NCBI GenBank assembly: GCA_947475685.1
Contig: CANJNC010000001.1
Location: 1-64,000, forward strand
Direction of reading: 5' to 3'
DNA length: 64,000 nucleotides
From: Comamonadaceae bacterium
GTDB lineage: Bacteria; Pseudomonadota; Gammaproteobacteria; Burkholderiales; Burkholderiaceae_C
The notes beneath the pieces are model-generated. The model did no database searches, was not told where the DNA came from, and saw only the letters and a list, made by a program, of their open reading frames with translations. A program made the position numbers and the translations under genes. Position 1 is the first letter of the stretch. Each line of letters begins with the position of its first letter. Positions 1 to 64,000 of the stretch are shown here, in pieces.

Positions 1-751
1 AAAAAGCTTTAGTGAATTATTGGTAATAAACTGTAAGCCTTCGTAGCAATAGTTAACAAGTAATAGAAGTAACGCACATGTAAAAAATATATAAATTAAA
101 TTTATTGGGTAAAATAATTAAGCTTTTGATGCAAACATAAACATTGATCGCACGATTTGAAATCTATTTGAAAGAGCTGATCTCCACAAAAAATCTTTCT
201 ACTATTGAAAAGTTAAGTCAAGCACAGTAGTCGGACTTTAAAAGTAAGATCTTGATTTTTAAATAAGAGCTATTTCAACTGTGAAATACTTAGAGAATTA
301 AATAAAAAATTTCTTAAACGCTTTGCGTCTTGGAACCTCATCAGCCTTAGATGCTTGGTATTGAGTGGCTACTATACAAGCTGAAATTTGATGAAGCAAA
401 CAGATTGTTTGTACTGAAAAAATGCTTTTATTCGCGGGCTTGAACACAAGCTCGAATTATTTTGAGGAGCTCGACCTAGGGTCACACAGCACTTAATTGA
501 AATCACGTACCTGAGGGAAATTAGTCCAGCACCAGAGAACCTAATAAACCGAGACTTTCAAGCTGTAGCGCCGAACTAAAAGTGGGTGACCGAAATCACA
601 GAAATCTACATTCCCGCTGATAAGGTGTATCTATCTCCCATGACAGTTGAATTTCATTTTTACTTCTTAAAGTTGAAATATGAACTCTCCCGAATCAATT
701 ACCCCTATTACTATCACACCTTCTAAAGTCGGACATACTCTTGTGTAACAC
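1..751. other. Gene-poor AT-rich stretch at window start
   Basis: No intact gene is visible on either strand across these 751 bases. The sequence is clearly more AT-rich than the rest of the window. The only recognisable content is the relic of an IS3-family transposase listed separately at 508-642. A short inverted repeat (GGGCTTG, 4-nt loop, CAAGCTC) occurs near 437-454 but has no T-run after it, so I do not call it a terminator. The stretch probably represents decayed mobile DNA beside the beta-propeller gene. Confidence 0.6.
508..642 (+). pseudogene. IS3-family transposase (OrfB, DDE integrase) relic
   Basis: Read in one frame from 508, the translation gives YLREISPAPENLINRDF, then QAVAPN, an in-frame TAA at 577-579, then KWVTEITE and ADKVYLSPM. 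This matches from memory the segment of IS3-family OrfB transposases that leads into the first catalytic aspartate, where the family has APNxKWxTDxTEF followed by KxYLSP. The stop sits where the family usually has a glutamine or glutamate before KW. Past the YLSPM stretch the similarity stops, and upstream of YLREIS no further transposase sequence or terminal repeats could be found. The element is therefore a short dead fragment. The family match is firm; the subgroup is not known. Confidence 0.7.
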
Positions 752-2848
752 CTACCAACTGGCAGATATCCAAGCTCCATCTTGGTAGTAATGCACCTGA
801 TCTAAATAGATCAGAGACCTGTCATTACCAATCCATCTTTCCGATTTCAAAGAAGATGGCAATGAATTTTTAGCAATGAATTTTTTCTGACTCAGATTGA
901 TTTCAAACTTGGCCGCTTCGTTTCTGGTGAATGCGTAGTAATCAGACGGCATACCATAAGTGTATGGCGTTGGTGTTTGGTGCACTTTTACGGGCATGGC
1001 TACTTTGGCTTGGCCGTTTGTTATTTGAATGGCAATGCCATGATGGTCTTGCAGAACTGTGGCATCTGTGCCTCTTTTGCCGATAATCAATCTGTCTGCT
1101 TCTATGGGTTTGCTCGGTTGGCTAATGTCAATCAGAGCCACCTTCACGCCCTGGTACCAAGCCATGCGGCCATCACCCACGGTTCCATCGGTTGTAGCGT
1201 CTTTGCCAACACCCAACAGTAAGTTTTCGTTCAATGGAAACAGATAATCGGAATAGCCGCTAACTTCTAAGCTACCTGCTACTTTGGGGTCGGTGGGGTC
1301 TGCAAGGTCCAATACATAAAGAGGATCGGTTAGCCGATAGGTAACCAAGTAGCCTTTGTTGCCCATGAGGCGGGAGGCATAAAGGCGCTCGCCTGGTTTG
1401 CCCAGGGGCTCTGGGCGTTTGGCATTGGGTAACTCGCCCACCAAAGCCAACGTGCCTAGTTTCTCTTGCAGAACCGATAACTTACCTGGTGATTCTGAGC
1501 TTTCATTGGTAATGATAGGTGCCACTTGGGTAATGGCCAGAACAGGTGGAATGGGTGCGCCACCCGCTATGGGAGTTGCTACCGGTACGGCCACCATGAT
1601 GGGGAAGAACCAGCTAGTGCGGGTTTCGGTAATGACATGCAACGCGCCATTGAACTCGCCCATGCGAAAAGACTTTCTTTTTTGATCAAAGCCTAAATGA
1701 CCTTTGACATTACCAGAGCCCCTGTAGTCCATGTTCAAACCTTGAAGCGCAAACTTGTGAATGTCTGTACTTGTCTGAGCCGCATATTGCGGCACAGTGC
1801 CCGACATGCTGTAGCTGGTGCGTGTGGTAGCCAAATAAATGCTTTGCTCCGACATATAAAAAGCCTCGGTGCCGCCTGTAAAGCAACGTGCGGTATGTAA
1901 GTGCTTGTCGGTGGCCAAGCCAATGGCAACCAATGTAATGACGTCGGCACTGCTACTGACATTGCCTGATTGCAGAAAGCATGATGCTGGGTCTACCAAG
2001 GGTTGCTCGGCAGCACCATCTATGCTGATCGTGGGCAAGTAGTCTGTAGCTTTAAGAGCAAACGAGTCTGCAGACAAAACTTGAGGATAACTTCTTAGCA
2101 CCATGTAAAGCGTAGCACCTATTCTTCTGGAACCAATTAGATGACCGCTCAATTTAATTTGCCGAGTTTGCTTCAAACTGCCCGATGCAGGCGCATTGAC
2201 CATTAATATTTCAGTGGCACCATTGCGCCACGATGTTGGTACAAACCAATCTTTGGCTGGCATGGTGCTATACAACCAGCCAGCACTTTGGGTGCCAATG
2301 GCTGCAATTTGATTTCTGTCGGCGTCTAGGTACAAACTGGTGCCATCTACACCTTTAGAAAAACCCAACTTGTATGAATCTGAAGGCGTTAAGTTGGGGC
2401 TGCTTGAATTGTTACTTAGCTTTTGTCGGTTGAGCAACGATCGGCCTCCATTGTTGGGAAGTGGGTCAATGCTGTACACGTAAGTGGCATCGGCCTTCAC
2501 CAAGTCGGCTTCGTCTACACCCGCTTCTTGAAGCATTGTTTGCGATGGCGTAATTGTGGCTGAAGTGCTTGTGGTGCTAGGAGCGCCTAGTGCACTGGCA
2601 ACTGGAACTGCAACAGCTGGCACTGCAAGGGGAATGATTTGTACCTTGTCAGCGGCCGTTACTGCTTTTTCAAAATAGGTTTTGAGTTCGGTGGCGTTGG
2701 TGGCCTTTAGGCTCCAGGCAAGTGCGTCGCCCGATGTAGGGAATACATCTTTAAGCAAAACTTCTGAAGAAACTGAAGAAGTACTAGAACCACCAGAACA
2801 AGCGGCAAGTAACATGCTGGTCATCAGTGCAAGGGCTAATCGAGTCAT
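752..2848 (-). CDS. Secreted beta-propeller lipoprotein
   Basis: The protein has 698 residues and starts with a lipoprotein signal peptide: a short charged start, a hydrophobic stretch and the lipobox LLAAC, so Cys17 is the likely lipidated residue. A Ser-rich linker follows. Around residue 110 the sequence GVDEADLVKADATYVY matches the hallmark opening of the Beta_propel family (PF09826), secreted proteins whose C-terminal half is a propeller distantly related to WD40 repeats. Their biochemical role is not established, and I do not infer one. Residues 430-460 are a hydrophobic Pro/Ala/Val-rich insert that may be a loop or linker. The gene stands alone between a transposase relic and a structured intergenic region, which suggests an accessory gene. 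The ATG start is clear. Confidence 0.8.
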   Translation of the reverse strand: MTRLALALMTSMLLAACSGGSSTSSVSSEVLLKDVFPTSGDALAWSLKATNATELKTYFEKAVTAADKVQIIPLAVPAVAVPVASALGAPSTTSTSATITPSQTMLQEAGVDEADLVKADATYVYSIDPLPNNGGRSLLNRQKLSNNSSSPNLTPSDSYKLGFSKGVDGTSLYLDADRNQIAAIGTQSAGWLYSTMPAKDWFVPTSWRNGATEILMVNAPASGSLKQTRQIKLSGHLIGSRRIGATLYMVLRSYPQVLSADSFALKATDYLPTISIDGAAEQPLVDPASCFLQSGNVSSSADVITLVAIGLATDKHLHTARCFTGGTEAFYMSEQSIYLATTRTSYSMSGTVPQYAAQTSTDIHKFALQGLNMDYRGSGNVKGHLGFDQKRKSFRMGEFNGALHVITETRTSWFFPIMVAVPVATPIAGGAPIPPVLAITQVAPIITNESSESPGKLSVLQEKLGTLALVGELPNAKRPEPLGKPGERLYASRLMGNKGYLVTYRLTDPLYVLDLADPTDPKVAGSLEVSGYSDYLFPLNENLLLGVGKDATTDGTVGDGRMAWYQGVKVALIDISQPSKPIEADRLIIGKRGTDATVLQDHHGIAIQITNGQAKVAMPVKVHQTPTPYTYGMPSDYYAFTRNEAAKFEINLSQKKFIAKNSLPSSLKSERWIGNDRSLIYLDQVHYYQDGAWISASW

Positions 2849-2947
2849 GTTTAATTACTTTTGTTCACTAAATGGACTTTCACTTTACCATTCGAAATTT
2901 GTGAAGTAAATTGTATGCTATTTGTTAACTCCTCCAATCATGTTGCA

Positions 2948-3017
2948 TTACTTCAATGGCAAAGCCTTTGTGACAGCGACATCTTCAAAGGGCACATTGC
3001 CATGCCCATTGAAGTAA
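2948..3017. repeat. 70-nt nested inverted repeat
   Basis: Two 12-base arms, TTACTTCAATGG at 2948-2959 and CCATTGAAGTAA at 3006-3017, are perfect reverse complements. Inside them CCTTTG (2965-2970) and CAAAGG (2986-2991) form a second nested pair, so the DNA or its transcript could fold into a two-step hairpin. It lies about 100 bases upstream of the beta-propeller gene start, in a gap (2849-3326) where I see no convincing gene. It could be a small palindromic repeat, a binding site or a structured leader for the minus-strand gene. Other copies in this window were not noticed. Confidence 0.55.
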
Positions 3018-3326
3018 CCTTTAGGTTTAGTTCCGATAGTGTCCAAAAGGCATCGTCAAGTTAACCACGAAAGCCGAGTTTTTGAAAAACACATGTCCCT
3101 CATTGAACCACCTCTGCTCTTTTCACCGACATCCAATATTGAGACCTCGTTTGAGCAAAACAGTAATCGAATGTTAGTTGGAGTCCCATCGCCAATAAGT
3201 GGGGGCGGGGGTGGGGTTACGGTGGAGTCTGAACAGGCCGACCAGCAACGTTCGACATGAAAAAAAGTTGGGAAACGGACCACTAGATTTAGGTAACCTG
3301 CCAACAGATTGCCTACAAGCAGTCTA

Positions 3327-3357
3327 AAGAAAAAGCCCAACCGATGAGGGCCAGGCT
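3327..3357 (-). terminator. Intrinsic terminator after tRNA-His
   Basis: On the minus strand the sequence reads AGCCTGGCC, loop CTCATC, GGTTGGGCT, then TTTT-C-TTT. The two arms pair over nine positions with three G-T wobbles. It sits 16 bases beyond the 3' end of tRNA-His and in its orientation. Confidence 0.65.
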
Positions 3358-3373
3358 AAGTTGTTGAATTATA

Positions 3374-3450
3374 TGGGGTGGCTGATGGGACTCGAACCCA
3401 CGACAACAGGAATCACAATCCTGGACTCTACCAACTGAGCTACAACCACC
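3374..3450 (-). tRNA. tRNA-His (anticodon GTG)
   Basis: On the minus strand a complete cloverleaf is present: acceptor GTGGTTG/CAGCCAC, D-arm AGCTCAGTTGGTAGAG, anticodon loop TTGTGAT and T-arm GGGTTCGAGTCCC. The additional G(-1) at 3450 faces C73, the identity pair for histidyl-tRNA synthetase. The CCA end is encoded at 3374-3376. Confidence 0.95.
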
Positions 3451-3500
3451 GTACATTAAATTATAACTTGAAGTTAGAAATTAGCAAACTCAAGCTTAAA

Positions 3501-5417
3501 TTACTTCTCAATGGAACCCAAAGGCTTTGTAGTGACTTTAAATTGCTCTTTCAGGTAATTGTAATATGCCAAACTTTCGGTTTGAGCCAACCACTGACCA
3601 AACTGAGCCTTTTCGCGAGTTCTATCCGTAGAAAAGGTATCGTTTGGTTCGATCTTTAGAATTTTAATGACAGCGTATCCTTCCGCACCAAGATCAACAC
3701 CAGCAAAGACTGGGGCATCCTTTAATGGCGCCCTTAATGCAGCCTCAACGACCTTTTGAGACCAATCTTTGGTTTTCTCTCTAGAAATCACAGTGGGTGC
3801 TGGCAAATTGGGGGAGTCAGGATTGGCTTTCCATCCAGCAAGCTTATCTTCGCCTTGTTTTTTGGCTAAAGACTCAGCCTTGTCACGCTTATAGAGCAGC
3901 TCAACTTGCTCTCGAACCAAAGAAAAATCTTTGGTTTTGGCGGGACGGTACTCACGAACCCTTGCAGCAACCAAAGTACTCGGAGCAACCTCAATGGCCT
4001 CGGTATTGTGTTTCTTCTCAATAGAGTCAACTGAAAAAACAGCACTTAAGAATTTAGGGTTTTGAAGCCAAGCGGGCTGAATCCCCGCATTGTTTGCGCT
4101 TGGTATTTTGTTAAGACTTTCAATGGTGCCAAGTGGAAGTTTAAATTTATCAACCACGGGCTTTAAGCTATCAGATTGCTCATACACAAGGTTCGTAAAT
4201 TGCTCAGCGAATTCAGCAAACTTCTTTTGTGACTGCTGCTTCTTCAAATCACTTTCAATGGAGGCCTTAGAAGACTCAAAAGTAGGCATCTGAGGCAACT
4301 TCACGTCAATCAACTTGATGATGTGAAATCCGAAGTCTGATTCAACCAAGTCACTGATTTGCCCCTTGCTTAATGAAAAAGCAACATCCTCGAATGGCTT
4401 GACCATGGCACCCCTTGCAAAGAAGTCCAGATCTCCTCCCTTGTTGGCAGATCCTGGGTCTTGAGAATGCTGTTTAGCCAGGCCTGCAAATTGATCTGGC
4501 GTCCTCTTGACTTGAGCCAACACCTCAAGTGCTTTTACTTTAATCTTTTCCTTTTCAGCCGCAGCCATGTCCTTTGGCGCGTTGAACAAAATGTGACTGG
4601 CTCTTCTTTGCTCCAAGCCAGCTAATTTTGATTGATTTTGTTCAAAATAAGTTTTGATATCAGCTTCTGACAACGAGATGCTTTTTTGCACTGTAGGCAA
4701 ATCCAAAACAACGTATTCAACTGCGGCTTGCTCGGGGGACTGAAATAACGCTGGATGAGATTGATAGTAAGCGTTTAGCTCATCGTTTGTCGGTTTGATC
4801 CCAGACATAAAGTCTGAAGGTGAAAATTTGACAATTTGGACCGTTCTCTTTTGATAATATGCGTTGAGTGTACTCTCCACAAGGGAGGCGGAATTGATGA
4901 CTGAGTTGCTTACACCCGAGAGTACTTGTTGCGTTGCCAAGTCGCTGCGCATTTGAGACTCAAAAGACTCAGGCGTGAGGCCTTGCGCAGATAATAAATC
5001 TTTGTATTTGTCGATATCCAAGCTACCGTCTGGTTTTCTTAAAGTTGAAATCGCAGGATTTTGTGCCAAAGCATTGGCCAATCTTTGATCGCTCACCTGC
5101 AAATTCAATCGTTCGGCAGCCACCCTCATTACACGGTCTCTGACCAAGCGCTCAAGAGTTCCAAGCTTTGCCATGGGTGAGTCAAACATCTTTGAATCTA
5201 AATTGGGCATGGATGCCCTCATTCGCTCAACCTCATTTCGGTGAGCATTATCCAATTCAGATTGCGTGATCTTTTGACCATCAATATTCGCTACAGCCTC
5301 TCCCTTGTCCAAGAATCGGTTGTAACCATCAATACCAAAAAGTACAAATGAAGGAAAAATCAGCAGAAACAGTAAAAACTGCATGATTCTGGTGTGCTTA
5401 CGGACGAAATCAAACAT
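3501..5417 (-). CDS. ppiD: PpiD-type periplasmic peptidyl-prolyl isomerase/chaperone
   Basis: This inner-membrane-anchored foldase helps outer-membrane and periplasmic proteins leave the Sec translocon. From the ATG at 5417 (638 residues) the protein starts MFDFVRKH, followed by one membrane helix (about 12-30), a SurA/PpiD N-terminal chaperone region (about 35-190), and one parvulin domain (about 265-370) with the ASHILF and GGDLDFF motifs. The C-terminal part is a second chaperone-like segment. A TTG four codons upstream (5429) keeps the frame open, but the ATG gives the normal family N-terminus and is preferred. The gene lies downstream of hupB and tRNA-Val on the same strand. In E. coli the order is lon-hupB-ppiD; no lon is present here. 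Confidence 0.92.
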
Positions 5418-5439
5418 GCGACCCCACAAAAAAGTAGAG

Positions 5440-5473
5440 ATTAAAAAAACAAAAAAGGCGAACTCTGTTCGCC
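5440..5473 (-). terminator. Intrinsic terminator after tRNA-Val
   Basis: On the minus strand GGCGAAC, loop AGA, GTTCGCC form a perfect 7-bp stem (5457-5473), followed directly by TTTTTTGTTTTTTT. It lies 10 bases past the tRNA-Val 3' end and just upstream of ppiD, so it separates the hupB/tRNA-Val transcription unit from ppiD, or attenuates read-through into it. Confidence 0.85.
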
Positions 5474-5483
5474 TAGGGTTGGT

Positions 5484-5559
5484 TGGTGGGTGATGACGGG
5501 CTCGAACCGCCGACCTACGCCTTGTAAGGGCGCCGCTCTACCAACTGAGCTAATCACCC
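5484..5559 (-). tRNA. tRNA-Val (anticodon TAC)
   Basis: The minus strand encodes a full cloverleaf: acceptor GGGTGAT/ATCACCC with discriminator A, D-arm AGCTCAGTTGGTAGAGC, anticodon stem GCGCC/GGCGT with loop CTTACAA, and T-arm GGCGGTTCGAGCCC. The CCA end is encoded at 5484-5486. It lies 21 bases after hupB on the same strand and is probably cotranscribed with it. Confidence 0.95.
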
Positions 5560-5580
5560 AACCTTAAACCTTTAACCGGA

Positions 5581-5853
5581 TTAATTCAAGGCTTCTTTTA
5601 AAGCCTTGCCTGGTCTAAACTTTGGCACCTTGGCAGATTTGATTTTAATTGCAGCGCCTGTACGAGGATTTCGACCCGTGCGAGCAGCTCGCTTAGTCAC
5701 GGCAAACGTACCAAACCCAACCAAAGAAACCGTTCCACCTTTTTTAAGGGTTGTTTTAACAGCACCCACGGTTGCTTCAAGCGCTCTAGCAGCCGCGGCC
5801 TTAGAAATATCCGCATGCTTGGCAATATGTTCGATCAATTCAGATTTGTTCAC
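5581..5853 (-). CDS. hupB: HU-family DNA-binding protein
   Basis: HU is a small dimeric nucleoid protein that bends and compacts DNA. I start it at the GTG at 5853, which gives the normal 90-residue HU beginning with [12 protein letters not shown] good ribosome binding site, AGAGGA, lies 7 bases upstream. An in-frame extension to 5928 exists but would add 25 unrelated residues. The signature [18 protein letters not shown] (residues about 46-65), with the proline that intercalates into DNA, and the C-terminal [16 protein letters not shown] are intact. The next gene on the strand is tRNA-Val. Confidence 0.95.
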
Positions 5854-6074
5854 AAAAAAATCCTCTACCCAAAAGGCGTGATGTTTATCAATAATTAGAA
5901 TTAAGTATTTTAAATGAAATCCATCCAAAATACTAAAGGCGCATCCAACTCATTTTTCATCATTTGTCGCACAGATAAAATGCGCGAGTAAGCTATAAAA
6001 AACCAACGCAGGATGTGATTTTAGACGATTTAATTAAATTAAAAATGATTTTAAAAAAGAAATTTTGATTAAAT

Positions 6075-7160
6075 TCAAATGGATTGAGCTATCGCTTTCC
6101 CTAGGTCAGAAGTTTTGCCTGTTCCGCCAATATCAGGGGTCAAAGGAGCACCACTTTGGGCTTGCAATACCGTCTCGATGGAGTTCAAAATAGCATCATG
6201 CGCATTTTTGTAGCCTAAAAATTCAAGCATCATTGCACCGCACCAAATTTGACCGATCGGATTTGCGATTCCTTTTCCAGCAATATCTGGAGCAGAGCCA
6301 TGGACTGGCTCAAACAAAGAAGGCGTTTCCCGAGTGGGATTTAAATTGGCTGATGGCGCAATTCCTATGGTGCCCGTACAAGCGGGGCCCAGATCACTCA
6401 AAATGTCCCCAAATAAATTACTAGCTACAACAACATCAAAGAAGTCTGGGCGTTGGACAAAATGCGCCGTCAAAATATCAATGTGAAATTTATCTAATAG
6501 AACATGGGGGTAATTCTTTGACATCTCTAAAACGCGCTCATCCCAAAACGGCATGGTGATCGCAATGCCATTGGATTTGGTTGCGCTGGTCAAATGCTTC
6601 TTTGGTCTTGATTGCGCCAACTCAAATGCAAACTTCAAAACTCTATCCACGCCCACCCTAGACATCACGGTTTCTTGCATGACAATTTCGCGCTCTGTAC
6701 CAGCATACATACGCCCACCGACACTGGAATATTCTCCTTCTGTGTTTTCGCGAACGATGTACATATCGATCTCACCGGGTAAACGTCTAGAACCATCCCT
6801 CCTGACCACAGGAGCAATGATGCCGGGCATCAACCGGGCTGGCCTTAAATTGATGTATTGATCAAATTCACGCCGAAACAAAAGCAGGGAATTCCACAAG
6901 GCAACATGGTCTGGCACCTTTTCTGGCCAACCCACTGCACCAAAAAAGATCGCATCATGACCACCAATTTGATCTTTCCAATTATCGGGAAGCATTTTCC
7001 CATGGCGTTCGTAATAGTCGCAATTTGAAAAATCAAAATAATCAAAGCTCAATTCAATTCCAAATCTATCTGCTGCCGCTTGGACTACTCGAATACCCTC
7101 AGGCATCACTTCTTTGCCAATGCCGTCGCCAGCAATCACTGCTATTCTTTTTTTACCCAT
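6075..7160 (-). CDS. ttuC: Tartrate/D-malate dehydrogenase-type isocitrate/isopropylmalate family enzyme
   Basis: The 361-residue protein belongs to the isocitrate/isopropylmalate dehydrogenase fold. It shows the start IAVIAGDGIGKEV, the substrate arginines near LRPARLMPG, the YIVRENTEGEYS motif, the KSN segment and the metal-binding aspartates within ASNLFGDILSDLGP. The motif and the length fit NAD-dependent tartrate dehydrogenase/decarboxylase (TtuC/DmlA; acts on tartrate, D-malate) better than LeuB, which has a different NTEGLYFG-type loop. Substrate choice cannot be settled from sequence. It is the last gene of a dnaE-pgsA-transporter-ttuC run; its start overlaps the transporter gene by 8 bases, suggesting coupled translation and perhaps a dicarboxylate role for the transporter. 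Confidence 0.85.
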   Translation of the reverse strand: MGKKRIAVIAGDGIGKEVMPEGIRVVQAAADRFGIELSFDYFDFSNCDYYERHGKMLPDNWKDQIGGHDAIFFGAVGWPEKVPDHVALWNSLLLFRREFDQYINLRPARLMPGIIAPVVRRDGSRRLPGEIDMYIVRENTEGEYSSVGGRMYAGTEREIVMQETVMSRVGVDRVLKFAFELAQSRPKKHLTSATKSNGIAITMPFWDERVLEMSKNYPHVLLDKFHIDILTAHFVQRPDFFDVVVASNLFGDILSDLGPACTGTIGIAPSANLNPTRETPSLFEPVHGSAPDIAGKGIANPIGQIWCGAMMLEFLGYKNAHDAILNSIETVLQAQSGAPLTPDIGGTGKTSDLGKAIAQSI

Positions 7161-8067
7161 TGTTTATTTCCTTTGAAATGGATGTGTCTGTCCCCAAAAC
7201 CAAGTGAACACCCCAGGCCGTAGTGATCACACCAAGAATTGTGGTCAATGTAATGACCTCATCAAATAAAAACCAAGCCATCATTGCTGTCGTTGGCGGC
7301 ACCAAATACATCAGACTTGTCACAGACTGAGCGGCTCCACGCTGAATCAGCATATACAAAAGCGAACTGCCTCCCAAAGTTAATCCGATAACAGACCATG
7401 ACATTGCAATAACCGACTGGGAATTGATTATAAAAGACTCTGCCTCTATCAACGCCAAGGGCAAAGTCACCAAAGCGGCCGCCATCAATTGAATTGAATT
7501 TGCTGTTCTTACATCGCATGGCTCAACATAAGACTTTTGGTAGAGTGTACCTGTGGTGATGGAGAACAAGGCAAACATGATAAAGGGCAATGTTTGAGCG
7601 CTGATCTCAGAACTGATCGCTAATTTGTTCCATAAAACCAAGGCCAGGCCTATAAAGCCAATGATGAGTCCTGCCCATTGTCTCGCTTTAATTTCTCCCC
7701 CACGAGATGATAACCATATCGCGGTCAAAACCGGTTGAAGCCCAACAATCAGGGCCGAGAGTCCAGAGCCCATTCCAGACTTCACCGCAGCCCAAACGCC
7801 ACCAAGGTAGCCAGCATGCATCAAAATACCTGTCACCGCGATATGAAATATTTGATTTGAGTTTTTTGGCCAAGACACTTTAGAGATCAAAATCCAAGGA
7901 ATGAAGAGTGCAATAGAGAAAGCGTATCTAAAGGCCAAAAAAGTAAATGGAGGGGAGTTGGGCATGCCTAACTTTGCTACTATGAAACCGGTACTCCAAA
8001 TGAGCACGAATACGGCAGGCATGGCCATGATCCATTTGCTTGAAAGATTAAATTTTTGGATGATCAA
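7153..8067 (-). CDS. DMT-superfamily (EamA) transporter
   Basis: This is an integral membrane protein with about ten hydrophobic helices in two EamA repeats (roughly 15-145 and 160-295). The first helix reads FVLIWSTGFIVAKLG, the common opening of the family. EamA carriers usually export amino acids or other small metabolites; the substrate here is unknown. Two starts are possible: TTG at 8067, with GGAAAA upstream, or ATG at 8028, which lacks a clear ribosome binding site. The TTG gives a 304-residue protein. It starts 18 bases after pgsA and overlaps the tartrate dehydrogenase gene by 8 bases. Confidence 0.8.
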   Translation of the reverse strand: MIIQKFNLSSKWIMAMPAVFVLIWSTGFIVAKLGMPNSPPFTFLAFRYAFSIALFIPWILISKVSWPKNSNQIFHIAVTGILMHAGYLGGVWAAVKSGMGSGLSALIVGLQPVLTAIWLSSRGGEIKARQWAGLIIGFIGLALVLWNKLAISSEISAQTLPFIMFALFSITTGTLYQKSYVEPCDVRTANSIQLMAAALVTLPLALIEAESFIINSQSVIAMSWSVIGLTLGGSSLLYMLIQRGAAQSVTSLMYLVPPTTAMMAWFLFDEVITLTTILGVITTAWGVHLVLGTDTSISKEINNG

Positions 8068-8085
8068 AAAAGATTTTCCGTGAAT

Positions 8086-8652
8086 TCACTTGACGTGCTG
8101 ACGAATAACGGGAAGAGCTTTTTGCAAATAGTACACCATAGACCATACGGTCAAAACAGCTGAAATCCAAATGAGAATCACGCCCAATTGACGGGTATCC
8201 AAGAGGTCGAATAATCGTCCGTCGTACAAAAGAAATGGAATAGCCACCATTTGAGAAGTCGTCTTTAGCTTGCCCAAAAGATGAACGGCCACACTTTTCG
8301 TGGCTCCAAGTTGCGCCATCCATTCCCTTAAAGCGGAGATTGCAATCTCGCGGCCAATGATGATCAAAGCAACAAAGACGTCAGTGCGCCCCAAATGCAA
8401 CAAAATCAAAAGACAAGCACAGACCAAGAACTTGTCAGCCACAGGGTCCAAAAATGCACCAAAGGCAGATGTTTGATTCATCTTGCGGGCTAAAAAACCA
8501 TCAAGCCAATCGGTCAAAGCGAAAACAACAAACATACTTGTTGCAATCAAATTTTTATTTTTCATCTCCAAAGGCAAGTAAAAAATCGCCACAATCAAAG
8601 GTATGGCAACAATTCTTGTCCAGGTAAAAAGGGTTGGGATGGTGAAGAACAT
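8086..8652 (-). CDS. pgsA: CDP-diacylglycerol-glycerol-3-phosphate 3-phosphatidyltransferase
   Basis: PgsA makes phosphatidylglycerol phosphate, the committed step to phosphatidylglycerol and cardiolipin, in the inner membrane. The 188-residue protein contains the CDP-alcohol phosphotransferase signature: DWLDGFLAR, then GAFLDPVADK, with all four aspartates in the D-x2-DG-x2-AR-x8-G-x3-D-x3-D pattern. Four to six hydrophobic segments are visible, and the N-terminus (IPTLFTWTRIVAIPLI) is typical. It begins 11 bases after dnaE and belongs to the same tight minus-strand run. Confidence 0.93.
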   Translation of the reverse strand: MFFTIPTLFTWTRIVAIPLIVAIFYLPLEMKNKNLIATSMFVVFALTDWLDGFLARKMNQTSAFGAFLDPVADKFLVCACLLILLHLGRTDVFVALIIIGREIAISALREWMAQLGATKSVAVHLLGKLKTTSQMVAIPFLLYDGRLFDLLDTRQLGVILIWISAVLTVWSMVYYLQKALPVIRQHVK

Positions 8653-8663
8653 AGTCTTAGAGT

Positions 8664-11600
8664 TTAGTCGTAAACGATCTGTATTTGACCTTCATGGACC
8701 TGAGCCATCCAACTGGCCAATGCGGCATCGCTTGGAAAGAACTTTGCTTTGGGCCCTAATTGAACCTCAGCGCTGACCTTCTCCCTGAGTAGACACAATC
8801 GAATCTGTAAGCCCCGAAGCATCTCACCTTGATCAGTCAGCTCAATTTTTGCTGGATGATCTTTTAATATGCGAGCTATTTCTGGCTTAGATCCATTCAC
8901 CGTGAGCTTTAAATATTTTCCAAATCGACACCTCGCAGACGGCAAGTCCCAGATCTGCATCACGTTGAGCCTTAAACCGCCAGAGAACCGATCGGGCTGG
9001 ACTTTACCCAAAATCACTACAATTTCATCGTCACGCAGTAAATTCCTAGCGCTGTTTAACAAACCTTCATCCACTTTGGCCTCAATGAAACCCGATTTGT
9101 CGTCCAACTTGAACAATCCAATACGACCATTTTGAGCATTGATCGTTTTAAAGTCCATGATCACACCAGATAGCACCTGTGGTTCTCGAGAGTCCATCAA
9201 ATCTTCAATTTTGCGTTTGACAAAAAGTCTGACCTCACTCTCTACTGCATCAAATAAATGCCCAGACAAATAAAAGCCAAGTGCAGCCTTTTCCATCATC
9301 AATCGCTCTCTCACATCCCATGGCATTTGATGCACTAAACTGGGCTCTTTGGAGCTCGATCCATGTTCATCAGGCGCATCAAACAGCCCAACTTGATGAA
9401 CATTGGCTTGCTGGGAGGCAGAAAACTGGAAGGCCAAATCAACAGAGGCGCAAAGTGCTGCACGATTTCGGTCAATTGAATCAAATGCTCCAGCCTTGAT
9501 CAACGCATCAAGCGTTCTTTTATTGAACTTTGCCCTATCCACCCGAACACAAAAATCAAATAGACTCTTAAAGGAACCACCCTCATTTCTCGCCAACACA
9601 ATGGCTTCAATGGCTTGTTGTCCAGTACCCTTGATTGCTCCTAAGCCATACCTGATTTCTTTATCTGTAATGGGCAAGAAAACGTGTTCACCGCGGTTGA
9701 CATCTGGCGCTTCAAAAGTGATACCCATTTTTTTGGCATCCTCAAAAAGCAACTTAAGCTTATCTGTGTTGTCCATCTCAACGGACATGTTGGCACAAAA
9801 AAATTCAGCCGTGAAATGAACCTTCAGCCAAGCTGTGTGGTACGCAAGCAAAGAGTAAGCGGCTGCATGCGATTTATTAAAACCATACCCTGCAAACCGT
9901 TCCATCAAGTCAAACACCTCATCGGCCTTGACTTCTGTAATGCCTTTTTTAGATGCCCCTTCTCTAAAAATAACCCTGTGCTCGGCCATTTCTTCCGGCT
10001 TCTTTTTTCCCATGGCCCGACGAAGCAAATCCGCTCCACCTAAAGAATATCCACCCAAGAGCTGAGCGACTTGCATGACCTGCTCTTGATAAACCATAAT
10101 GCCATAGGTCTCGGCCAAAACGGCTTCGGCCAAAGGATGGGGATAAGCCACCTCCTCGCGTCCGTGCTTTCTGGCTACGAAGCTTGGAATCAAGTCCATG
10201 GGGCCTGGCCGGTAAAGAGCATTCAACGCGATCAAGTCTTCAAGACGCGTTGGCTTTGCATCTCTTAGCATGCCTTGCATACCTCGACTTTCAAACTGAA
10301 AAACAGCTTCAGTCTTGCCTTCTTGAAACAAACGATACGTGTCTGTGTCATTGAGAGCAATCATTTCGTAAGAAAAATTACTTTCAGTGGGATGTCGCTT
10401 CACGATCAAGTTTCTAGCTACATTCAAAATCGTAAGCGTGGCCAATCCCAAAAAGTCAAACTTGACCAAGCCCGCAGCCTCGACATCGTCCTTATCAAAT
10501 TGACTAACAGCGGCTACACTGCCTGGCTGTTGATATAAAGGGCAAAAGTCTGTGAGCCTGCCCGGAGCAATCAAAACACCACCTGCATGCATTCCCACGT
10601 TACGCGACAGGCCCTCTAAACGCTGCGCCATGGTCAACAACGTTTTCACATCCTCTTCCCTTTCAAACCGCTCTGCCAATGAAGGCACTTGTTCCATGGC
10701 CTGAGCGATCGTGATATGTTGACCAGGCTTATTTGGAATTGCATTTGAGATACCGTCGCAAAAGCCATAGCTCATGTCCATGACGCGACCAACATCACGT
10801 ATGGCGGCTCTAGCGCCAAGTGTTCCAAAGGTTACAATTTGACTGACTGCATTGACACCGTACTTTTGCTTGACATATTCAATGACCCGATCTCGATTTG
10901 TCTGGCAAAAATCAATATCAAAGTCAGGCATTGACACACGCTCAGGATTCAAGAAACGCTCGAAAAGCAACTTGTACTTCAGTGGATCCAAATCTGTGAT
11001 TTTTAAAGAATACGCCACCAAAGAGCCCGCACCCGAACCTCGACCTGGCCCCACTGGACAGCCATTGGCTTTGGCCCATTGAATAAAATCACTCACAATC
11101 AAAAAGTATCCGGGAAAACCCATCTTTAAAATTGTATTGATTTCAAAATCAAGTCGATCCAAGTACTCTTGTTGATGGGCCTGTAAGCGAGCGGGATCGG
11201 AAAATAACAATGCCAGGCGCTCTTGAAGTCCCTCGTGAGAGGCTTGCCTGAAATAATCCCCAATGGGCATTCTTAAGCCACTGACCATCGGCGTTGGATA
11301 GTCGGGCAACTGAGGTTTTCCCAAGACCAACGTCAAATTGCAACGCTTGGCAATCTCTAATGTATTTGCAATGGCGCTTGGAACATCATGGAATTTGGCC
11401 ACCATATCATCTTGACTTAAAAAATACTGCTGCCGAGTAAATTTCCTGACACGTCTAGGATTGGCCAAAATTTCGCCCTCAGCGATGCATACTCGTGCTT
11501 CGTGGGCATCATAGTCATCCTCTTGAGTAAATTGAACCGGATGAGTCGCAACTACCGGCAGTTTCAATCGCTCAGCCAACTCAACAGCTGAGCTCACATA

Positions 11601-12176
11601 CGCCTCATCATCGACGCGACCAGCCCTTTGAATCTCAATATAAAAGCGATGAGGGAACAATCCAGCCAGTCGCAAAGCCAGTTCAGAAGCCTTGGTTAAA
11701 TCATTTTGAATGATCGCTTGACCCAGTGGTCCCGCTTGAGTGCCAGACAATAAAATAAGTCCTTCAGACAACTCCTTGAGCCAGGCCCATTTGACAAGAG
11801 CTACATCTTTGTGAACGTTTTGGGTCCAAGCCCGTGTGATCAATTCACAAAGGTTTAAATATCCTTGATTGTTTTGTACCAGTAAAATAGCTTTGGATGT
11901 GTGTTGCGCTGAATCAATGCTCGCAGACTCCAAAACCACTTCTGCACCGATGATCGGTTTGACCCCTTTTGCCCTGGCTTCTTTATAAAATTTAATCGCA
12001 CCAAATAAGTTATTTAAATCTGTGACAGCCAAAGCGGGCTGTTGATCTTTTTGCGCAACCGCTACCACCGTCTCAATGCGATTGGTTCCGTCAACGATGG
12101 AGAATTCCGAGTGAAGTCTTAGGTGAACAAACATGAATGGATTGTAGGCAAAAGTGGGCTTTATTTCAGAATCCAT
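8664..12176 (-). CDS. dnaE: DNA polymerase III alpha subunit
   Basis: This is the replicative polymerase catalytic subunit (1170 residues, the usual DnaE1 length). The order is an N-terminal PHP domain opening with FVHLRLHSEFSIVDG, the palm domain with GPGRGSGAGSLVAY and the catalytic aspartates in PDFDIDF (about residue 418), the fingers and beta-clamp binding region with the YQEQVMQ segment, tandem helix-hairpin-helix motifs near KFNKRTLDALIKAGAFD, and a C-terminal OB fold. I kept the ATG at 12176; an ATG 14 codons later gives the more usual start (MFVHLRLHS) and neither has a strong ribosome binding site. It heads the run with pgsA, the transporter and the tartrate dehydrogenase. Confidence 0.96.
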   Translation of the reverse strand: MDSEIKPTFAYNPFMFVHLRLHSEFSIVDGTNRIETVVAVAQKDQQPALAVTDLNNLFGAIKFYKEARAKGVKPIIGAEVVLESASIDSAQHTSKAILLVQNNQGYLNLCELITRAWTQNVHKDVALVKWAWLKELSEGLILLSGTQAGPLGQAIIQNDLTKASELALRLAGLFPHRFYIEIQRAGRVDDEAYVSSAVELAERLKLPVVATHPVQFTQEDDYDAHEARVCIAEGEILANPRRVRKFTRQQYFLSQDDMVAKFHDVPSAIANTLEIAKRCNLTLVLGKPQLPDYPTPMVSGLRMPIGDYFRQASHEGLQERLALLFSDPARLQAHQQEYLDRLDFEINTILKMGFPGYFLIVSDFIQWAKANGCPVGPGRGSGAGSLVAYSLKITDLDPLKYKLLFERFLNPERVSMPDFDIDFCQTNRDRVIEYVKQKYGVNAVSQIVTFGTLGARAAIRDVGRVMDMSYGFCDGISNAIPNKPGQHITIAQAMEQVPSLAERFEREEDVKTLLTMAQRLEGLSRNVGMHAGGVLIAPGRLTDFCPLYQQPGSVAAVSQFDKDDVEAAGLVKFDFLGLATLTILNVARNLIVKRHPTESNFSYEMIALNDTDTYRLFQEGKTEAVFQFESRGMQGMLRDAKPTRLEDLIALNALYRPGPMDLIPSFVARKHGREEVAYPHPLAEAVLAETYGIMVYQEQVMQVAQLLGGYSLGGADLLRRAMGKKKPEEMAEHRVIFREGASKKGITEVKADEVFDLMERFAGYGFNKSHAAAYSLLAYHTAWLKVHFTAEFFCANMSVEMDNTDKLKLLFEDAKKMGITFEAPDVNRGEHVFLPITDKEIRYGLGAIKGTGQQAIEAIVLARNEGGSFKSLFDFCVRVDRAKFNKRTLDALIKAGAFDSIDRNRAALCASVDLAFQFSASQQANVHQVGLFDAPDEHGSSSKEPSLVHQMPWDVRERLMMEKAALGFYLSGHLFDAVESEVRLFVKRKIEDLMDSREPQVLSGVIMDFKTINAQNGRIGLFKLDDKSGFIEAKVDEGLLNSARNLLRDDEIVVILGKVQPDRFSGGLRLNVMQIWDLPSARCRFGKYLKLTVNGSKPEIARILKDHPAKIELTDQGEMLRGLQIRLCLLREKVSAEVQLGPKAKFFPSDAALASWMAQVHEGQIQIVYD

Positions 12177-12361
12177 CAGATTTCAAAAAAATATTTCTGG
12201 CAGCTGTACACCAAAGAGGGCAATAATGAGAAAATTCAGTTTTGAAACCCGTTTTGTCAACTTTAATCCTAAAGGGCGAGCCTACACCCACAATAACCCT
12301 TGGATGTGTCTATAAGGCTTAACTTATATCGACTTTAATTGAAAAAAATCATATTTTCACT

Positions 12362-13099
12362 GTGAATACTGTACTGAACATCTCTTGCTATAAATTCATC
12401 ACTTTGGATGATTTGATTGTCCGTCAATCACAGTACTTGGACAGGGCCAAAGAACTTTCATTAAAGGGAACGATACTTTTATCCGAAGAAGGTATTAACT
12501 TTTTCTTAGCCGGTAAAGCCAAAGGCGTCAACGCCTTTGTTGATTTCCTAAGACTTGACCCCAAACTTGGCGACCTCCAACCCAAGGAAAGTTGGTCTGA
12601 AACTCAGCCTTTCCAAAAAATGCTGGTCAAAATAAAACGCGAAATTATTCGCATGAATCACCCAACGATCAAACCTGAAAACTCAAGAGCACCCAGCGTA
12701 TCAGCACGTCAACTCCAAACTTGGCTTCGAAACGGCAAAGACGATGACGGTCGCGAGGTTGTCACCTTAGACACAAGAAACGACTATGAAGTTTTAGATG
12801 GAAAATTCAAAGGAGCCATTCAATATCAGATTGGGCATTTTGGTCAATTTCCTGAAAAGGTTAAACAAGATATTGAAAGACTTCAAAATAAAACACTTGT
12901 CAGTTACTGCACGGGGGGCATCCGCTGCGAAAAAGCAGCCATTTACCTCAGAGAGCTTGGTCTTGAAAACGTGTATCAACTAGATGGTGGAATACTCAAA
13001 TACTTTGAAGAAGTTGGCTCTGAGCACTTCGAGGGCACATGCTTTGTTTTTGACGATAGACGCGCAGTCACGGCCAATTTGGAACCCGCTGACAAATAA
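12362..13099 (+). CDS. trhO: Oxygen-dependent tRNA U34 hydroxylase, rhodanese type
   Basis: TrhO (YceA) hydroxylates uridine 34 of several tRNAs to 5-hydroxyuridine, a precursor of the cmo5U/mcmo5U wobble modifications. The N-terminal acylphosphatase-like domain (LKGTILLSEEGINFFLAG) is followed by a rhodanese domain with LDTRNDYEV and the active-site loop SYCTGGIRCEKA, where Cys183 is the likely catalytic residue. At 245 residues the protein is shorter than the E. coli enzyme and lacks its cysteine-rich C-terminal extension; it stops soon after FDDR. The start is a GTG at 12362 without an obvious ribosome binding site. It is divergent from dnaE. Confidence 0.88.
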   Translation: MNTVLNISCYKFITLDDLIVRQSQYLDRAKELSLKGTILLSEEGINFFLAGKAKGVNAFVDFLRLDPKLGDLQPKESWSETQPFQKMLVKIKREIIRMNHPTIKPENSRAPSVSARQLQTWLRNGKDDDGREVVTLDTRNDYEVLDGKFKGAIQYQIGHFGQFPEKVKQDIERLQNKTLVSYCTGGIRCEKAAIYLRELGLENVYQLDGGILKYFEEVGSEHFEGTCFVFDDRRAVTANLEPADK

Positions 13100-13161
13100 G
13101 CCACCGCTTCATGGCTTTAAAGAAGACCAAGCTTTTAAAATTTTAGCCTTTTTATCTTTGA

Positions 13162-13695
13162 TTAAGCTTTTAGCTTTTGTGCAATGAGCGCGACTCGCTG
13201 TCCGTAAGCTTTGGCCGTATCCAAGTCTGACTGAGGAATTGCAGCTGCACTATCTGTAGCACCTACTTGAGCCATCACACCAGAGTGCGAGCCCAAGCGA
13301 TTGATGTTGCCGTCGTTCAAGGAGGATTGGCCGACCCAAATCATGCCATTTTGCATCGACAAGGTGATGAAATACTGAAGAGTTGAAAACTTATCTCCGC
13401 TTAAATTGGCCGATATCGTGAAGCCACCGGAGACTTTATCTACCCACGCCCTGCTGTACCATTTGCTCGAAGTCGCATCTGCGAATTTTTTGAATTGCCA
13501 AGAAACCATGCCCATATAAGTGGGCGATCCAAAAATAATTGCGTCCGCGGCATCCAGCAAAGCCCAATCGGCTTCACTGACGTTGCCATCGGCGTCAATG
13601 ACCACCAATTTTGCATTCGCGCCTGCTGCGACTGACTGGGCAACACGTTCTGTGTGACCGTATCCAGAATGATAAACAACTACTGCCTTAGACAT
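13162..13695 (-). CDS. Flavodoxin-like NAD(P)H:quinone/FMN reductase family protein
   Basis: The 177-residue protein has the flavodoxin fold. The phosphate-binding loop VVYHSGYGHTERVA occupies residues 5-18, and the loop FGSPTYMGMVSWQFKKF (about 55-71) lines the FMN isoalloxazine. The pattern fits the WrbA-like family of NAD(P)H-dependent FMN reductases and quinone reductases rather than an electron-carrier flavodoxin. The substrate is not known. It is convergent with trhO and downstream of the pirin gene on the same strand, 156 bases away, which fits a small redox or stress unit but does not prove one. Confidence 0.8.
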   Translation of the reverse strand: MSKAVVVYHSGYGHTERVAQSVAAGANAKLVVIDADGNVSEADWALLDAADAIIFGSPTYMGMVSWQFKKFADATSSKWYSRAWVDKVSGGFTISANLSGDKFSTLQYFITLSMQNGMIWVGQSSLNDGNINRLGSHSGVMAQVGATDSAAAIPQSDLDTAKAYGQRVALIAQKLKA

Positions 13696-13851
13696 TTAAA
13701 CTCCTCTTTAAAAATTAACTAACAAAATTTTTGGGGTGACGTTTTATAGCGATTGATCGCTTTGCCCGTTCTACAACCACCACCGCCAAATATTGACAAC
13801 ATCAGCAAGTCAACCGTGGCACTTTGATTCTCGATATTTTTTAAAATCTCC

Positions 13852-14553
13852 CTACTCACTCAAATCAAACACCAAAACTTCTGCATCCAATCCCCCTTCT
13901 AAAACCAAGCTTGACTCGTTCTTGATCATCAACGCATCGCCAGACAGCAAGGTCTGTTGATTCACGCTCAATTGCCCCTTGATCAAATGCACATAGCAAA
14001 GACGATTGCTTTTCAAGTCCAATTTGTAATGTTCCTTATCGTCAAAAAGTCCGGCATACATAGACGCATCTGCATGTATCTTGACGCCTTGATCACTTGG
14101 TTGATTAGACGCCAGCAAAGCCAATTGCCCACGCTTTGAAACCTGAGAGACGGTTTTTTGTTCGTAACCAGGCTCAATGTTGAACTCATTGGGTTGAATC
14201 CAAATTTGAAAAAAATGTGTGGTTTGTGATGGGGCATGATTGAATTCACTGTGCATCACGCCTGAACCAGCGCTCATTCTCTGTATGTCGCCTGGTGGAA
14301 TGGACACCACATTGCCCATGTTGTCTTTGTGAGCCAACTCGCCAGTCAATACATAACTGATGATCTCCATGTCCCGGTGTCCATGATTACCAAACCCAGT
14401 GCCAGGCTCTATGCGATCTTCATTGATCACACGCAAATTGCCCCAATTCATGTGATTGACATCGTAATAACCGGCAAAGGAGAAACTGTGAAAGGACTTC
14501 AACCATCCGTGATCGGCAAAACCTCTATCTGAGGACTTTCTAATTTTGAGCAT
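13852..14553 (-). CDS. Pirin-family cupin protein
   Basis: This bicupin protein of 233 residues is close to E. coli YhhW, a pirin-like quercetinase. The metal ligands fall at the same positions as in YhhW: His57 and His59 in NHGHRD, His101 and Glu103 in GVMHSEFNH. The second cupin domain (about 150-230) keeps the fold but not the ligands. Enzymatic quercetinase activity has been shown for YhhW; the physiological role is unknown. The gene is divergent from a LysR regulator, with 103 bases between them carrying two palindromes, so it is the likely target of that regulator. Confidence 0.88.
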   Translation of the reverse strand: MLKIRKSSDRGFADHGWLKSFHSFSFAGYYDVNHMNWGNLRVINEDRIEPGTGFGNHGHRDMEIISYVLTGELAHKDNMGNVVSIPPGDIQRMSAGSGVMHSEFNHAPSQTTHFFQIWIQPNEFNIEPGYEQKTVSQVSKRGQLALLASNQPSDQGVKIHADASMYAGLFDDKEHYKLDLKSNRLCYVHLIKGQLSVNQQTLLSGDALMIKNESSLVLEGGLDAEVLVFDLSE

Positions 14554-14618
14554 TTCAAAACTCCCGTTTCAGCTTAATTATTTGATTTAATGACTGTAAA
14601 GTCGTTAATAGGAGATGA

Positions 14619-14661
14619 CATCAAGTAAATTTGATGGCATCATTCAAATTTTTTGAATGAT
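14619..14661. promoter_or_regulatory. Paired palindromes in the pirin/LysR divergent promoter
   Basis: CATCAA (14619-14624) and TTGATG (14631-14636) form an inverted repeat with a 6-base spacer, similar in style to LysR sites. Next to it, ATCATTCAAA (14639-14648), TTT and TTTGAATGAT (14652-14661) form a perfect 10-bp palindrome that overlaps the annotated LysR start codon at 14657. These sites could be the activation and autorepression sites of the LysR protein. That is inference from position and symmetry. Confidence 0.5.
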
Positions 14662-15655
14662 TCGTCCTATTATGAACAGCAATGCTAGAAATGTATTGAC
14701 CCCTGATTCCATGTCCATGCTCAAAGTGATTGCACAAAACGGCAGCTTTGCAGGTGCAGCCAGGGCATTGAATTTGGTTCCCAGCTCACTGACCTATAGG
14801 GTGAGACAAATTGAAGACGCACTAGATGTGCTCTTATTTGATCGCAAATCTAGACAAGCCAAGCTCACCTCTGCAGGACAGTACCTCTTGAACGAAGGGG
14901 AGCGCATATTGGTTGAAATCGATGCCATCTCAAATAGAGTTAAAAGAATCGCAACAGGCTGGGAAAACGAGTTCAGCATTGCATTGGACTCATTGATCGA
15001 TAGGAAAACGGTGATGGAGCTTTGTCAGTCCTTTTTTGCCTTGTCCCCTCCAACCAAGCTCAGGCTGATCGATGAGACCCTGACAGGAACACTTCAGGCT
15101 TTGACACAGGGGCATGCAGATTTGGCTTTGGGCATCTCATGGGACGTTGGCAATGTGGCCGGCATCGAACACGCGCCCCTTGGAGAGGTAAGATTCTTGT
15201 TTTGTGTTCATCCTAAGCATCCATTGGCTCGCTTGAAAAATCCTTTAACCGATGCCCAAATCCAAAAATACCGCGCAGTTGCTGTGGCAGATTCAACTCA
15301 AATGGGACAAGGCATGACAATTGGCCTACTTGCGGGTCAAGACGTATTTACTGTTCCCTCAATGGAGGCTAAGCTACAAGCTCAGCTATTGGGCTTGGGC
15401 GTGGGGTTTTTACCTGAGCCACTCGTTGCCCCATACATCAACCGAGGAGAATTCGTGAGCTGTGAACTCCAAAGATCAAGACGACCATCAAAGGTTGACT
15501 ATGCTTGGCGAAAAGAGGAATCTGCCAATCAGCAACTCCAATGTGGCCGAGCCCTAGGTTGGTGGCTTGATCAGTTGACCAATGAAAAAACCCGACAATC
15601 CTTGCTTATTCATCCCAATCACTCGATCCAATCATTGAACATAAAGGCCCCATAA
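14657..15655 (+). CDS. LysR-family transcriptional regulator
   Basis: The 332-residue protein has an N-terminal winged helix-turn-helix (about residues 17-75; MLKVIAQNGSFAGAARALN, then SSLTYRVRQIEDAL) and a periplasmic-binding-like effector domain (about 100-300) with the usual GHADLALG motif. The target and the inducer are not known. Position suggests it controls the divergent pirin gene and itself. The ATG at 14657 is the first start; it lies inside a palindrome, and the ATG at 14672 would also be compatible with the family. The downstream flavoprotein gene starts 2 bases after its stop and is likely cotranscribed. Confidence 0.88.
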   Translation: MIRPIMNSNARNVLTPDSMSMLKVIAQNGSFAGAARALNLVPSSLTYRVRQIEDALDVLLFDRKSRQAKLTSAGQYLLNEGERILVEIDAISNRVKRIATGWENEFSIALDSLIDRKTVMELCQSFFALSPPTKLRLIDETLTGTLQALTQGHADLALGISWDVGNVAGIEHAPLGEVRFLFCVHPKHPLARLKNPLTDAQIQKYRAVAVADSTQMGQGMTIGLLAGQDVFTVPSMEAKLQAQLLGLGVGFLPEPLVAPYINRGEFVSCELQRSRRPSKVDYAWRKEESANQQLQCGRALGWWLDQLTNEKTRQSLLIHPNHSIQSLNIKAP

Positions 15656-15657
15656 AA

Positions 15658-16704
15658 ATGAAAAACATCGCAATCATTGGAGCAGGTATGGCCGGCATTA
15701 CAGCGGCGAGAACTTTGCTCAAAGCTGGGCACAAGGTCACTGTATTTGAAAAAAGTTTATCTTCTGGTGGTCGAATGGCTACCCGAGCAACCTTGCTTGG
15801 AAATTTTGATCATGGGACTCAATACTTCACTGTAAGAGACGCACGCTTTGCATTAGCGCTCAACACCGTGCCTGGAACTCAGGAATTGATTAAGCCCTGG
15901 AGCGTCACCTCAGTTCGTGTGCTTGATGCCCACGGAAGCGTGCTGGAAGCAGCTCGCCCCCCAAAGGAGCCGCACTTTGTTGCAAAGCCAGGCATGGATG
16001 CTTTGGTCGAGCACTGGAGCAAACCCATTCCCGCCCATCACTTCTTAAAAGACACTCAGGTCAATACCATTCAAGTCGATCCGAAAGATCAAAAGAAATG
16101 GCTGCTTAAGACCTCATCTAAAAATGGAAAATTGAACAACCACGCAGGTTTTGACCACGTAATTTTGGCCATCCCAGCACCACAAGTCGTTGAACTCTTG
16201 ATGCAGTCAACACCGAAAATTCAAGAAACCGGGTTCATTAAAGCTTTAAAACAAGTTGAGATCGGACCTTGTTGGACTTTGATGATTGCGTTTCCTCAAG
16301 CAAGCCAACCAGGACTTGCACACCTCGGGCCCCAATGGAACGCGGCCAAAAGCACTCACCACCGAATCGCTTGGCTAAGCCGAGAGTCGTCCAAACCCGC
16401 AAGAGGATCCATTGAGCGCTGGACCATTCAAGCCAATACCAAATGGTCAAGCGAGCACTTGCACGATGACCCTAGTCGCATCACAGGCAAATTGTTAAAA
16501 GGGTTTTCTGAATTAACCGGCATATACGCCGAGCCAGGGCGCAACGAATTGCATCGCTGGCTGTATGCCCAAACAATCAAACCCCTTGGTCAACCCTTTT
16601 TATGGGATGCGCAATTGGGAGTCGGCACTTGCGGAGACTGGCATATTGGGCACCGTGTAGAGGACGCCTTTGTAAGTGGTCTTTCACTGGCGCTGGCCAT
16701 CTAG
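15658..16704 (+). CDS. Renalase-like FAD-dependent oxidoreductase
   Basis: The 348-residue protein starts with a classic Rossmann FAD-binding motif (IAIIGAGMAGITAARTL, residues 4-20), then VTVFEKSLSSGGRMATR and FDHGTQYFTVRD. Those segments are shared with the renalase family of flavin amine oxidase-like enzymes, which in bacteria oxidise isomeric dihydro-nicotinamide species. The C-terminal GVGTCGDWHIGHRVEDAFVSG is the usual second FAD contact. The precise substrate cannot be told from sequence. It follows the LysR gene by 2 bases. Confidence 0.8.
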   Translation: MKNIAIIGAGMAGITAARTLLKAGHKVTVFEKSLSSGGRMATRATLLGNFDHGTQYFTVRDARFALALNTVPGTQELIKPWSVTSVRVLDAHGSVLEAARPPKEPHFVAKPGMDALVEHWSKPIPAHHFLKDTQVNTIQVDPKDQKKWLLKTSSKNGKLNNHAGFDHVILAIPAPQVVELLMQSTPKIQETGFIKALKQVEIGPCWTLMIAFPQASQPGLAHLGPQWNAAKSTHHRIAWLSRESSKPARGSIERWTIQANTKWSSEHLHDDPSRITGKLLKGFSELTGIYAEPGRNELHRWLYAQTIKPLGQPFLWDAQLGVGTCGDWHIGHRVEDAFVSGLSLALAI

Positions 16705-16767
16705 ATTTTCCCAACAGCAAGAATATGATTGCCTAGGCGTCAATTTTGCACTTGAGCGTTTGGACCC

Positions 16768-17679
16768 TTGAGCTACATTGGCAGATTTGCACCCTCTCCA
16801 ACTGGCCCATTGCACATGGGCTCTTTGGTCTCGGCCCTGGCCAGTTGGTTAGATGCAAAAGCTAATCAAGGCCTATGGTTGATCCGCATAGAAGATATTG
16901 ACCGCGAGCGCTGTCAATGTCATTTCAGTCAATTGATCATTGAGCAATTGATGCGTTGCGGTTTAACCAGTGATCTGGAAATCGTATATCAATCTCAAAG
17001 ACTACAAATTTATGAAAGCTACACCAAACAAATAGCTGATCAAAATTTACTCTATCAATGCTTGTGTTCCAGAGCAAATATATTAAGTGCTTTGCGCCAC
17101 AGCAACAATGACCCACAAGTTAAGTCTTTGGTGTATCCCGGCACATGTAGAGACAATTCGTTACACTTGCCGCCAACCAATCAACCATTTTCACTTCGCG
17201 TCAAAACAATGGATTGTTGTGAGAATTGGGAAGATAGAAAAATAGGCAGACAGCTTCAAAATGTTTTCTCAGAGGTTGGTGACTTTGTCATCAAACGCTC
17301 TGATGGTCCATACAGTTACCAACTTTGCGTGGTCGTGGATGATATTGAGCAATCTGTGACCCATGTTGTGAGAGGTGAAGACTTGGCGGATAATACCCCT
17401 AGACAAAACTACCTCTACAAACTCTTTCATCACGCCCCGCCGGCTTACTTACATGTGCCTTTGGTAAAAAACAAACAAGGTGAAAAACTCTCCAAGCAGA
17501 CTTTTGCCCCCGAGATTGATTTAGAGTCATCACAAAGCATTTTAACGAGCATGAAAACAGCTGCACATTTTTTAGAGCTTAGGAGCCCTCTCAAACCAAA
17601 CGCCCCATTGAGTGCTCACTTACATGATTGGACTGATCAATGGTCACTGAAATATCCACTTGTACCGTCCAATCCTTGA
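16768..17679 (+). CDS. gluQ: Glutamyl-Q tRNA(Asp) synthetase
   Basis: GluQRS attaches glutamate to the queuosine at position 34 of tRNA-Asp and lacks the anticodon-binding domain of GluRS, in line with the 303-residue length. The start is a TTG at 16768. The N-terminus shows [15 protein letters not shown] (the HIGH motif as HMGS), the zinc site CLCSR and YPGTC, and a KMSKS-like loop GEKLSKQ at about 245. The pathway link is that QueG, encoded at 41.4 kb, makes the queuosine this enzyme acts on. The gene ends 8 bases before the preferred trmB start. Confidence 0.9.
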
Positions 17680-17687
17680 TCTGCCTC

Positions 17688-18482
17688 ATGACACAAAAAA
17701 ATCTATCACAAGAAAACAAGACGTCTCTTGTCAAACACCCTAAAAGAATCAAGTCTTTTGTGATGCGAGCGGGACGAACCACTTCTGGACAATCGAAAGC
17801 CATTGAAGAACTGGGGCCCCAATTTCTGATTCCATTCAACGATCAGGGTTCTCATTCGGTTTCATGGTTTGGTGAAAATCAAGTCCATCAACCCCTGATT
17901 TTCGAAATTGGTTTTGGAATGGGTGATGCCACTGCAAAAATAGCTCAATTCATGCCAGATCACAATTTTCTGGGGTGTGAAGTCCATCAACCTGGTGTTG
18001 GTGCTTTGCTTATGAAAATTCAAGCACTGGCTTTGCAAAACCTTCGCATCGTCTCTCATGATGCAGTGGAAGTTCTTGAAAAAATGATCCCTGCGCAGTC
18101 ATTGGATGGAGCGCATATTTTCTTTCCCGACCCTTGGCATAAAACGAGGCATCATAAAAGGCGATTGATACAAACTTCGTTCTTGGAGTTACTGATGAGC
18201 CGTTTAAAGCCCAACGGATACATTCACTGTGCAACCGACTGGGAAAATTATGCACAGCATATGCTAGAGGTATTGAATGCCACGCCCGGACTAGAAAACC
18301 AAGGACTTTTGGACAGCGGTTATGCCATTAGACCTGCCTACCGCCCTGTTACAAAATTTGAAAACCGAGGTGTAAAACTTGGACACGGCGTATGGGATAT
18401 TGTCTTTCGCATGAAGCCCCCCGTCACAAACGCAATTGATCTTGAAGCTTTAAACAATGCTCTTGATCCATGGGCCAAATGA
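17688..18482 (+). CDS. trmB: tRNA (guanine-N7-)-methyltransferase
   Basis: TrmB methylates G46 of tRNA variable loops using S-adenosylmethionine. The open frame begins at 17640, but the ATG at 17688 starts cleanly after the gluQ stop and gives 264 residues. Key segments are the SAM-binding [10 protein letters not shown], the [10 protein letters not shown] strand, the catalytic loop [15 protein letters not shown] with the conserved DPWxKxRHxKRR, and the tRNA contact TDWENYA. The C-terminal 33 bases overlap the 3' end of alaS on the other strand, so both genes share sequence at their ends. Confidence 0.93.
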
Positions 18483-21074
18483 GTCCAGCGCTTTTTTTAA
18501 CTCACCCGGTTGGGTCCCACCTGCCATGGCCATATCGGGCTTACCTCCCCCTTTGCCTCCCACTTGCTGCGCAACATGGTTAACCAAGTCCCCAGCTTTT
18601 ACCTTAGAAATTAGATCTTTGCTCACCCCACACACCAATTGAACCTTACCGTCTTGAACGTTGGCCAACAAAACAATACAAGTTTTAAGCTTATCTTTCA
18701 ACAAATCAACAGTATCCTTTAAAGCCTTGGCGTCCAGTCCTTGTATCTCTTTGACGAGAATTTTGATGCCATTGTGCTCAACGGCACTGTCCAAAAGATC
18801 ATCACTTTGAGAAGCGGCCAATTGATTTTTAAGATGAGCAATTTCTTTTTCTAAAAATTTTTGATGATCAAGTGTTTGTTTGACTTTGGCCGTCAAGTCA
18901 TCTGGAGAAGTCTTTAACAAGCCAGCAACTTCTTGCAAACCACTTTGTAAATTTGCGATATATCCTAGTGCCATCTCACCACAAACAGCCTCTATTCTTC
19001 TGACTCCAGCAGCAACGCCGCTTTCGGACAGCACCTTAAAGAGGCCAATGTCCCCTGTTGCGCTCACGTGCGTACCCCCGCAAAGCTCTTGACTTTCGCC
19101 AATACTCAGGACCCGAACCCGCTCCGAATACTTCTCGCCAAAAAGCATCATGGCGCCCGTCTTCTTGGCAGACTCCAAATCCATCTCGCGCGATTGGGTG
19201 TCGCCATTGGTAAGAATCGCTCGATTGACTTGATCCTCAATGGCTTTGATCTGTAGATCTGTAAGCGGCGCATTGTGAGCAAAGTCAAAACGAGTTCTTT
19301 CTGGGGAAACCAAGGAGCCTTTTTGCTGAACATGCTCGCCCAAAACAGTTCTAAGCGCCAAATGCATCAAGTGTGTAGCCGAATGGTGCCTGGCTGTCGC
19401 CAAACGCGTTTCCTTTTGGACACAGGCCTCGATGGAGTCGCCGACTTTGAGTTGCCCTTTGCTCAAGACTCCAAAATGCGCAAAGACATCGGACTTGATC
19501 TTTTGGCTGTCGCTCACTTGGAATTGAACCGTCGCGCTGCTTAAGACACCCTGGTCTCCGACTTGCCCACCACTCTCAGCGTAAAAGGGGGTCACATCCA
19601 AGACGACACTTGCTTCTTGGTTCTCGACGATGTGGTCAACGGCTTGGGCATTCACAAAAAGAGCCATCACTTTTGCGTTTACTTTGAGCTCCTTGTAGCC
19701 CACAAAGCTTGTTGAGGGGCCTTGATAGTCCAAGGCCTTGTCCATTTTAAATTTACCAGCCATGCGCGCTTGAGACTTTTGCCTATCCATCGCTTGATGA
19801 AAACCGGCTTCATCAATTTCAATGCCTTTTTCTCGACAAACATCTGCACACAAGTCCAATGGAAATCCATACGTATCGTGCAACTTGAATGCAATGTCGC
19901 CGTGCAAAATTGTTACATTGTCCCCCAAGGCCGACTCTAAAATCTCCATCCCAATGTCCAATGTCTCAAAGAATCTCTCCTCTTCAAGCTTTAAAGTATG
20001 GATGATCTTTGCTTCATTTTTTCTTAAATTTGGATACGCATCTCCCATCACCCGCACCAAATCGGGCACCAATTTATGAAAGAACGGTGCTTTCATGCCT
20101 AATTTATAGCCATGACGGATCGCTCTGCGTATGATGCGGCGCTGGACGTAACCTCGGCCCTCATTGCTAGGCACTACGCCATCACTGACCAAAAAAGAAG
20201 TGGCTCGAATGTGATCAGCGATCACTTTGAGTGAGTTGCTGCTCAAGTCACTACAACCCGTCTCACGAGCTGCAGCTTTGATCAACTCAACAAACAAATC
20301 GATCTCGTAATTGCTATGAACGTGCTGCATAATGGCAGCCAAACGCTCCAAACCCATGCCTGTATCGACACAGGGCGCCGGCAAGTTTTTCACACTTCCA
20401 TCGGTTTGCATGTCAAACTGCATGAACACATTGTTCCAGATCTCAATGAAGCGATCACCATCCTCATCTGGACTCCCGGGAGGTCCACCAGCCACTTCAG
20501 GTCCATGGTCATAAAAAATCTCTGAGCATGGCCCACAAGGTCCCGTATCCGCCATCATCCAAAAGTTATCAGATTGATAACGAGCACCTTTGTTATCCCC
20601 AATTCGAATGACGCGCTCTGAGGGCAAACCAATCTCCTTGGTCCAAATGTCATAGGCCTCATCGTCCTCAAAGTAGACAGTGACCCAAAGTCGCTCTTTT
20701 GGCAACGCATACACATGGGTCAATAGCTCCCAAGCCCATTTCAAACTATTGGATTTGAAGTAGTCTCCAAAGCTCCAATTGCCTAACATTTCAAAAAAAG
20801 TATGGTGCCTTGCGGTGTATCCCACATTTTCTAAGTCGTTGTGTTTACCACCGGCTCTTAAACAAGCCTGCACCGAGGTGGCTCGAACATAGGGCCTGCG
20901 ATCTGAACCCAAGAAAACATCCTTGAATTGAACCATCCCAGAATTCGTGAACATCAATGTTGGGTCGTTGCCAGGAACCAAACCACTAGACTCAACAACA
21001 GTGTGTCCACGTGCCTCAAAAAAATCTAAAAATGTCTTGCGTATTTCAGAGACAGACAGTTGAGCAATACTCAT
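18450..21074 (-). CDS. alaS: Alanyl-tRNA synthetase
   Basis: This 874-residue enzyme charges tRNA-Ala and removes mischarged Ser and Gly. The N-terminal class II aminoacylation domain ([10 protein letters not shown], then [19 protein letters not shown]) is followed by the tRNA-recognition region, the editing domain with HHSATHLMH (about residue 563) and [11 protein letters not shown] (about 663), and the C-terminal coiled coil and C-Ala domain ending [15 protein letters not shown]. All editing ligands are present. The gene is convergent with trmB and its last 33 bases are coding on both strands. Confidence 0.97.
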
Positions 21075-21344
21075 TGTGGATAACCCATTGAAAAGGATAA
21101 AAAAACAGCGTTGCTGTGAATGTGCAGGTGAGTGCGCTTAAAGCATTTTGCACTTAGATGCATTGATTATATTTTGGGTTTGAAGCCACACATGGCACGC
21201 GTCGTCATTTCGTGCGATATTGAATTGAGCCTATCTTGATACGACAAGCTGAAAGTCAGTTGCCCTTGGTATTGATCTCAAAAGAAGCCCCTGTGTTTTA
21301 GAGCGTATTCCCATATTTCTTAAATTAATCTTAAAAAAGCCAAA

Positions 21345-21400
21345 AAAGTGTATTTTTATACTCATTTTTTGTACACTTTCTGAAAATTATTACCTATAAT
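21345..21400 (+). promoter_or_regulatory. Promoter and probable operator of the winged-helix regulator
   Basis: AAAGTGTA (21345-21352) and TACACTTT (21372-21379) are perfect inverted repeats 19 bases apart, with a smaller GTAT-TTTT-ATAC palindrome at the left arm. A perfect -10 box TATAAT lies at 21395-21400, so the right arm covers the -35 region. Position suggests autorepression by the gene at 21435. The rest of the gap between alaS and this gene (21075-21344) shows nothing recognisable beyond AT-rich DNA. Confidence 0.55.
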
Positions 21401-21434
21401 TACTTATAAATTTACTTCTTAAAGGGTATCAACA

Positions 21435-21782
21435 ATGAAAACAGATAACGCATTCCTACACTTTCTGAACTTAACGGCCCACTTTGAAAATGAACCCATT
21501 CATCAAATTGACCTGCAAGCCAAAAAGATTCTAGAAACCATTGCTTGGCGACACCAATCGGGACAAGCGCTCACGGTCACCCAAGCCATGCGAATGGACC
21601 ACATCGCATCGGCTGCAACGATTCACCGAAAACTGGATTATTTAAGGCAGATGGGACTCGTTCAAAATATCTATCAGGGAAAGAACCGCCGAACTAAATT
21701 CATGGCACCCACAAAACTGAGCGCTCGATATTTTGAGAAAATCAACAAAGTCATGCGCAAGGCTCTTCACTCAATTGCGTGA
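21435..21782 (+). CDS. Small winged-helix (MarR-like) transcriptional regulator
   Basis: The 115-residue protein is mostly one winged helix-turn-helix domain: LEAKK-type helix, LTVTQAMRMDHIASAATIHRKLDYL as the helix-turn-helix (about 44-68), then a beta-wing GLVQNIYQGKNRRTKFMAPT. It resembles the DNA-binding half of MarR-type regulators and lacks a visible ligand-binding domain. A ribosome binding site, AAAGGG, precedes the ATG. Neighbours are alaS (divergent) and a porin (convergent), so the target is unknown except for probable control of its own promoter. Confidence 0.7.
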   Translation: MKTDNAFLHFLNLTAHFENEPIHQIDLQAKKILETIAWRHQSGQALTVTQAMRMDHIASAATIHRKLDYLRQMGLVQNIYQGKNRRTKFMAPTKLSARYFEKINKVMRKALHSIA

Positions 21783-21820
21783 GGCACGAGAAATTTGAGT
21801 TGCCTTGAATCAACTAAAAA

Positions 21821-23251
21821 CTAAAACTCCGTGTGCAATCTAAAACCAGTGACCATGACTGGGCCACGAAGCGAGTTATAGGCTGGGTTGCGCACGGATT
21901 GAACATCAAAGGTCAGGGCGGTTTGTTTACCTAAACTTAAACTGTAAAACGTCTCCAAAATGAGCTCAGGCTTGTAAGCCAAATAACCATCTCCAATAAA
22001 AAATGATATCCCCCCATTGCGCAAATAATTTTGACGCTCTGCAGACAACTTGTTTTGCAAATAAGAAACACCAACAACGTCCAAGCCTCTTCCCCAAGAA
22101 GTCCCATTCATCACAGCTCCCAACGCCAAGGATGCATCAACCTCAGTGAACGCATACGTTTCGGTCTTTCCATCTGCACGCATGGCCCTAGCAAAAACAC
22201 CCAAACTCTCGTTGACTTGTTGCTCCAAATTGAAACCTAGACCATACTTGTCTTTATCGCCCGTTCGCGCCTGAAATATCCATTGGCGATTGGTCAAATT
22301 AGGATTGGCCAGCCCATAGGCCAAAGCATCATTGAAATTGGCAACATTGGCGCGATCATGCCAAGCAATGAACCTGGATTTTCCAGCTTGGTTCATCAAA
22401 TAATGAGATCTTTCGATCTCAAATTGATCGCCGAAATGTTTACCTATTTGAAAGTCCACGGGCAATCCGTTGGGCAACTTAGGTCCAGTCATGCGAGACA
22501 GCCTCAAGGCCCAATTTTCTTTGTACCACTCCAATGCCACCCCCCAGCCATAGCCTCGGGCATCGGCTGCGTAATCATAAGCTGCATAAGTCATATTTCC
22601 CCAATTCATGAATTGGGTTCGAGGGTCCTTTGCATAGGCATTGTCGTCAAAGACATCGAGATTGGAAAAATTGCCAGCCGTTAATACCCAACGATTCCGA
22701 GATACCAGTCCCTTTAATTGATCTACATCGGCTGCAACGACCTCGGTCAAATCACCTTCGTTAAAAGTTTTTCTTAAAAAAAGCTTCTGTCGATAAATGG
22801 ACGGCCTAGATCCTGCAGCTCGCGTGACCTCTCCATTGGTAAATCCCCCCATACCGGCCAATGCCGAAAAAGGGATCCCCACATTCATCTCGGGCACAAA
22901 ATAAAACTCTAGGTCCCTTTGGGCTCGCCAGCCAAAAAAGACGGTATTGGTCCACGTATAACTGCTCTCTGCACCTCGCACCAAACTGTTGGGTCCATCT
23001 GGCAAAGCAGAAGCGAAAGAAGGTTTGTATTGATTGATGTATGTACTTTGTCCTCTGAGCATGAACTCTTCAAACGAAGGATCCTGAGCTTGATCGACAT
23101 GCTTTGATTCCTCGGCCCTGCTCACCTGTAAAAACACGAGAAAGGACACCCCAAGCACCGCGCTCAGACATGTTTGCACACTTTTCCTCATGAACAACGA
23201 CAGCCCAAGCATCGATGTTTGATTGAAATAGAACTTCTTAATGAATGGCAT
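21821..23251 (-). CDS. Carbohydrate-selective porin, OprB type
   Basis: The protein is a predicted outer-membrane beta-barrel. A signal peptide is visible when translation starts at the internal ATG at 23191 (MRKSVQ, hydrophobic core, cleavage after VSRA); starts at 23251 or 23212 give a longer cytoplasmic-looking lead. The body has alternating hydrophobic strands and ends with the aromatic TGFRLHTEF, a typical C-terminal barrel strand ending in Phe. The segments YTWTNTVFFGWR and FNWGNMTY-like repeats fit OprB-type sugar porins; I am less sure of the substrate. It is convergent with the small regulator. Confidence 0.72.
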   Translation of the reverse strand: MPFIKKFYFNQTSMLGLSLFMRKSVQTCLSAVLGVSFLVFLQVSRAEESKHVDQAQDPSFEEFMLRGQSTYINQYKPSFASALPDGPNSLVRGAESSYTWTNTVFFGWRAQRDLEFYFVPEMNVGIPFSALAGMGGFTNGEVTRAAGSRPSIYRQKLFLRKTFNEGDLTEVVAADVDQLKGLVSRNRWVLTAGNFSNLDVFDDNAYAKDPRTQFMNWGNMTYAAYDYAADARGYGWGVALEWYKENWALRLSRMTGPKLPNGLPVDFQIGKHFGDQFEIERSHYLMNQAGKSRFIAWHDRANVANFNDALAYGLANPNLTNRQWIFQARTGDKDKYGLGFNLEQQVNESLGVFARAMRADGKTETYAFTEVDASLALGAVMNGTSWGRGLDVVGVSYLQNKLSAERQNYLRNGGISFFIGDGYLAYKPELILETFYSLSLGKQTALTFDVQSVRNPAYNSLRGPVMVTGFRLHTEF

Positions 23252-23356
23252 AGATGCGTCTGAGACAAACTCAGATTATGCCTTTATAAGCGTGACAAAT
23301 TCATGACGCCCAGGCTCAATCCCTCAAAGCCGCGAATTAAAAAAAAGGGGGTGGTC

Positions 23357-23998
23357 TTATTTTAAAAGTTCCGCACCTGTCTTGCTTTGTGCGACTTCAA
23401 AGCTCACACCATGCGCGAGCTCTTGAACTTTAAGACCTTCGGGCGTGACGTCAAACACACCTAGATCGGTGATGATTCGATCAACAACACCCACACCCGT
23501 TAAGGGCAGAGAACAGTTCTTTAGGATTTTTAAATCCTCGGTACCGTCTTTTTTCTTTGCCACATGCTCCATGAGAACAATGACGCGTTTGACACCCGCC
23601 ACCAAATCCATGGCGCCGCCCATTCCTTTGACCATCTTGCCAGGAATCATCCAATTGGCCAGGTCACCTTTTTCACTGACTTGCATGGCACCCAAAATGG
23701 AGAGGTTGATTTTTCCACCCCTGATCATGGCAAAGCTGTCGTGACTTCCAAAAATGGACGAGCCTTTGATGGTGGTCACCGTTTGCTTGCCCGCATTGAT
23801 CAAGTCTGCATCCACCTCTTCATCAACGGGGAAAGGTCCAATGCCGAGCATGCCATTTTCTGACTGGAGCCAGACCTCAATGTCTGCAGGCACATGATTG
23901 GCCACCAGAGTCGGTATCCCAATGCCTAAATTGACATAAAAACCATCTTCCAACTCTTTTGCAGCACGAGCTGCCATTTGATCTTGACTCCAAGGCAT
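23357..23998 (-). CDS. scoB: 3-oxoacid CoA-transferase subunit B
   Basis: This is the beta half of a succinyl-CoA:acetoacetate (3-oxoacid) CoA-transferase, 213 residues. The catalytic glutamate lies in [12 protein letters not shown] (about residue 45-56), and the [14 protein letters not shown] and [10 protein letters not shown] segments are characteristic. The enzyme moves CoA from succinyl-CoA to acetoacetate, allowing use of ketone bodies and products of polyhydroxybutyrate breakdown. It starts 2 bases after scoA on the same strand, and the two subunits work as a heteromer. Confidence 0.9.
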
Positions 23999-24000
23999 GA

Positions 24001-24708
24001 TTAAACTCCCGCTCTGTCTGTAATTGTTCTCTTTTCGATACGCTTTTCAGGATGTCGGTTGACAACAATCCGGTGAACATAAATACCTGGCAAATGGACT
24101 TGATCGGGAATCATTTCCCCTAACTCAACCAACTCTTCCACTTCAACCACGCATATTTTTCCAGCCATTGCAGCCGCTGGATTGAAATTTCTAGCCGTCA
24201 GCCTGAACTGCAAATTGCCCGATGGATCTGCTTTGTAAGCTTTGACCAACGCCACATCTGGGACCAAAGAGCGCTCCATCAAATAAGTCTCGCCATCAAA
24301 TTCCCTGGTCTCTTTGCCCTCAGCAACCATGGTGCCCACACCTGTCTTGGTAAAAAAGGCTGGAATACCCGCGCCACCAGCCCTTAATTTTTCAGCCAAT
24401 GTGCCTTGTGGTGTGAATTCCAATTCCAACTCGCCTGCTAAAAACTGGCGTTCAAACTCTTTGTTTTCACCGACATAAGAAGCAATCATCTTTTTGACTT
24501 GATGCGTTTCTAGCAACTTGCCCAAACCAAATCCATCCACCCCAGCATTGTTTGAAATGATCGTCAGGTCTTTAACGCCTAAGTTTTTGATGGCCTCAAT
24601 CAAGGCCTCCGGAATACCACATAGACCAAACCCTCCCACGGCCATCAATTGGCCATCGCTCACAATGTCCTTTAAAGCCGCAAAAGCAGAATCAAATACT
24701 TTATTCAA
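24001..24708 (-). CDS. scoA: 3-oxoacid CoA-transferase subunit A
   Basis: The alpha subunit has 235 residues. It shows [13 protein letters not shown] near the N-terminus and the CoA-transferase I motif [14 protein letters not shown]. The start is TTG at 24708, preceded by a strong ribosome binding site (AGGAG, 6 bases upstream); no ATG is available at a suitable place. It pairs with scoB directly downstream. The set fits a C4 metabolism role together with the BktB-type thiolase encoded at 43.6 kb, though the two are far apart. Confidence 0.9.
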
Positions 24709-24833
24709 AACTCACTCCTAAACCAAATATAGAGACTTCAATCATGTAACGCATTCTAAGCCAGACCCAAGAAGTTCATTCACGAACATATGGGTCTCGC
24801 GAAAAAATCAACCATTACTGTGGGGAAAAACAA

Positions 24834-25253
24834 TTAACTCACCAATTCAAGGATCCATGCGGGTAAATCCTCTGCTCTCTCAGTTGTTAAATTCACCCAC
24901 ACCATGGTTGCACCTCCACTGGCGTAAATCTTGCCAGGCTGATCGATGCGTTCGATGGTTGTCCATGACTCAAAGGTTTTACGAGCAGGTTCACTTGCGA
25001 ACAACTTTAAGCGCAAATCACCAGGGTAAAGCAATTGATGATAAAAATTACAAAAAGCATTCAATATGATGACTCTCGCAGTTGCAGACTTGTCATTCAA
25101 TCCTAAACTGTGGAGCCAATCCATGCGAATGCATTCCATGAAACGAAAGTACGACACATTGTTGATGTGATTGAATGCATCCATGTCACCCCACCTGGTG
25201 GGCATCGTGAGTTCAAAAAGTAATTTTTTGTCCTCCGGAACGCTAAGTCTCAT
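24834..25253 (-). CDS. Hotdog-fold acyl-CoA thioesterase
   Basis: The 139-residue protein belongs to the 4-hydroxybenzoyl-CoA thioesterase family. The signature RWGDMDAFNHINN (residues about 19-31) carries the catalytic aspartate, with VSYFRFMECIRMDWL following. It would hydrolyse acyl-CoA thioesters, exact chain or acyl group unknown. Its ATG overlaps the stop of the upstream SDR gene (ATGA), showing translational coupling, so the two likely act on related substrates. Confidence 0.85.
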   Translation of the reverse strand: MRLSVPEDKKLLFELTMPTRWGDMDAFNHINNVSYFRFMECIRMDWLHSLGLNDKSATARVIILNAFCNFYHQLLYPGDLRLKLFASEPARKTFESWTTIERIDQPGKIYASGGATMVWVNLTTERAEDLPAWILELVS

Positions 25254-26032
25254 AAAGAGAATCCATCGTCAGCCGAGATGATCGAGCCATTGACAAAATG
25301 ACTTTGATCTGAACAAAGCAAAACCAACAACGCATCTAAATCCCCTGCAGAACCCACTCGCTTTCTCGGCAGCATCTGAACGAGCTTTTGACCCTTCTCG
25401 GTTGACCAATGGTGATGATTGATTTCGGTGTCAATGTAGCCCGGACAGATGGCATTGACATTGATTCCAAAACGCCCCCACTCCAAAGCCATCGCTTTGG
25501 TCATTTGGATCACCGCTGCTTTGCTCATGGCGTATAAGCCGATTTGAGGCAGAACCCGAAGACCCGCAACTGAGGCGATGTTGATGATGCGCGCACCAGG
25601 GAAACTGCCCTTTTCAACACCCATTGCGCGGCCAAGCATTCTCTTACCTACTTCTTGAGCCACAAAGAAAGCCCCGCGGACATTGGTATTAAAGACAAAG
25701 TCAAAGTCCTCGGGCTTTGCATCTTGAATTTTTTGCGTGGTGCTCACCCCAGAATTGTTGATGAGTATATCAATGGGGCCGACTTCGCTTTCAGCATGCT
25801 CAATGGCTTTTGAAATGCTGGATGTTGAGCTCACATCCAATTGAACCACATGCGCTTGAAACCCTTGAGACTCCAACTCAGCCCGCAAGTCCTTGAGCCG
25901 ATCCATCCTCCTTGATGCAAGCACGACGGTGGCACCCGCTTGGGCCAGCGTTTTTGCAAACTGAGCGCCCAAACCGCCAGAGGCGCCTGTGATGAAAGCC
26001 ACTCGACCAGATAAATCGATTGTATAAGCCAT
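25250..26032 (-). CDS. Short-chain dehydrogenase/reductase
   Basis: The 260-residue protein is a classical SDR: NAD(P)-binding TGASGGLG at 15-22, NNSG at about 91-94, and the active-site Ser and Tyr-x3-Lys in IASVAG and LYAMSK. The second Rossmann strand ends ASRRMDR, where the two arginines suggest NADP preference. The C-terminal GSIISADDGFSL is a typical fit to 3-oxoacyl-type or hydroxyacyl-CoA-type reductases. Substrate is unknown. It is translationally coupled to the downstream thioesterase and divergent from the ETF-QO gene. Confidence 0.85.
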   Translation of the reverse strand: MAYTIDLSGRVAFITGASGGLGAQFAKTLAQAGATVVLASRRMDRLKDLRAELESQGFQAHVVQLDVSSTSSISKAIEHAESEVGPIDILINNSGVSTTQKIQDAKPEDFDFVFNTNVRGAFFVAQEVGKRMLGRAMGVEKGSFPGARIINIASVAGLRVLPQIGLYAMSKAAVIQMTKAMALEWGRFGINVNAICPGYIDTEINHHHWSTEKGQKLVQMLPRKRVGSAGDLDALLVLLCSDQSHFVNGSIISADDGFSL

Positions 26033-26164
26033 ATTGGGTTAAGCCCTATAAATACATCATTGACGTTAAAATGCAATTATTATGTCGTTCTAGGCTTTAT
26101 TGCTCCCTTGAACGAAAAAATTGTTTATTCGCTCTAAACTGTTCCGATATTGAGAATCATTCAC

Positions 26165-27862
26165 ATGACAGACACCGAAATTCTTGCTCAATTTGGCCCT
26201 AGAGAGTCCATGGATTACGATATCTTGATCGTAGGTGCTGGCCCCTCTGGACTGGCCAGTGCCATCCATTTAAAGCAACTTGCCCAACAAAGTGGGACGG
26301 ACATTTCAGTTGCCGTATTAGAAAAAGGCTCCGAGCCAGGTGCGCACATTCTCTCTGGCGCCATCATGGACCCCATTGCAATGAGCGAACTCTTTCCCAA
26401 CTGGCAAGAATTAGGTGCTCCCCTGCACCAAAAGGTCACCGATGATGCCTTTTTGTTTTTAACCCCCCAAGGGGGCTTTAGAACCCCCAATTGGCTGCTG
26501 CCGAAAAACTTTCAAAATCACGGCAATTACATTGTCAGCTTAGGCGAAGTCACTCGCTGGTTGTCTGAGCAAGCGGAGGGCCTGGGCGTGGAAATATTCC
26601 CTGGTTTTAGCGCCTCGCAACTGCTGTTCAACGAGAAAGGCGCAATTCGTGGTGTGGCCACTGGCAATATGGGGGTCTTCAAAGACGGCACGCCTGGTCC
26701 TCAGTTCCAATTGGGCATGGAGATCAACGCCAAATACACCTTCTTTGCAGAAGGATCTCGAGGCCATTTGGGCAAACAAGTGATCTCTCACTTTAACTTG
26801 GACCGTGACAGTGACCCGCAAAGTTATGGCATTGGCATCAAAGAGCTTTGGGAAATTGATCCCTCGCGCCACCAACCAGGCTTGGCCCTGCACAGCGCAG
26901 GTTGGCCGCTTGACAACGACACCTATGGGGGGTCATTTCTCTATCATTTACCAGACAACAAGGTGGCCGTTGGATTCATCGTAGGCCTTGACTATCAAAA
27001 TCCATGGCTAAGTCCCTTTGAAGAGTTCCAACGATTTAAAACACACCCCAACATCAAATGGTACTTTGAAGGACATGTCGGCAAAGGGATTAAAGCGGGC
27101 AAGCGTCTGGCCTATGGTGCCAGAGCAATCACTGCGGGGGGCTTGCTGAGTCTGCCAAAAACCATTTTTCCAGGTGGTGCGCTCATCGGATGTGATGCGG
27201 GCTATTTAAATGCGAGTCGCATCAAAGGCTCACACGCCGCCATCAAATCAGGCATGTTGGCCGCTCAAGCAGCCTTTGAGGCTCTTTCAAATGCAAGGTC
27301 CCATGATGAGTTGAGTCTTTATCCCGAACTCTTTAAGAAAAGCTGGTTGCATCAAGAACTTTGGAAAGCTCGCAATTTCAAGCAATGGTTTAAGAAAGGT
27401 TTTGTCATTGGCTCTATCATGACGGGCATTGAGCAGTGGCTGCTTGGCGGACACATGCCTTGGACCATCCACAAAACAGTTCCCGATCACTTGTCCTTAA
27501 AAGATGCAAAGGATTGTGCGCCAATTGATTACCCTAAACCCGATGGCAAACTAAGCTTTGATCGACTCAGCAGTGTCTTTATCAGCAACACCAACCACGA
27601 AGAGAATCAACCCTCTCACCTGACGCTGAAAGATCCCAGCGTGCCCCTAAAAATCAACTTTGCAAGATTTGCAGGCCCAGAGGCCAGGTACTGCCCTGCT
27701 GGAGTTTATGAATACATTGAGCAAGGCGATGGTCAAACCACCTTTCAAATCAACGCTCAAAACTGCGTTCACTGCAAAACTTGTGACATCAAAGACCCGA
27801 CACAAAACATCGTCTGGGTCACACCCGAAGGCGGTGGTGGACCCGTTTATGGTTCGATGTGA
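26165..27862 (+). CDS. Electron-transfer flavoprotein:ubiquinone oxidoreductase
   Basis: ETF-QO passes electrons from acyl-CoA dehydrogenases, via ETF, to ubiquinone in the inner membrane. I choose the ATG at 26165 (565 residues; MTDTEILAQFGPRESMDYD is the usual N-terminus) over a TTG at 26150. The FAD-binding GAGPSGLAS lies near residue 25. The C-terminal 4Fe-4S domain holds CPAGVYEY and then NCVHCKTCDIKDP, giving all four cysteines, and ends GGGGPVYGSM. No etfA or etfB is present in the window. It is divergent from the SDR gene. Confidence 0.93.
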   Translation: MTDTEILAQFGPRESMDYDILIVGAGPSGLASAIHLKQLAQQSGTDISVAVLEKGSEPGAHILSGAIMDPIAMSELFPNWQELGAPLHQKVTDDAFLFLTPQGGFRTPNWLLPKNFQNHGNYIVSLGEVTRWLSEQAEGLGVEIFPGFSASQLLFNEKGAIRGVATGNMGVFKDGTPGPQFQLGMEINAKYTFFAEGSRGHLGKQVISHFNLDRDSDPQSYGIGIKELWEIDPSRHQPGLALHSAGWPLDNDTYGGSFLYHLPDNKVAVGFIVGLDYQNPWLSPFEEFQRFKTHPNIKWYFEGHVGKGIKAGKRLAYGARAITAGGLLSLPKTIFPGGALIGCDAGYLNASRIKGSHAAIKSGMLAAQAAFEALSNARSHDELSLYPELFKKSWLHQELWKARNFKQWFKKGFVIGSIMTGIEQWLLGGHMPWTIHKTVPDHLSLKDAKDCAPIDYPKPDGKLSFDRLSSVFISNTNHEENQPSHLTLKDPSVPLKINFARFAGPEARYCPAGVYEYIEQGDGQTTFQINAQNCVHCKTCDIKDPTQNIVWVTPEGGGGPVYGSM

Positions 27863-27910
27863 AACTCTTTAAATTGAACTTCAACGATCTGATGCATTGA
27901 AAAAATAGAA

Positions 27911-28294
27911 ATGAATATGACCCTTAAATTCACCCCTGAACACCAATGGATTCGCCTCGCAGATGAAGCCTCTCTTTTGGCCACGGTTGGCATCACAGAG
28001 CATGCGCAAGAGACTTTGGGCGATATCGTCTTTGTCTCAACGCCAAACATTGGAGACGTCTTGACTCAAAACACCGTCGTGTCTGAGGTGGAATCTGTCA
28101 AGGCTGCATCTGATGTGTTTGCACCTGTTTCTGGTGAAGTCATTGAAATCAATCCATTGATCAAAGACGACCCTGGGCTCATCAATAAAGACCCCATGGG
28201 TGAGGGTTGGTTTTTTAAAATGAGGGTTGATTCAAAGGCAGATTTGGAGAAACTTCTTTCCTTGGATCAGTACCATAAATCAATAGGGAAATGA
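27911..28294 (+). CDS. gcvH: Glycine cleavage system H protein
   Basis: GcvH is the lipoyl carrier that shuttles the aminomethyl group between the P and T proteins of the glycine cleavage system. The 127-residue protein is full length; the lipoyl lysine is Lys64 in VESVKAASD, and the GITEHAQETLGDIVFV strand is conserved. Neither gcvT nor gcvP is in the window, so the gene stands apart from the usual operon. H proteins can also act as lipoyl relay for 2-oxoacid dehydrogenases. It lies 48 bases after the ETF-QO gene. Confidence 0.92.
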   Translation: MNMTLKFTPEHQWIRLADEASLLATVGITEHAQETLGDIVFVSTPNIGDVLTQNTVVSEVESVKAASDVFAPVSGEVIEINPLIKDDPGLINKDPMGEGWFFKMRVDSKADLEKLLSLDQYHKSIGK

Positions 28295-28454
28295 AAACAG
28301 GGGGGAAAAATAAAAAAATTGATGCTGCGGCGCAGGTACGTGAAACAATTTCTCAACTTGAATGCAAAATACGCTGATTTGTTGGCAATCGTTTAAATAA
28401 CAAGCACGCCGAAGCAAGCCTTTAAACACACGGCTTTTTGAAGTCAAAGCTCCA

Positions 28455-28481
28455 AGTTACCCACAATTTCTGTGGACAACT
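28455..28481. promoter_or_regulatory. Opposed DnaA-box-like sequences
   Basis: AGTTACCCACA (28455-28465) and TGTGGACAACT (28471-28481) face each other across 5 bases. On the minus strand the right arm reads TTGTCCACA, which differs from a consensus DnaA box TTATCCACA at one base; the left arm TTACCCACA also differs at one. They lie in the 290-base gap between gcvH and the aminotransferase gene. Whether DnaA binds is untested; a chance palindrome is possible. Confidence 0.35.
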
Positions 28482-28584
28482 TTAGTGTGTTTGTCTGAGA
28501 TGTTTCACAAAAAATTAGTAAGTACTCGCTAACGCAAGGCCCAATCTTTTTTGAAGATGAAACAAATTAGCCATTGACAAAAAT

Positions 28585-29784
28585 TTATTTTTTAAAATAG
28601 GCAGCAGCTAATCTTTCAATACCTTGCTTGATCAAATCGGTGCCTGAGGTTGCAAAAGACAGTCTAAGCGTACTGTGATCTGCTTGATCGGCAAAAAAGG
28701 GTGCCCCGGGCACAAATGCAACGCCTTGCTTGATCGCCATCTTTGCAAACTCAGATCCATCTGTAAGCCCCCCGTTTGCGCCCGTCAATTTCGCCCAAAA
28801 GAACAATCCCCCTTTGGGTTGATTGAAGGCAAGACTTTCTCCAAAGTGCTCAGTTAAAGCCTCTCCCATGGCCAAAGCCCTTTCAGCATACACCTGCCTC
28901 ACGTGCTCCAAAGTCTTGGGCATTCGACCGCTTTTGAGGTATTGCGCTGCAGTGGCTTGTGCAAAAGTTGAGGTATGCGCATCGCTGAATTGCTTGCACA
29001 TGGTTGCCCTTTGAAGCAAGGCTTGGGGTGCCACCATCCATCCGATCCTCAGTCCAGGACTCAAAACCTTGCTCAAGCTGCCACAGTAGACCAACCAAGA
29101 CCTCGAACCGGGCACCAAATGCGACAAAGACAACATGCTGGGTGCAGGCTCTCCCTCAAAGTACAAATCTCCATAGGGATCATCCTCGACCACCACCGTT
29201 TCGTACTTCACCGCCAACTCAAGCACCTTCAAACGCCTCTCAAGGCTTAACATTGCGCCACTCGGGTTGCCAAATGTAGGCACCAAATAGATCAATTTCG
29301 GACGATGCGTTTGAATCATGCCTTCCAGCAAGTCAACCCTCACCCCATGCTCGTCAATGGGCACGCCCAATACCTTGGGTCCATACAGCCTAAAGCATTG
29401 AATCGTGGCCAAAAAAGTAGGCGCTTCAACCAGCGCCGTATCGCCCTCATCTAGCATCGTCTTGGCCACCAAATCCAAGGCCTGCTGACTGCCCGTTGTC
29501 ACGATCAACCCCGAAGCCTCCATGTCCTTGATGCCTTTGGACTGCATGAAAAGCGCCAACTCTTCTTTTAAGGCAGGATAGCCCTCAGTTGCGCCATACT
29601 GCAGTGCACTCCCGGGGGAGTCGTTTAAGATTTGTTCGCTTGCTTGCTTGATGCCTTGCACATCAAACATCGCGCTATCGGGAAAGCCCCCTGCAAAGCT
29701 GATGATGCCAGGCTGTCCAAGCAATTTAAAAAGTTCACGAATGGCAGATGTTTCTACCCGGTCAAGGCGATGAGAGAATTGCAT
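28585..29784 (-). CDS. PLP-dependent aminotransferase, class I/II
   Basis: The 399-residue protein is a fold-type I aminotransferase. The pyridoxal lysine is in CGSLSKVLSPGLRIGW (about residue 230), the phosphate and ring contacts are TGSQQALD and EDDPYGDLYF, and the substrate arginine is near LRLSFAT at the C-terminus. It resembles stand-alone enzymes of the MocR-like/2-aminoadipate (LysN) group that accept several amino acids; the actual amino donor is not known. It is divergent from nth, with 35 bases between start codons. Confidence 0.87.
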   Translation of the reverse strand: MQFSHRLDRVETSAIRELFKLLGQPGIISFAGGFPDSAMFDVQGIKQASEQILNDSPGSALQYGATEGYPALKEELALFMQSKGIKDMEASGLIVTTGSQQALDLVAKTMLDEGDTALVEAPTFLATIQCFRLYGPKVLGVPIDEHGVRVDLLEGMIQTHRPKLIYLVPTFGNPSGAMLSLERRLKVLELAVKYETVVVEDDPYGDLYFEGEPAPSMLSLSHLVPGSRSWLVYCGSLSKVLSPGLRIGWMVAPQALLQRATMCKQFSDAHTSTFAQATAAQYLKSGRMPKTLEHVRQVYAERALAMGEALTEHFGESLAFNQPKGGLFFWAKLTGANGGLTDGSEFAKMAIKQGVAFVPGAPFFADQADHSTLRLSFATSGTDLIKQGIERLAAAYFKK

Positions 29785-29819
29785 GTGAAAATAAGGGCTA
29801 TAAGCACTTTTAAAATTGA

Positions 29820-30494
29820 ATGATGAAACGCGATCTTATTACACTTTTTTTCGAAACGCTCAAGCAAGCCAATCCCAGCCCTCGCACCGAGCTAGAGTAC
29901 TCAAGTGTATTTGAGCTGTTGTGCGCAGTGCTACTATCTGCACAGGCCACGGACGTAGGGGTCAACAAAGCGACCAAGGTCTTGTTTGCCGTTGCCAATA
30001 CACCCCAAAAAATCTTAGATCTCGGTCTTGATCAACTCGAGGAGCACATCAAAACAATTGGTCTGTACAAAAGCAAGGCCAAGCACTTGATGGAGACCTG
30101 TGAAATTTTAGTCACACAACACAACAGCGTCGTACCCGATCAACGCGAACTCTTAGAGGCTCTTGCAGGCGTGGGACGTAAAACGGCCAATGTGATCTTA
30201 AATGTTGCTTTTAATCAACCAACCATGGCCGTTGATACGCATATCTTTAGGGTCAGCAACCGAGTGGGCTTAGCAAAGGGGAAAACACCCCTGGCCGTGG
30301 AACTTCAGCTCTTGAAACGCGTTCCTGCACAATACATGCAACATGCACACAATTGGCTTATATTGCATGGACGCTACATCTGCAAAGCTCGCAGTCCTGA
30401 ATGCATAAGTTGTCAAGTCTCTCAGTACTGTGACTTTAAGGGTAAGAACCTGCCTCAAAAAACACCCCAGATCTCTAAGCGCTCAAAGGGTTGA
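29820..30494 (+). CDS. nth: Endonuclease III
   Basis: This base-excision repair glycosylase/AP lyase removes oxidised pyrimidines. The helix-hairpin-helix LLEALAGVGRKTANVIL carries the catalytic Lys121, and Asp139 follows in AVDTHIFRVSNR. The C-terminal 4Fe-4S cluster cysteines are Cys188, Cys195, Cys198 and Cys204 in the C-x6-C-x2-C-x5-C pattern. Length (224) is normal. A second ATG sits directly after the first. Confidence 0.95.
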   Translation: MMKRDLITLFFETLKQANPSPRTELEYSSVFELLCAVLLSAQATDVGVNKATKVLFAVANTPQKILDLGLDQLEEHIKTIGLYKSKAKHLMETCEILVTQHNSVVPDQRELLEALAGVGRKTANVILNVAFNQPTMAVDTHIFRVSNRVGLAKGKTPLAVELQLLKRVPAQYMQHAHNWLILHGRYICKARSPECISCQVSQYCDFKGKNLPQKTPQISKRSKG

Positions 30495-30909
30495 GGCGCC
30501 CGAAGTTGAGCAAGGCAGGCCAACTTTGCCGCGCCTCGCTTGAAGTAGCTTCATGGTTTTGAACCACACGCATACGCTTTTCAAAAACGCTCTCTTTAAA
30601 GGACGTTTACCAAAAGACCATTCGCTTGGGCTTGGGCGCTGAGTGTGCGCTTCACCTCTACGAGTCGTCTTGGATGCCTCGTGCTGCTTGAGAAAAGTCA
30701 CCCCTGCCACCCCCCACAGACCAGAAAGCAGCACCCCGAAACAAAAAAGACTTGTCCCAGTCAAAACATGCGCGGCTGTTCTTTGACAATTGTCGGGTTT
30801 TCCCCTGAATACGAAAATTAAAGGTTCAATTCGCCTTAAAACCATCTATTTACCCCATAGGGCTAACCCGATTGAGCACAATGCCCCCAATGCCCATTAA
30901 AATAACTTA
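30495..30909. other. Intergenic gap with structured repeat and weak ORF
   Basis: No convincing gene lies here. GTGCTGCTT (30681-30689) and AAGCAGCAC (30726-30734) are perfect 9-base complements around 36 bases, and GACAATTGTC near 30785 is a 10-base palindrome that overlaps a perfect -35-like TTGACA (30783-30788), 17 bases before TGAATA. That could be a promoter for the ZapB-like/ZapA pair. An open frame of 120 codons on the minus strand (30483-30845) has one hydrophobic stretch but no recognisable family and overlaps the nth end; I consider it doubtful. Confidence 0.4.
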
Positions 30910-31140
30910 ATGTCATCTCTTAACTTGCAAGACCAACTCACTGATCGCATTGAACGTTTGATCCTTCGCCACGAAGAGGTCAAGCGCACAAATGCCTTGC
31001 TCAGTCAACAAGTTGTTCAGCTCACGCATGAGAGAGACCAACTCAAAAGCAGGCTTGAAACAGCAAGAAACCGCATCGATGCGTTGCTAGACCGCTTGCC
31101 TGAAGAGGCCCCAGCAAGGAAGCTACATGAGTCAAATTGA
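30910..31140 (+). CDS. Small coiled-coil protein, ZapB-like
   Basis: The 76-residue protein is almost entirely one predicted coiled coil, rich in Glu, Arg, Gln and Leu (LILRHEEVKRTNALLSQQVVQL, abbreviated here to its start LILRHEEVKR), with hydrophobics in heptad spacing. Similar small proteins precede zapA in many betaproteobacteria and resemble ZapB-type cell-division factors. The last 14 bases overlap zapA, so they are probably translated together. Family assignment rests on size, composition and position. Confidence 0.65.
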   Translation: MSSLNLQDQLTDRIERLILRHEEVKRTNALLSQQVVQLTHERDQLKSRLETARNRIDALLDRLPEEAPARKLHESN

Positions 31141-31426
31141 AGCCCAAATCATGGGGCATGGTTATGCATTGGGGTGCCCCGATGGTGCAGAGGAAAGATT
31201 GCACCAAGCCGTTGGCGCAGTGGACTTGGCCATGTGCAAGATTCGGGATGCAGGCAAAATAAAAGCGCGCGAGCGAATTGCGGTCTTGGCAGCCATCAAC
31301 ATCGCATTTGACCTCCATGAGACGGCGAAAGACCCCCAAAACCCATCTCCAATGAACAGCACCGACATTGCGCAACTGATCAGCAGGCTCGATGATGCAT
31401 TGGCCGATGACGGCAAACTGCTTTAA
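31127..31426 (+). CDS. zapA: Cell division protein ZapA
   Basis: ZapA binds and bundles FtsZ filaments at the Z-ring. The 99-residue length, the N-terminal IMGHGYALGCPDGAEERLHQAV and the following helix KARERIAVLAAINIAFDL match ZapA of Burkholderiales. The C-terminal coiled coil is short. It overlaps the upstream coiled-coil gene by 14 bases. In beta- and gammaproteobacteria the 6S RNA gene usually follows zapA; a probable 6S RNA is found here about 600 bases downstream. Confidence 0.88.
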   Translation: MSQIEAQIMGHGYALGCPDGAEERLHQAVGAVDLAMCKIRDAGKIKARERIAVLAAINIAFDLHETAKDPQNPSPMNSTDIAQLISRLDDALADDGKLL

Positions 31427-31432
31427 AACAAT

Positions 31433-31930
31433 CTACGGTTTCTTTGGCGCGTCCCAAAAGCCCGCATGCAAGTCAATAATTTCTTGAAGCATCTCATGGA
31501 CCGGGCCCAAGATCTCCACTTTCTTTTGACCGGCATTGAATACAGCACGACTTGACAAGTCCATGGTTGGATTTTGCACATGGTTGCCCGTTAAATCCAG
31601 CAACTCTCTCTCGCTTAAACCATAAACCAATCGGCCGATATTGGCCCAATACTGGGTGCCAGAGCACATGGCACAAGGCTCCACTGTGGTGACCAAGGTG
31701 CACTGCCATAGATAATTGGCATCAAAAGACCCGAAAGCTCTTCTGGCCAAAGTCGACTCGGCATGATTGACCGTATCAATATTGCCTTGTCGATCCAAAA
31801 CAGTGCGCATATCAGGTGCAAGCAATATCGCACCAAAGGGGTGATGCCCCTCTTGCTTGGCTTGCTTGGCAACTTGATTGGCGGCCTTTAAAGCGTCAAT
31901 GGCCCATTGAGGGGAGGACGTGTGATTCAT
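31433..31930 (-). CDS. Nucleoside deaminase, cytidine deaminase superfamily
   Basis: The 165-residue protein has the zinc-deaminase signature: His56-Ala-Glu58 and Pro85-Cys86-x2-Cys89, so zinc and the proton-shuttle glutamate are in place. It resembles guanine deaminase and nucleoside deaminase proteins (GuaD-like) more than TadA, which has a distinct tRNA-binding C-terminus. The actual base or nucleoside is not known. It is inserted on the opposite strand between zapA and the 6S RNA candidate. Confidence 0.83.
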   Translation of the reverse strand: MNHTSSPQWAIDALKAANQVAKQAKQEGHHPFGAILLAPDMRTVLDRQGNIDTVNHAESTLARRAFGSFDANYLWQCTLVTTVEPCAMCSGTQYWANIGRLVYGLSERELLDLTGNHVQNPTMDLSSRAVFNAGQKKVEILGPVHEMLQEIIDLHAGFWDAPKKP

Positions 31931-32020
31931 AAGAAAAAGAAAACAATGTTGTATTTCTGGTCGCTCTAAAAATTTTACCCTTTTAATACCTTCTGGCTCA
32001 CAAGTCTTTTACAATCGGGT

Positions 32021-32199
32021 GGTCTGCAAATCTTTTAGACTTTATATTTCCTTGAACCAATGCTCTTAGAGCCAGGGCTTGGAACATCGTCCAATGAGCG
32101 TGATCATCTCGCGTCAGATGAACCCAACGTTGGTCTGACCTCGCCCACCTGAACCCAATCGTTCAGGATGACGGTCTAGGAGACTTTGCAGACACCTTT
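32021..32199 (+). ncRNA. ssrS: Probable 6S RNA
   Basis: 6S RNA imitates an open promoter and sequesters the housekeeping RNA polymerase holoenzyme. Evidence here is structural and positional. GTCTGCAAA (32022-32030) pairs perfectly with TTTGCAGAC (32185-32193), and with one bulge the stem extends further, giving a closed rod of about 175 nt. Inside, GTCAGA and TCTGAC form a terminal hairpin, and CCTGAAC with GTTCAGG forms a small hairpin in the 3' half, as 6S RNAs have beside the central bubble. A -10 box TACAAT (32010-32015) is placed correctly for a start near 32022. The location downstream of zapA is the usual one. I could not compare with a covariance model. Bases 31931-32009 and 32200-32315 show nothing further. 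Confidence 0.65.
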
Positions 32200-32315
32200 C
32201 ACATCTTTTTTTGCTCTCAAGTCGACAATCCCCAAGCTCAACCCCAAAACACTGCACTTGAGCACATGCGCCTTGAAATCAATTTTCCCTTGACCCTCAT
32301 TCAAATTCAATCCCA

Positions 32316-33128
32316 ATGGATATCCCACTGACCGAGCTGTTCGCCTTGGCTTCACTAGGCTTAGTCACTGGCTTTCTCGCTGGACTCTTAGGCATAGGTG
32401 GGGGCATGGTCATGGTGCCCTTTCTCACCTTCATCATCAGCTTACACGACGTCAATACGGACTTGAGCGTCAAAATGGCCATCGCCACCGCCATGACGAC
32501 CATTGTATTTACATCCATCTCAAGCGTGCGAGCCCACCAGGCCAAAGGCAACGTCAAATGGGATGTGGTCAAACAACTCACGCCTGGACTTTTAATTGGC
32601 AGCGCAATCACCAGTTTAGGGGTCTTTAATTACTTGCACGGCGCCTACTTGGGCATCATCTTCGCTTTGTTCATCACGTTTTCTGCAACCCAAATATTTT
32701 TGGACAAAAAACCATCCGCATCGAGGCAATTCCCTGCCAAATGGGGGGGCCTCATGGCTGGCATCGTGATCGGTTTCATTTCTGGTTTGGTCGGGGCGGG
32801 CGGTGCATTCATCAGTGTGCCCTTTATGCTCTTGTGCAACATTCCAATTTTGAATGCAGTGGCAACGAGTGCAGCCCTTGGCTTTCCAATTGCTGCGTCC
32901 AATGCATTGGGCTATATCTATGCGGGCTCGTCCGTGCCCAATCTTCCCCCCCACTCTTTTGGCTATGTTTGGCTTCCTGGCTTGATTATGATTGCAAGCA
33001 TGAGTGTGTTGACCGCACCCTATGGCGCAAGAACAGCGCAAATTTGGCCCGTCAAACGACTCAAACAATTCTTTGCCAGCATTTTGTATATCTTGGCCGT
33101 CTACATGATCTTTAAAAGTATGTTTTAA
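32316..33128 (+). CDS. TauE/SafE-family membrane permease
   Basis: The 270-residue protein has about eight hydrophobic helices and the double glycine-rich motif of the family: GFLAGLLGIGGGMVMVPF near the N-terminus and GFISGLVGAGGAFISVPF in the second half (each shortened in function to a G-x3-G-x2-GGG/A turn). Members export sulfite or other organosulfur anions (TauE, SafE), but many are uncharacterised. No sulfur genes are nearby. It is convergent with a small hypothetical gene. Confidence 0.85.
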   Translation: MDIPLTELFALASLGLVTGFLAGLLGIGGGMVMVPFLTFIISLHDVNTDLSVKMAIATAMTTIVFTSISSVRAHQAKGNVKWDVVKQLTPGLLIGSAITSLGVFNYLHGAYLGIIFALFITFSATQIFLDKKPSASRQFPAKWGGLMAGIVIGFISGLVGAGGAFISVPFMLLCNIPILNAVATSAALGFPIAASNALGYIYAGSSVPNLPPHSFGYVWLPGLIMIASMSVLTAPYGARTAQIWPVKRLKQFFASILYILAVYMIFKSMF

Positions 33129-33167
33129 GGCAGACAAGTCTTGCCATCACGAAAGCCATCAAAAAAA

Positions 33168-33476
33168 TCAAGACTGGGTGATGCGTGCAACCTTTTTCAC
33201 CCACTTGTGCATCGTGGTGAGCAAGTCTGATTGGGAAAAAGAGCAACTTTCTTCGGTGAACAAAGCGCTGCTTTCCAATCGGTCCAACAACTCAAACCAC
33301 AAATCGATATAGGCCTTTTGCAAGTCCAACTTCTCTGCTGGCCAGTTCAAAATCACCGTTTGCGGCAAAGCCCTGGCCCAAACAATCAAGGCACTGGTTT
33401 GAAGCTCTTTGGCTTGATACCTTTCAAGCATTTGAGTGAATTGCGCCTCCATGCGCGCCTCCATGGGCTTTTTCAT
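33168..33476 (-). CDS. Hypothetical protein
   Basis: A predicted 102-residue soluble protein with no family I recognise. The ATG at 33476 is preferred over the one at 33482 because AAAGGA sits 5 bases upstream of it. The sequence is mainly helical in character, with aromatic-rich LQKAYIDLWFELLDRLE and a basic C-terminus (MHKWVKKVARITQ). It lies 30 bases after miaA on the same strand, so it may be cotranscribed with mutL-miaA. In many proteobacteria hfq follows miaA; this protein is not Hfq. Confidence 0.6.
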   Translation of the reverse strand: MKKPMEARMEAQFTQMLERYQAKELQTSALIVWARALPQTVILNWPAEKLDLQKAYIDLWFELLDRLESSALFTEESCSFSQSDLLTTMHKWVKKVARITQS

Positions 33477-33506
33477 ATGCATCCTTTAATTTCTGGTTTT
33501 TTTCAG

Positions 33507-34577
33507 TCACATTCTTTTTTTGAAGCGTTTAAAAAATGAATGCTGCTCAATGGCCATGGCAAGATGGTGCTGCACTTGAGTCTCAAAGTCATCTGCATCG
33601 CAGGCAAACACCTGTCTATGCTTCATGGCTCTGAGCCAAGTCAATTGCCTCTTGGCCAGTTGGCGCGTGGCGGTCAAACTGTCTTTAACAAACTGTTCGT
33701 ACTCAGGCAAGTTGCAATAACCCTCCAATTGAATCGCATCGATATCAATCCCTCCCCGATCTTGAAGAGCTTGCCAAAAAGCCCAAGCTTGACGGTAGCC
33801 CACGCAACGCATGCTGGGCATGGATGGATTTAACTTGGGATTTTTGTAAAAAGACAAGGACTCTTGAAGAAATCCATTGGCCAACATGCGTCTAAACCGA
33901 TCTTCAATATTTGCATGCAACCAAGATCGGTGTGTAGGCTCAAAGGATAACAATAGACAAGAGACTTGCTTTTCTTGGGGCACCTCTTTTCTTTCCTGTG
34001 CATACTTGGATTGAAAAGAGGAAATGCTTTTCCCTGTGAGCATCCACACCTCCAATGCTCGACCAATGCGCTGGGCGTCTGCGGGGGGCAAACGCTTTGC
34101 AGTGACCGGATCAATGCGCTCAAGCTTTTCATGCATTTTGGGCCACCCCACTTCTTGAGCTTCAAGCAAAATTTCCCGCCTCACATCTTCATTGGCCACG
34201 GGCAAATCGTCCAAACCATCAACCAACGCGTTGAAATACAAAAGCGTACCTCCAACCACAACAGGTATCTTACCGCGGGACTTGATGTCAACTATGAGGT
34301 CTTTGGCCTGCTTGGCAAAATCTGCTGCGCTATAGGACTCATGGGTGGATCGGATGTCAATCAGATGATGCGGCACTCTTTGAAGCTCTTGCGCACTGGG
34401 CTTGGCCGTTCCAATGTCCATGCCGCGATACACAAGAGCTGAATCCATGCTGATGAGCTCGATGCTGTAGCGCTCACCAAGCGTCATGGCCGCTTTGGTT
34501 TTACCACTGGCCGTTGGACCCACCAATGCCAAAAAATCCCAAGCAGCAGCGCCTTGCCCCAACACTGGGCTTGTCAT
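33507..34577 (-). CDS. miaA: tRNA dimethylallyltransferase
   Basis: MiaA adds a dimethylallyl group to A37 of tRNAs that read UNN codons. The P-loop GPTASGKT lies at residues 20-27, followed by ELISMDSALVYRGMDIGTAKP, the tRNA and substrate loop, and the later RQLAKRQLTWLR typical of the C-terminus. It is 356 residues, slightly longer than average. It follows mutL on the same strand with 58 bases between, as in the common mutL-miaA arrangement. Confidence 0.95.
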   Translation of the reverse strand: MTSPVLGQGAAAWDFLALVGPTASGKTKAAMTLGERYSIELISMDSALVYRGMDIGTAKPSAQELQRVPHHLIDIRSTHESYSAADFAKQAKDLIVDIKSRGKIPVVVGGTLLYFNALVDGLDDLPVANEDVRREILLEAQEVGWPKMHEKLERIDPVTAKRLPPADAQRIGRALEVWMLTGKSISSFQSKYAQERKEVPQEKQVSCLLLSFEPTHRSWLHANIEDRFRRMLANGFLQESLSFYKNPKLNPSMPSMRCVGYRQAWAFWQALQDRGGIDIDAIQLEGYCNLPEYEQFVKDSLTATRQLAKRQLTWLRAMKHRQVFACDADDFETQVQHHLAMAIEQHSFFKRFKKRM

Positions 34578-34635
34578 TGAATCGCACCTCTAGACATTGG
34601 GCTGTGAAGGGGCGACTTTGACCAATCCACCCGCA

Positions 34636-36621
34636 TCAGCGTCCTCTTAAAAACAATGCATCAAGGGCTTTCATTGACAAGGCCTGCCAAGTGGGTCGAC
34701 CGTGATTGCACTGATCTGAACGCTCGGTCACCTCCATTTGACGAAGGAGTTCGTTCATCTCTTGAAGGGTCAACTGCCTATTGGCTCTGACAGCGCCATG
34801 ACAAGCCATGGTGGCCAACAATTCGTTTCGGGCTTGCTCAACGACAAACTGTCCCGTGTTCAAGGACAATTCGTGCAACACACTTCGAGCCAAAGAGACC
34901 AAATCCCCATCCGCCAAGGGCGCTGGAACCGCTCTGATCACTAGTGTTTTGGTCGATAAAGCAGAAATATCAAAACCAAGGGCCCTAAGACTTTCAGCGT
35001 TTTCTTGTGCAATCACCATTTCTTGATCCGTTGCTGAAAAGCTCTGGGCAATGAGCAAAGACTGGCTGCTGATCTCTTGCGCGTCAAGTTGGCTCTTTAG
35101 TCGCTCGTAGACAATTCTCTCGTGCGCTGCATGAATGTCCACCAAAATCAAACCTTGCGCATTTTCAGCCAACAAATACACGCCATGCAATTGCGCCAAA
35201 GCCCGTCCAAGAGGCCAATCCTGCTCAGCATTTTGAAGCGAGGTGTGCGCGGCTTGAAAGGCGGGTTGTTTTAAACCTTGGGCAGCAAGATCATTGGCGC
35301 CCGAGTTGGCACCCAAAGATGCCAAGGCTTCCAGGGGGGGGGGATGCGTCAAGTCTTTGCTGACTTGCTGGCCTTGTCCCCACAGGCGCTCGACTTGAGA
35401 GAACTGATGTGCTGCCAAATCCATTCTGGACTGCTTCCAACCGTGGGCAGAGCTTGTCCATCCTTTGGGCTCAGAGCCCAAGACTGGAGTGCTTTTGGAT
35501 AAGTTTTCCATGCTTTGCGGGCCTTCGCCCAAGGGAGCACGGCCCGCCAGAGGTGAATTTATCATTGACGCCGAATCGATTGCGCTACCCACTCTGGGCA
35601 CTGCAAGTGCTCGCTCAATGGCATGCAACACAAGCTGATGAATTTCTCTTGACTCGCGAAACCGCACTTCTATTTTGGTGGGATGCACATTGACATCCAC
35701 TCGCTTGGGGTCGATCTCAATGAACAAGACATACACAGGCTGCTTTTGTCCGTGCAGCACATCTTGATACGCTGCACGCACTGCGTGATTGATCACTTTG
35801 TCTTTTACAAAACGCTGATTCACATACGAAAACTGTTGGTCGGCTCGGCTCCTTGCTGCTGCAGGCAAACCGACTCGGCCATAAACTCTCATCGAATTTT
35901 CAACATGATCAATGCTCACGGAATTGATTAAAAATTCTGCTCCCAACACATCCGCGACTCTTTTATCAAAAGCATTTTCCTCACCAGACGCTCTCCACTG
36001 CTCAGCGAGTTTACCCTCGGCATAGATCGAGAAAGAAACTTGAGGCCTCACCAAAGCATGCCGACGCACAGCCTCCACGCAATGGGCCAACTCCGTGGCA
36101 TCGGTTTTCAAAAACTTTCTTCTTGCGGGTGTACTGAAAAAAAGCTCCCTCACCTCCACGGTCGTGCCAAGGCCTCTGGCCACCACACTCAACTCGCCCG
36201 AACGCGCTTGTAACGACATCGCTTGCGCCTGATCTGCAGGTCTAGAGGAAATGCTCAACTCAGAGATGGACGCAATGGCAGCCAACGCTTCGCCCCTAAA
36301 GCCCATGGACGCGACAGACTCCAAGTCTTCTAAGTTGCTGATTTTGCTCGTGGCATGGCGCTTCAATGCCAAAGCCAACTCCGCCTTTGAAATCCCTGCG
36401 CCGTCATCTTCAACGCTGATCAAGCGCACGCCCCCAGCCTGTAAGCGAACCGTGATGCCAGTGGACTGCGCATCCAATGCGTTGTCGACCAACTCTCTTA
36501 CAACGGATGAGGGCCGTTCCACCACTTCGCCCGCGGCGATTTGGCTAATGAGCTCTTGAGCCAGCTCCGAGATGGGGCGTCTGACGAAGGGGGCGACCAT
36601 AAAAGAAGATGAAATGTTCAC
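34636..36621 (-). CDS. mutL: DNA mismatch repair protein MutL
   Basis: MutL couples MutS mismatch recognition to strand incision. The GHKL ATPase domain holds ELISQIAAGEVVERP, LVDNALDA, SVEDDGAGI and STSKI-type GFRGEAL motifs in the first 110 residues. The C-terminal dimerisation domain (about 470-661) ends ACHGAVRANRQL and CNHGRPTW. There is no DQHAx2E-x4-E endonuclease motif; the position reads DIHAAHERI, so MutH-like or accessory nuclease use is not resolved. The start is GTG at 36621 or ATG at 36600; the latter gives the more usual N-terminus (MVAPFVRRPISEL). The central linker is long and variable. Confidence 0.95.
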   Translation of the reverse strand: MNISSSFMVAPFVRRPISELAQELISQIAAGEVVERPSSVVRELVDNALDAQSTGITVRLQAGGVRLISVEDDGAGISKAELALALKRHATSKISNLEDLESVASMGFRGEALAAIASISELSISSRPADQAQAMSLQARSGELSVVARGLGTTVEVRELFFSTPARRKFLKTDATELAHCVEAVRRHALVRPQVSFSIYAEGKLAEQWRASGEENAFDKRVADVLGAEFLINSVSIDHVENSMRVYGRVGLPAAARSRADQQFSYVNQRFVKDKVINHAVRAAYQDVLHGQKQPVYVLFIEIDPKRVDVNVHPTKIEVRFRESREIHQLVLHAIERALAVPRVGSAIDSASMINSPLAGRAPLGEGPQSMENLSKSTPVLGSEPKGWTSSAHGWKQSRMDLAAHQFSQVERLWGQGQQVSKDLTHPPPLEALASLGANSGANDLAAQGLKQPAFQAAHTSLQNAEQDWPLGRALAQLHGVYLLAENAQGLILVDIHAAHERIVYERLKSQLDAQEISSQSLLIAQSFSATDQEMVIAQENAESLRALGFDISALSTKTLVIRAVPAPLADGDLVSLARSVLHELSLNTGQFVVEQARNELLATMACHGAVRANRQLTLQEMNELLRQMEVTERSDQCNHGRPTWQALSMKALDALFLRGR

Positions 36622-36661
36622 CTCTACATTTTAGGACAGATCAAGCGAGACGGAGAAATCA

Positions 36662-37321
36662 ATGGATAATGGCTTCATGGATTTCATTAGTAACTATTTA
36701 GATCTCATCTTTCACGTTGACCAATTTCTCACGGCTTGGGTGCAGTCCCATGGTGAGTTGACTTACGGGCTTCTCTTTTTGATCATTTTCATTGAAACAG
36801 GCCTCGTTTTCATGCCCTTTTTACCAGGAGACTCCCTGCTTTTCATCATCGGAGCTCTTTGCAGCGCGGAACTTTTGTCCCCTGTCCCGTCTTTGCTGGT
36901 TTGTTTAAGCGCTGCCATTTTGGGAGACCAGCTCAACTACACCATTGGGCGCAATTTTGGCAAACACTTGCTCCACCCACCATTTTCAAGATGGATCAAA
37001 CTCCAAGCACTTCAAAGAAGTGAAGTTTTTTTTGAAAAATGGGGCTCTTTGGCCATCATCTTGGCGCGCTTCATGCCTTTTGTTCGAACGTTTGCACCCT
37101 TTGTCGCGGGCATCTCTAAAATGAATCGAATGACCTTCACGGCGTTCAACGCCATAGGGGGCATGATTTGGGTCATTGGCGTGGGTCTGATGGGATACCT
37201 GCTTGGAGAAATACCCTGGGTAAAATCCCATATCCAGGCAGTTGTATTGATCTTGATACTGGGCCCGGGCTTGTTGGCCATTTGGGGCATGCTCAAATCT
37301 CAAGGAAACCGAAGACCTTAA
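36662..37321 (+). CDS. DedA-family membrane protein
   Basis: The 219-residue protein carries the VTT (SNARE-associated) domain: ETGLVFMPFLPGDSLLF, then GDQLNYTIGRNFG, and the arginine-rich ARFMPFVRTFAPFVAGISKM. DedA proteins are inner-membrane lipid scramblase-like proteins; several act as flippases for undecaprenyl phosphate or phospholipids and support envelope integrity. About five hydrophobic segments are visible. A good ribosome binding site (GGAG) precedes the ATG. It is divergent from mutL and 38 bases upstream of the nagG-like gene, on the same strand. Confidence 0.88.
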   Translation: MDNGFMDFISNYLDLIFHVDQFLTAWVQSHGELTYGLLFLIIFIETGLVFMPFLPGDSLLFIIGALCSAELLSPVPSLLVCLSAAILGDQLNYTIGRNFGKHLLHPPFSRWIKLQALQRSEVFFEKWGSLAIILARFMPFVRTFAPFVAGISKMNRMTFTAFNAIGGMIWVIGVGLMGYLLGEIPWVKSHIQAVVLILILGPGLLAIWGMLKSQGNRRP

Positions 37322-37359
37322 GACGTTTCACCATCCACACACGGCACATCCAATCAACC

Positions 37360-38718
37360 ATGAACACTGTCAATGAGCCCCTAAGCACTGAGCAACGTGA
37401 TCCGTTGCTGATGCCCCCTCCAAAATGGCCAGGCCAACAAACCAGTCGAATCCCTTTTTGGGTTTACACAGATCCTCAGGTTCATGCCAAGGAGCTGAAC
37501 AAAATATTTTATGGCCACCATTGGAGCTATGTAGGCCTGCTCGCAGAAATACCGAAATTGGGTGATTTCAAAAAAACCCAAATTGGTGAGCGTGAGGTCA
37601 TCATGACCAGAGATCATGTTCACCCAAGCCAAAAAGACAGCGATCACGGCATTCGAGTAGTTGAAAACAGGTGCGCACACAGAGGCGTGCGCTTTATCCA
37701 AGAATCCTATGGCAACAAAAGAAGCTTTGTTTGCCCTTACCATCAATGGGCTTACAAGCTCAATGGCGATCTTGGGGGACTGCCCTTCAAAGAGGGGGTG
37801 AAGAACGGGGACAGTCTTCATGGCGGCATGCCCGATGACTTTGAGCTCAAAGACCATGGCTTGAACAAACTAAAAGTGGAAGTCCTTCATGGACTGGTCT
37901 TTGCCACATTTGACCACCAAACGCCTGATCTCAAAAGTTATCTCGGAGCGGAAGTCTTGCCCTGGATTGACCGCATCTTCCAAGGACGCGAACTTACCTT
38001 GCTGGGCTACAACCGCCAAAGAATTCCAGGCAATTGGAAACTCATGATGGAGAACATCAAAGACCCCTACCATCCAGGACTTTTACATACTTGGTTTGTC
38101 ACCTTTGGTCTGTGGCGAGCCGATCAAAAGAGCCGGATGGTTTTGGACAAAAGGGGCCGTCACGCCGTCATGCTCTCAAGAAGGAATGAAGGCGGGCAAG
38201 GCCAAGTCACGCAAGGCGTCACCAGTTTTAAAGCCAACATGAAACTGCACGACGATCGACTCTTGGACATTGTGACAGAGGATTGGTGGAGTGTAGAGGA
38301 CCCCAATCATCCTGGACAAACCATTACCCCTAGCGTGTCCATGATCACGCTTTTCCCAAGCCTGATCATTCAGCAACAAGTCAACTCTTTGTCGACCAGA
38401 CAAATTATCCCCAACGGCAACGGCAGCTTTGACTTTGTTTGGACGCATTTTGGCTTCTCAGATGACTCTCAAGAGATGGCTCGAAGGCGACTGAGGCAGT
38501 CCAACCTCTTTGGCCCTGCAGGCTATGTGAGCGCTGACGATGGCGAGGTGATTGAATTTAGTCAAAGTGGTTTTGAGCAATTCAATAGCGATGGCCAACA
38601 AGAAGGACACACACTTTGTGAGCTCGATGGCGTGGGTGTCCAAAGCACTGAGCACATGGTGACTGAAACACTGATTCGAGGCATGTACAGATATTGGCGA
38701 GAGGTGATGGAATTATGA
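37360..38718 (+). CDS. nagG: Salicylate 5-hydroxylase large subunit (Rieske oxygenase alpha)
   Basis: The 452-residue alpha subunit of a ring-hydroxylating oxygenase begins at the ATG at 37360; the frame stays open upstream over dedA but that part is not coding. The Rieske centre is Cys105-x-His107 and Cys125-x2-His128. The mononuclear iron site is Asp235-Pro-Tyr-His238, with His243. Segments such as DPYHPGLLHTWF, FGLWRADQKS, GSFDFVWTHFGF, FGPAGYVSADDGEVIE and HMVTETLIRGMY match, from memory, NagG of the salicylate 5-hydroxylase of Ralstonia U2, which converts salicylate to gentisate. Anthranilate dioxygenases are more distant relatives. It overlaps the beta subunit gene by 4 bases (ATGA). 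No ferredoxin or ferredoxin reductase partner lies next to it. Confidence 0.88.
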   Translation: MNTVNEPLSTEQRDPLLMPPPKWPGQQTSRIPFWVYTDPQVHAKELNKIFYGHHWSYVGLLAEIPKLGDFKKTQIGEREVIMTRDHVHPSQKDSDHGIRVVENRCAHRGVRFIQESYGNKRSFVCPYHQWAYKLNGDLGGLPFKEGVKNGDSLHGGMPDDFELKDHGLNKLKVEVLHGLVFATFDHQTPDLKSYLGAEVLPWIDRIFQGRELTLLGYNRQRIPGNWKLMMENIKDPYHPGLLHTWFVTFGLWRADQKSRMVLDKRGRHAVMLSRRNEGGQGQVTQGVTSFKANMKLHDDRLLDIVTEDWWSVEDPNHPGQTITPSVSMITLFPSLIIQQQVNSLSTRQIIPNGNGSFDFVWTHFGFSDDSQEMARRRLRQSNLFGPAGYVSADDGEVIEFSQSGFEQFNSDGQQEGHTLCELDGVGVQSTEHMVTETLIRGMYRYWREVMEL

Positions 38719-39296
38719 GTCACGCCCCCATCCATATAAGCTTTTCCATCGATAAGCTGCAACCCATTTCGGACAAATTGGCCTTACAAGACTTGCAGTT
38801 TGAAGTCAATCTATTGAATGCCAAGTATGCACGAACACTCGATGATCAGCGTTTCAATGAATGGCCTGATTTTTTTGTAGAGAATGCCCACTACAAAATT
38901 CAAGCTCGAGAAAATTACGCTCGAGGACTTCCTCTTTGCTTGGTTGACTTAGAGAGCCAAGGGATGATGAAAGACCGTATATACGGTGTCACTCAAACCA
39001 TCTTTCATGCGCCCTACTATACAAGGCACCTTATTGGGCAAGTTTTGATCTTGGGCTCACAATCGACTCAATATCTGAATGAAACCATTCGGTCTTCGCT
39101 TGAGAGCCCCGCTCTCATTGTGACGTCCAGCAATTACTGTATCTTCAGAACCAAACCAGGACAAACCTCAGAGGTCTTCAATGTGGGGTACTACTTGGAT
39201 CACTGGGCGCACACCCAAGAGGGCTTAAAACTCGTCTCTCGCCATTGCATTTATGATTCAGAAATGATTTTGAACTCTTTGATTTATCCCATTTAA
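38715..39296 (+). CDS. nagH: Salicylate 5-hydroxylase small subunit (beta)
   Basis: The 193-residue protein is the beta subunit partner of the upstream oxygenase alpha subunit, with a SnoaL-like fold and structural role. The ATG at 38715 overlaps the nagG stop (ATGA). Characteristic segments are LNAKYARTLDDQRFNEWPDFF, DRIYGVTQTIFHAPYYTRHLIG and SNYCIFRT, each shortened to motif length in family alignments. It is slightly longer than the typical 160-170 residue small subunit. Downstream amiC is on the opposite strand, 25 bases away. Confidence 0.85.
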   Translation: MSHAPIHISFSIDKLQPISDKLALQDLQFEVNLLNAKYARTLDDQRFNEWPDFFVENAHYKIQARENYARGLPLCLVDLESQGMMKDRIYGVTQTIFHAPYYTRHLIGQVLILGSQSTQYLNETIRSSLESPALIVTSSNYCIFRTKPGQTSEVFNVGYYLDHWAHTQEGLKLVSRHCIYDSEMILNSLIYPI

Positions 39297-39321
39297 ATCT
39301 ATTGAGACAGCTCATAGGAGC

Positions 39322-40839
39322 TCAAAGCGTTCGATTCCTAATGATCGGAGGGCTTTGTTTGAAGTATTTGACGATGGCCGCATTGATGGCACCCGCCATG
39401 TCATTTTGAAAACTTGGCTTGACCAACATCGCCTCCTCCTGAGGGTTGCTGATGAATGCAGTCTCAACCAACAAACTTGGAATATCAGGTGCTTTCAAAA
39501 CAGCAAAACCAGCTTGCTCAACGCGTGCTTTGTGAAGTGTACCGACTCTTTTGATTTGCCCAAGAAATTCAGACCCCAACTTCAGGCTGAAGTTGATCTG
39601 AGCATCAGTGCTCATGTCCAGAAGCGTTTTTTGCACAACCACATCTTTATTTTTTAAATTGATGCCACCCACCAAATCGGCCTTGTTCTCTTGATCGGCC
39701 ATCCATCTGGCAGCTGCACTGGATGCACCACTTTGACTCAATGCAAACACACTCGCGCCTTTCGCATCCGGATTGATGTACGCATCGGCGTGCAGACTTA
39801 CAAACAAATCAGCCTGCACCCTTTGCGCTTTTCTCACCCGGTCTTGCAAGGGCACAAAGTAATCGGCATCCCGGGTTAAAAATGCCCGCATGGCGTAATC
39901 CCCTTGGCGGGCCTTGATCACGGTCGAATCGATCAAATTCTTCAATTTCATTGCAATTTGCAAGACCACGTCTTTTTCCTTGGTCCCTTGCCGACCGATG
40001 GCGCCTGGATCCTCCCCGCCATGACCTGGATCGATGGCAACCACAATCCAACGGTCCACCACCTCTGGTGGCACTTGATCGGCAGAAGGTGACATTGAAT
40101 TGTCTTTGGCGCTTTGTGGCTCCACAGATGTGCTCGCCTCAGAAGGAGTCGGTGGCTTGGATGCCATGGGCAATTGAGCAGAGGCACGAAGCGGTGGTTT
40201 TTTACTTTGCTCTTCAATCCAAATCGACAACACATCCTCAGGCACTTTGGGCTTGGATTGAATCGTTGAGTGCGAAGAGGCAAGCGAGGTCGCCTCCTTT
40301 TTCACTGCGCTGTGCAACTCTTTACCAAGTTTGGTGTGTTGCGCAATCAAGGCCTCCAATGGATCTATCTCTTTGGTTGGATACAAGTCCATGACCAAGC
40401 GATGGTTGTAGCGGGCCTGATCCACGCGGGTGGCCAAAACGGGCGCCAAGTTAAAGAGTTGGGGCCTGACCATTTGCCTTAAGTCAAAAACCAATCTGAC
40501 AATGCCTGGGCCGTACTGCCCGATTCGAACACCGCTGATGAATGGATCATCTGCTTTGACTTGACTGACCAATTCTTTGAGCGCCGGATTCAAGTCAGCG
40601 CCATCAATATCAACGGCAATTCGCGGAGGATCCAAGATCAAAAGCGGTTGACTCTTTAGAGGAACATCAGACTCAATGGTGACACGGGTGTATTCATTGG
40701 CCGGCCAAATTCTCACGGCCAAGACACTTGCACCCCATGCAAACTCTTGCAGCCCTAAGCTCAACACAAGCGTTGAATACCCCAGCAATTCACGTCGAGT
40801 GAGCTGACTCTTCATGGTGTGCACATGGGGTTGCTTCAT
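39322..40839 (-). CDS. amiC: N-acetylmuramoyl-L-alanine amidase with AMIN domain
   Basis: This periplasmic zinc amidase splits septal peptidoglycan during daughter cell separation. A twin-arginine signal is visible near the N-terminus (SQLTRRELLGYS, hydrophobic stretch, cleavage near FAWGA), so export is by Tat, as for AmiA/AmiC. An AMIN domain (about 40-150) binds peptidoglycan, a Ser/Pro-rich linker follows, and the Amidase_3 domain holds IDPGHGGEDPGAIG (about residue 270), SLHADA (about 348) and VETAFISNP. It follows tsaE with a 27-base gap, on the same strand. Confidence 0.92.
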   Translation of the reverse strand: MKQPHVHTMKSQLTRRELLGYSTLVLSLGLQEFAWGASVLAVRIWPANEYTRVTIESDVPLKSQPLLILDPPRIAVDIDGADLNPALKELVSQVKADDPFISGVRIGQYGPGIVRLVFDLRQMVRPQLFNLAPVLATRVDQARYNHRLVMDLYPTKEIDPLEALIAQHTKLGKELHSAVKKEATSLASSHSTIQSKPKVPEDVLSIWIEEQSKKPPLRASAQLPMASKPPTPSEASTSVEPQSAKDNSMSPSADQVPPEVVDRWIVVAIDPGHGGEDPGAIGRQGTKEKDVVLQIAMKLKNLIDSTVIKARQGDYAMRAFLTRDADYFVPLQDRVRKAQRVQADLFVSLHADAYINPDAKGASVFALSQSGASSAAARWMADQENKADLVGGINLKNKDVVVQKTLLDMSTDAQINFSLKLGSEFLGQIKRVGTLHKARVEQAGFAVLKAPDIPSLLVETAFISNPQEEAMLVKPSFQNDMAGAINAAIVKYFKQSPPIIRNRTL

Positions 40840-40866
40840 CTTGGGCCCACTAGATCTGAAAAAAAG

Positions 40867-41349
40867 TTATGCAGCCCAGACATTGCACACCTTGGCTGTG
40901 TTCAATCTCAAAACCACCTCGCGCTGATCCAATGCATTGACATGGAGATGAATCTCCATGTCTGGCTTGGGAGCCAAGGCAGCGATTTTTTCGGGCCACT
41001 CATAGATCTTAAGCCCCTTGGAGGCAAATATATCCCTCAAACCCGCATCCTCCCATTCATAAGGATCACTGAAGCGGTAAAAGTCCATGTGCCAAATCAG
41101 CATTTCCTGATGATTCACTAAAGTCTCGTATGATTCAACAATGGCATACGTGGGACTTTTGATGGTGCCCTGTACACCTAAGGCTCGAAGTAAATATCGG
41201 GTCAAACTTGTCTTTCCGCTGCCTAGATTGCCAAACAAGGCAATGCTAGCATCAACAATACCTGGATCAAGAGAGAGTTTTTGGGCAAAATCCAAGGTTT
41301 GTTGCTCATCGATCCAAAGCAAATTGTAAGTTTGGGCTGATTTATTCAA
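40867..41349 (-). CDS. tsaE: tRNA t6A synthesis ATPase TsaE
   Basis: TsaE is the small ATPase that supports the TsaB-TsaD complex in t6A37 formation on ANN-decoding tRNAs. The P-loop GNLGSGKTSLTR lies at about residues 40-51, then KSPTYAIVE and the HMDFYRF and EWPEKI strands, typical of the family. Length is 160. The start is a TTG at 41349; no better codon exists before the conserved core. It is divergent from queG, with only 13 bases between the two start codons. The gene order tsaE-amiC matches the common tsaE-amiB order. Confidence 0.9.
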   Translation of the reverse strand: MNKSAQTYNLLWIDEQQTLDFAQKLSLDPGIVDASIALFGNLGSGKTSLTRYLLRALGVQGTIKSPTYAIVESYETLVNHQEMLIWHMDFYRFSDPYEWEDAGLRDIFASKGLKIYEWPEKIAALAPKPDMEIHLHVNALDQREVVLRLNTAKVCNVWAA

Positions 41350-41362
41350 AGGACATCTCGTT

Positions 41363-42556
41363 TTGTCAGATCGATCTCAATTGTTCAAAAAAATCCAAGC
41401 GTGGGGCCAAGACATCGGGTTTTCACAAATCGGTGTCTCATCCATCGACCTGTCTCTCGCTGAGAAACCACTGCTCGACTGGCTGCAAAAAGGCTTTCAT
41501 GGAGACATGCACTACATGCAGCGTCATGGGCTCTTGCGCGCGAGACCCCATGAATTGGTCCCAGGCACCGTGAGCGTGATCACCGCGCGCATGAATTACT
41601 TGAACAGCACTGAGCCCAAGCCAACACCAAATCTCACAAAAGCACCCCATCCAGTCTTGACAAGCCAACCCGTGCATTTTAGTGATAAGTTACATGCCCA
41701 CACAAGGGTTCACAACGATCAACACCATTGGGTCGATGAAGAATGGGCTCAAATCAACGCACCAGAGCAAGCCTACGTCTCTTTGTACGCCAGAGGGAGG
41801 GACTACCACAAGACCGTCAAACAACGGCTTGAGCGGCTTGTAGCGCTCATCCAATCAGAGGTCGCAGATGTGAGCCACCGTGTTTTTTGTGACTCCGCTC
41901 CCGTGATGGAAGTCGAGCTTGCATTGCGCTCTGCTTTGGGTTGGCGTGGCAAACATACGTTGCTGCTCAACCGTGAAGCGGGCTCGATGTTTTTTTTGGG
42001 TGAGATATTCGTCAATTTTGACCTACCATTCTCCACCACCGACCCCGTGTCAAATGAGCATTGTGGCTCTTGTAGCGCTTGCATAGACATCTGTCCTACA
42101 AAAGCCATCGTTGCGCCCTACTTGCTTGATGCCAGGCGTTGCATCTCATACCTTACGATCGAACATCCGGGATCCATCGATATCTCACTCAGGCCCTTGA
42201 TGGGCAACAGAATCTACGGCTGTGACGATTGCCAGCTCATTTGCCCATGGAATAAATTTGCTCAAAAAACCAGCCTGCCTGAATTCCAAAGTCGAGACGT
42301 CATCACCCATCAAACCTTGCTGCAACTGTGGTCTTGGAGCGAGGAAGACTTCTTAAACCACACCCAAGGCAGCGCCATTCGCCGCGTAGGCCATGAGAGG
42401 TGGCTTAGAAACATTGCCATTGCGCTTGGCAACAACTTGGCCCAATGTTTTGAGCCCAAAGAGCGAGAAGATATTTTAAAAGCACTGTCAACAAGGCTGG
42501 AGCATCCAAGTGACGTGATCAAAGAACACGTGAGGTGGGCCATTGATCAAGCCTGA
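41363..42556 (+). CDS. queG: Epoxyqueuosine reductase
   Basis: QueG is a cobalamin and 4Fe-4S enzyme that reduces epoxyqueuosine to queuosine in tRNA, the last step of the pathway. The 397-residue protein has the ferredoxin-like cluster motifs: Cys234-x2-Cys237-x2-Cys240-x3-Cys244, then Cys287-x2-Cys290-x3-Cys294, with the first cluster completed by the later segment. The N-terminal B12-binding domain and a C-terminal HEAT-like region are present. The start is TTG at 41363 with AAGGA nine bases upstream. The stop lies inside the next gene, 14 bases past its start, so translation is probably coupled. Confidence 0.92.
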   Translation: MSDRSQLFKKIQAWGQDIGFSQIGVSSIDLSLAEKPLLDWLQKGFHGDMHYMQRHGLLRARPHELVPGTVSVITARMNYLNSTEPKPTPNLTKAPHPVLTSQPVHFSDKLHAHTRVHNDQHHWVDEEWAQINAPEQAYVSLYARGRDYHKTVKQRLERLVALIQSEVADVSHRVFCDSAPVMEVELALRSALGWRGKHTLLLNREAGSMFFLGEIFVNFDLPFSTTDPVSNEHCGSCSACIDICPTKAIVAPYLLDARRCISYLTIEHPGSIDISLRPLMGNRIYGCDDCQLICPWNKFAQKTSLPEFQSRDVITHQTLLQLWSWSEEDFLNHTQGSAIRRVGHERWLRNIAIALGNNLAQCFEPKEREDILKALSTRLEHPSDVIKEHVRWAIDQA

Positions 42557-43517
42557 ACTGCACACCATTGCATTTGAAGACAACACATTTCAGTGGACCT
42601 GCTCAGAGGATGAAACCCTCTTGGCCAGCGCAGAGCGCCAAGGCATTGATTTGCCAAGCAGTTGCAGAAACGGCACTTGCAGAACATGTTTGATCAAAAC
42701 TCACACCTCCGACTATACGTATGTGGTTGATTGGCCGGGACTTAGCTTGGACGAAAAATTCCTTGGCTACACGCTTTGCTGTGTGGCCAAGCCTCAAGGC
42801 AATGTCACGATTGTGGATTCCAATTTGAGCAAAGACGCCTGCGCCCAAGCCTTTCAAGTGGTTTTTGAAGACAGCATGTTCATTGCGCTCAATAAACCCA
42901 GTGGCTTGCTGTCTGTGCCGGGACGAGGCGAATTAAAGAGCGACTGTTTATCCAGCAGAGTACAAAAAAAATACCTCAATGCACAAATCGTTCACCGACT
43001 GGACCAAGCCACCTCAGGGCTTTTAATCATGGCCCTGGGCCAAGACCACCAAAGGTGCTTGAACAAGCTCTTTGCGGGTGGCCTCATCCGTAAAACTTAC
43101 ATCGCCCAAGTCCAAGGCTCGTTGCCCATGACGTCGACTTGGTCGCTCATTGACGCGCCAATTTATGCCGATTGGTCCGAGAGGCCCAAAAGAGTGGTCG
43201 ACCCAAGGGGCAAACCCAGTCAAACCCGTTACAGATGCATCCAATCCAATGCGCAGGAATCCTTGCTTGAGGTTGAACCCTTGAGTGGCAGAACCCATCA
43301 AATTCGAGTGCACTTGTCGCACATTGGATACCCTATTTTGGGAGACAGGCTTTATGCACCCCACGACACGCTTGAACGCTCAACACGCCTTTTACTGCAC
43401 GCCTACCAATTGCGCTTTATTCACCCTAAGATGCACGAGGACGTCTTTATTCAATCAAATTGCCCCAAAGAGTTCACGCTTGAACGATTTGACCTGAGCA
43501 CTCAACATCTGGGTTAA
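42543..43517 (+). CDS. [2Fe-2S] ferredoxin-RluA-type pseudouridine synthase fusion
   Basis: Two domains sit in one 324-residue frame. Residues about 7-95 are a plant-type ferredoxin: Cys41-x4-Cys46-x2-Cys49-x29-Cys79, exactly the canonical cluster spacing, in LPSSCRNGTCRTCLI and GYTLCC. Residues about 105-315 are an RluA/RsuA-superfamily pseudouridine synthase: LNKPSGLLSVPGRG, catalytic Asp154 in HRLDQATSGLL, GRTHQIRVHL and GYPILGDRLY. The TTG at 42543, with GAGG a few bases upstream, is the only start that covers the ferredoxin domain. It overlaps queG by 14 bases. I know of no established protein with this pairing. The target RNA uridine is not known, nor what the cluster does. Confidence 0.85.
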   Translation: MIKPELHTIAFEDNTFQWTCSEDETLLASAERQGIDLPSSCRNGTCRTCLIKTHTSDYTYVVDWPGLSLDEKFLGYTLCCVAKPQGNVTIVDSNLSKDACAQAFQVVFEDSMFIALNKPSGLLSVPGRGELKSDCLSSRVQKKYLNAQIVHRLDQATSGLLIMALGQDHQRCLNKLFAGGLIRKTYIAQVQGSLPMTSTWSLIDAPIYADWSERPKRVVDPRGKPSQTRYRCIQSNAQESLLEVEPLSGRTHQIRVHLSHIGYPILGDRLYAPHDTLERSTRLLLHAYQLRFIHPKMHEDVFIQSNCPKEFTLERFDLSTQHLG

Positions 43518-43617
43518 CAACTATCTTTGCGATGGATCAATTGCCTTAAAATGATGTTGATTAAAATCCCTCAAAAGAATATTCAATTGATTTGACTCAA
43601 CAATAGGAGAGAGCACC

Positions 43618-44799
43618 ATGCGCGAGGTCGTGATAGTGAGTGGCATGAGGACTGCCATCGGCACATTTGGAGGAAGTCTTAAAGATACACCCGTGACAGA
43701 ACTCGCAACCACAGCGGTGAAAGCGGCGCTTGAGCGTGCACAAGTCAACGCTTGCGACGTGGACCAAGTGGTCATGGGACACGTGGTCAACACAGAGCCC
43801 AAGGATCTGTATCTCTCTAGAGTGGCGGCCCTGAATGCTGGATGCGATCAAAAAGTAACCGCTTTTAATGTCAACCGCTTGTGTGGCTCTGGTCTTCAAG
43901 CTTTGGTCTGTGCTGCGCAATCCATTATGCTGGGGGACACTCAAATTGCAGTTGCCGGCGGTGCAGAGAACATGTCCAGAGGTCCTTTTTTGAACACCAC
44001 GCAGAGATTTGGTCAGCGCATGGGGGATACCACCTTGGTTGACATGATGGTGGGCGCTTTACATGACCCTTTTGACAAAATTCACATGGGTGTGACTGCA
44101 GAGAACATTGCAACAAAATGGGGCATCAGCAGACAATCTCAAGATGAATTGGCTCTACAAAGCCACTTAAGGGCTGAAAAAGCCGTTGCCAGTGGTTACT
44201 TCAAGGACCAAATCACCCCAGTGTTGCTCAAGTCTAGACAAGGCCCCGTTCCTTGGGCAAGTGACGAGCACTTTAGAGTGAATGCTAAGATTGAAGACTT
44301 CTCAAAACTCAAGCCCGTCTTCGTCAAAGAACAGGGAAGTGTCACTGCGGGCAATGCATCGGGCATCAACGATGCAGCTGCAGCACTGGTTTTGATGGAT
44401 GCACAAAGTGCCAAAGATCGCCACCTCAAACCCATGGCCCGATTGGTCAGCTACTCCCATAGTGGCGTGGATCCCAAATACATGGGCATGGGTCCTGTGC
44501 CAGCGACACAAGCGGCCTTGAAAAAAGCCGGCCTAACGGTCAAGGACTTGGATGTGATTGAAGCCAATGAAGCCTTTGCGGCGCAGGCCTGTGCGGTGAT
44601 CAAAGACTTGGGGCTTGATGGACAAAAAGTCAACCCCAATGGCTCTGGCATTTCCTTGGGTCACCCGATTGGCGCAACAGGTGCGCTGATCACGGTCAAA
44701 GCCCTGCACGAGCTCGAACGCATCAAAGGGCGCTATGCCTTGGTGACCATGTGCATAGGGGGTGGCCAAGGCATTGCTGCTATTTTTGAGCGACTTTAA
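43618..44799 (+). CDS. bktB: Beta-ketothiolase
   Basis: The 393-residue thiolase closely follows BktB of Cupriavidus in sequence as far as I recall (VRTAIGTFGGSLKD, ANRLCGSGLQA-type, GISLGHPIGATG and CIGGGQGIAAIFER). Active residues are Cys89, His349 and Cys379. BktB condenses or cleaves acetyl-CoA and longer acyl-CoAs and feeds polyhydroxyalkanoate synthesis or acetoacetyl-CoA metabolism. A strong ribosome binding site (AGGAGAG) precedes the ATG. No phaB or phaC is in the window; scoAB at 23.4-24.7 kb could supply related steps. Confidence 0.9.
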   Translation: MREVVIVSGMRTAIGTFGGSLKDTPVTELATTAVKAALERAQVNACDVDQVVMGHVVNTEPKDLYLSRVAALNAGCDQKVTAFNVNRLCGSGLQALVCAAQSIMLGDTQIAVAGGAENMSRGPFLNTTQRFGQRMGDTTLVDMMVGALHDPFDKIHMGVTAENIATKWGISRQSQDELALQSHLRAEKAVASGYFKDQITPVLLKSRQGPVPWASDEHFRVNAKIEDFSKLKPVFVKEQGSVTAGNASGINDAAAALVLMDAQSAKDRHLKPMARLVSYSHSGVDPKYMGMGPVPATQAALKKAGLTVKDLDVIEANEAFAAQACAVIKDLGLDGQKVNPNGSGISLGHPIGATGALITVKALHELERIKGRYALVTMCIGGGQGIAAIFERL

Positions 44800-44852
44800 A
44801 ACGCCACTTTTAAGCGAGTTGGCCCTCTAGAAAAAAATGCAAGCTTGCGAGC

Positions 44853-45914
44853 CTAAAATATCGCCTCTGGACTCTTGATTGGGGGTGCGTTTTTTAAAGC
44901 TTTGTCTTGCTGACCCAGGCCCATCTCTTGGGCCAACAAAGCATAAGAGGTTTGCTGCACCAAGGGATCATGGGCCCAGGTGATGACGACGATTTCATTC
45001 AAGCCAAAGCGCTCAGCCAACGCTCTCAATCGGTCCCCAACCTCTTTGGGATCTCCGACAAGGGCTTTTTGCTGCATCTGCTGCAGTGCGCCCATCTCCT
45101 CGGGCCTGAAGGAGGCCTGAGCGGCTTGTGCGGTCATCAAAGGCGAAATGGTGCCGTAGTTTCGGTCCATCTTGAAACGAGCTCGACTGCTGAATTGTCT
45201 AAGGGCCTCTTCTTTGGTCTCAGCCACCAAGGCCCAAACACAAAGTGTGGCATGGGGTTGCGCCAAGGTGCTGCTTGGCTTAAATCCATCTTGGTACAAG
45301 CCCATGGCTTGGTCAACACCTTGGCCGTCGGTGATGAAATGGGCAAACGCATAGGGAAGCCCAAAATGGGCAGCCAACTGCGCGCCATAGTCAGAGCTGC
45401 CCAAGACCCAAATCTGCGGACACGTCTCAGACTGCGGGTATGCAAAAACACCATGACCCGGATGACCCACGGGCAAAGGTGTGCCAGACAACCAAGCCTT
45501 TAGCTCTAATATTTGTTGTGGAAATTGGTCCGATGCAAATTGGTTGGGGTTGAGCAATTGGGCTGTTTTTCTATCGCTGCCAGGTGCTCTGCCAAGGCCA
45601 ATGTCAATGCGACCGGGCGCAAGCGCCTCCAGCACACGAAACTGCTCAGCCACCTTGAGTGCGGCATAGTGTGGCAGCATCACCCCAGCACTTCCAATGC
45701 GAATGCGAGTTGTTTTCATTGAAATGGCGGCCATCAAAATCTCAGGTGCCGTGCCCAAGATACCTGGATGACTGTGGTGCTCACTCACCCAAAAACGATG
45801 GTAACCCATGGACTCACAACTTTGAGCGAGCTCAACAGTTTGTCGAATGATTTGGTCTTGTGCGCGACCAAGCACACCAACCGATTGATCCAGAGCAGAT
45901 AGTTTGATATTCAT
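44853..45914 (-). CDS. LLM-class flavin-dependent oxidoreductase
   Basis: The protein belongs to the bacterial luciferase-like monooxygenase family. From the ATG at 45914 it has 353 residues and begins MNIKLSALDQS, the usual N-terminus; a GTG at 45953 would add 13 residues. Motifs WVSEHHSHPGILGTAPEIL, VMLPHYAALKVAEQFRVLEAL and GLGRAPGS are typical of the 'MsnO8-like' subgroup, whose physiological substrates are mostly unknown. It may oxidise aldehydes or sulfonates with FMNH2, but this cannot be decided here. It is downstream of ettA in the minus direction only by position; a 6-bp palindrome (45954-45973) lies between. Confidence 0.8.
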   Translation of the reverse strand: MNIKLSALDQSVGVLGRAQDQIIRQTVELAQSCESMGYHRFWVSEHHSHPGILGTAPEILMAAISMKTTRIRIGSAGVMLPHYAALKVAEQFRVLEALAPGRIDIGLGRAPGSDRKTAQLLNPNQFASDQFPQQILELKAWLSGTPLPVGHPGHGVFAYPQSETCPQIWVLGSSDYGAQLAAHFGLPYAFAHFITDGQGVDQAMGLYQDGFKPSSTLAQPHATLCVWALVAETKEEALRQFSSRARFKMDRNYGTISPLMTAQAAQASFRPEEMGALQQMQQKALVGDPKEVGDRLRALAERFGLNEIVVITWAHDPLVQQTSYALLAQEMGLGQQDKALKNAPPIKSPEAIF

Positions 45915-45999
45915 AGCAGTGTATTTTGCTACAAAATAAGAAAGATTGCTCACCTCAGGGCTGCGGGCCTGAGGCTTTGAGCGCCCTCCCCCATAGAGA

Positions 46000-47661
46000 T
46001 CACTTCAGGGCTTTGAACCTGACTCGCTTGGGCTTGGCACCTTCTTCGCCCAGACGTTTTTTCTTATCGGCCTCGTATTCTTGGTAGTTGCCATCAAAGA
46101 ACTGCCACTGCGAGTCCCCCTCACAGGCCAAAATATGTGTCGCTATGCGGTCCAAGAACCAGCGATCATGGCTGATGACCATCACGCAGCCGGCAAACTC
46201 CAGCAAAGCATCTTCCAAAGCACGCAAGGTCTCCACATCCAAATCGTTAGAGGGCTCATCGAGCAAGAGCACGTTCGCCCCAGCAATCAAGGTCTTGGCC
46301 AAATGCAGTCGACCTCGCTCTCCCCCAGAGAGCGTGCCGACTCTCTTTTGCTGATCCCCACCATTGAAATTAAAACGACCACAATATGCACGACTGGCCA
46401 TTTCAAATTTACCAACGGTCAAAATATCTAGCCCACCAGAGACGTCTTCCCAAACTGTTTTTTCGTTGCTCAAGTCATCTCTTGATTGATCCACAAAGGC
46501 CATCTTGACGGTGCTGCCCATCTTGACTTCACCTTGGTCGGGTTGGTGTTGACCAGAGATCATCCTAAAGAGGGTTGATTTCCCTGCGCCGTTGGGGCCA
46601 ATGATGCCCACAATCGCGCCTGGGGGGACTTTAAAGCTCAAATTGTCGATCAACAATCGGTCACCAAATGACTTGCTCACATTGACAAACTCAATGGCCT
46701 CATTGCCCAGTCTCTCGGCCACAGGAATAAAGATCTCATGGGTCTCGTTTCTTTGCTGATACTCAAAGCTTGAGAGCTCCTCAAATCGCGCAATCCTGGC
46801 TTTGCTTTTGGCTTGACGACCTTTGGGGTTTTGCCTGACCCATTCCAATTCCTTTTTAAGGGCTTTGGCTCTGGCTTCTTCACCCTTTTGCTCCTTTTCT
46901 AAACGGTCTTGTTTTTGACTGAGCCAACTGCTGTAATTGCCCTTCCAAGGGATTCCGTGTCCGCGGTCCAGCTCCAATATCCATTGGGCCGCATTGTCCA
47001 AAAAGTAACGGTCATGGGTAATGGCCACTACCGTGCCCCCAAACCTGGCAAGAAACTGCTCCAACCAATCCACAGACTCCGCATCCAAGTGATTGGTCGG
47101 CTCGTCAAGCAAGAGCATGTCTGGCTTGGACAGGAGCAGCCTACAAAGTGCCACACGCCGCTTTTCTCCACCAGAGAGATTGTCAATGGTTGCATCCCAA
47201 GGAGGCAACCTCAACGCATCCGCCGCAATCTCCAATTGATGCTCGCTGTCGCTGCCAGCAGAAGCGATGATTTCTTCCAATTTGCCTTGCTCTTGGGCGA
47301 GTTGATCAAAATCTGCGTCTGGCTCTGCGTAAGCGGCGTAGATTTCTTCCAACCTGTTTTTTGCTGCCAAGACCTCCCCCATCCCCCCTTCCACCGCTTG
47401 TCTCACGGTCTCCGAGGGATCGAGCTGAGGCTCTTGTGGAAGGTAGCCAATTTTGATACCTGGCATGGGCGTGGCTTCGCCTTCAATTTCTTGATCAACA
47501 CCGGCCATGATTTTGAGAAGCGTTGACTTGCCAGAACCATTGGTACCGAGTACGCCAATCTTGGCTCCAGGGAAAAAACTTAAAGAGATGTCCTTCAAGA
47601 TTTGGCGTTTGGGAGGAACAATTTTTCCAACGCGATTCATCGTGAATACATATTGAGCCAT
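46000..47661 (-). CDS. ettA: Energy-dependent translational throttle protein EttA
   Basis: EttA is an ABC-F ATPase that binds the ribosomal E site and gates the first elongation steps by ADP/ATP ratio. The 553-residue protein has two nucleotide-binding domains: Walker A GTNGSGKST and GPNGAGKST, signature LSGGEKRR and LSGGERGR, Walker B LLLDEPTNHLD and LLLDEPSNDLD. The linker helices carry the charged stretch typical of the P-site interaction motif. There are no membrane segments. It is divergent from rhlE. Confidence 0.95.
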   Translation of the reverse strand: MAQYVFTMNRVGKIVPPKRQILKDISLSFFPGAKIGVLGTNGSGKSTLLKIMAGVDQEIEGEATPMPGIKIGYLPQEPQLDPSETVRQAVEGGMGEVLAAKNRLEEIYAAYAEPDADFDQLAQEQGKLEEIIASAGSDSEHQLEIAADALRLPPWDATIDNLSGGEKRRVALCRLLLSKPDMLLLDEPTNHLDAESVDWLEQFLARFGGTVVAITHDRYFLDNAAQWILELDRGHGIPWKGNYSSWLSQKQDRLEKEQKGEEARAKALKKELEWVRQNPKGRQAKSKARIARFEELSSFEYQQRNETHEIFIPVAERLGNEAIEFVNVSKSFGDRLLIDNLSFKVPPGAIVGIIGPNGAGKSTLFRMISGQHQPDQGEVKMGSTVKMAFVDQSRDDLSNEKTVWEDVSGGLDILTVGKFEMASRAYCGRFNFNGGDQQKRVGTLSGGERGRLHLAKTLIAGANVLLLDEPSNDLDVETLRALEDALLEFAGCVMVISHDRWFLDRIATHILACEGDSQWQFFDGNYQEYEADKKKRLGEEGAKPKRVRFKALK

Positions 47662-47854
47662 GATGACTTCTTTCCTTTTTTTGTAAAAACCAATTTAACC
47701 AAGTACTCTAACACTTTTGGACTCTTGGTTGCTAGGAATCCTCGCAATATCGACCTTGGGCGTGGAACTTATTAGACCCCTTGAACGATCAATGTGTGGT
47801 CTAAAGCGGACTAAATTTTGCAAAGTTCGATGGTTTTGTGAGACAATGAGCACA

Positions 47855-48005
47855 GTTTAGGCAACCAGTCGCCTAAACATCAGCGTTTCTGCTGGGGCAC
47901 TTTTTTTAGACTTTTAGTCCCAATAGCCCTCTTTCCTGTTTCCCGGCCTCTTACTGGTTGCTTGCATTCAAGCAATGAAGGCCGATCCATGCGCCGGATA
48001 GGCGC
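47855..48005 (+). promoter_or_regulatory. Structured rhlE leader
   Basis: Several hairpins line the 5' region of rhlE. GTTTAGGC/GCCTAAAC (47855-47878) is a perfect 8-bp stem, CAGC/GCTG (47881-47894) is followed by GGGCAC and seven T, GGCC/GGCC with TTGCTTG/CAAGCAA inside (47945-47983) form a long stem, and GCGCC/GGCGC (47991-48005) lies directly upstream of the ATG with the only purine-rich SD-like stretch (GGATAGG) partly in its loop. The arrangement suggests RNA-structure control of a helicase gene, by inference only. Confidence 0.5.
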
Positions 48006-48011
48006 TCCACT

Positions 48012-49919
48012 ATGAACTTTGAAGAACTCAATTTGGCCCCGGCCATCTTAAAGGCCGTGCAAGAGCAAGGCTATGAAATACCCACACCCGTGCAGTCTCA
48101 GGCAATTCCAATTGTACTGAGCGGGCATGATTTACTCGCAGGCGCACAAACCGGTACAGGCAAAACAGCGGCCTTTACTCTGCCCATGCTGCACAAGCTC
48201 ACCATGAGCCGCAGCTCGCCAAATAAATTTGGGGTCTATGGAATTCGCGCTCTCGTATTGACGCCCACGCGCGAATTGGCCGCGCAAGTTGAGGAATCCA
48301 TCAGAAATTATGGCAAATACCTGCAGCTCAACTCTTGTGTGATTTTTGGTGGCGTAGGGATGAAACCTCAAGTCGACAAGCTGAAAAAGGGCGTCGATAT
48401 TTTGGTGGCAACACCTGGAAGGTTGTTGGATCTTCAGCAACAAGGATTTGTGGATCTGAGCACCGTACAAATTTTGGTACTCGACGAGGCAGACCGCATG
48501 CTCGACATGGGCTTTATTCAAGACGTCAAAAAAATCTTGGCCCTTGTACCCAAAGACAAACAAAGTTTGCTTTTCTCCGCAACGTTCAGCAATGAAATCA
48601 AAGAACTTGCTGAGAATTTGCTAAAAAATCCACAAAGCATTCAAGTCACCCCCCCCAATACCACTGTCCAACGCATCACCCAATTGATTCATCCTGTGGG
48701 CCGTGGCAAGAAAAAAGCGCTGCTTGCTCATATCGTTCAAACGAACAATTGGAGTCAAGTGCTGGTGTTCACTCGGACCAAGTTTGGCGCCAACTCTGTG
48801 GCGGACTTTTTAAACAAACAAGGCATCACTGCCATGGCTTTGCATGGCAACAAAAGTCAAACTGCTCGCACACAAGCTTTAGCAGGCTTTAAGAGCGGAG
48901 ATATTCGTGCTTTGGTTGCAACTGATATTGCTGCTCGCGGCATTGACATTGATGAATTGCCTCACGTGGTCAATTACGAAATCCCCAATGTGAGCGAAGA
49001 CTACGTCCACCGCATTGGTCGCACGGGACGTGCAGGCTCGGATGGTCACGCGGTGAGCTTGGTCTCATTGGATGAAGAAGGCTTCATGAAAGACATTGAG
49101 CAATTCACGCATCAAAACATTGAGGTCTCCATCATTGAAGGCTTTGATCCAGAACCCGGTGAGAAGGCTGAGCCCATTGCCATGGGACGTCAAACGATTT
49201 GGGGCGGGCTTGGACGCGCGCCTTCTAGAGATGTGATGGTCGCAGCGGCCAAAGCCGCTCGAAGTGAAATGATGGAGCGAATCAGAGAAAAGAAGGTCAG
49301 CAACCCAGGACGCGCTCGCCCCAATCAAAATAATTCACAGCCCCGATCTGCAAGGCCTTCAAGACCCAATGGGGATGTGAACACCGAGAGGCCCTTCAAC
49401 GCGCATGAGTCAGGAGAAAACTTTGGCGCTGCAAGACCGCCCAGAAATCAAACCCCTCGCGACGACCGTCAACCCCATTCAAGGGGCCCTGGCACTGGCC
49501 CATCAGGGCCCAACAACCATAGAAACCGTGGCCCACGCCCTGAGGGTAGAACGGACTGGCCAGACGCAGCGGGTTTTAGACCCAGAGCACAAGGCGGTCA
49601 AAAAAACCCCAGGCCCCTCCAAGCAGATGGTTCGCCCCAAGCACCAAGGGCCAACCCCCTTCACGACGAAGATTACCAACCTAGAGAGAATGCCCATTTA
49701 GGCACCCACAACGGTGTGAACGCCTTTGGACATAAAAACCAAAGCAAATCCAATCGCACACCAGACCCCACAAGAACCAGTGTAGATTTGATGAGCGAGC
49801 GCAGAGGATCCAATGGGGGGGGTGCGAATCGCCCAAGAGGGCCCAAACCCGCTGGCTCGTTCTCGGGCAAAAGAAGTTCTTCGGGTGGTGGCAATCGAGG
49901 CGGTGGTTTTTCTAGGTAA
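48012..49919 (+). CDS. rhlE: DEAD-box ATP-dependent RNA helicase, RhlE type
   Basis: The 635-residue protein has a complete DEAD-box core (about 1-380): Q motif [13 protein letters not shown], Walker [28 protein letters not shown] as [13 protein letters not shown] as FSATFS, and the C-terminal helicase motifs [15 protein letters not shown] and [10 protein letters not shown]. After that a long, low-complexity tail of about 230 residues rich in Arg, Gly, Pro and Asn is probably disordered and RNA-binding. RhlE-type helicases remodel ribosomal RNA and act in mRNA decay and cold growth. The upstream leader contains several hairpins, hinting at RNA-structure regulation. Confidence 0.93.
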
Positions 49920-49927
49920 AGCCCCCC

Positions 49928-50878
49928 TCATGGCGCCAATTCTGGCGCCATTGAGCAAGGAGATTGACCTTCGAAAAAAGCTCTTAGATTTTCCAAAGCC
50001 AGCGTGGACATGGCCTTTTTAGCCGCGTCAGTGGATGCGCCAATATGCGGGGTCAGGACTGCATTTTGCATGACTCGCCACTCCGCTGCCACTTTGGGCT
50101 CGCCAGAAAAGACATCGATGGCCGCGCCGGCCAGCTTTCTTTGTTGCAAAGCAGAGATCAACGCACTTTGATCGAAGACACTGGCGTCACCTACATTGAC
50201 AACATACGCATTGGCACCCAAAGCCTCAATGATGGCCTTGTTGACAAGCTCTTTGTAAGTCACTGCATCCTGAGCACACAAGACCAATACATCCAAATTC
50301 TGGACCATCTCCTTCAGATCAGAAAAGTATTGCATGTTGAATTGATTGGACAATTGAGCATCATCCTCGTAATCAAAATAAGCCATGCGCATCTTAAAAC
50401 CAAAGGCCCGTTGGGCAATTTCTAGCATCAAAGGCTTGGCCCCCACCAGGCCCATTCGCGCCCCAGTCACTCTTCGGCTCAATGGGTAATCACCTTCCAC
50501 CCAATCGGCGTTGCGCACAAATCGATCAGCATGAGGTATTCTCCTCACCACACCCAACACCAAGCCCATGGCAAGGTCAGCAACATCCGCGTTGGCAACT
50601 CCAGGGGTATAGGTCAACATGACATTTTTAGCAATGAGCGCATCCAAATCAACGTTTTGATAGCTTTCGCCCACAACGCATACCAATCGAACCTTGGGAT
50701 AAGTGGCCAACAACTTGGCATCCACGATGATGTCCGTGGAACCGATCATGGCCGTTACTCGACCCAAGACAGAAGGATCGCTCAAATGCCCATGGTCATG
50801 GACTTGATACAAACTCTGTAGTTCGTTCATCAAATGGGTTGGCAAAGGTGAGAGCTTTAACAAATCAAATGCGGTCAT
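49928..50878 (-). CDS. 2-hydroxyacid dehydrogenase-like protein with degenerate active site
   Basis: The 316-residue protein has the D-2-hydroxyacid dehydrogenase (GhrB/SerA-like) fold: TPGVANADVADLAMGLVLG, the DVFSGEP motif with Glu260 and catalytic His278 in TPHIGAST. However, two hallmarks are changed. The nucleotide-binding GxGxxG (normally like GLGRIG) reads GAKPLM at 146-151, keeping only the first Gly. The catalytic Arg of NxxRG is Asp231 in NVGDAS. Such a protein is unlikely to be a normal NAD-dependent dehydrogenase and may bind a ligand or partner instead. The stop is 9 bases from the rhlE stop, convergent. Confidence 0.78.
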   Translation of the reverse strand: MTAFDLLKLSPLPTHLMNELQSLYQVHDHGHLSDPSVLGRVTAMIGSTDIIVDAKLLATYPKVRLVCVVGESYQNVDLDALIAKNVMLTYTPGVANADVADLAMGLVLGVVRRIPHADRFVRNADWVEGDYPLSRRVTGARMGLVGAKPLMLEIAQRAFGFKMRMAYFDYEDDAQLSNQFNMQYFSDLKEMVQNLDVLVLCAQDAVTYKELVNKAIIEALGANAYVVNVGDASVFDQSALISALQQRKLAGAAIDVFSGEPKVAAEWRVMQNAVLTPHIGASTDAAKKAMSTLALENLRAFFEGQSPCSMAPELAP

Positions 50879-51096
50879 TTGTTTATACCCCTATAAAAAA
50901 ATCAGCTTAAATTCAAACTAGGATTGATCGACTTTTGTTTAAAAGACCCAATTCCACTTGTGCAAAGCAAATTATGCCTTTTTTGCCTAAAATACAAAAG
51001 ATCTCAAAGATAAACAGCTAGCAGCTGATTAGACTTTAAATCACAAGATTTGCGATCGATTGCGCCTCTAGCTCAAAACCCATTTTAATAAATCAT

Positions 51097-51483
51097 ATGC
51101 TCTTTTTACACACCATGCTTCGAGTAGGTGACCTCAATCGGTCCATTGACTTTTACACAAAAGTCCTGGGTATGAAACTGCTCAAAACAACGGATCGGCC
51201 TGATCAAAAATACACCCTGGCATTTGTGGGATTTGCAAACAATCCCGAACAAGCTGAAATTGAATTGACTTATAACTATGGCGTCACTCAATACGACATA
51301 GGGAGTGCTTTTGGACATATTGCACTGGGCGTTGATGATGTCTACAAAACATGCGACAACATTCGCCTCTTAGGAGGTCAAATCACCAGAGAACCAGGTC
51401 CTGTCAAAGGCGGCCTCTCCATCATTGCCTTTGTCATCGATCCAGATGGGTATAAGATCGAATTGATCCAACGCACAAGATGA
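51097..51483 (+). CDS. gloA: Lactoylglutathione lyase (glyoxalase I)
   Basis: The 128-residue enzyme isomerises the methylglyoxal-glutathione hemithioacetal to S-D-lactoylglutathione. The metal ligands are His5, Glu56, His74 and Glu122, identical in number to the E. coli nickel enzyme, which suggests Ni(II) rather than Zn(II). The opening [20 protein letters not shown] (shortened to family motif) is typical. No gloB is visible in the window. A short spacer separates it from pdxH. Confidence 0.95.
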
Positions 51484-51527
51484 TCTAATCTTGTGCCTGC
51501 ATCCACTCACCAACCAAAGGATTCAAA

Positions 51528-52181
51528 GTGTCAACGCCCAACTTAGCGGACATGCGTAAAAGCTATACCCTGGCCCAACTCGATGAGGAGCACTCTCAGT
51601 CAAGCCCTTTGGAACAATTTCAATTGTGGTTTGATGATGCATTGAAAGCCCATGTACCAGAACCCACGGCCATGACGCTTGCAACAGTCGACCAACACAT
51701 GAAGCCCAGCACTCGAATTGTCTTACTTAAAGGACTGGATGCAAGAGGCTTGGTTTGGTATACCAATTACCAAAGTCGAAAAGGATTGGAGCTGGCTGGC
51801 AACCCCTTTGCAGCACTGCAATTTCATTGGGTTGAACTTGAGAGAGTTGTGCGCATTGAAGGCTTGGTGGAAAAAATATCTGAGCAAGAAAGTGACACCT
51901 ATTTTCAAAGTCGCCCCTTGGACTCCAGAATTGGAGCATGGGCGAGTCCACAAAGCGAAGTGCTTCAAGTTCGAGATGAACTAGAGCGCGCATTTAGCAA
52001 AGTGAAGTTGCAATTCGGTGAAGCCCCACCCAGACCCCCACATTGGGGCGGCTATCGATTGATTCCAAGCGAATGGGAGTTTTGGCAAGGACGCCCCAGC
52101 AGACTGCACGATCGCTTGAGGTACCAAAAATCAAGCTCAACACCGTCTTCAAACTGGCTTAGAGACAGACTTGCACCTTGA
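51528..52181 (+). CDS. pdxH: Pyridoxamine 5'-phosphate oxidase
   Basis: PdxH oxidises pyridoxine or pyridoxamine 5'-phosphate to pyridoxal phosphate with FMN and oxygen. The 217-residue protein has [32 protein letters not shown], the FMN-binding [12 protein letters not shown] and the C-terminal signature [14 protein letters not shown] with [13 protein letters not shown]. The start is GTG at 51528, with AAGGA six bases upstream, a clear ribosome binding site. It is 44 bases after gloA and convergent with msrA. Confidence 0.94.
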
Positions 52182-52208
52182 AAACAGCTTGAAATCTACC
52201 GCACAGTC

Positions 52209-52745
52209 TTAAGCCACTTTGGACGCAAAGGTTTTGAGAAATTTCTCCACCTTGGGCGCCACGACATAAGCACAATACCCTTGCTCGGGGTGATGGGTGA
52301 AGTACTCTTGGTGGTAAGTTTCAGCCTCATAGAAACGATCTAAACGTTGTACCTGCGTGGTCAAGGCCTTGGAAAATGCCTCAGATGCTTGCAAGCCCTT
52401 GATGAAATGGTTGACTTCACGTTCATCTTGTTCTTGGGTGAAAAAAATACCACTTCTGTATTGGGTGCCTACATCATTTCCTTGACGATTCAGGGTGGTG
52501 GGATCATGAATGACAAAGAAGATCTCCAATAATTCTTTCAATTGAATTTGAGAAGGATCGTACTCAACCTTCACCACTTCTGCATGACCTGTCGTGCCTG
52601 AGCAAACCTGCTCATAGGTGGGGTTCAAAGTTTGACCATTGCAGTACCCTGACACCACGTCCAAGACACCTTTGACTCTGTCAAACACAGCCTCAACGCA
52701 CCAAAAACACCCCCCTGCTAAATAGATTGTTTCTCTTGTGCCCAT
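52209..52745 (-). CDS. msrA: Peptide-methionine (S)-S-oxide reductase
   Basis: MsrA repairs methionine-S-sulfoxide in proteins. The catalytic Cys13 lies in GGCFWCVEAVF, followed by the conserved GYCNGQTLNPTYEQVCSGTTGHAE (shortened to motif) and EVVKVEYDP. At 178 residues it is a complete single-domain enzyme without MsrB fusion. There is no signal peptide, so it is cytoplasmic. It is convergent with pdxH. Confidence 0.95.
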   Translation of the reverse strand: MGTRETIYLAGGCFWCVEAVFDRVKGVLDVVSGYCNGQTLNPTYEQVCSGTTGHAEVVKVEYDPSQIQLKELLEIFFVIHDPTTLNRQGNDVGTQYRSGIFFTQEQDEREVNHFIKGLQASEAFSKALTTQVQRLDRFYEAETYHQEYFTHHPEQGYCAYVVAPKVEKFLKTFASKVA

Positions 52746-52789
52746 GCTTAAATTCCTTCATTTTAAATTCGTCAACCACCCGTCACTTT

Positions 52790-52819
52790 AACAAAAAAAC
52801 AAAGGGACCCGCGGGCCCC
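52790..52819 (-). terminator. Intrinsic terminator after TorF porin
   Basis: On the minus strand GGGGCCC-GC-GGGTCCC (52804-52819) forms a GC-rich stem with one G-T wobble and at most a short loop, followed by TTTGTTTTTTT. It lies 30 bases past the porin stop codon. Confidence 0.75.
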
Positions 52820-52848
52820 TATTAAAAAGACTTGAATGGCAAGACGTC

Positions 52849-53685
52849 TTAGAAGCCTTTTGCAAACCCAAGAATTAAACCGGGCTTGCCAGCAGAGCGT
52901 CGACCCGTCAAATCTGTTTGAAAGTACCCCTGCTTGGAAGTCGTGTAATAAGTGGCAGACAAAACTGAATTGCCCCCAAAGTCATGCCCTAAACTGAGCC
53001 GGTAATCGTTGACTGTTTGAACCAAACCAGGAGAGCCCACATCTGAGGCCATGAGGAATTTACGCTGATTGAAGTTTTTAAGATTCAATACGCCCACGTG
53101 AGCACCCCAAATCAGACCCACATATTCCTTAGAAAAACTCAAATCCAAATAGGTTGTTCCAATCGTTGACAAAGGTGCACCAGCGACATAGGCATAGCGA
53201 AAGTAATCCGAAGTTGCATAGTTCACCTTCAACGACAAAGGGCCGTTGCTCAGTCCCACATACACTTCCGTGTTATTGATCGTTTTGTTGGCGTAATCAA
53301 CCCCAATGCTATCTACACCACTTTTAGGATACAAATAATAAATAGCCCCAATGTCTCCAATGGATCCTAAGAGCCCAGGAACAGTGCCCTTGTAACCGCC
53401 ATAAAAGTCCATCTCAAGACTGGCACCGTTGTATAAGTTTTGAGCAACATTGGAGTTCCAATTGCCCGCATAAAAACCCGATTGATGCTCCCAATCCACT
53501 CCGCCTTGGATGGCTGGACCATAATTGGTTTGCGTAAAACCTCTGAATCGGTAGTCTCCAACCAAAGACACATTGCCGCTCAATTTGGCCTGGGGCTCAG
53601 CGGCAAAAGAACTTTTACCGATAAAAGCAACAAGCAAAGCGGCCAATAAAACAGGCAAAATTGCGGGTGTCAGAGGGTTTTTCAT
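52849..53685 (-). CDS. TorF-family putative porin
   Basis: The 278-residue protein carries a signal peptide (MKNPLTP, hydrophobic core, cleavage after SSFA or AAEP). Repeated beta-strand patterns with aromatic residues (LVGDYRFRGFTQT, GGVDWEHQSGFYAGNW, GYFQTDL) and a C-terminal strand ending in Phe match the TIGR02001/TorF putative outer-membrane barrel family. Substrate is unknown. A good terminator follows. Its start faces the RND efflux operon, with a 315-base spacer. Confidence 0.82.
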   Translation of the reverse strand: MKNPLTPAILPVLLAALLVAFIGKSSFAAEPQAKLSGNVSLVGDYRFRGFTQTNYGPAIQGGVDWEHQSGFYAGNWNSNVAQNLYNGASLEMDFYGGYKGTVPGLLGSIGDIGAIYYLYPKSGVDSIGVDYANKTINNTEVYVGLSNGPLSLKVNYATSDYFRYAYVAGAPLSTIGTTYLDLSFSKEYVGLIWGAHVGVLNLKNFNQRKFLMASDVGSPGLVQTVNDYRLSLGHDFGGNSVLSATYYTTSKQGYFQTDLTGRRSAGKPGLILGFAKGF

Positions 53686-53935
53686 GTGACGTCCTTGAAA
53701 GTTTGATTTTGGGGTCAGAGAATATGGGACTTATTTTAAGTGGCTTTGCGCCTAACCTCCTCGCAATCGTCATGCGCACAACAGCCAATTGTGATTTAAA
53801 CCAACGCTTGCGTCGTAAAAGTGCCCTTGATGACAGCGTCAATGAGCAAAAAGTAATACATCCTTATGCCTACATTTGAAATACAATTCATTCTGTCATT
53901 AAATCTTTGATATTACAATTTCTTAACATTTTGAT

Positions 53936-53965
53936 TTGTTCTTCGATGGACTTTTGGCTTATAAA
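53936..53965 (+). promoter_or_regulatory. Candidate promoter of the RND efflux operon
   Basis: TTGTTC (53936-53941) and TATAAA (53960-53965) are 18 bases apart, 36 bases upstream of the adaptor ATG. Spacing and sequence fit a moderate sigma-70 promoter. The remainder of the 315-base gap (53686-54000) between the TorF porin and this gene shows no other recognisable element. Confidence 0.4.
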
Positions 53966-54000
53966 ATACGTCTAAAATTTATAAAATTAATCGGCTTCAG

Positions 54001-55152
54001 ATGGTCTTTAAATTAAAAACGAATCTTGACATAGCGCTTGGGTCTTGCATTTTGACAGCCCTGATGGGGTGCCAACCCTCAGGGCAATCCCATCCAAGCG
54101 TTGCGACACAAGAAAACACAACGCTCGCCAACGCGGGTCAAATAGAGCTATCGAGCTCGGACGTGACCGTGCTTGAAGCCAGAGAGTTGGTCAGCGGCCT
54201 TCCCATCACTGGAAACTTAAAAGCCAACAAGGACGCCTTCATCAAAGCCCGAGTGGCTGGTGAATTGATGGACATGCGGCTCAAAGAGGGAGATGTCGTT
54301 CAGGCAGGACAAATTCTGGGCAGAATTGATCCTATTGAGTACCAAAGACGCCTGAGGCAGGCTCAAGAAACAGCCGATGCGGCCAAAGCACAAATAGACA
54401 TCGCTCAACGGCAGTACGACAACAACAAAGCATTGGTTGATCAAGGTTTCATCTCAAAGACGGCCTTAGAGTCCTCATTTTCAAACCTTCAAACCGCACA
54501 AGCCACCTTTCGTGCAGCTCAAGCAGGCGCAGACGTTGCAAGCAAAGCCTTGGATGATTCCGTTTTAAGAGCCCCCTTTGCGGGTCAAGTCTCGGCGCGG
54601 TTTGCTCAAAGTGGCGAACGCATGGGCGTGGACGCCAAGGTTCTAGAGATCTTAGATATTTCACATTTTGAAGTGGAGACAACCATCAGCGCGACGGACT
54701 CGACTGGGCTAAAAATCGGCCAAGAAGCGCTGCTAAAGGTAGAGGGAAGCACCCAAACATTTAAAGCCGTTTTAACCCGTATCAATCCCAGCGCTCAAAC
54801 GGGCTCAAGAAGTGTGTTGGCCTACCTCCAATTGAAAGACACTCAAGGCCTCAGACAAGGGCTGTTCGTTCAAGGCACGCTCAACCTCACCAAGCGAACA
54901 GTTTTATGCATTCCAATCAAAGATATTCAAAATTACAAGGCTGAGCCCTTTGTACAAATCATTGATGCCGGCTTGGTCAAACACCAATCCATCAAAACTG
55001 GGATCTCTGGCTACCTCAGCACGATTGACAATGAAAACAAATGGACTGAGATCATTGGTCTTGCTGTGAATACGCCCGTCCTCAAATCCCATCTTGGCGT
55101 CGTACGTGAAAGCGTACAAGTCAAATTCACCCAAGTTGGTGAAAAACTCTAA
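54001..55152 (+). CDS. RND efflux periplasmic adaptor (AcrA/MdtA type)
   Basis: The 383-residue lipoprotein links an inner-membrane RND pump to an outer-membrane TolC channel. The lipobox TALMGC at residues 19-24 predicts lipidation at Cys24. A barrel-sandwich/lipoyl half (LKEGDVVQAGQILGRIDP) and the coiled-coil hairpin (about 120-190, rich in Ala and Gln) come next, then the rest of the barrel (DDSVLRAPFAGQVSARFAQSGE) and a beta-barrel domain. It is followed by an RND permease, with the probable TolC partner encoded 4.4 kb downstream. Confidence 0.9.
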   Translation: MVFKLKTNLDIALGSCILTALMGCQPSGQSHPSVATQENTTLANAGQIELSSSDVTVLEARELVSGLPITGNLKANKDAFIKARVAGELMDMRLKEGDVVQAGQILGRIDPIEYQRRLRQAQETADAAKAQIDIAQRQYDNNKALVDQGFISKTALESSFSNLQTAQATFRAAQAGADVASKALDDSVLRAPFAGQVSARFAQSGERMGVDAKVLEILDISHFEVETTISATDSTGLKIGQEALLKVEGSTQTFKAVLTRINPSAQTGSRSVLAYLQLKDTQGLRQGLFVQGTLNLTKRTVLCIPIKDIQNYKAEPFVQIIDAGLVKHQSIKTGISGYLSTIDNENKWTEIIGLAVNTPVLKSHLGVVRESVQVKFTQVGEKL

Positions 55153-55234
55153 GCACACTCTCTCTCGCCCGCCCTTTGCATCCTTGACACCGAACTTGTA
55201 AAAATTTGAAGCATCACGAGCCAACCTAAACCTT

Positions 55235-58200
55235 ATGTGGTTCACCCAAATCAGCCTTAAAAACCCCGTGTTCGCCACCATGATGATGGTGGCGTTTGTC
55301 GTCCTTGGCTTGTTCTCTTATAACCGCTTACAGATCAACCAGTTTCCCAATATTGACTTGCCCGTTGTTGTGATCACCACGGAGTACCCGGGCGCGACAC
55401 CGGAGGTGGTGGAATCTGAGGTCAGTAAAAAAATTGAAGAGGCTGTGAATGTCGTCTCTGGCATCAACACCTTGACCTCCAGGAGCTATGACAGTTTGTC
55501 TGTTGTAGTCGTTGAATTTCAACTCAAAATCAACGGCCAAAAAGCTGCCGATGAGATCAGAGAAAAAGTCTCGGCCATTCGGCCGACTCTTCGCATTGAA
55601 GTCAAAGAGCCAAGAATTCAAAGATTTGATCCCAATTCAAGAGCCATATGGACACTGGCCGTTTTGCCTGACTTGGCATATGCAAAAAAATACAACCAAG
55701 AACCGCCCTCTGCGGTGGCATTGACCAGTTGGTCAGACCAAGTTCTTAAAAAACGCCTGCAAAATGTCAGGGGCATTGGTGCAATTACTTTGGTAGGGGC
55801 AACCAAAAGGGAAATTAACATTTATTTGCAAAGTGCAAATTTGGAGTCCTTGGGCGTGTCGGCTGATCAAGTCATTGCGGCCGTTCATGACGAAAACCAG
55901 GATCTCCCTTTAGGAGCCATTCGCTCTAAAAGAAATGAATCAATTCTACAAATTCAGTCGCGAATGAAGTCTCCTGATGACTTCGCCAACATCATTGTGG
56001 CAAGAAAAGGCAATGCCCTGATCCGCTTATCTCAAGTTGCGCGCATTCAAGACGGGCCTCAAGAGACCGACAGCCTGGCTCTCTTTAATGGAGAAAGAAC
56101 GCTACTGGCTAGCGTTCAAAAGTCACAAGATGAAAACACCATTGACGTGATCAAGGGCTTGAACCAGAAATTGATCGACATCAAAAAGGAGCTCCCCCCA
56201 GGCATTAAGCTCGAGCCGATTTATGACGGCTCCAGAATGATCAACGTCTCGGTCAACAATGTGCGAGAAACTTTAATCGATGGCGCCATTTTGACGGTGT
56301 TGATTGTTTTTTTATTTTTAGGCTCATGGCGCTCAACCGTGATCACAGGGTTGACGATACCGATCTCCATACTTGGCACTTTTTTATTCATGCAAATTTT
56401 TGGATTTAGCATCAATATGGTAACGCTGATGGCCTTGTCGCTTTGTGTGGGCTTGTTGATCGACGATGCCATTGTGGTGCGGGAAAATATCGTGCGGCAC
56501 TTGCACATGGGCAAGTCTTCCTTTCAAGCCGCCATGGAGGGGACCAATGAAATCGGGTTGGCCGTGATGGCCACTACTTTTTCAATCGTTGCAGTTTTTT
56601 TACCCATTGGATTTATGGATGGCATCATTGGGAAATTTTTCCATGAATTTGGCATCACCATCGTTGTGGCCGTTTTGATCTCGATGTTTGTGAGTTTCAC
56701 ACTTGACCCTATGCTTTCAAGCGTTTGGCACGATCCAAGTATTGGGGAAAATTTGTCTGAGAAAGCCGCCTCCAGTCAAGCTTGGAGTATTTGGAGACTG
56801 CTATCGATCTTTGAAAAAGCAACCCAAAAGTTGACAGATTTTTACTCCAAATTGCTCAAATGGTCACTTCAACACAAACTAAAAACATTGTTCAGTGCAT
56901 TGATTGTGTTCACAACCAGTTTGTTGATGCTGCCCTTGGTTGGAACTGAATTTGTTCCAAAAGCAGATTACTCAGAAACCTATATTAACTTTTTCACCCC
57001 CATGGATTCGTCCATAGAAGTCACAGAAGAAAAAGCCAAACAAGTTCAGCAAATCCTGTCTCAATACTCTGAGGTCTCTTACAGCCTGGCTACCATCAAC
57101 ACGGGCATTGCCAATGGCAAGATGTACGTCTCCATCTATGCAAGACTTCATGACCGAGCGAAACGCAATAGATCCATTGATGAGCTTTCTCAAATTTTTC
57201 GTGCTCGACTTGGCCAGGTCCCAGGCATCACGCTCACACAGGTTGGACAAGTAGACCCTGTGGGTGGCAATAAACAAATTGAGCTCTCCATCCAGGGACC
57301 CGATTTAAATGAACTGGAAAAACTCAACAAAATTGCATTGAACCGCATCAAATCAATTCCAGGAGTGGTCGATCTAGACTCCTCTTTAAAACCCAATAAA
57401 CCTATTGTAAGTGTACAGCTCAACAAAGAGGCGGCCACCACTCTAGGACTTACCACCTTTGGCGTCGCCACGCAAATGAGAAATTTAGTGGCCGGTCAGA
57501 CGGTTGGCAATTGGAGAGCAGCAGACGATCAAACTTACGACGTCAACGTGCGACTAGATCCTAAACAAAGGGATGCAAACGCCGATTTGGATCGCTTGGT
57601 CTTTAGTCTTGCTCCATCCATTGATGGGGAGCCCCGACAAGCCAGACTCAATCAATTCGCAACTGTTCAAAACATATCAGGACCCAATCAAATCAATCGA
57701 AGAGAGTTGATGCGCGAAATCAGCATCAGCAGCAACGTGAGCCAGCGCTCTGCTGGTGAGGTTGCAAAAGACATCCAATCGGTCATGCAATCGATTCAAA
57801 TGCCCAGTGGATATCGCTTTCAATTCGCAGGGTCGACCAAGAGCATGAATGAGTCTTTTGGTTTTGCTGTTTCTGCTTTGGCTTTGGCAGTGATTTTTAT
57901 TTACATGATCCTTGCAAGCCAATTCAAAAGCTTTCTTCAACCGTTGGCCATCATGTCCTCCCTTCCCTTGACACTCATTGGCGTGGTCATTGCCTTATTA
58001 GTTTTCCATTCAGCCATTTCCTTGTTTTCCGTGATCGGCATCGTCATGCTGATGGGTTTGGTGACCAAGAATGCCATTCTTTTGGTCGATTTCGCCATCC
58101 GAGCTCAAGAGGAGCACCTGGATGAACACCATCAATTGCAACCAGGTCTTGAGCGGGAGGCTGCATTGCTTTTGGCAGCAAAGATTCGACTTCGCCCGAT

Positions 58201-58402
58201 CTTAATGACCACTCTGGCGATGATTTTTGGCATGGCTCCCTTGGCCTTTGCATTGACCGAGGGCGCTGAGCAAAGGGCTCCCATGGGACAAGCCGTGATC
58301 GGCGGGGTAATCACCTCCTCTTTACTCACCTTGGTGGTGGTGCCCGTTGTGTATTGCTATTTAGATGACTTGTCAGCTTGGATCAAGAAAAAAATCAAGT
58401 AA
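55235..58402 (+). CDS. RND efflux permease (AcrB/MdtB type, HAE1 group)
   Basis: The 1055-residue proton-driven pump has the 12-helix RND topology with two large periplasmic loops. Motifs include the N-terminal [34 protein letters not shown] in helix 4 with the aspartate pair of the proton relay ([10 protein letters not shown]), and [14 protein letters not shown] opening the second half. HAE1 pumps export drugs, dyes, bile salts or siderophores; specificity is unknown. A weak second permease gene is absent, so this is a single-permease system. It follows the adaptor by 82 bases and is probably cotranscribed. Confidence 0.93.
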
Positions 58403-58510
58403 ATTCCGGTCTGGGTTTTGATTTTGCCCAGAACTGAAGGCTATTTAGAACGGTTTTTACCAAAGCAAGGCGCTAAAATGTCTTCTCTCATTAATTTTGG
58501 AAATTCGTTG

Positions 58511-59164
58511 ATGAATACACAACAAGCTCGATTCAATATGGTGGAGCAACAAATCCGGACTTGGCAAGTTTTAAATCCCAAAATCCTTGAAACATTAAAA
58601 ATCGTTGATCGAGAATTGTTTGTCCCCTCAGCTTATCAAACACTGGCCTATTCAGACACTGAAATTCCGGCTGGGGAAGGCGAGCTCATGCTGAGCCCAA
58701 AAATTCAAGCCAGACTCATCCAAGACCTTGAGCTCAAAGGCCATGAATGCGTCCTTCAAGTTGGCAGTGGCAGCGGATACATGAGCGCTTTGTTGTCCCA
58801 TCACTGTGCTCAGTTGCTCGCACTAGAAATCAACCCCCGTCTCGCCCAATTGGCTCAGTCGAATTTAGCTCAACTGGGCATGGGCAATGTGCAGATCAAG
58901 CACTTGGATGCTAGCAAATACCTAGAAACCGAAGAGTTTTTTGATGTTATTGTCCTGTGTGGATCTACAGCTCATGCGCCTCAAGTTTTGCTTGATCATC
59001 TTAAGCTTGGAGGCCATTTAGTCGGTATTTTTGGCAGCGAACCCATCATGCAAACCACCCTTGTGAAAAAAGTAGCCTCCAATCAGTTTGATTCAAAAAT
59101 TTTATGGGACTGCATGGCCCCTCGCTTACACGGATTTACTGAAGACTCAAAATTTAGCTTTTAA
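58511..59164 (+). CDS. Protein-L-isoaspartate O-methyltransferase family protein
   Basis: The protein is related to Pcm, which methylates isoaspartyl residues in aged proteins. From the ATG at 58511 it has 217 residues (MNTQQARFNMVEQQIRTWQ); the open frame to 58418 starts with TTG and overlaps nothing useful. The SAM site is VLQVGSGSGYMSALL and the LALEINPRLA strand. The catalytic Ser/Thr of classical Pcm near the start is not obvious in this subgroup, which is common in Burkholderiales ahead of rhodanese and tolC genes; true function uncertain. Confidence 0.82.
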   Translation: MNTQQARFNMVEQQIRTWQVLNPKILETLKIVDRELFVPSAYQTLAYSDTEIPAGEGELMLSPKIQARLIQDLELKGHECVLQVGSGSGYMSALLSHHCAQLLALEINPRLAQLAQSNLAQLGMGNVQIKHLDASKYLETEEFFDVIVLCGSTAHAPQVLLDHLKLGGHLVGIFGSEPIMQTTLVKKVASNQFDSKILWDCMAPRLHGFTEDSKFSF

Positions 59165-59178
59165 TTTTTATTAGTTCC

Positions 59179-59523
59179 ATGATTGACCAAATTTCTCCTA
59201 CTGAATTTCCTCATTGGATTCAAAAACAATCCGAACTCAATAAGAGCGTGCTATTGATAGACGTTCGTGAGGAGTGGGAGCTTGAAACTGCAAAAGTCAA
59301 AGCGGATGGATTTGAAATGGTCCATATCCCCATGCAAACTGTACCCGCACATTTGGATCAACTCGACCCCCACCGACCCATTGCGTGTTTATGTCACCAC
59401 GGCAGCCGCAGTCAACAGGTTGCCAACTTCTTGAAACAAAACGGATTTGACAAAGTTGTCAACATCAGCGGCGGAATTCATGCATGGTCAGCTGAAATCG
59501 ATAGCTCAGTACCTCAGTATTGA
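59179..59523 (+). CDS. Rhodanese-like sulfurtransferase
   Basis: This single-domain rhodanese of 114 residues resembles GlpE/PspE types. The active-site cysteine is Cys72 in CLCHHGSRSQ, and DVREEWEL (about 28-35) and NISGGIHAWS near the end are family motifs. It may move sulfane sulfur or serve as a cyanide/thiol detoxifier; the partner is not known. It is 14 bases after the methyltransferase gene and 73 bases before tolC on the same strand. Confidence 0.88.
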   Translation: MIDQISPTEFPHWIQKQSELNKSVLLIDVREEWELETAKVKADGFEMVHIPMQTVPAHLDQLDPHRPIACLCHHGSRSQQVANFLKQNGFDKVVNISGGIHAWSAEIDSSVPQY

Positions 59524-59596
59524 GTGCCTCAGATTTTGTCATTGTGCATGATATAACCTGCTAAAACACATCCATGAATCCAATGAAAGATGGTAA

Positions 59597-60979
59597 ATGA
59601 TAAAGAGCACTTCAATTTCTCTATGCATTGCTGCAGCTTGGTCCATTACAGTTTCTTCTCAAGCTCAAAACCTTGTCTCAATTTTTTCAACGGCTAAAAA
59701 TTACGACGCCACCTACCAAGCTGCCTTGGCTCAATTTGAAGCCAATCGATTCAAAGCGAATCAATCCATGGCGGGGATATTGCCCAACGTGAATTTTTCG
59801 ACGAACTCATCGCGCTCTTTGTTGGACTACACCCCTGACAATTATTTCGTGAATCCTGTGGATCGCTCCAAAGACGTCATTCCCTTTATGCGCTATTACG
59901 GCACTCACGTTGCCACTCTGACTGCTGTTCAACCCCTTTATCGACCTGCCATTTACGATGTCTATTTACAAGGCAAAAAGCAATTGGCTCAATCGGTTGC
60001 GCAACTTGTTGCCTCAGAACAAGATTTACTGGTGCGCGTCACCCAAGCGTATTTTGATGTCCTCGCTTCAAGTGACAGCCTCAAATCCATCAAAGCTCAA
60101 AAACAAGCCGTGGCCGAACAACTTGCCTCAGCCAAAAGAAATTTCGAAGTGGGAACGGCCACCATCACAGACTCCAGAGAAGCCGAAGCTCGCTATGACT
60201 TGATACTGGCACAAGAAATTTCTGGGGAAAATGACCTCAGAATCAAAAAACTTTTCTTGGATCAATTGGTTGGCATCAAAAATATTCAACCCTCCATTCT
60301 TAAGAAAAATGCAGCGATTGAAAATACAACGCCAAGTGACATTGAGGCTTGGGTCGCGGTCTCCGAACAAGCGCATCCCAGCATCTTGAATGCTCGATTG
60401 GCGCTTGATATCGCAACGCTGGAAGTTGATAAAGCAAAATCCGCTCACTTGCCTACAATCGATCTTCAAGCCAGCATGGCAGGTACGCGCAATTTAGATG
60501 GCACGGCCACCTCAGGAACCTCCTCTCTTGGCACACATGTTTTTATTAAGTCAGTTGCTGTACTGATGAATGTCCCACTGTTCCAGGGCTACTCCACTCA
60601 AAATAGAGTGCTAGAAACCGTTGAACTCGAAAACAAGGCGCGTTACGACTTTGAGGGGGCAAAACGCTCAGCGGCCCAATCAACTCGCAGCGCTTTTTAC
60701 AATGTAGTGTCCGGCATTGGACAAGTCAAAGCGCTCAATGCAGCCGAGAGATCTAGCTTACTTGCACTAGAAGCCAATCAGCTAGGCTATACGGTCGGTG
60801 TACGTATCAACATTGATGTTTTGAACTCTCAAAGCCAACTGTATCAAACACAAAGAGATTTGGCAAAAGCCAAGTACGATGTTTTGGTGGGTGGCTTAAA
60901 ACTCAAACAAGCCAATGGAACTCTTAAACCCGAGGATCTCCAGTCTCTCAATGCACTCTTAGATGAGGCAAACAATTAA
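59597..60979 (+). CDS. tolC: TolC-family outer-membrane channel
   Basis: The 460-residue protein has a signal peptide (MIKSTSISLCIAAAWSI, cleavage near SSQA) and two OEP repeats typical of TolC: each starts with NYDATYQAALAQFEANR-like (residues about 33-49) and continues through coiled-coil helices rich in Ala, Gln and Glu. TolC trimers form the outer-membrane duct for RND and type I exporters. The RND adaptor and permease lie upstream on the same strand, separated only by the methyltransferase and rhodanese genes. Confidence 0.9.
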   Translation: MIKSTSISLCIAAAWSITVSSQAQNLVSIFSTAKNYDATYQAALAQFEANRFKANQSMAGILPNVNFSTNSSRSLLDYTPDNYFVNPVDRSKDVIPFMRYYGTHVATLTAVQPLYRPAIYDVYLQGKKQLAQSVAQLVASEQDLLVRVTQAYFDVLASSDSLKSIKAQKQAVAEQLASAKRNFEVGTATITDSREAEARYDLILAQEISGENDLRIKKLFLDQLVGIKNIQPSILKKNAAIENTTPSDIEAWVAVSEQAHPSILNARLALDIATLEVDKAKSAHLPTIDLQASMAGTRNLDGTATSGTSSLGTHVFIKSVAVLMNVPLFQGYSTQNRVLETVELENKARYDFEGAKRSAAQSTRSAFYNVVSGIGQVKALNAAERSSLLALEANQLGYTVGVRINIDVLNSQSQLYQTQRDLAKAKYDVLVGGLKLKQANGTLKPEDLQSLNALLDEANN

Positions 60980-61012
60980 GTCCTGAGCACCTAGCTCTCA
61001 TCGCAAAAGCTG

Positions 61013-62314
61013 CTACGCAACCAGCAAGTGCTCGATTGCTTGATAGGTAAGCTCCGTGGCCCCTTGGTGGGCCTGAATAAACTCTTGGCCCAGTCGCCTC
61101 ATCTCTAACAACTCAAGACCCTGATCGATCATTGACAGCGCTTGTGTCACGGCTGTGGGCAGATCGGAAACTTGTCTGGCTGCACCCATTTGACACGCTT
61201 GATGCGCGGCCTCTTTGAAGTTAAATGGGTGCAAACCCATCAAAACGGGACATTCACAGGCAATCGACTCAATCAGATTTTGTCCACCAAGGGGTAAAAA
61301 ACTCCCGCCAAGCAGGGCAACATTGGCGCTTGAGTAATAAAAATTCATCTCTCCAAGTGAGTCTCCTAAGAATACCGTGGTTTGAAAATGATCGAATGCA
61401 TTTTCTTCTACAAACTCGCTCAAGCCGTGAAAGGATGACCTTTCAATACAGGCATAGCCTTTGGAGTCGATCAATGCCGCGACATCCTTGAATCGTTGAG
61501 GGTGCCTGGGAACAATGCACCATAAAACCTTGGTCCTTTCTTCAAGCTCTAAGGCATCGAGGGCCTCTAAAAACAAGGTTTCTTCGCCCTCACGCGAGCT
61601 TGCAAATAAAATCATGGGACGGCGTCTTTTTGATTGCCAGGCTTTACCCACTTGAATTTGAGTCATATTCAACTGTGCATCAAATTTGAGATTGCCCGCC
61701 ACTTGCTCAACTCGACATCCCAGATTCTGTAAACGAAGAGCATCGTCATGGTGTTGAGCTATCGCAAATTCAAGGGATCTAAATGCAGGCCTGGACAGAA
61801 AATTCAAGCTCGAAGCCTTGAGGTAACTCTTTTGACTCATACGGGCATTCAACAAGGCAACGGGCAGATGCCTTTTTTTCGCGCCTGCAAGCAAATTGGG
61901 CCAAATTTCAGTTTCTATAAATAAACCAACCCTGGGTTTGAAATGATCAAGGAACCGATTGACCGCTTGAGGGGTATCCCAAGCTTGCCAAACTTGAAAA
62001 TCTCCAGAGCGCAATAATTTCAAACCCTCTTGTCTGCCAGTCGCAGTACCATGCGTTAATAAAAACCGAGCCTCGGGCAGTGTTTTTCTGATCCGATTGA
62101 TCAAAATGGAAGCCACCCTGCTCTCACCCAAAGAGACCGCATGAATCCAAATCAAACCTGGAGAAGATTGAACATCATAAAATCCAAAACGCTCTTGAAT
62201 CTTTTGCAAGTAGCCCTCTTCTTTTCGGCCTTTTTTTAAAAGCCGAATTTTCACAATAGGCACCATGAGGTTCATCATGATTGAATACATGAACAAAGCG
62301 AAGCGTTCAATCAT
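61013..62314 (-). CDS. waaA: 3-deoxy-D-manno-octulosonic acid transferase (KdtA)
   Basis: WaaA adds Kdo residues to the lipid A precursor at the inner membrane, cytoplasmic face. I take the ATG at 62314 (433 residues; it overlaps the waaC stop by 8 bases), because the 27 residues before it overlap waaC further. A hydrophobic N-terminus anchors it, followed by the HAVSLGE motif, HGTATGRQ, FIETEIWPNLL and GGSFLPLGGQNLIES, which are the family hallmarks of GT30. In this cluster WaaC follows or precedes Kdo transfer for core synthesis. Confidence 0.93.
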   Translation of the reverse strand: MIERFALFMYSIMMNLMVPIVKIRLLKKGRKEEGYLQKIQERFGFYDVQSSPGLIWIHAVSLGESRVASILINRIRKTLPEARFLLTHGTATGRQEGLKLLRSGDFQVWQAWDTPQAVNRFLDHFKPRVGLFIETEIWPNLLAGAKKRHLPVALLNARMSQKSYLKASSLNFLSRPAFRSLEFAIAQHHDDALRLQNLGCRVEQVAGNLKFDAQLNMTQIQVGKAWQSKRRRPMILFASSREGEETLFLEALDALELEERTKVLWCIVPRHPQRFKDVAALIDSKGYACIERSSFHGLSEFVEENAFDHFQTTVFLGDSLGEMNFYYSSANVALLGGSFLPLGGQNLIESIACECPVLMGLHPFNFKEAAHQACQMGAARQVSDLPTAVTQALSMIDQGLELLEMRRLGQEFIQAHQGATELTYQAIEHLLVA

Positions 62315-63335
62315 GCTTGTGCTGTTTGAGATGAGTGGCCAAAAGCCAATTTTTCCAAACCAAATCCACACCAGGACTTGGGAGCTCGTAGACACTCATT
62401 TGGTAGGGGCAATGAAGAGGGCCGGTCCTCCAATCGGTAGGAAAATTGTAAATTTGAACATGCACCAAGTTCAACGCAACGGCAAGATGACTAAGTCCAC
62501 TGTCCACACCAATTGCACCCAAGCACTCGCTCATTAAAAGCGACAAGTCGCGAATGGACTGCTTTGGCCAACACGTCAAACCCTGAACTTGTGTCATCAG
62601 TTCATTGATAAATTCAAGCTCAGTGTCATTGCCATACGTGACACAAACCTCATAACCAGAGGCCTTTAATCGCTCAGCAAGATCAACCCAGCAACTCAAA
62701 TCCCATCTTTTATCTGCTCTTGATGCACCATGAATCAAAAGAACTCTGGGTAAATGTTGAATGCTTGACTCACAAGCACCGGTTTTGCAATTTGCTAGAG
62801 ACTGTTTTTGCTTGTCGCCATTGTAAAAGCCGAAGTCTATTTCAGTGGGTACTTCATAGTTCAGAGCTTTTGCACAAAATAGCCTTCCCCGCTCAACAGC
62901 GTGTATCCTTTTAGGCAACTCTATCGCTCGGTCCGAAAGCCACCTGGTGAGAGATTCATAGGAGGAGCCATCCGTTTGATTGCCCATCGCCACTCTGACA
63001 CCTTGGGCCGATAAGGCAGCACACCTTGAAATCAACCCAGATTTACTCAATCCTTGAAGATCGAGAACAAAATCATAGGGAATTTTTCTAAGATCTTTGA
63101 AAAAACATTTAACTTCCTCAAGTGAGAAAGCCCTAAATCCTTGCTTCACCCAATCCCTTAAAGCGCAAGGTATCACCCGGTCAATGCGTGAATTGAACTC
63201 CAACAGACTGGCAAATGCTGGTTCAATCACCCAGTCAATTTGTGCCTGTGGAAATTGGGCTTTGATGTCAACCAATATGGGCAACGTATGGATCACATCA
63301 CCCAAAGAGGATAGTTTGACAATCAAAATCCTCAA
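62307..63335 (-). CDS. waaC: Lipopolysaccharide heptosyltransferase I
   Basis: WaaC adds the first L-glycero-D-manno-heptose to Kdo in the LPS inner core (family GT9). The 342-residue protein opens ILIVKLSSLGDVIHTLPIL, and has DLQGLSKSGLIS, HGASRADKRWD and the C-terminal ADP-heptose contact GVDSGLSHLAVAL with NFPTDWRTGP. The start is TTG at 63335, sharing 4 bases with the stop of the upstream gene (TTGA), so translation is coupled. It overlaps waaA at the other end by 8 bases. Confidence 0.92.
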   Translation of the reverse strand: MRILIVKLSSLGDVIHTLPILVDIKAQFPQAQIDWVIEPAFASLLEFNSRIDRVIPCALRDWVKQGFRAFSLEEVKCFFKDLRKIPYDFVLDLQGLSKSGLISRCAALSAQGVRVAMGNQTDGSSYESLTRWLSDRAIELPKRIHAVERGRLFCAKALNYEVPTEIDFGFYNGDKQKQSLANCKTGACESSIQHLPRVLLIHGASRADKRWDLSCWVDLAERLKASGYEVCVTYGNDTELEFINELMTQVQGLTCWPKQSIRDLSLLMSECLGAIGVDSGLSHLAVALNLVHVQIYNFPTDWRTGPLHCPYQMSVYELPSPGVDLVWKNWLLATHLKQHKHD

Positions 63336-64000
63336 TGCTGGGACTCCATGAGTTGCGCATTGGGTAGAACCCTTCTCAAAAGAGCAAGCATATCGGACTC
63401 AATTCTTTGAAGCGAATCCTCAGATCGACCCTCAAAACGCAATACCAAGACAGGTGTTGTATTGGAACTTCTTATCAAACCAAATCCGTCAAGCCAGTCG
63501 ATTCGCAGACCATCAATTGTGGTGACTTGCGGGGAATGCGCCATAGAAGGAACCCCTTCAGATTCAATGAGTTGAACCAACTGACTCATCAAAAGGGGAG
63601 CTTCACCATCTTGGATGGCTATATTCAATTCAGGAGTAGAGAAGCTGTCTTCAAGCTCATTTAACAAGGTGTTGCCATCGGCCACTGCACTCAGTATCTC
63701 CAGCAATCTAGCCCCTGCGTATGTACCATCATCAAAGCCAAACCACCGTTCTTTGAAAAAAATATGGCCACTCATCTCCCCGCCCAAAGGAGAGTCGATT
63801 TCCTTCATCTTCGCTTTGATCAAAGAGTGTCCGGTTTTATACATGAGAGGCTTGCCTCCCAATGATGAAATATAGGGCGCCAATCGTTGCGAGCACTTCA
63901 CATCAAAAACAATCGATCCTCCAGGAACGCGCGACAAGACATCTTTAGCGAACAATTGCATTTGTCGATCAGGGTAAATGTTCTCGCCCGTTTTTGTCAC
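63332..64000 (-). CDS. Phosphomannomutase/phosphoglucomutase, C-terminal part (cut by window)
   Basis: Only the last 222 residues of this minus-strand gene are inside the window; the 5' end runs past base 64000. The visible part covers domains 3 and 4 of an alpha-D-phosphohexomutase (AlgC/ManB type): NIYPDRQ, GEMSGHIFFKERWFGFDDGTYAGARLLE, the sugar-recognition loop of the family, and TNTTPVLVLRFEG, which binds the phosphate. These motifs are shortened here; the enzyme interconverts mannose/glucose 6- and 1-phosphates for LPS and exopolysaccharide precursors. It is coupled to waaC by a 4-base overlap. Confidence 0.88.
   Translation of the reverse strand: MTKTGENIYPDRQMQLFAKDVLSRVPGGSIVFDVKCSQRLAPYISSLGGKPLMYKTGHSLIKAKMKEIDSPLGGEMSGHIFFKERWFGFDDGTYAGARLLEILSAVADGNTLLNELEDSFSTPELNIAIQDGEAPLLMSQLVQLIESEGVPSMAHSPQVTTIDGLRIDWLDGFGLIRSSNTTPVLVLRFEGRSEDSLQRIESDMLALLRRVLPNAQLMESQH

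Follow-up and report, generated by a model that had tools for sequence, protein, structure and literature searches.

A plant-type ferredoxin domain joined in one frame to an RluA-type pseudouridine synthase in a group of freshwater bacteria

A single open reading frame in the 64,000-nucleotide stretch of DNA analysed here (referred to throughout as the window) joins an N-terminal plant-type [2Fe-2S] ferredoxin to a C-terminal RluA-type pseudouridine synthase. The fusion is real and occurs in one group of freshwater bacteria; it is a new domain architecture that combines two known families, and it attaches a redox cofactor domain to a class of enzyme that carries out redox-neutral chemistry. 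The interpretation favoured here, to which we would give somewhat better than even chances, is that the product is a bifunctional protein that arose by fusion of neighbouring genes. Genomes are denoted below by G numbers and individual loci by L numbers.

The fused gene and its two halves

The frame (42543..43517, plus strand) encodes 324 amino acids and runs from a TTG start codon, situated 3 bases behind GAGGTGGG, to a TAA stop; its parts are listed with its neighbours in Table 1. Pfam places Fer2 at residues 14-85 and PseudoU_synth_2 at residues 113-260, both above their cut-offs, and HRLDQ is found in all 13 fused proteins described below, bearing out the preliminary description of this DNA, in which a ferredoxin domain and an RluA-type synthase with Asp154 had been read in one frame. 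An AlphaFold2 model based on a 43-row alignment has a mean pLDDT of 93.2 and a pTM of 0.87. Among solved proteins, E. coli RluA comes closest to the C-terminal part of the protein, and plant-type ferredoxin domains come closest to its N-terminal part.

Table 1 Position and strand of the fused gene, its parts and neighbouring genes in the window.
Feature	Position	Strand	Basis or remark
Fused ferredoxin and RluA-type pseudouridine synthase gene	42543..43517	+	ORF, Pfam, model, structure comparison
Ferredoxin domain, residues ~1-93	42543..42821	+	Pfam Fer2, profile A2, cysteines in 13/13 fused proteins
Linker, residues ~94-104	42822..42854	+	Comparison of 13 fused genes
RluA-type pseudouridine synthase domain, Asp154 in HRLDQ, GRTHQ motif	42855..43514	+	Pfam, structure comparison, motifs
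bktB-like thiolase	43618..44799	+	Downstream neighbour in many congeners; tree marker
queG, epoxyqueuosine reductase	41363..42556	+	TIGR00276, 432.1 bits, cut-off 200
tsaE, in inverted block	40867..41349	-	PF02367
amiC-like amidase, in inverted block	39322..40839	-	PF01520 and AMIN
mutL, in inverted block	34636..36621	-	Gene-order comparison and Pfam
miaA, in inverted block	33507..34577	-	PF01715

HRLD and GRTHQ are motifs of the RluA-type synthases (PF00849), and both the catalytic Asp of the former and the latter, downstream of it, are present in 13/13 fused proteins; the match of the window protein to PF00849 scores 103.6 bits against a curated cut-off of 26.8. Judged by its sequence, the synthase half is RluA-type but is not filed as RluA, because it scores below the cut-offs of both the RluA equivalog NCBIfam NF007543 (162 bits, cut-off 286) and TIGR00005 (177.8 bits, cut-off 192.7). 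The ferredoxin half is likewise, on its scores, a Fer2 relative that is not filed under the fdx_plant subfamily: PF00111 gives 46.9 bits against a curated cut-off of 21, and TIGR02008 gives 45.6 bits against 81.15.

Plant-type [2Fe-2S] ferredoxins carry a four-cysteine cluster motif, C-x4-C-x2-C-x~30-C, and the four cluster cysteines are kept in 13/13 fused proteins. In the window protein the ligands are Cys41, Cys46, Cys49 and Cys80, the first three of which had already been assigned; the residue previously given as the fourth, Cys79, is an extra cysteine, the corresponding position being proline in 8 of the 13 fused proteins, Cys in four (the window's included) and Ser in G1063. The window protein thus has a Cys-Cys pair at the cluster (Cys79-Cys80, window 42777-42782), in which Cys replaces the proline before the fourth ligand.

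The two halves differ in charge, with calculated pI values of 4.5-6.5 (acidic) for the ferredoxin half of the 13 fused proteins and, for the synthase half, of 8.8-9.8 (basic) in 12 of them and 7.0 in G1063. Every one of the 13 fused genes has an ATG, GTG or TTG in the linker region, but none of these codons stands at a position common to all 13, and separate translation of the synthase from an internal start codon is, on this comparison, not favoured.

Distribution and reality of the fusion

The genomes of the window's genus were scanned with a profile (A1) made from eight fused proteins, and 67 of the 84 match at E <= 1e-50. Both halves occur in one stop-free frame in 13 of the 84 (G000, G005, G020, G022, G025, G028, G031, G033, G1052, G1054, G1055, G1063 and G1068), all with E of 2.7e-137 or better, and in a further seven the halves share a frame that is interrupted by one stop. 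The count rests on the 84 genus genomes, and loci L067-L072 and L074, seemingly the same contigs or proteins, are not counted again. The search for the same domain order in relatives, which the preliminary description had proposed, therefore has a positive answer within the genus. Outside it none was seen: in a scan of 250 genomes of the family, G000, itself one of the 13, was the sole fused genome among the 79 that match at E <= 1e-75; at E <= 1e-45, 222 of the 250 match, with no further fusion among the matches listed, best first. A close fusion elsewhere in the family would be expected among those listed matches, because all 13 known ones score as well as they do. In the class, 42 of 369 genomes match at E <= 1e-60, and the ferredoxin half is covered in G000 only.

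It had been recognised from the outset that an error joining two neighbouring genes, or absence of the fusion from relatives, would dispose of the finding. In favour of an artefact of assembly or sequencing it can be said that the fused records L067-L072 and L074 all come from metagenome-assembled genomes. Against this, the 13 fused genes come from different genomes and are each one open frame, the other 12 proteins being 43-72% identical to the window's, and selection acts on both halves: dN/dS is 0.13-0.20 for the ferredoxin half and 0.08-0.20 for the synthase half in 7/7 pairs (some dS values exceed 1, making those ratios rough), because of which both halves are taken to be under purifying selection, and kept. 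With 13 intact fused genes and purifying selection, the artefact reading has next to no chance of being right and is rejected. For the 12-codon linker, dN/dS is 3.3 in one pair.

Gene order and origin of the fusion

Several relatives carry the same two genes unfused, and the arrangements in which they do so form a series. G1062, G1051 and G026 have the order queG (minus strand), tsaE, amiC, mutL, miaA, ferredoxin, MFS transporter (minus strand), synthase, bktB, and from mutL onward the order in G018 is identical to that of the non-inverted relatives; in all four of these genomes the gene between ferredoxin and synthase encodes a transporter (Pfam MFS_1) and runs on the opposite strand. In G1056 there is no MFS gene, and the ferredoxin adjoins the synthase in a different frame. 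In Limnohabitans proper the ferredoxin and synthase genes are separate but adjacent, with the same order and strand as in the fusion and with bktB downstream in L114/G032; the pair differs from the fusion in being two proteins, with 7/84 genus genomes having them in frame with one stop between. In G034 the ferredoxin has been lost and the synthase is retained in the same neighbourhood.

Further afield, in most of the Variovorax loci seen both genes share a strand, with 1.3-1.6 kb separating them, and in L081, the one Variovorax locus inspected, an MFS gene lies in that gap; bktB is not downstream in the Variovorax loci seen. In the rest of the family the ferredoxin is often first, on the same strand and 1.4-36 kb before the synthase (judged by eye among the listed matches), such genomes outside the genus numbering 16 (G386, G1003, G867, G330, G988, G922, G1005, G892, G859, G964, G924, G813, G953, G996, G863 and G860), in addition to G270 and G978, where the two genes are adjacent. 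The reverse order within 1.4-36 kb was not seen in family genomes outside the genus among the matches listed. Many family genomes have the two genes far apart or on separate contigs, and at L087 and L138 the synthase is followed by a ferredoxin of lower similarity.

In a tree of BktB the 11 fusions linked to queG form one clade (100/100), which groups with three genomes in which the MFS gene separates the two (100/99); the remaining pair, G022 and G1052, is placed in another part of the tree. A constraint that keeps the fused rows together is rejected here (AU p 0.0043, for a group defined only after inspection of a tree), and when it was repeated with more loci the topology alone was used (the fused rows L302 and L303 being labelled as others). 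In a tree of the synthase, comprising 110 of 157 distinct rows after thinning by a filter, a single origin of the fusion is not rejected (AU p 0.76); the label noFER on G026 (L028) in that tree reflects a short locus, G026 having a ferredoxin. Taken together, the trees make two separate fusion events likely.

Of the three options raised in the preliminary description, the simple fusion of neighbours is the best supported, since unfused, adjacent and transporter-separated versions all exist. According to this preferred explanation, the starting state would have been a small acidic plant-type [2Fe-2S] ferredoxin encoded by a separate gene upstream of an RluA-type synthase, on the same strand; the intervening transporter gene would have been lost in this lineage and the reading frames then joined, an order of events (ferredoxin-transporter-synthase, then adjacency, then fusion) that we infer from the trees. 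In the present protein the ferredoxin half would bind a [2Fe-2S] cluster and would presumably still ferry single electrons between a reductase and its old partner enzyme, the synthase half would presumably still form pseudouridine from U in loops of the RluA type (tRNA position 32, 23S rRNA 746, mRNA hairpins), and the two most probably act independently of one another. E. coli RluA acts, according to PMC11421799, on tRNA, 23S rRNA and mRNA. The locus offers a clear case of the formation of a fusion, because extant relatives still show the intermediate gene orders.

The overlap with queG and the inverted block

The gene immediately before the fusion, queG, overlaps it by 14 bases, and the preliminary description had seen in this a hint that the ferredoxin part serves QueG. 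Gene coordinates place queG immediately before the fusion in 11 of the 13 fused genomes, so that the adjacency whose conservation was to be checked stands in these and fails in G022 and G1052, where miaA takes that place: in G022 the fused gene still follows miaA, with queG at the other end of the block, and L074 (taken as G1052) also has miaA upstream of the fusion. The adjacency in the 11 arises because the queG-tsaE-amiC-mutL-miaA block is inverted. In the window this block (33507-42556) is inverted with respect to the non-inverted congeners, in which the ferredoxin gene is directly preceded by a miaA orthologue; G000, G005 and G1068 have an inverted block with queG touching the fusion (the stretch read extending to miaA in G000 alone). 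On the evidence of gene order, then, the overlap is a by-product of block inversion. Also inside the inverted block are a VTT-domain gene (36662-37321), which we take to be DedA-like, and the Rieske oxygenase pair described below.

PDOR-like reductases contain a plant-type [2Fe-2S] domain. Electron donation by the ferredoxin half to the neighbouring QueG would be chemically plausible by analogy with the related reductive dehalogenases, which are described in PMC10463259 as receiving electrons from a fused PDOR-like reductase domain, or from spinach ferredoxin paired with E. coli flavodoxin reductase; the 14-base overlap and the position of queG in 11/13 fused genomes point the same way. The inversion explains the adjacency without such a role, however, and in the non-inverted congeners, of which two carry the fusion, miaA occupies that position. 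In addition, QueG is present in 76/84 genomes of the genus, among them 34 of the 40 that lack this ferredoxin, and its co-occurrence with the ferredoxin in the genus is not significant (Fisher p 0.14, uncorrected for shared ancestry). Linkage to queG is confined to the inverted sub-clade, and a role as donor to QueG is considered distinctly unlikely.

Ferredoxin and synthase as separate genes

As a rule the ferredoxin has a gene of its own. It is present in 144 of the 250 genomes of the family (E <= 1e-22), and the synthase in 222 of the 250 (E <= 1e-45), of which all except one have a single match. Only three of the 144 have the ferredoxin without the synthase (G845, G921 and G997, of completeness 86, 87 and 81), the co-occurrence giving a Fisher p of 1.3e-7, uncorrected for shared ancestry. 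Because of this, and because fusion has likely happened twice, a functional tie between the two is hinted at, which would be unexpected for a neutral fusion. In the genus the ferredoxin occurs in 44 of 84 genomes (E <= 2.1e-32, a cut placed above a gap to 7.6e-22), all 44 of which have the synthase, with 23 having the synthase alone and 17 neither; at E 1e-14, 77 of the 84 match the ferredoxin, the additional matches being in longer frames. In the window's own genome no second small ferredoxin of the same type was found, further matches being in frames of 336-363 aa.

In other families, none of the 17 genomes with the ferredoxin that were tested has an RluA-grade match, their best synthase matches having E values of 1.0e-40 to 1.8e-35; these 17 were drawn from 21 such genomes, G069, G081, G115 and G307 (matches in frames of 340-431 aa) being left out. 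The weaker synthase matches are presumably RluC or RluD, judged by size. As far as gene content can tell, neither protein needs the other, because the ferredoxin occurs without an RluA-grade match (17/17) and the synthase without the ferredoxin (23/84). A strict tie of the ferredoxin to RluA was considered and is rejected by the same 17 genomes. The ferredoxin goes strictly with neither RluA nor QueG, and it probably has a partner of its own.

G034 (L301), G029, G017 and others among the 23 that keep the synthase without the ferredoxin are in effect natural knock-outs. The stand-alone protein (profile A2) is a widespread Burkholderiales [2Fe-2S] ferredoxin with the signature SCRNGTCRTC...WPGLSxEEK, examples being L114:4971-5282, L081:3310-3588 and L140:4989-5279, and its frequency in the family (144/250) means that the fusion also draws attention to this small protein. 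No neighbour common to the stand-alone loci of different families was seen in the few loci inspected.

Relation to known systems and possible redox input

By title or the start of the abstract, no fusion of a ferredoxin with a pseudouridine synthase was found among the papers listed in searches of the open literature, in keeping with the earlier remark that no described system of this architecture was known. E. coli RluA (PDB 2i82) is without a ferredoxin domain, and the window protein falls well short of the RluA equivalog cut-off, as noted above. On the ferredoxin side the nearest structures are benzoate dioxygenase reductase (1krh) and ferredoxins of cyanobacteria or plants; stand-alone plant-type ferredoxins and the ferredoxin domains of BenC/MmoC-type reductases have the same fold and the same four-Cys motif, but the window ferredoxin differs in forming the N-terminal half of an enzyme that modifies RNA, with no flavin domain.

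We know of no earlier pseudouridine synthase with a built-in redox cofactor, and if the cluster affects the synthase then RNA modification gains a direct redox input. The [2Fe-2S] domain might in that case tune pseudouridylation by the RluA half (for instance psi32 of tRNA) to iron or oxygen, and the protein might be an iron- or redox-responsive synthase coordinated with the other loop modifications of the block, Q34 (QueG), i6A37 (MiaA) and t6A37 (TsaE); were this so, it would be the first of its kind. The probable independence of two fusions, the tight co-occurrence of ferredoxin and synthase in the family, the confident two-domain model (pTM 0.87) and the extra Cys79 beside ligand Cys80 in 4/13 fused proteins are all in its favour. 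There is also a precedent in TrcP of Vibrio cholerae, an RluA-family synthase with an added N-terminal part that, according to PMC9553926, edits anticodon-loop position 32 within an iron-responsive network with ms2io6A37 and Q34. The added part of TrcP differs, being made up of a cytidine deaminase plus a long helical domain with no ferredoxin, and the response of TrcP to iron is ascribed to MiaB rather than to a cluster in TrcP itself (PMC9553926). Moreover, 23/84 genus genomes keep the synthase without the ferredoxin, and the ferredoxin is present where an RluA-grade match is absent (17/17). Tuning by iron or oxygen is thus regarded as unlikely, and coordination with the block's other modifications is put at the same level.

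Other local redox partners

The ferredoxin half could also serve some other redox enzyme encoded locally, either in MiaB-type methylthiolation of A37, for which it may be relevant that miaA is directly upstream in the non-inverted order, or as donor to the Rieske oxygenase of the window, whose gene pair (37168-39296) is 3 kb away. The ferredoxin is, however, far more widely spread than this locus (144/250 family genomes), and a local partner of either kind is thought very unlikely; the bifunctional protein with independently acting halves remains the preferred reading. MiaE was considered as a further partner of this kind: PF06175 matches in 0/84 genus genomes, but also in 0/14 controls, and these zeros therefore do not count against it.

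The Rieske pair itself consists of large and small subunit genes on the plus strand, between mutL and amiC, and is weakly AndAc/AndAd-like, with scores under the NCBIfam cut-offs; no reductase or ferredoxin gene was found around it in the ORF lists read there. Similar Rieske-like frames were seen by eye beside amiC in the fused relatives L067 and L072.
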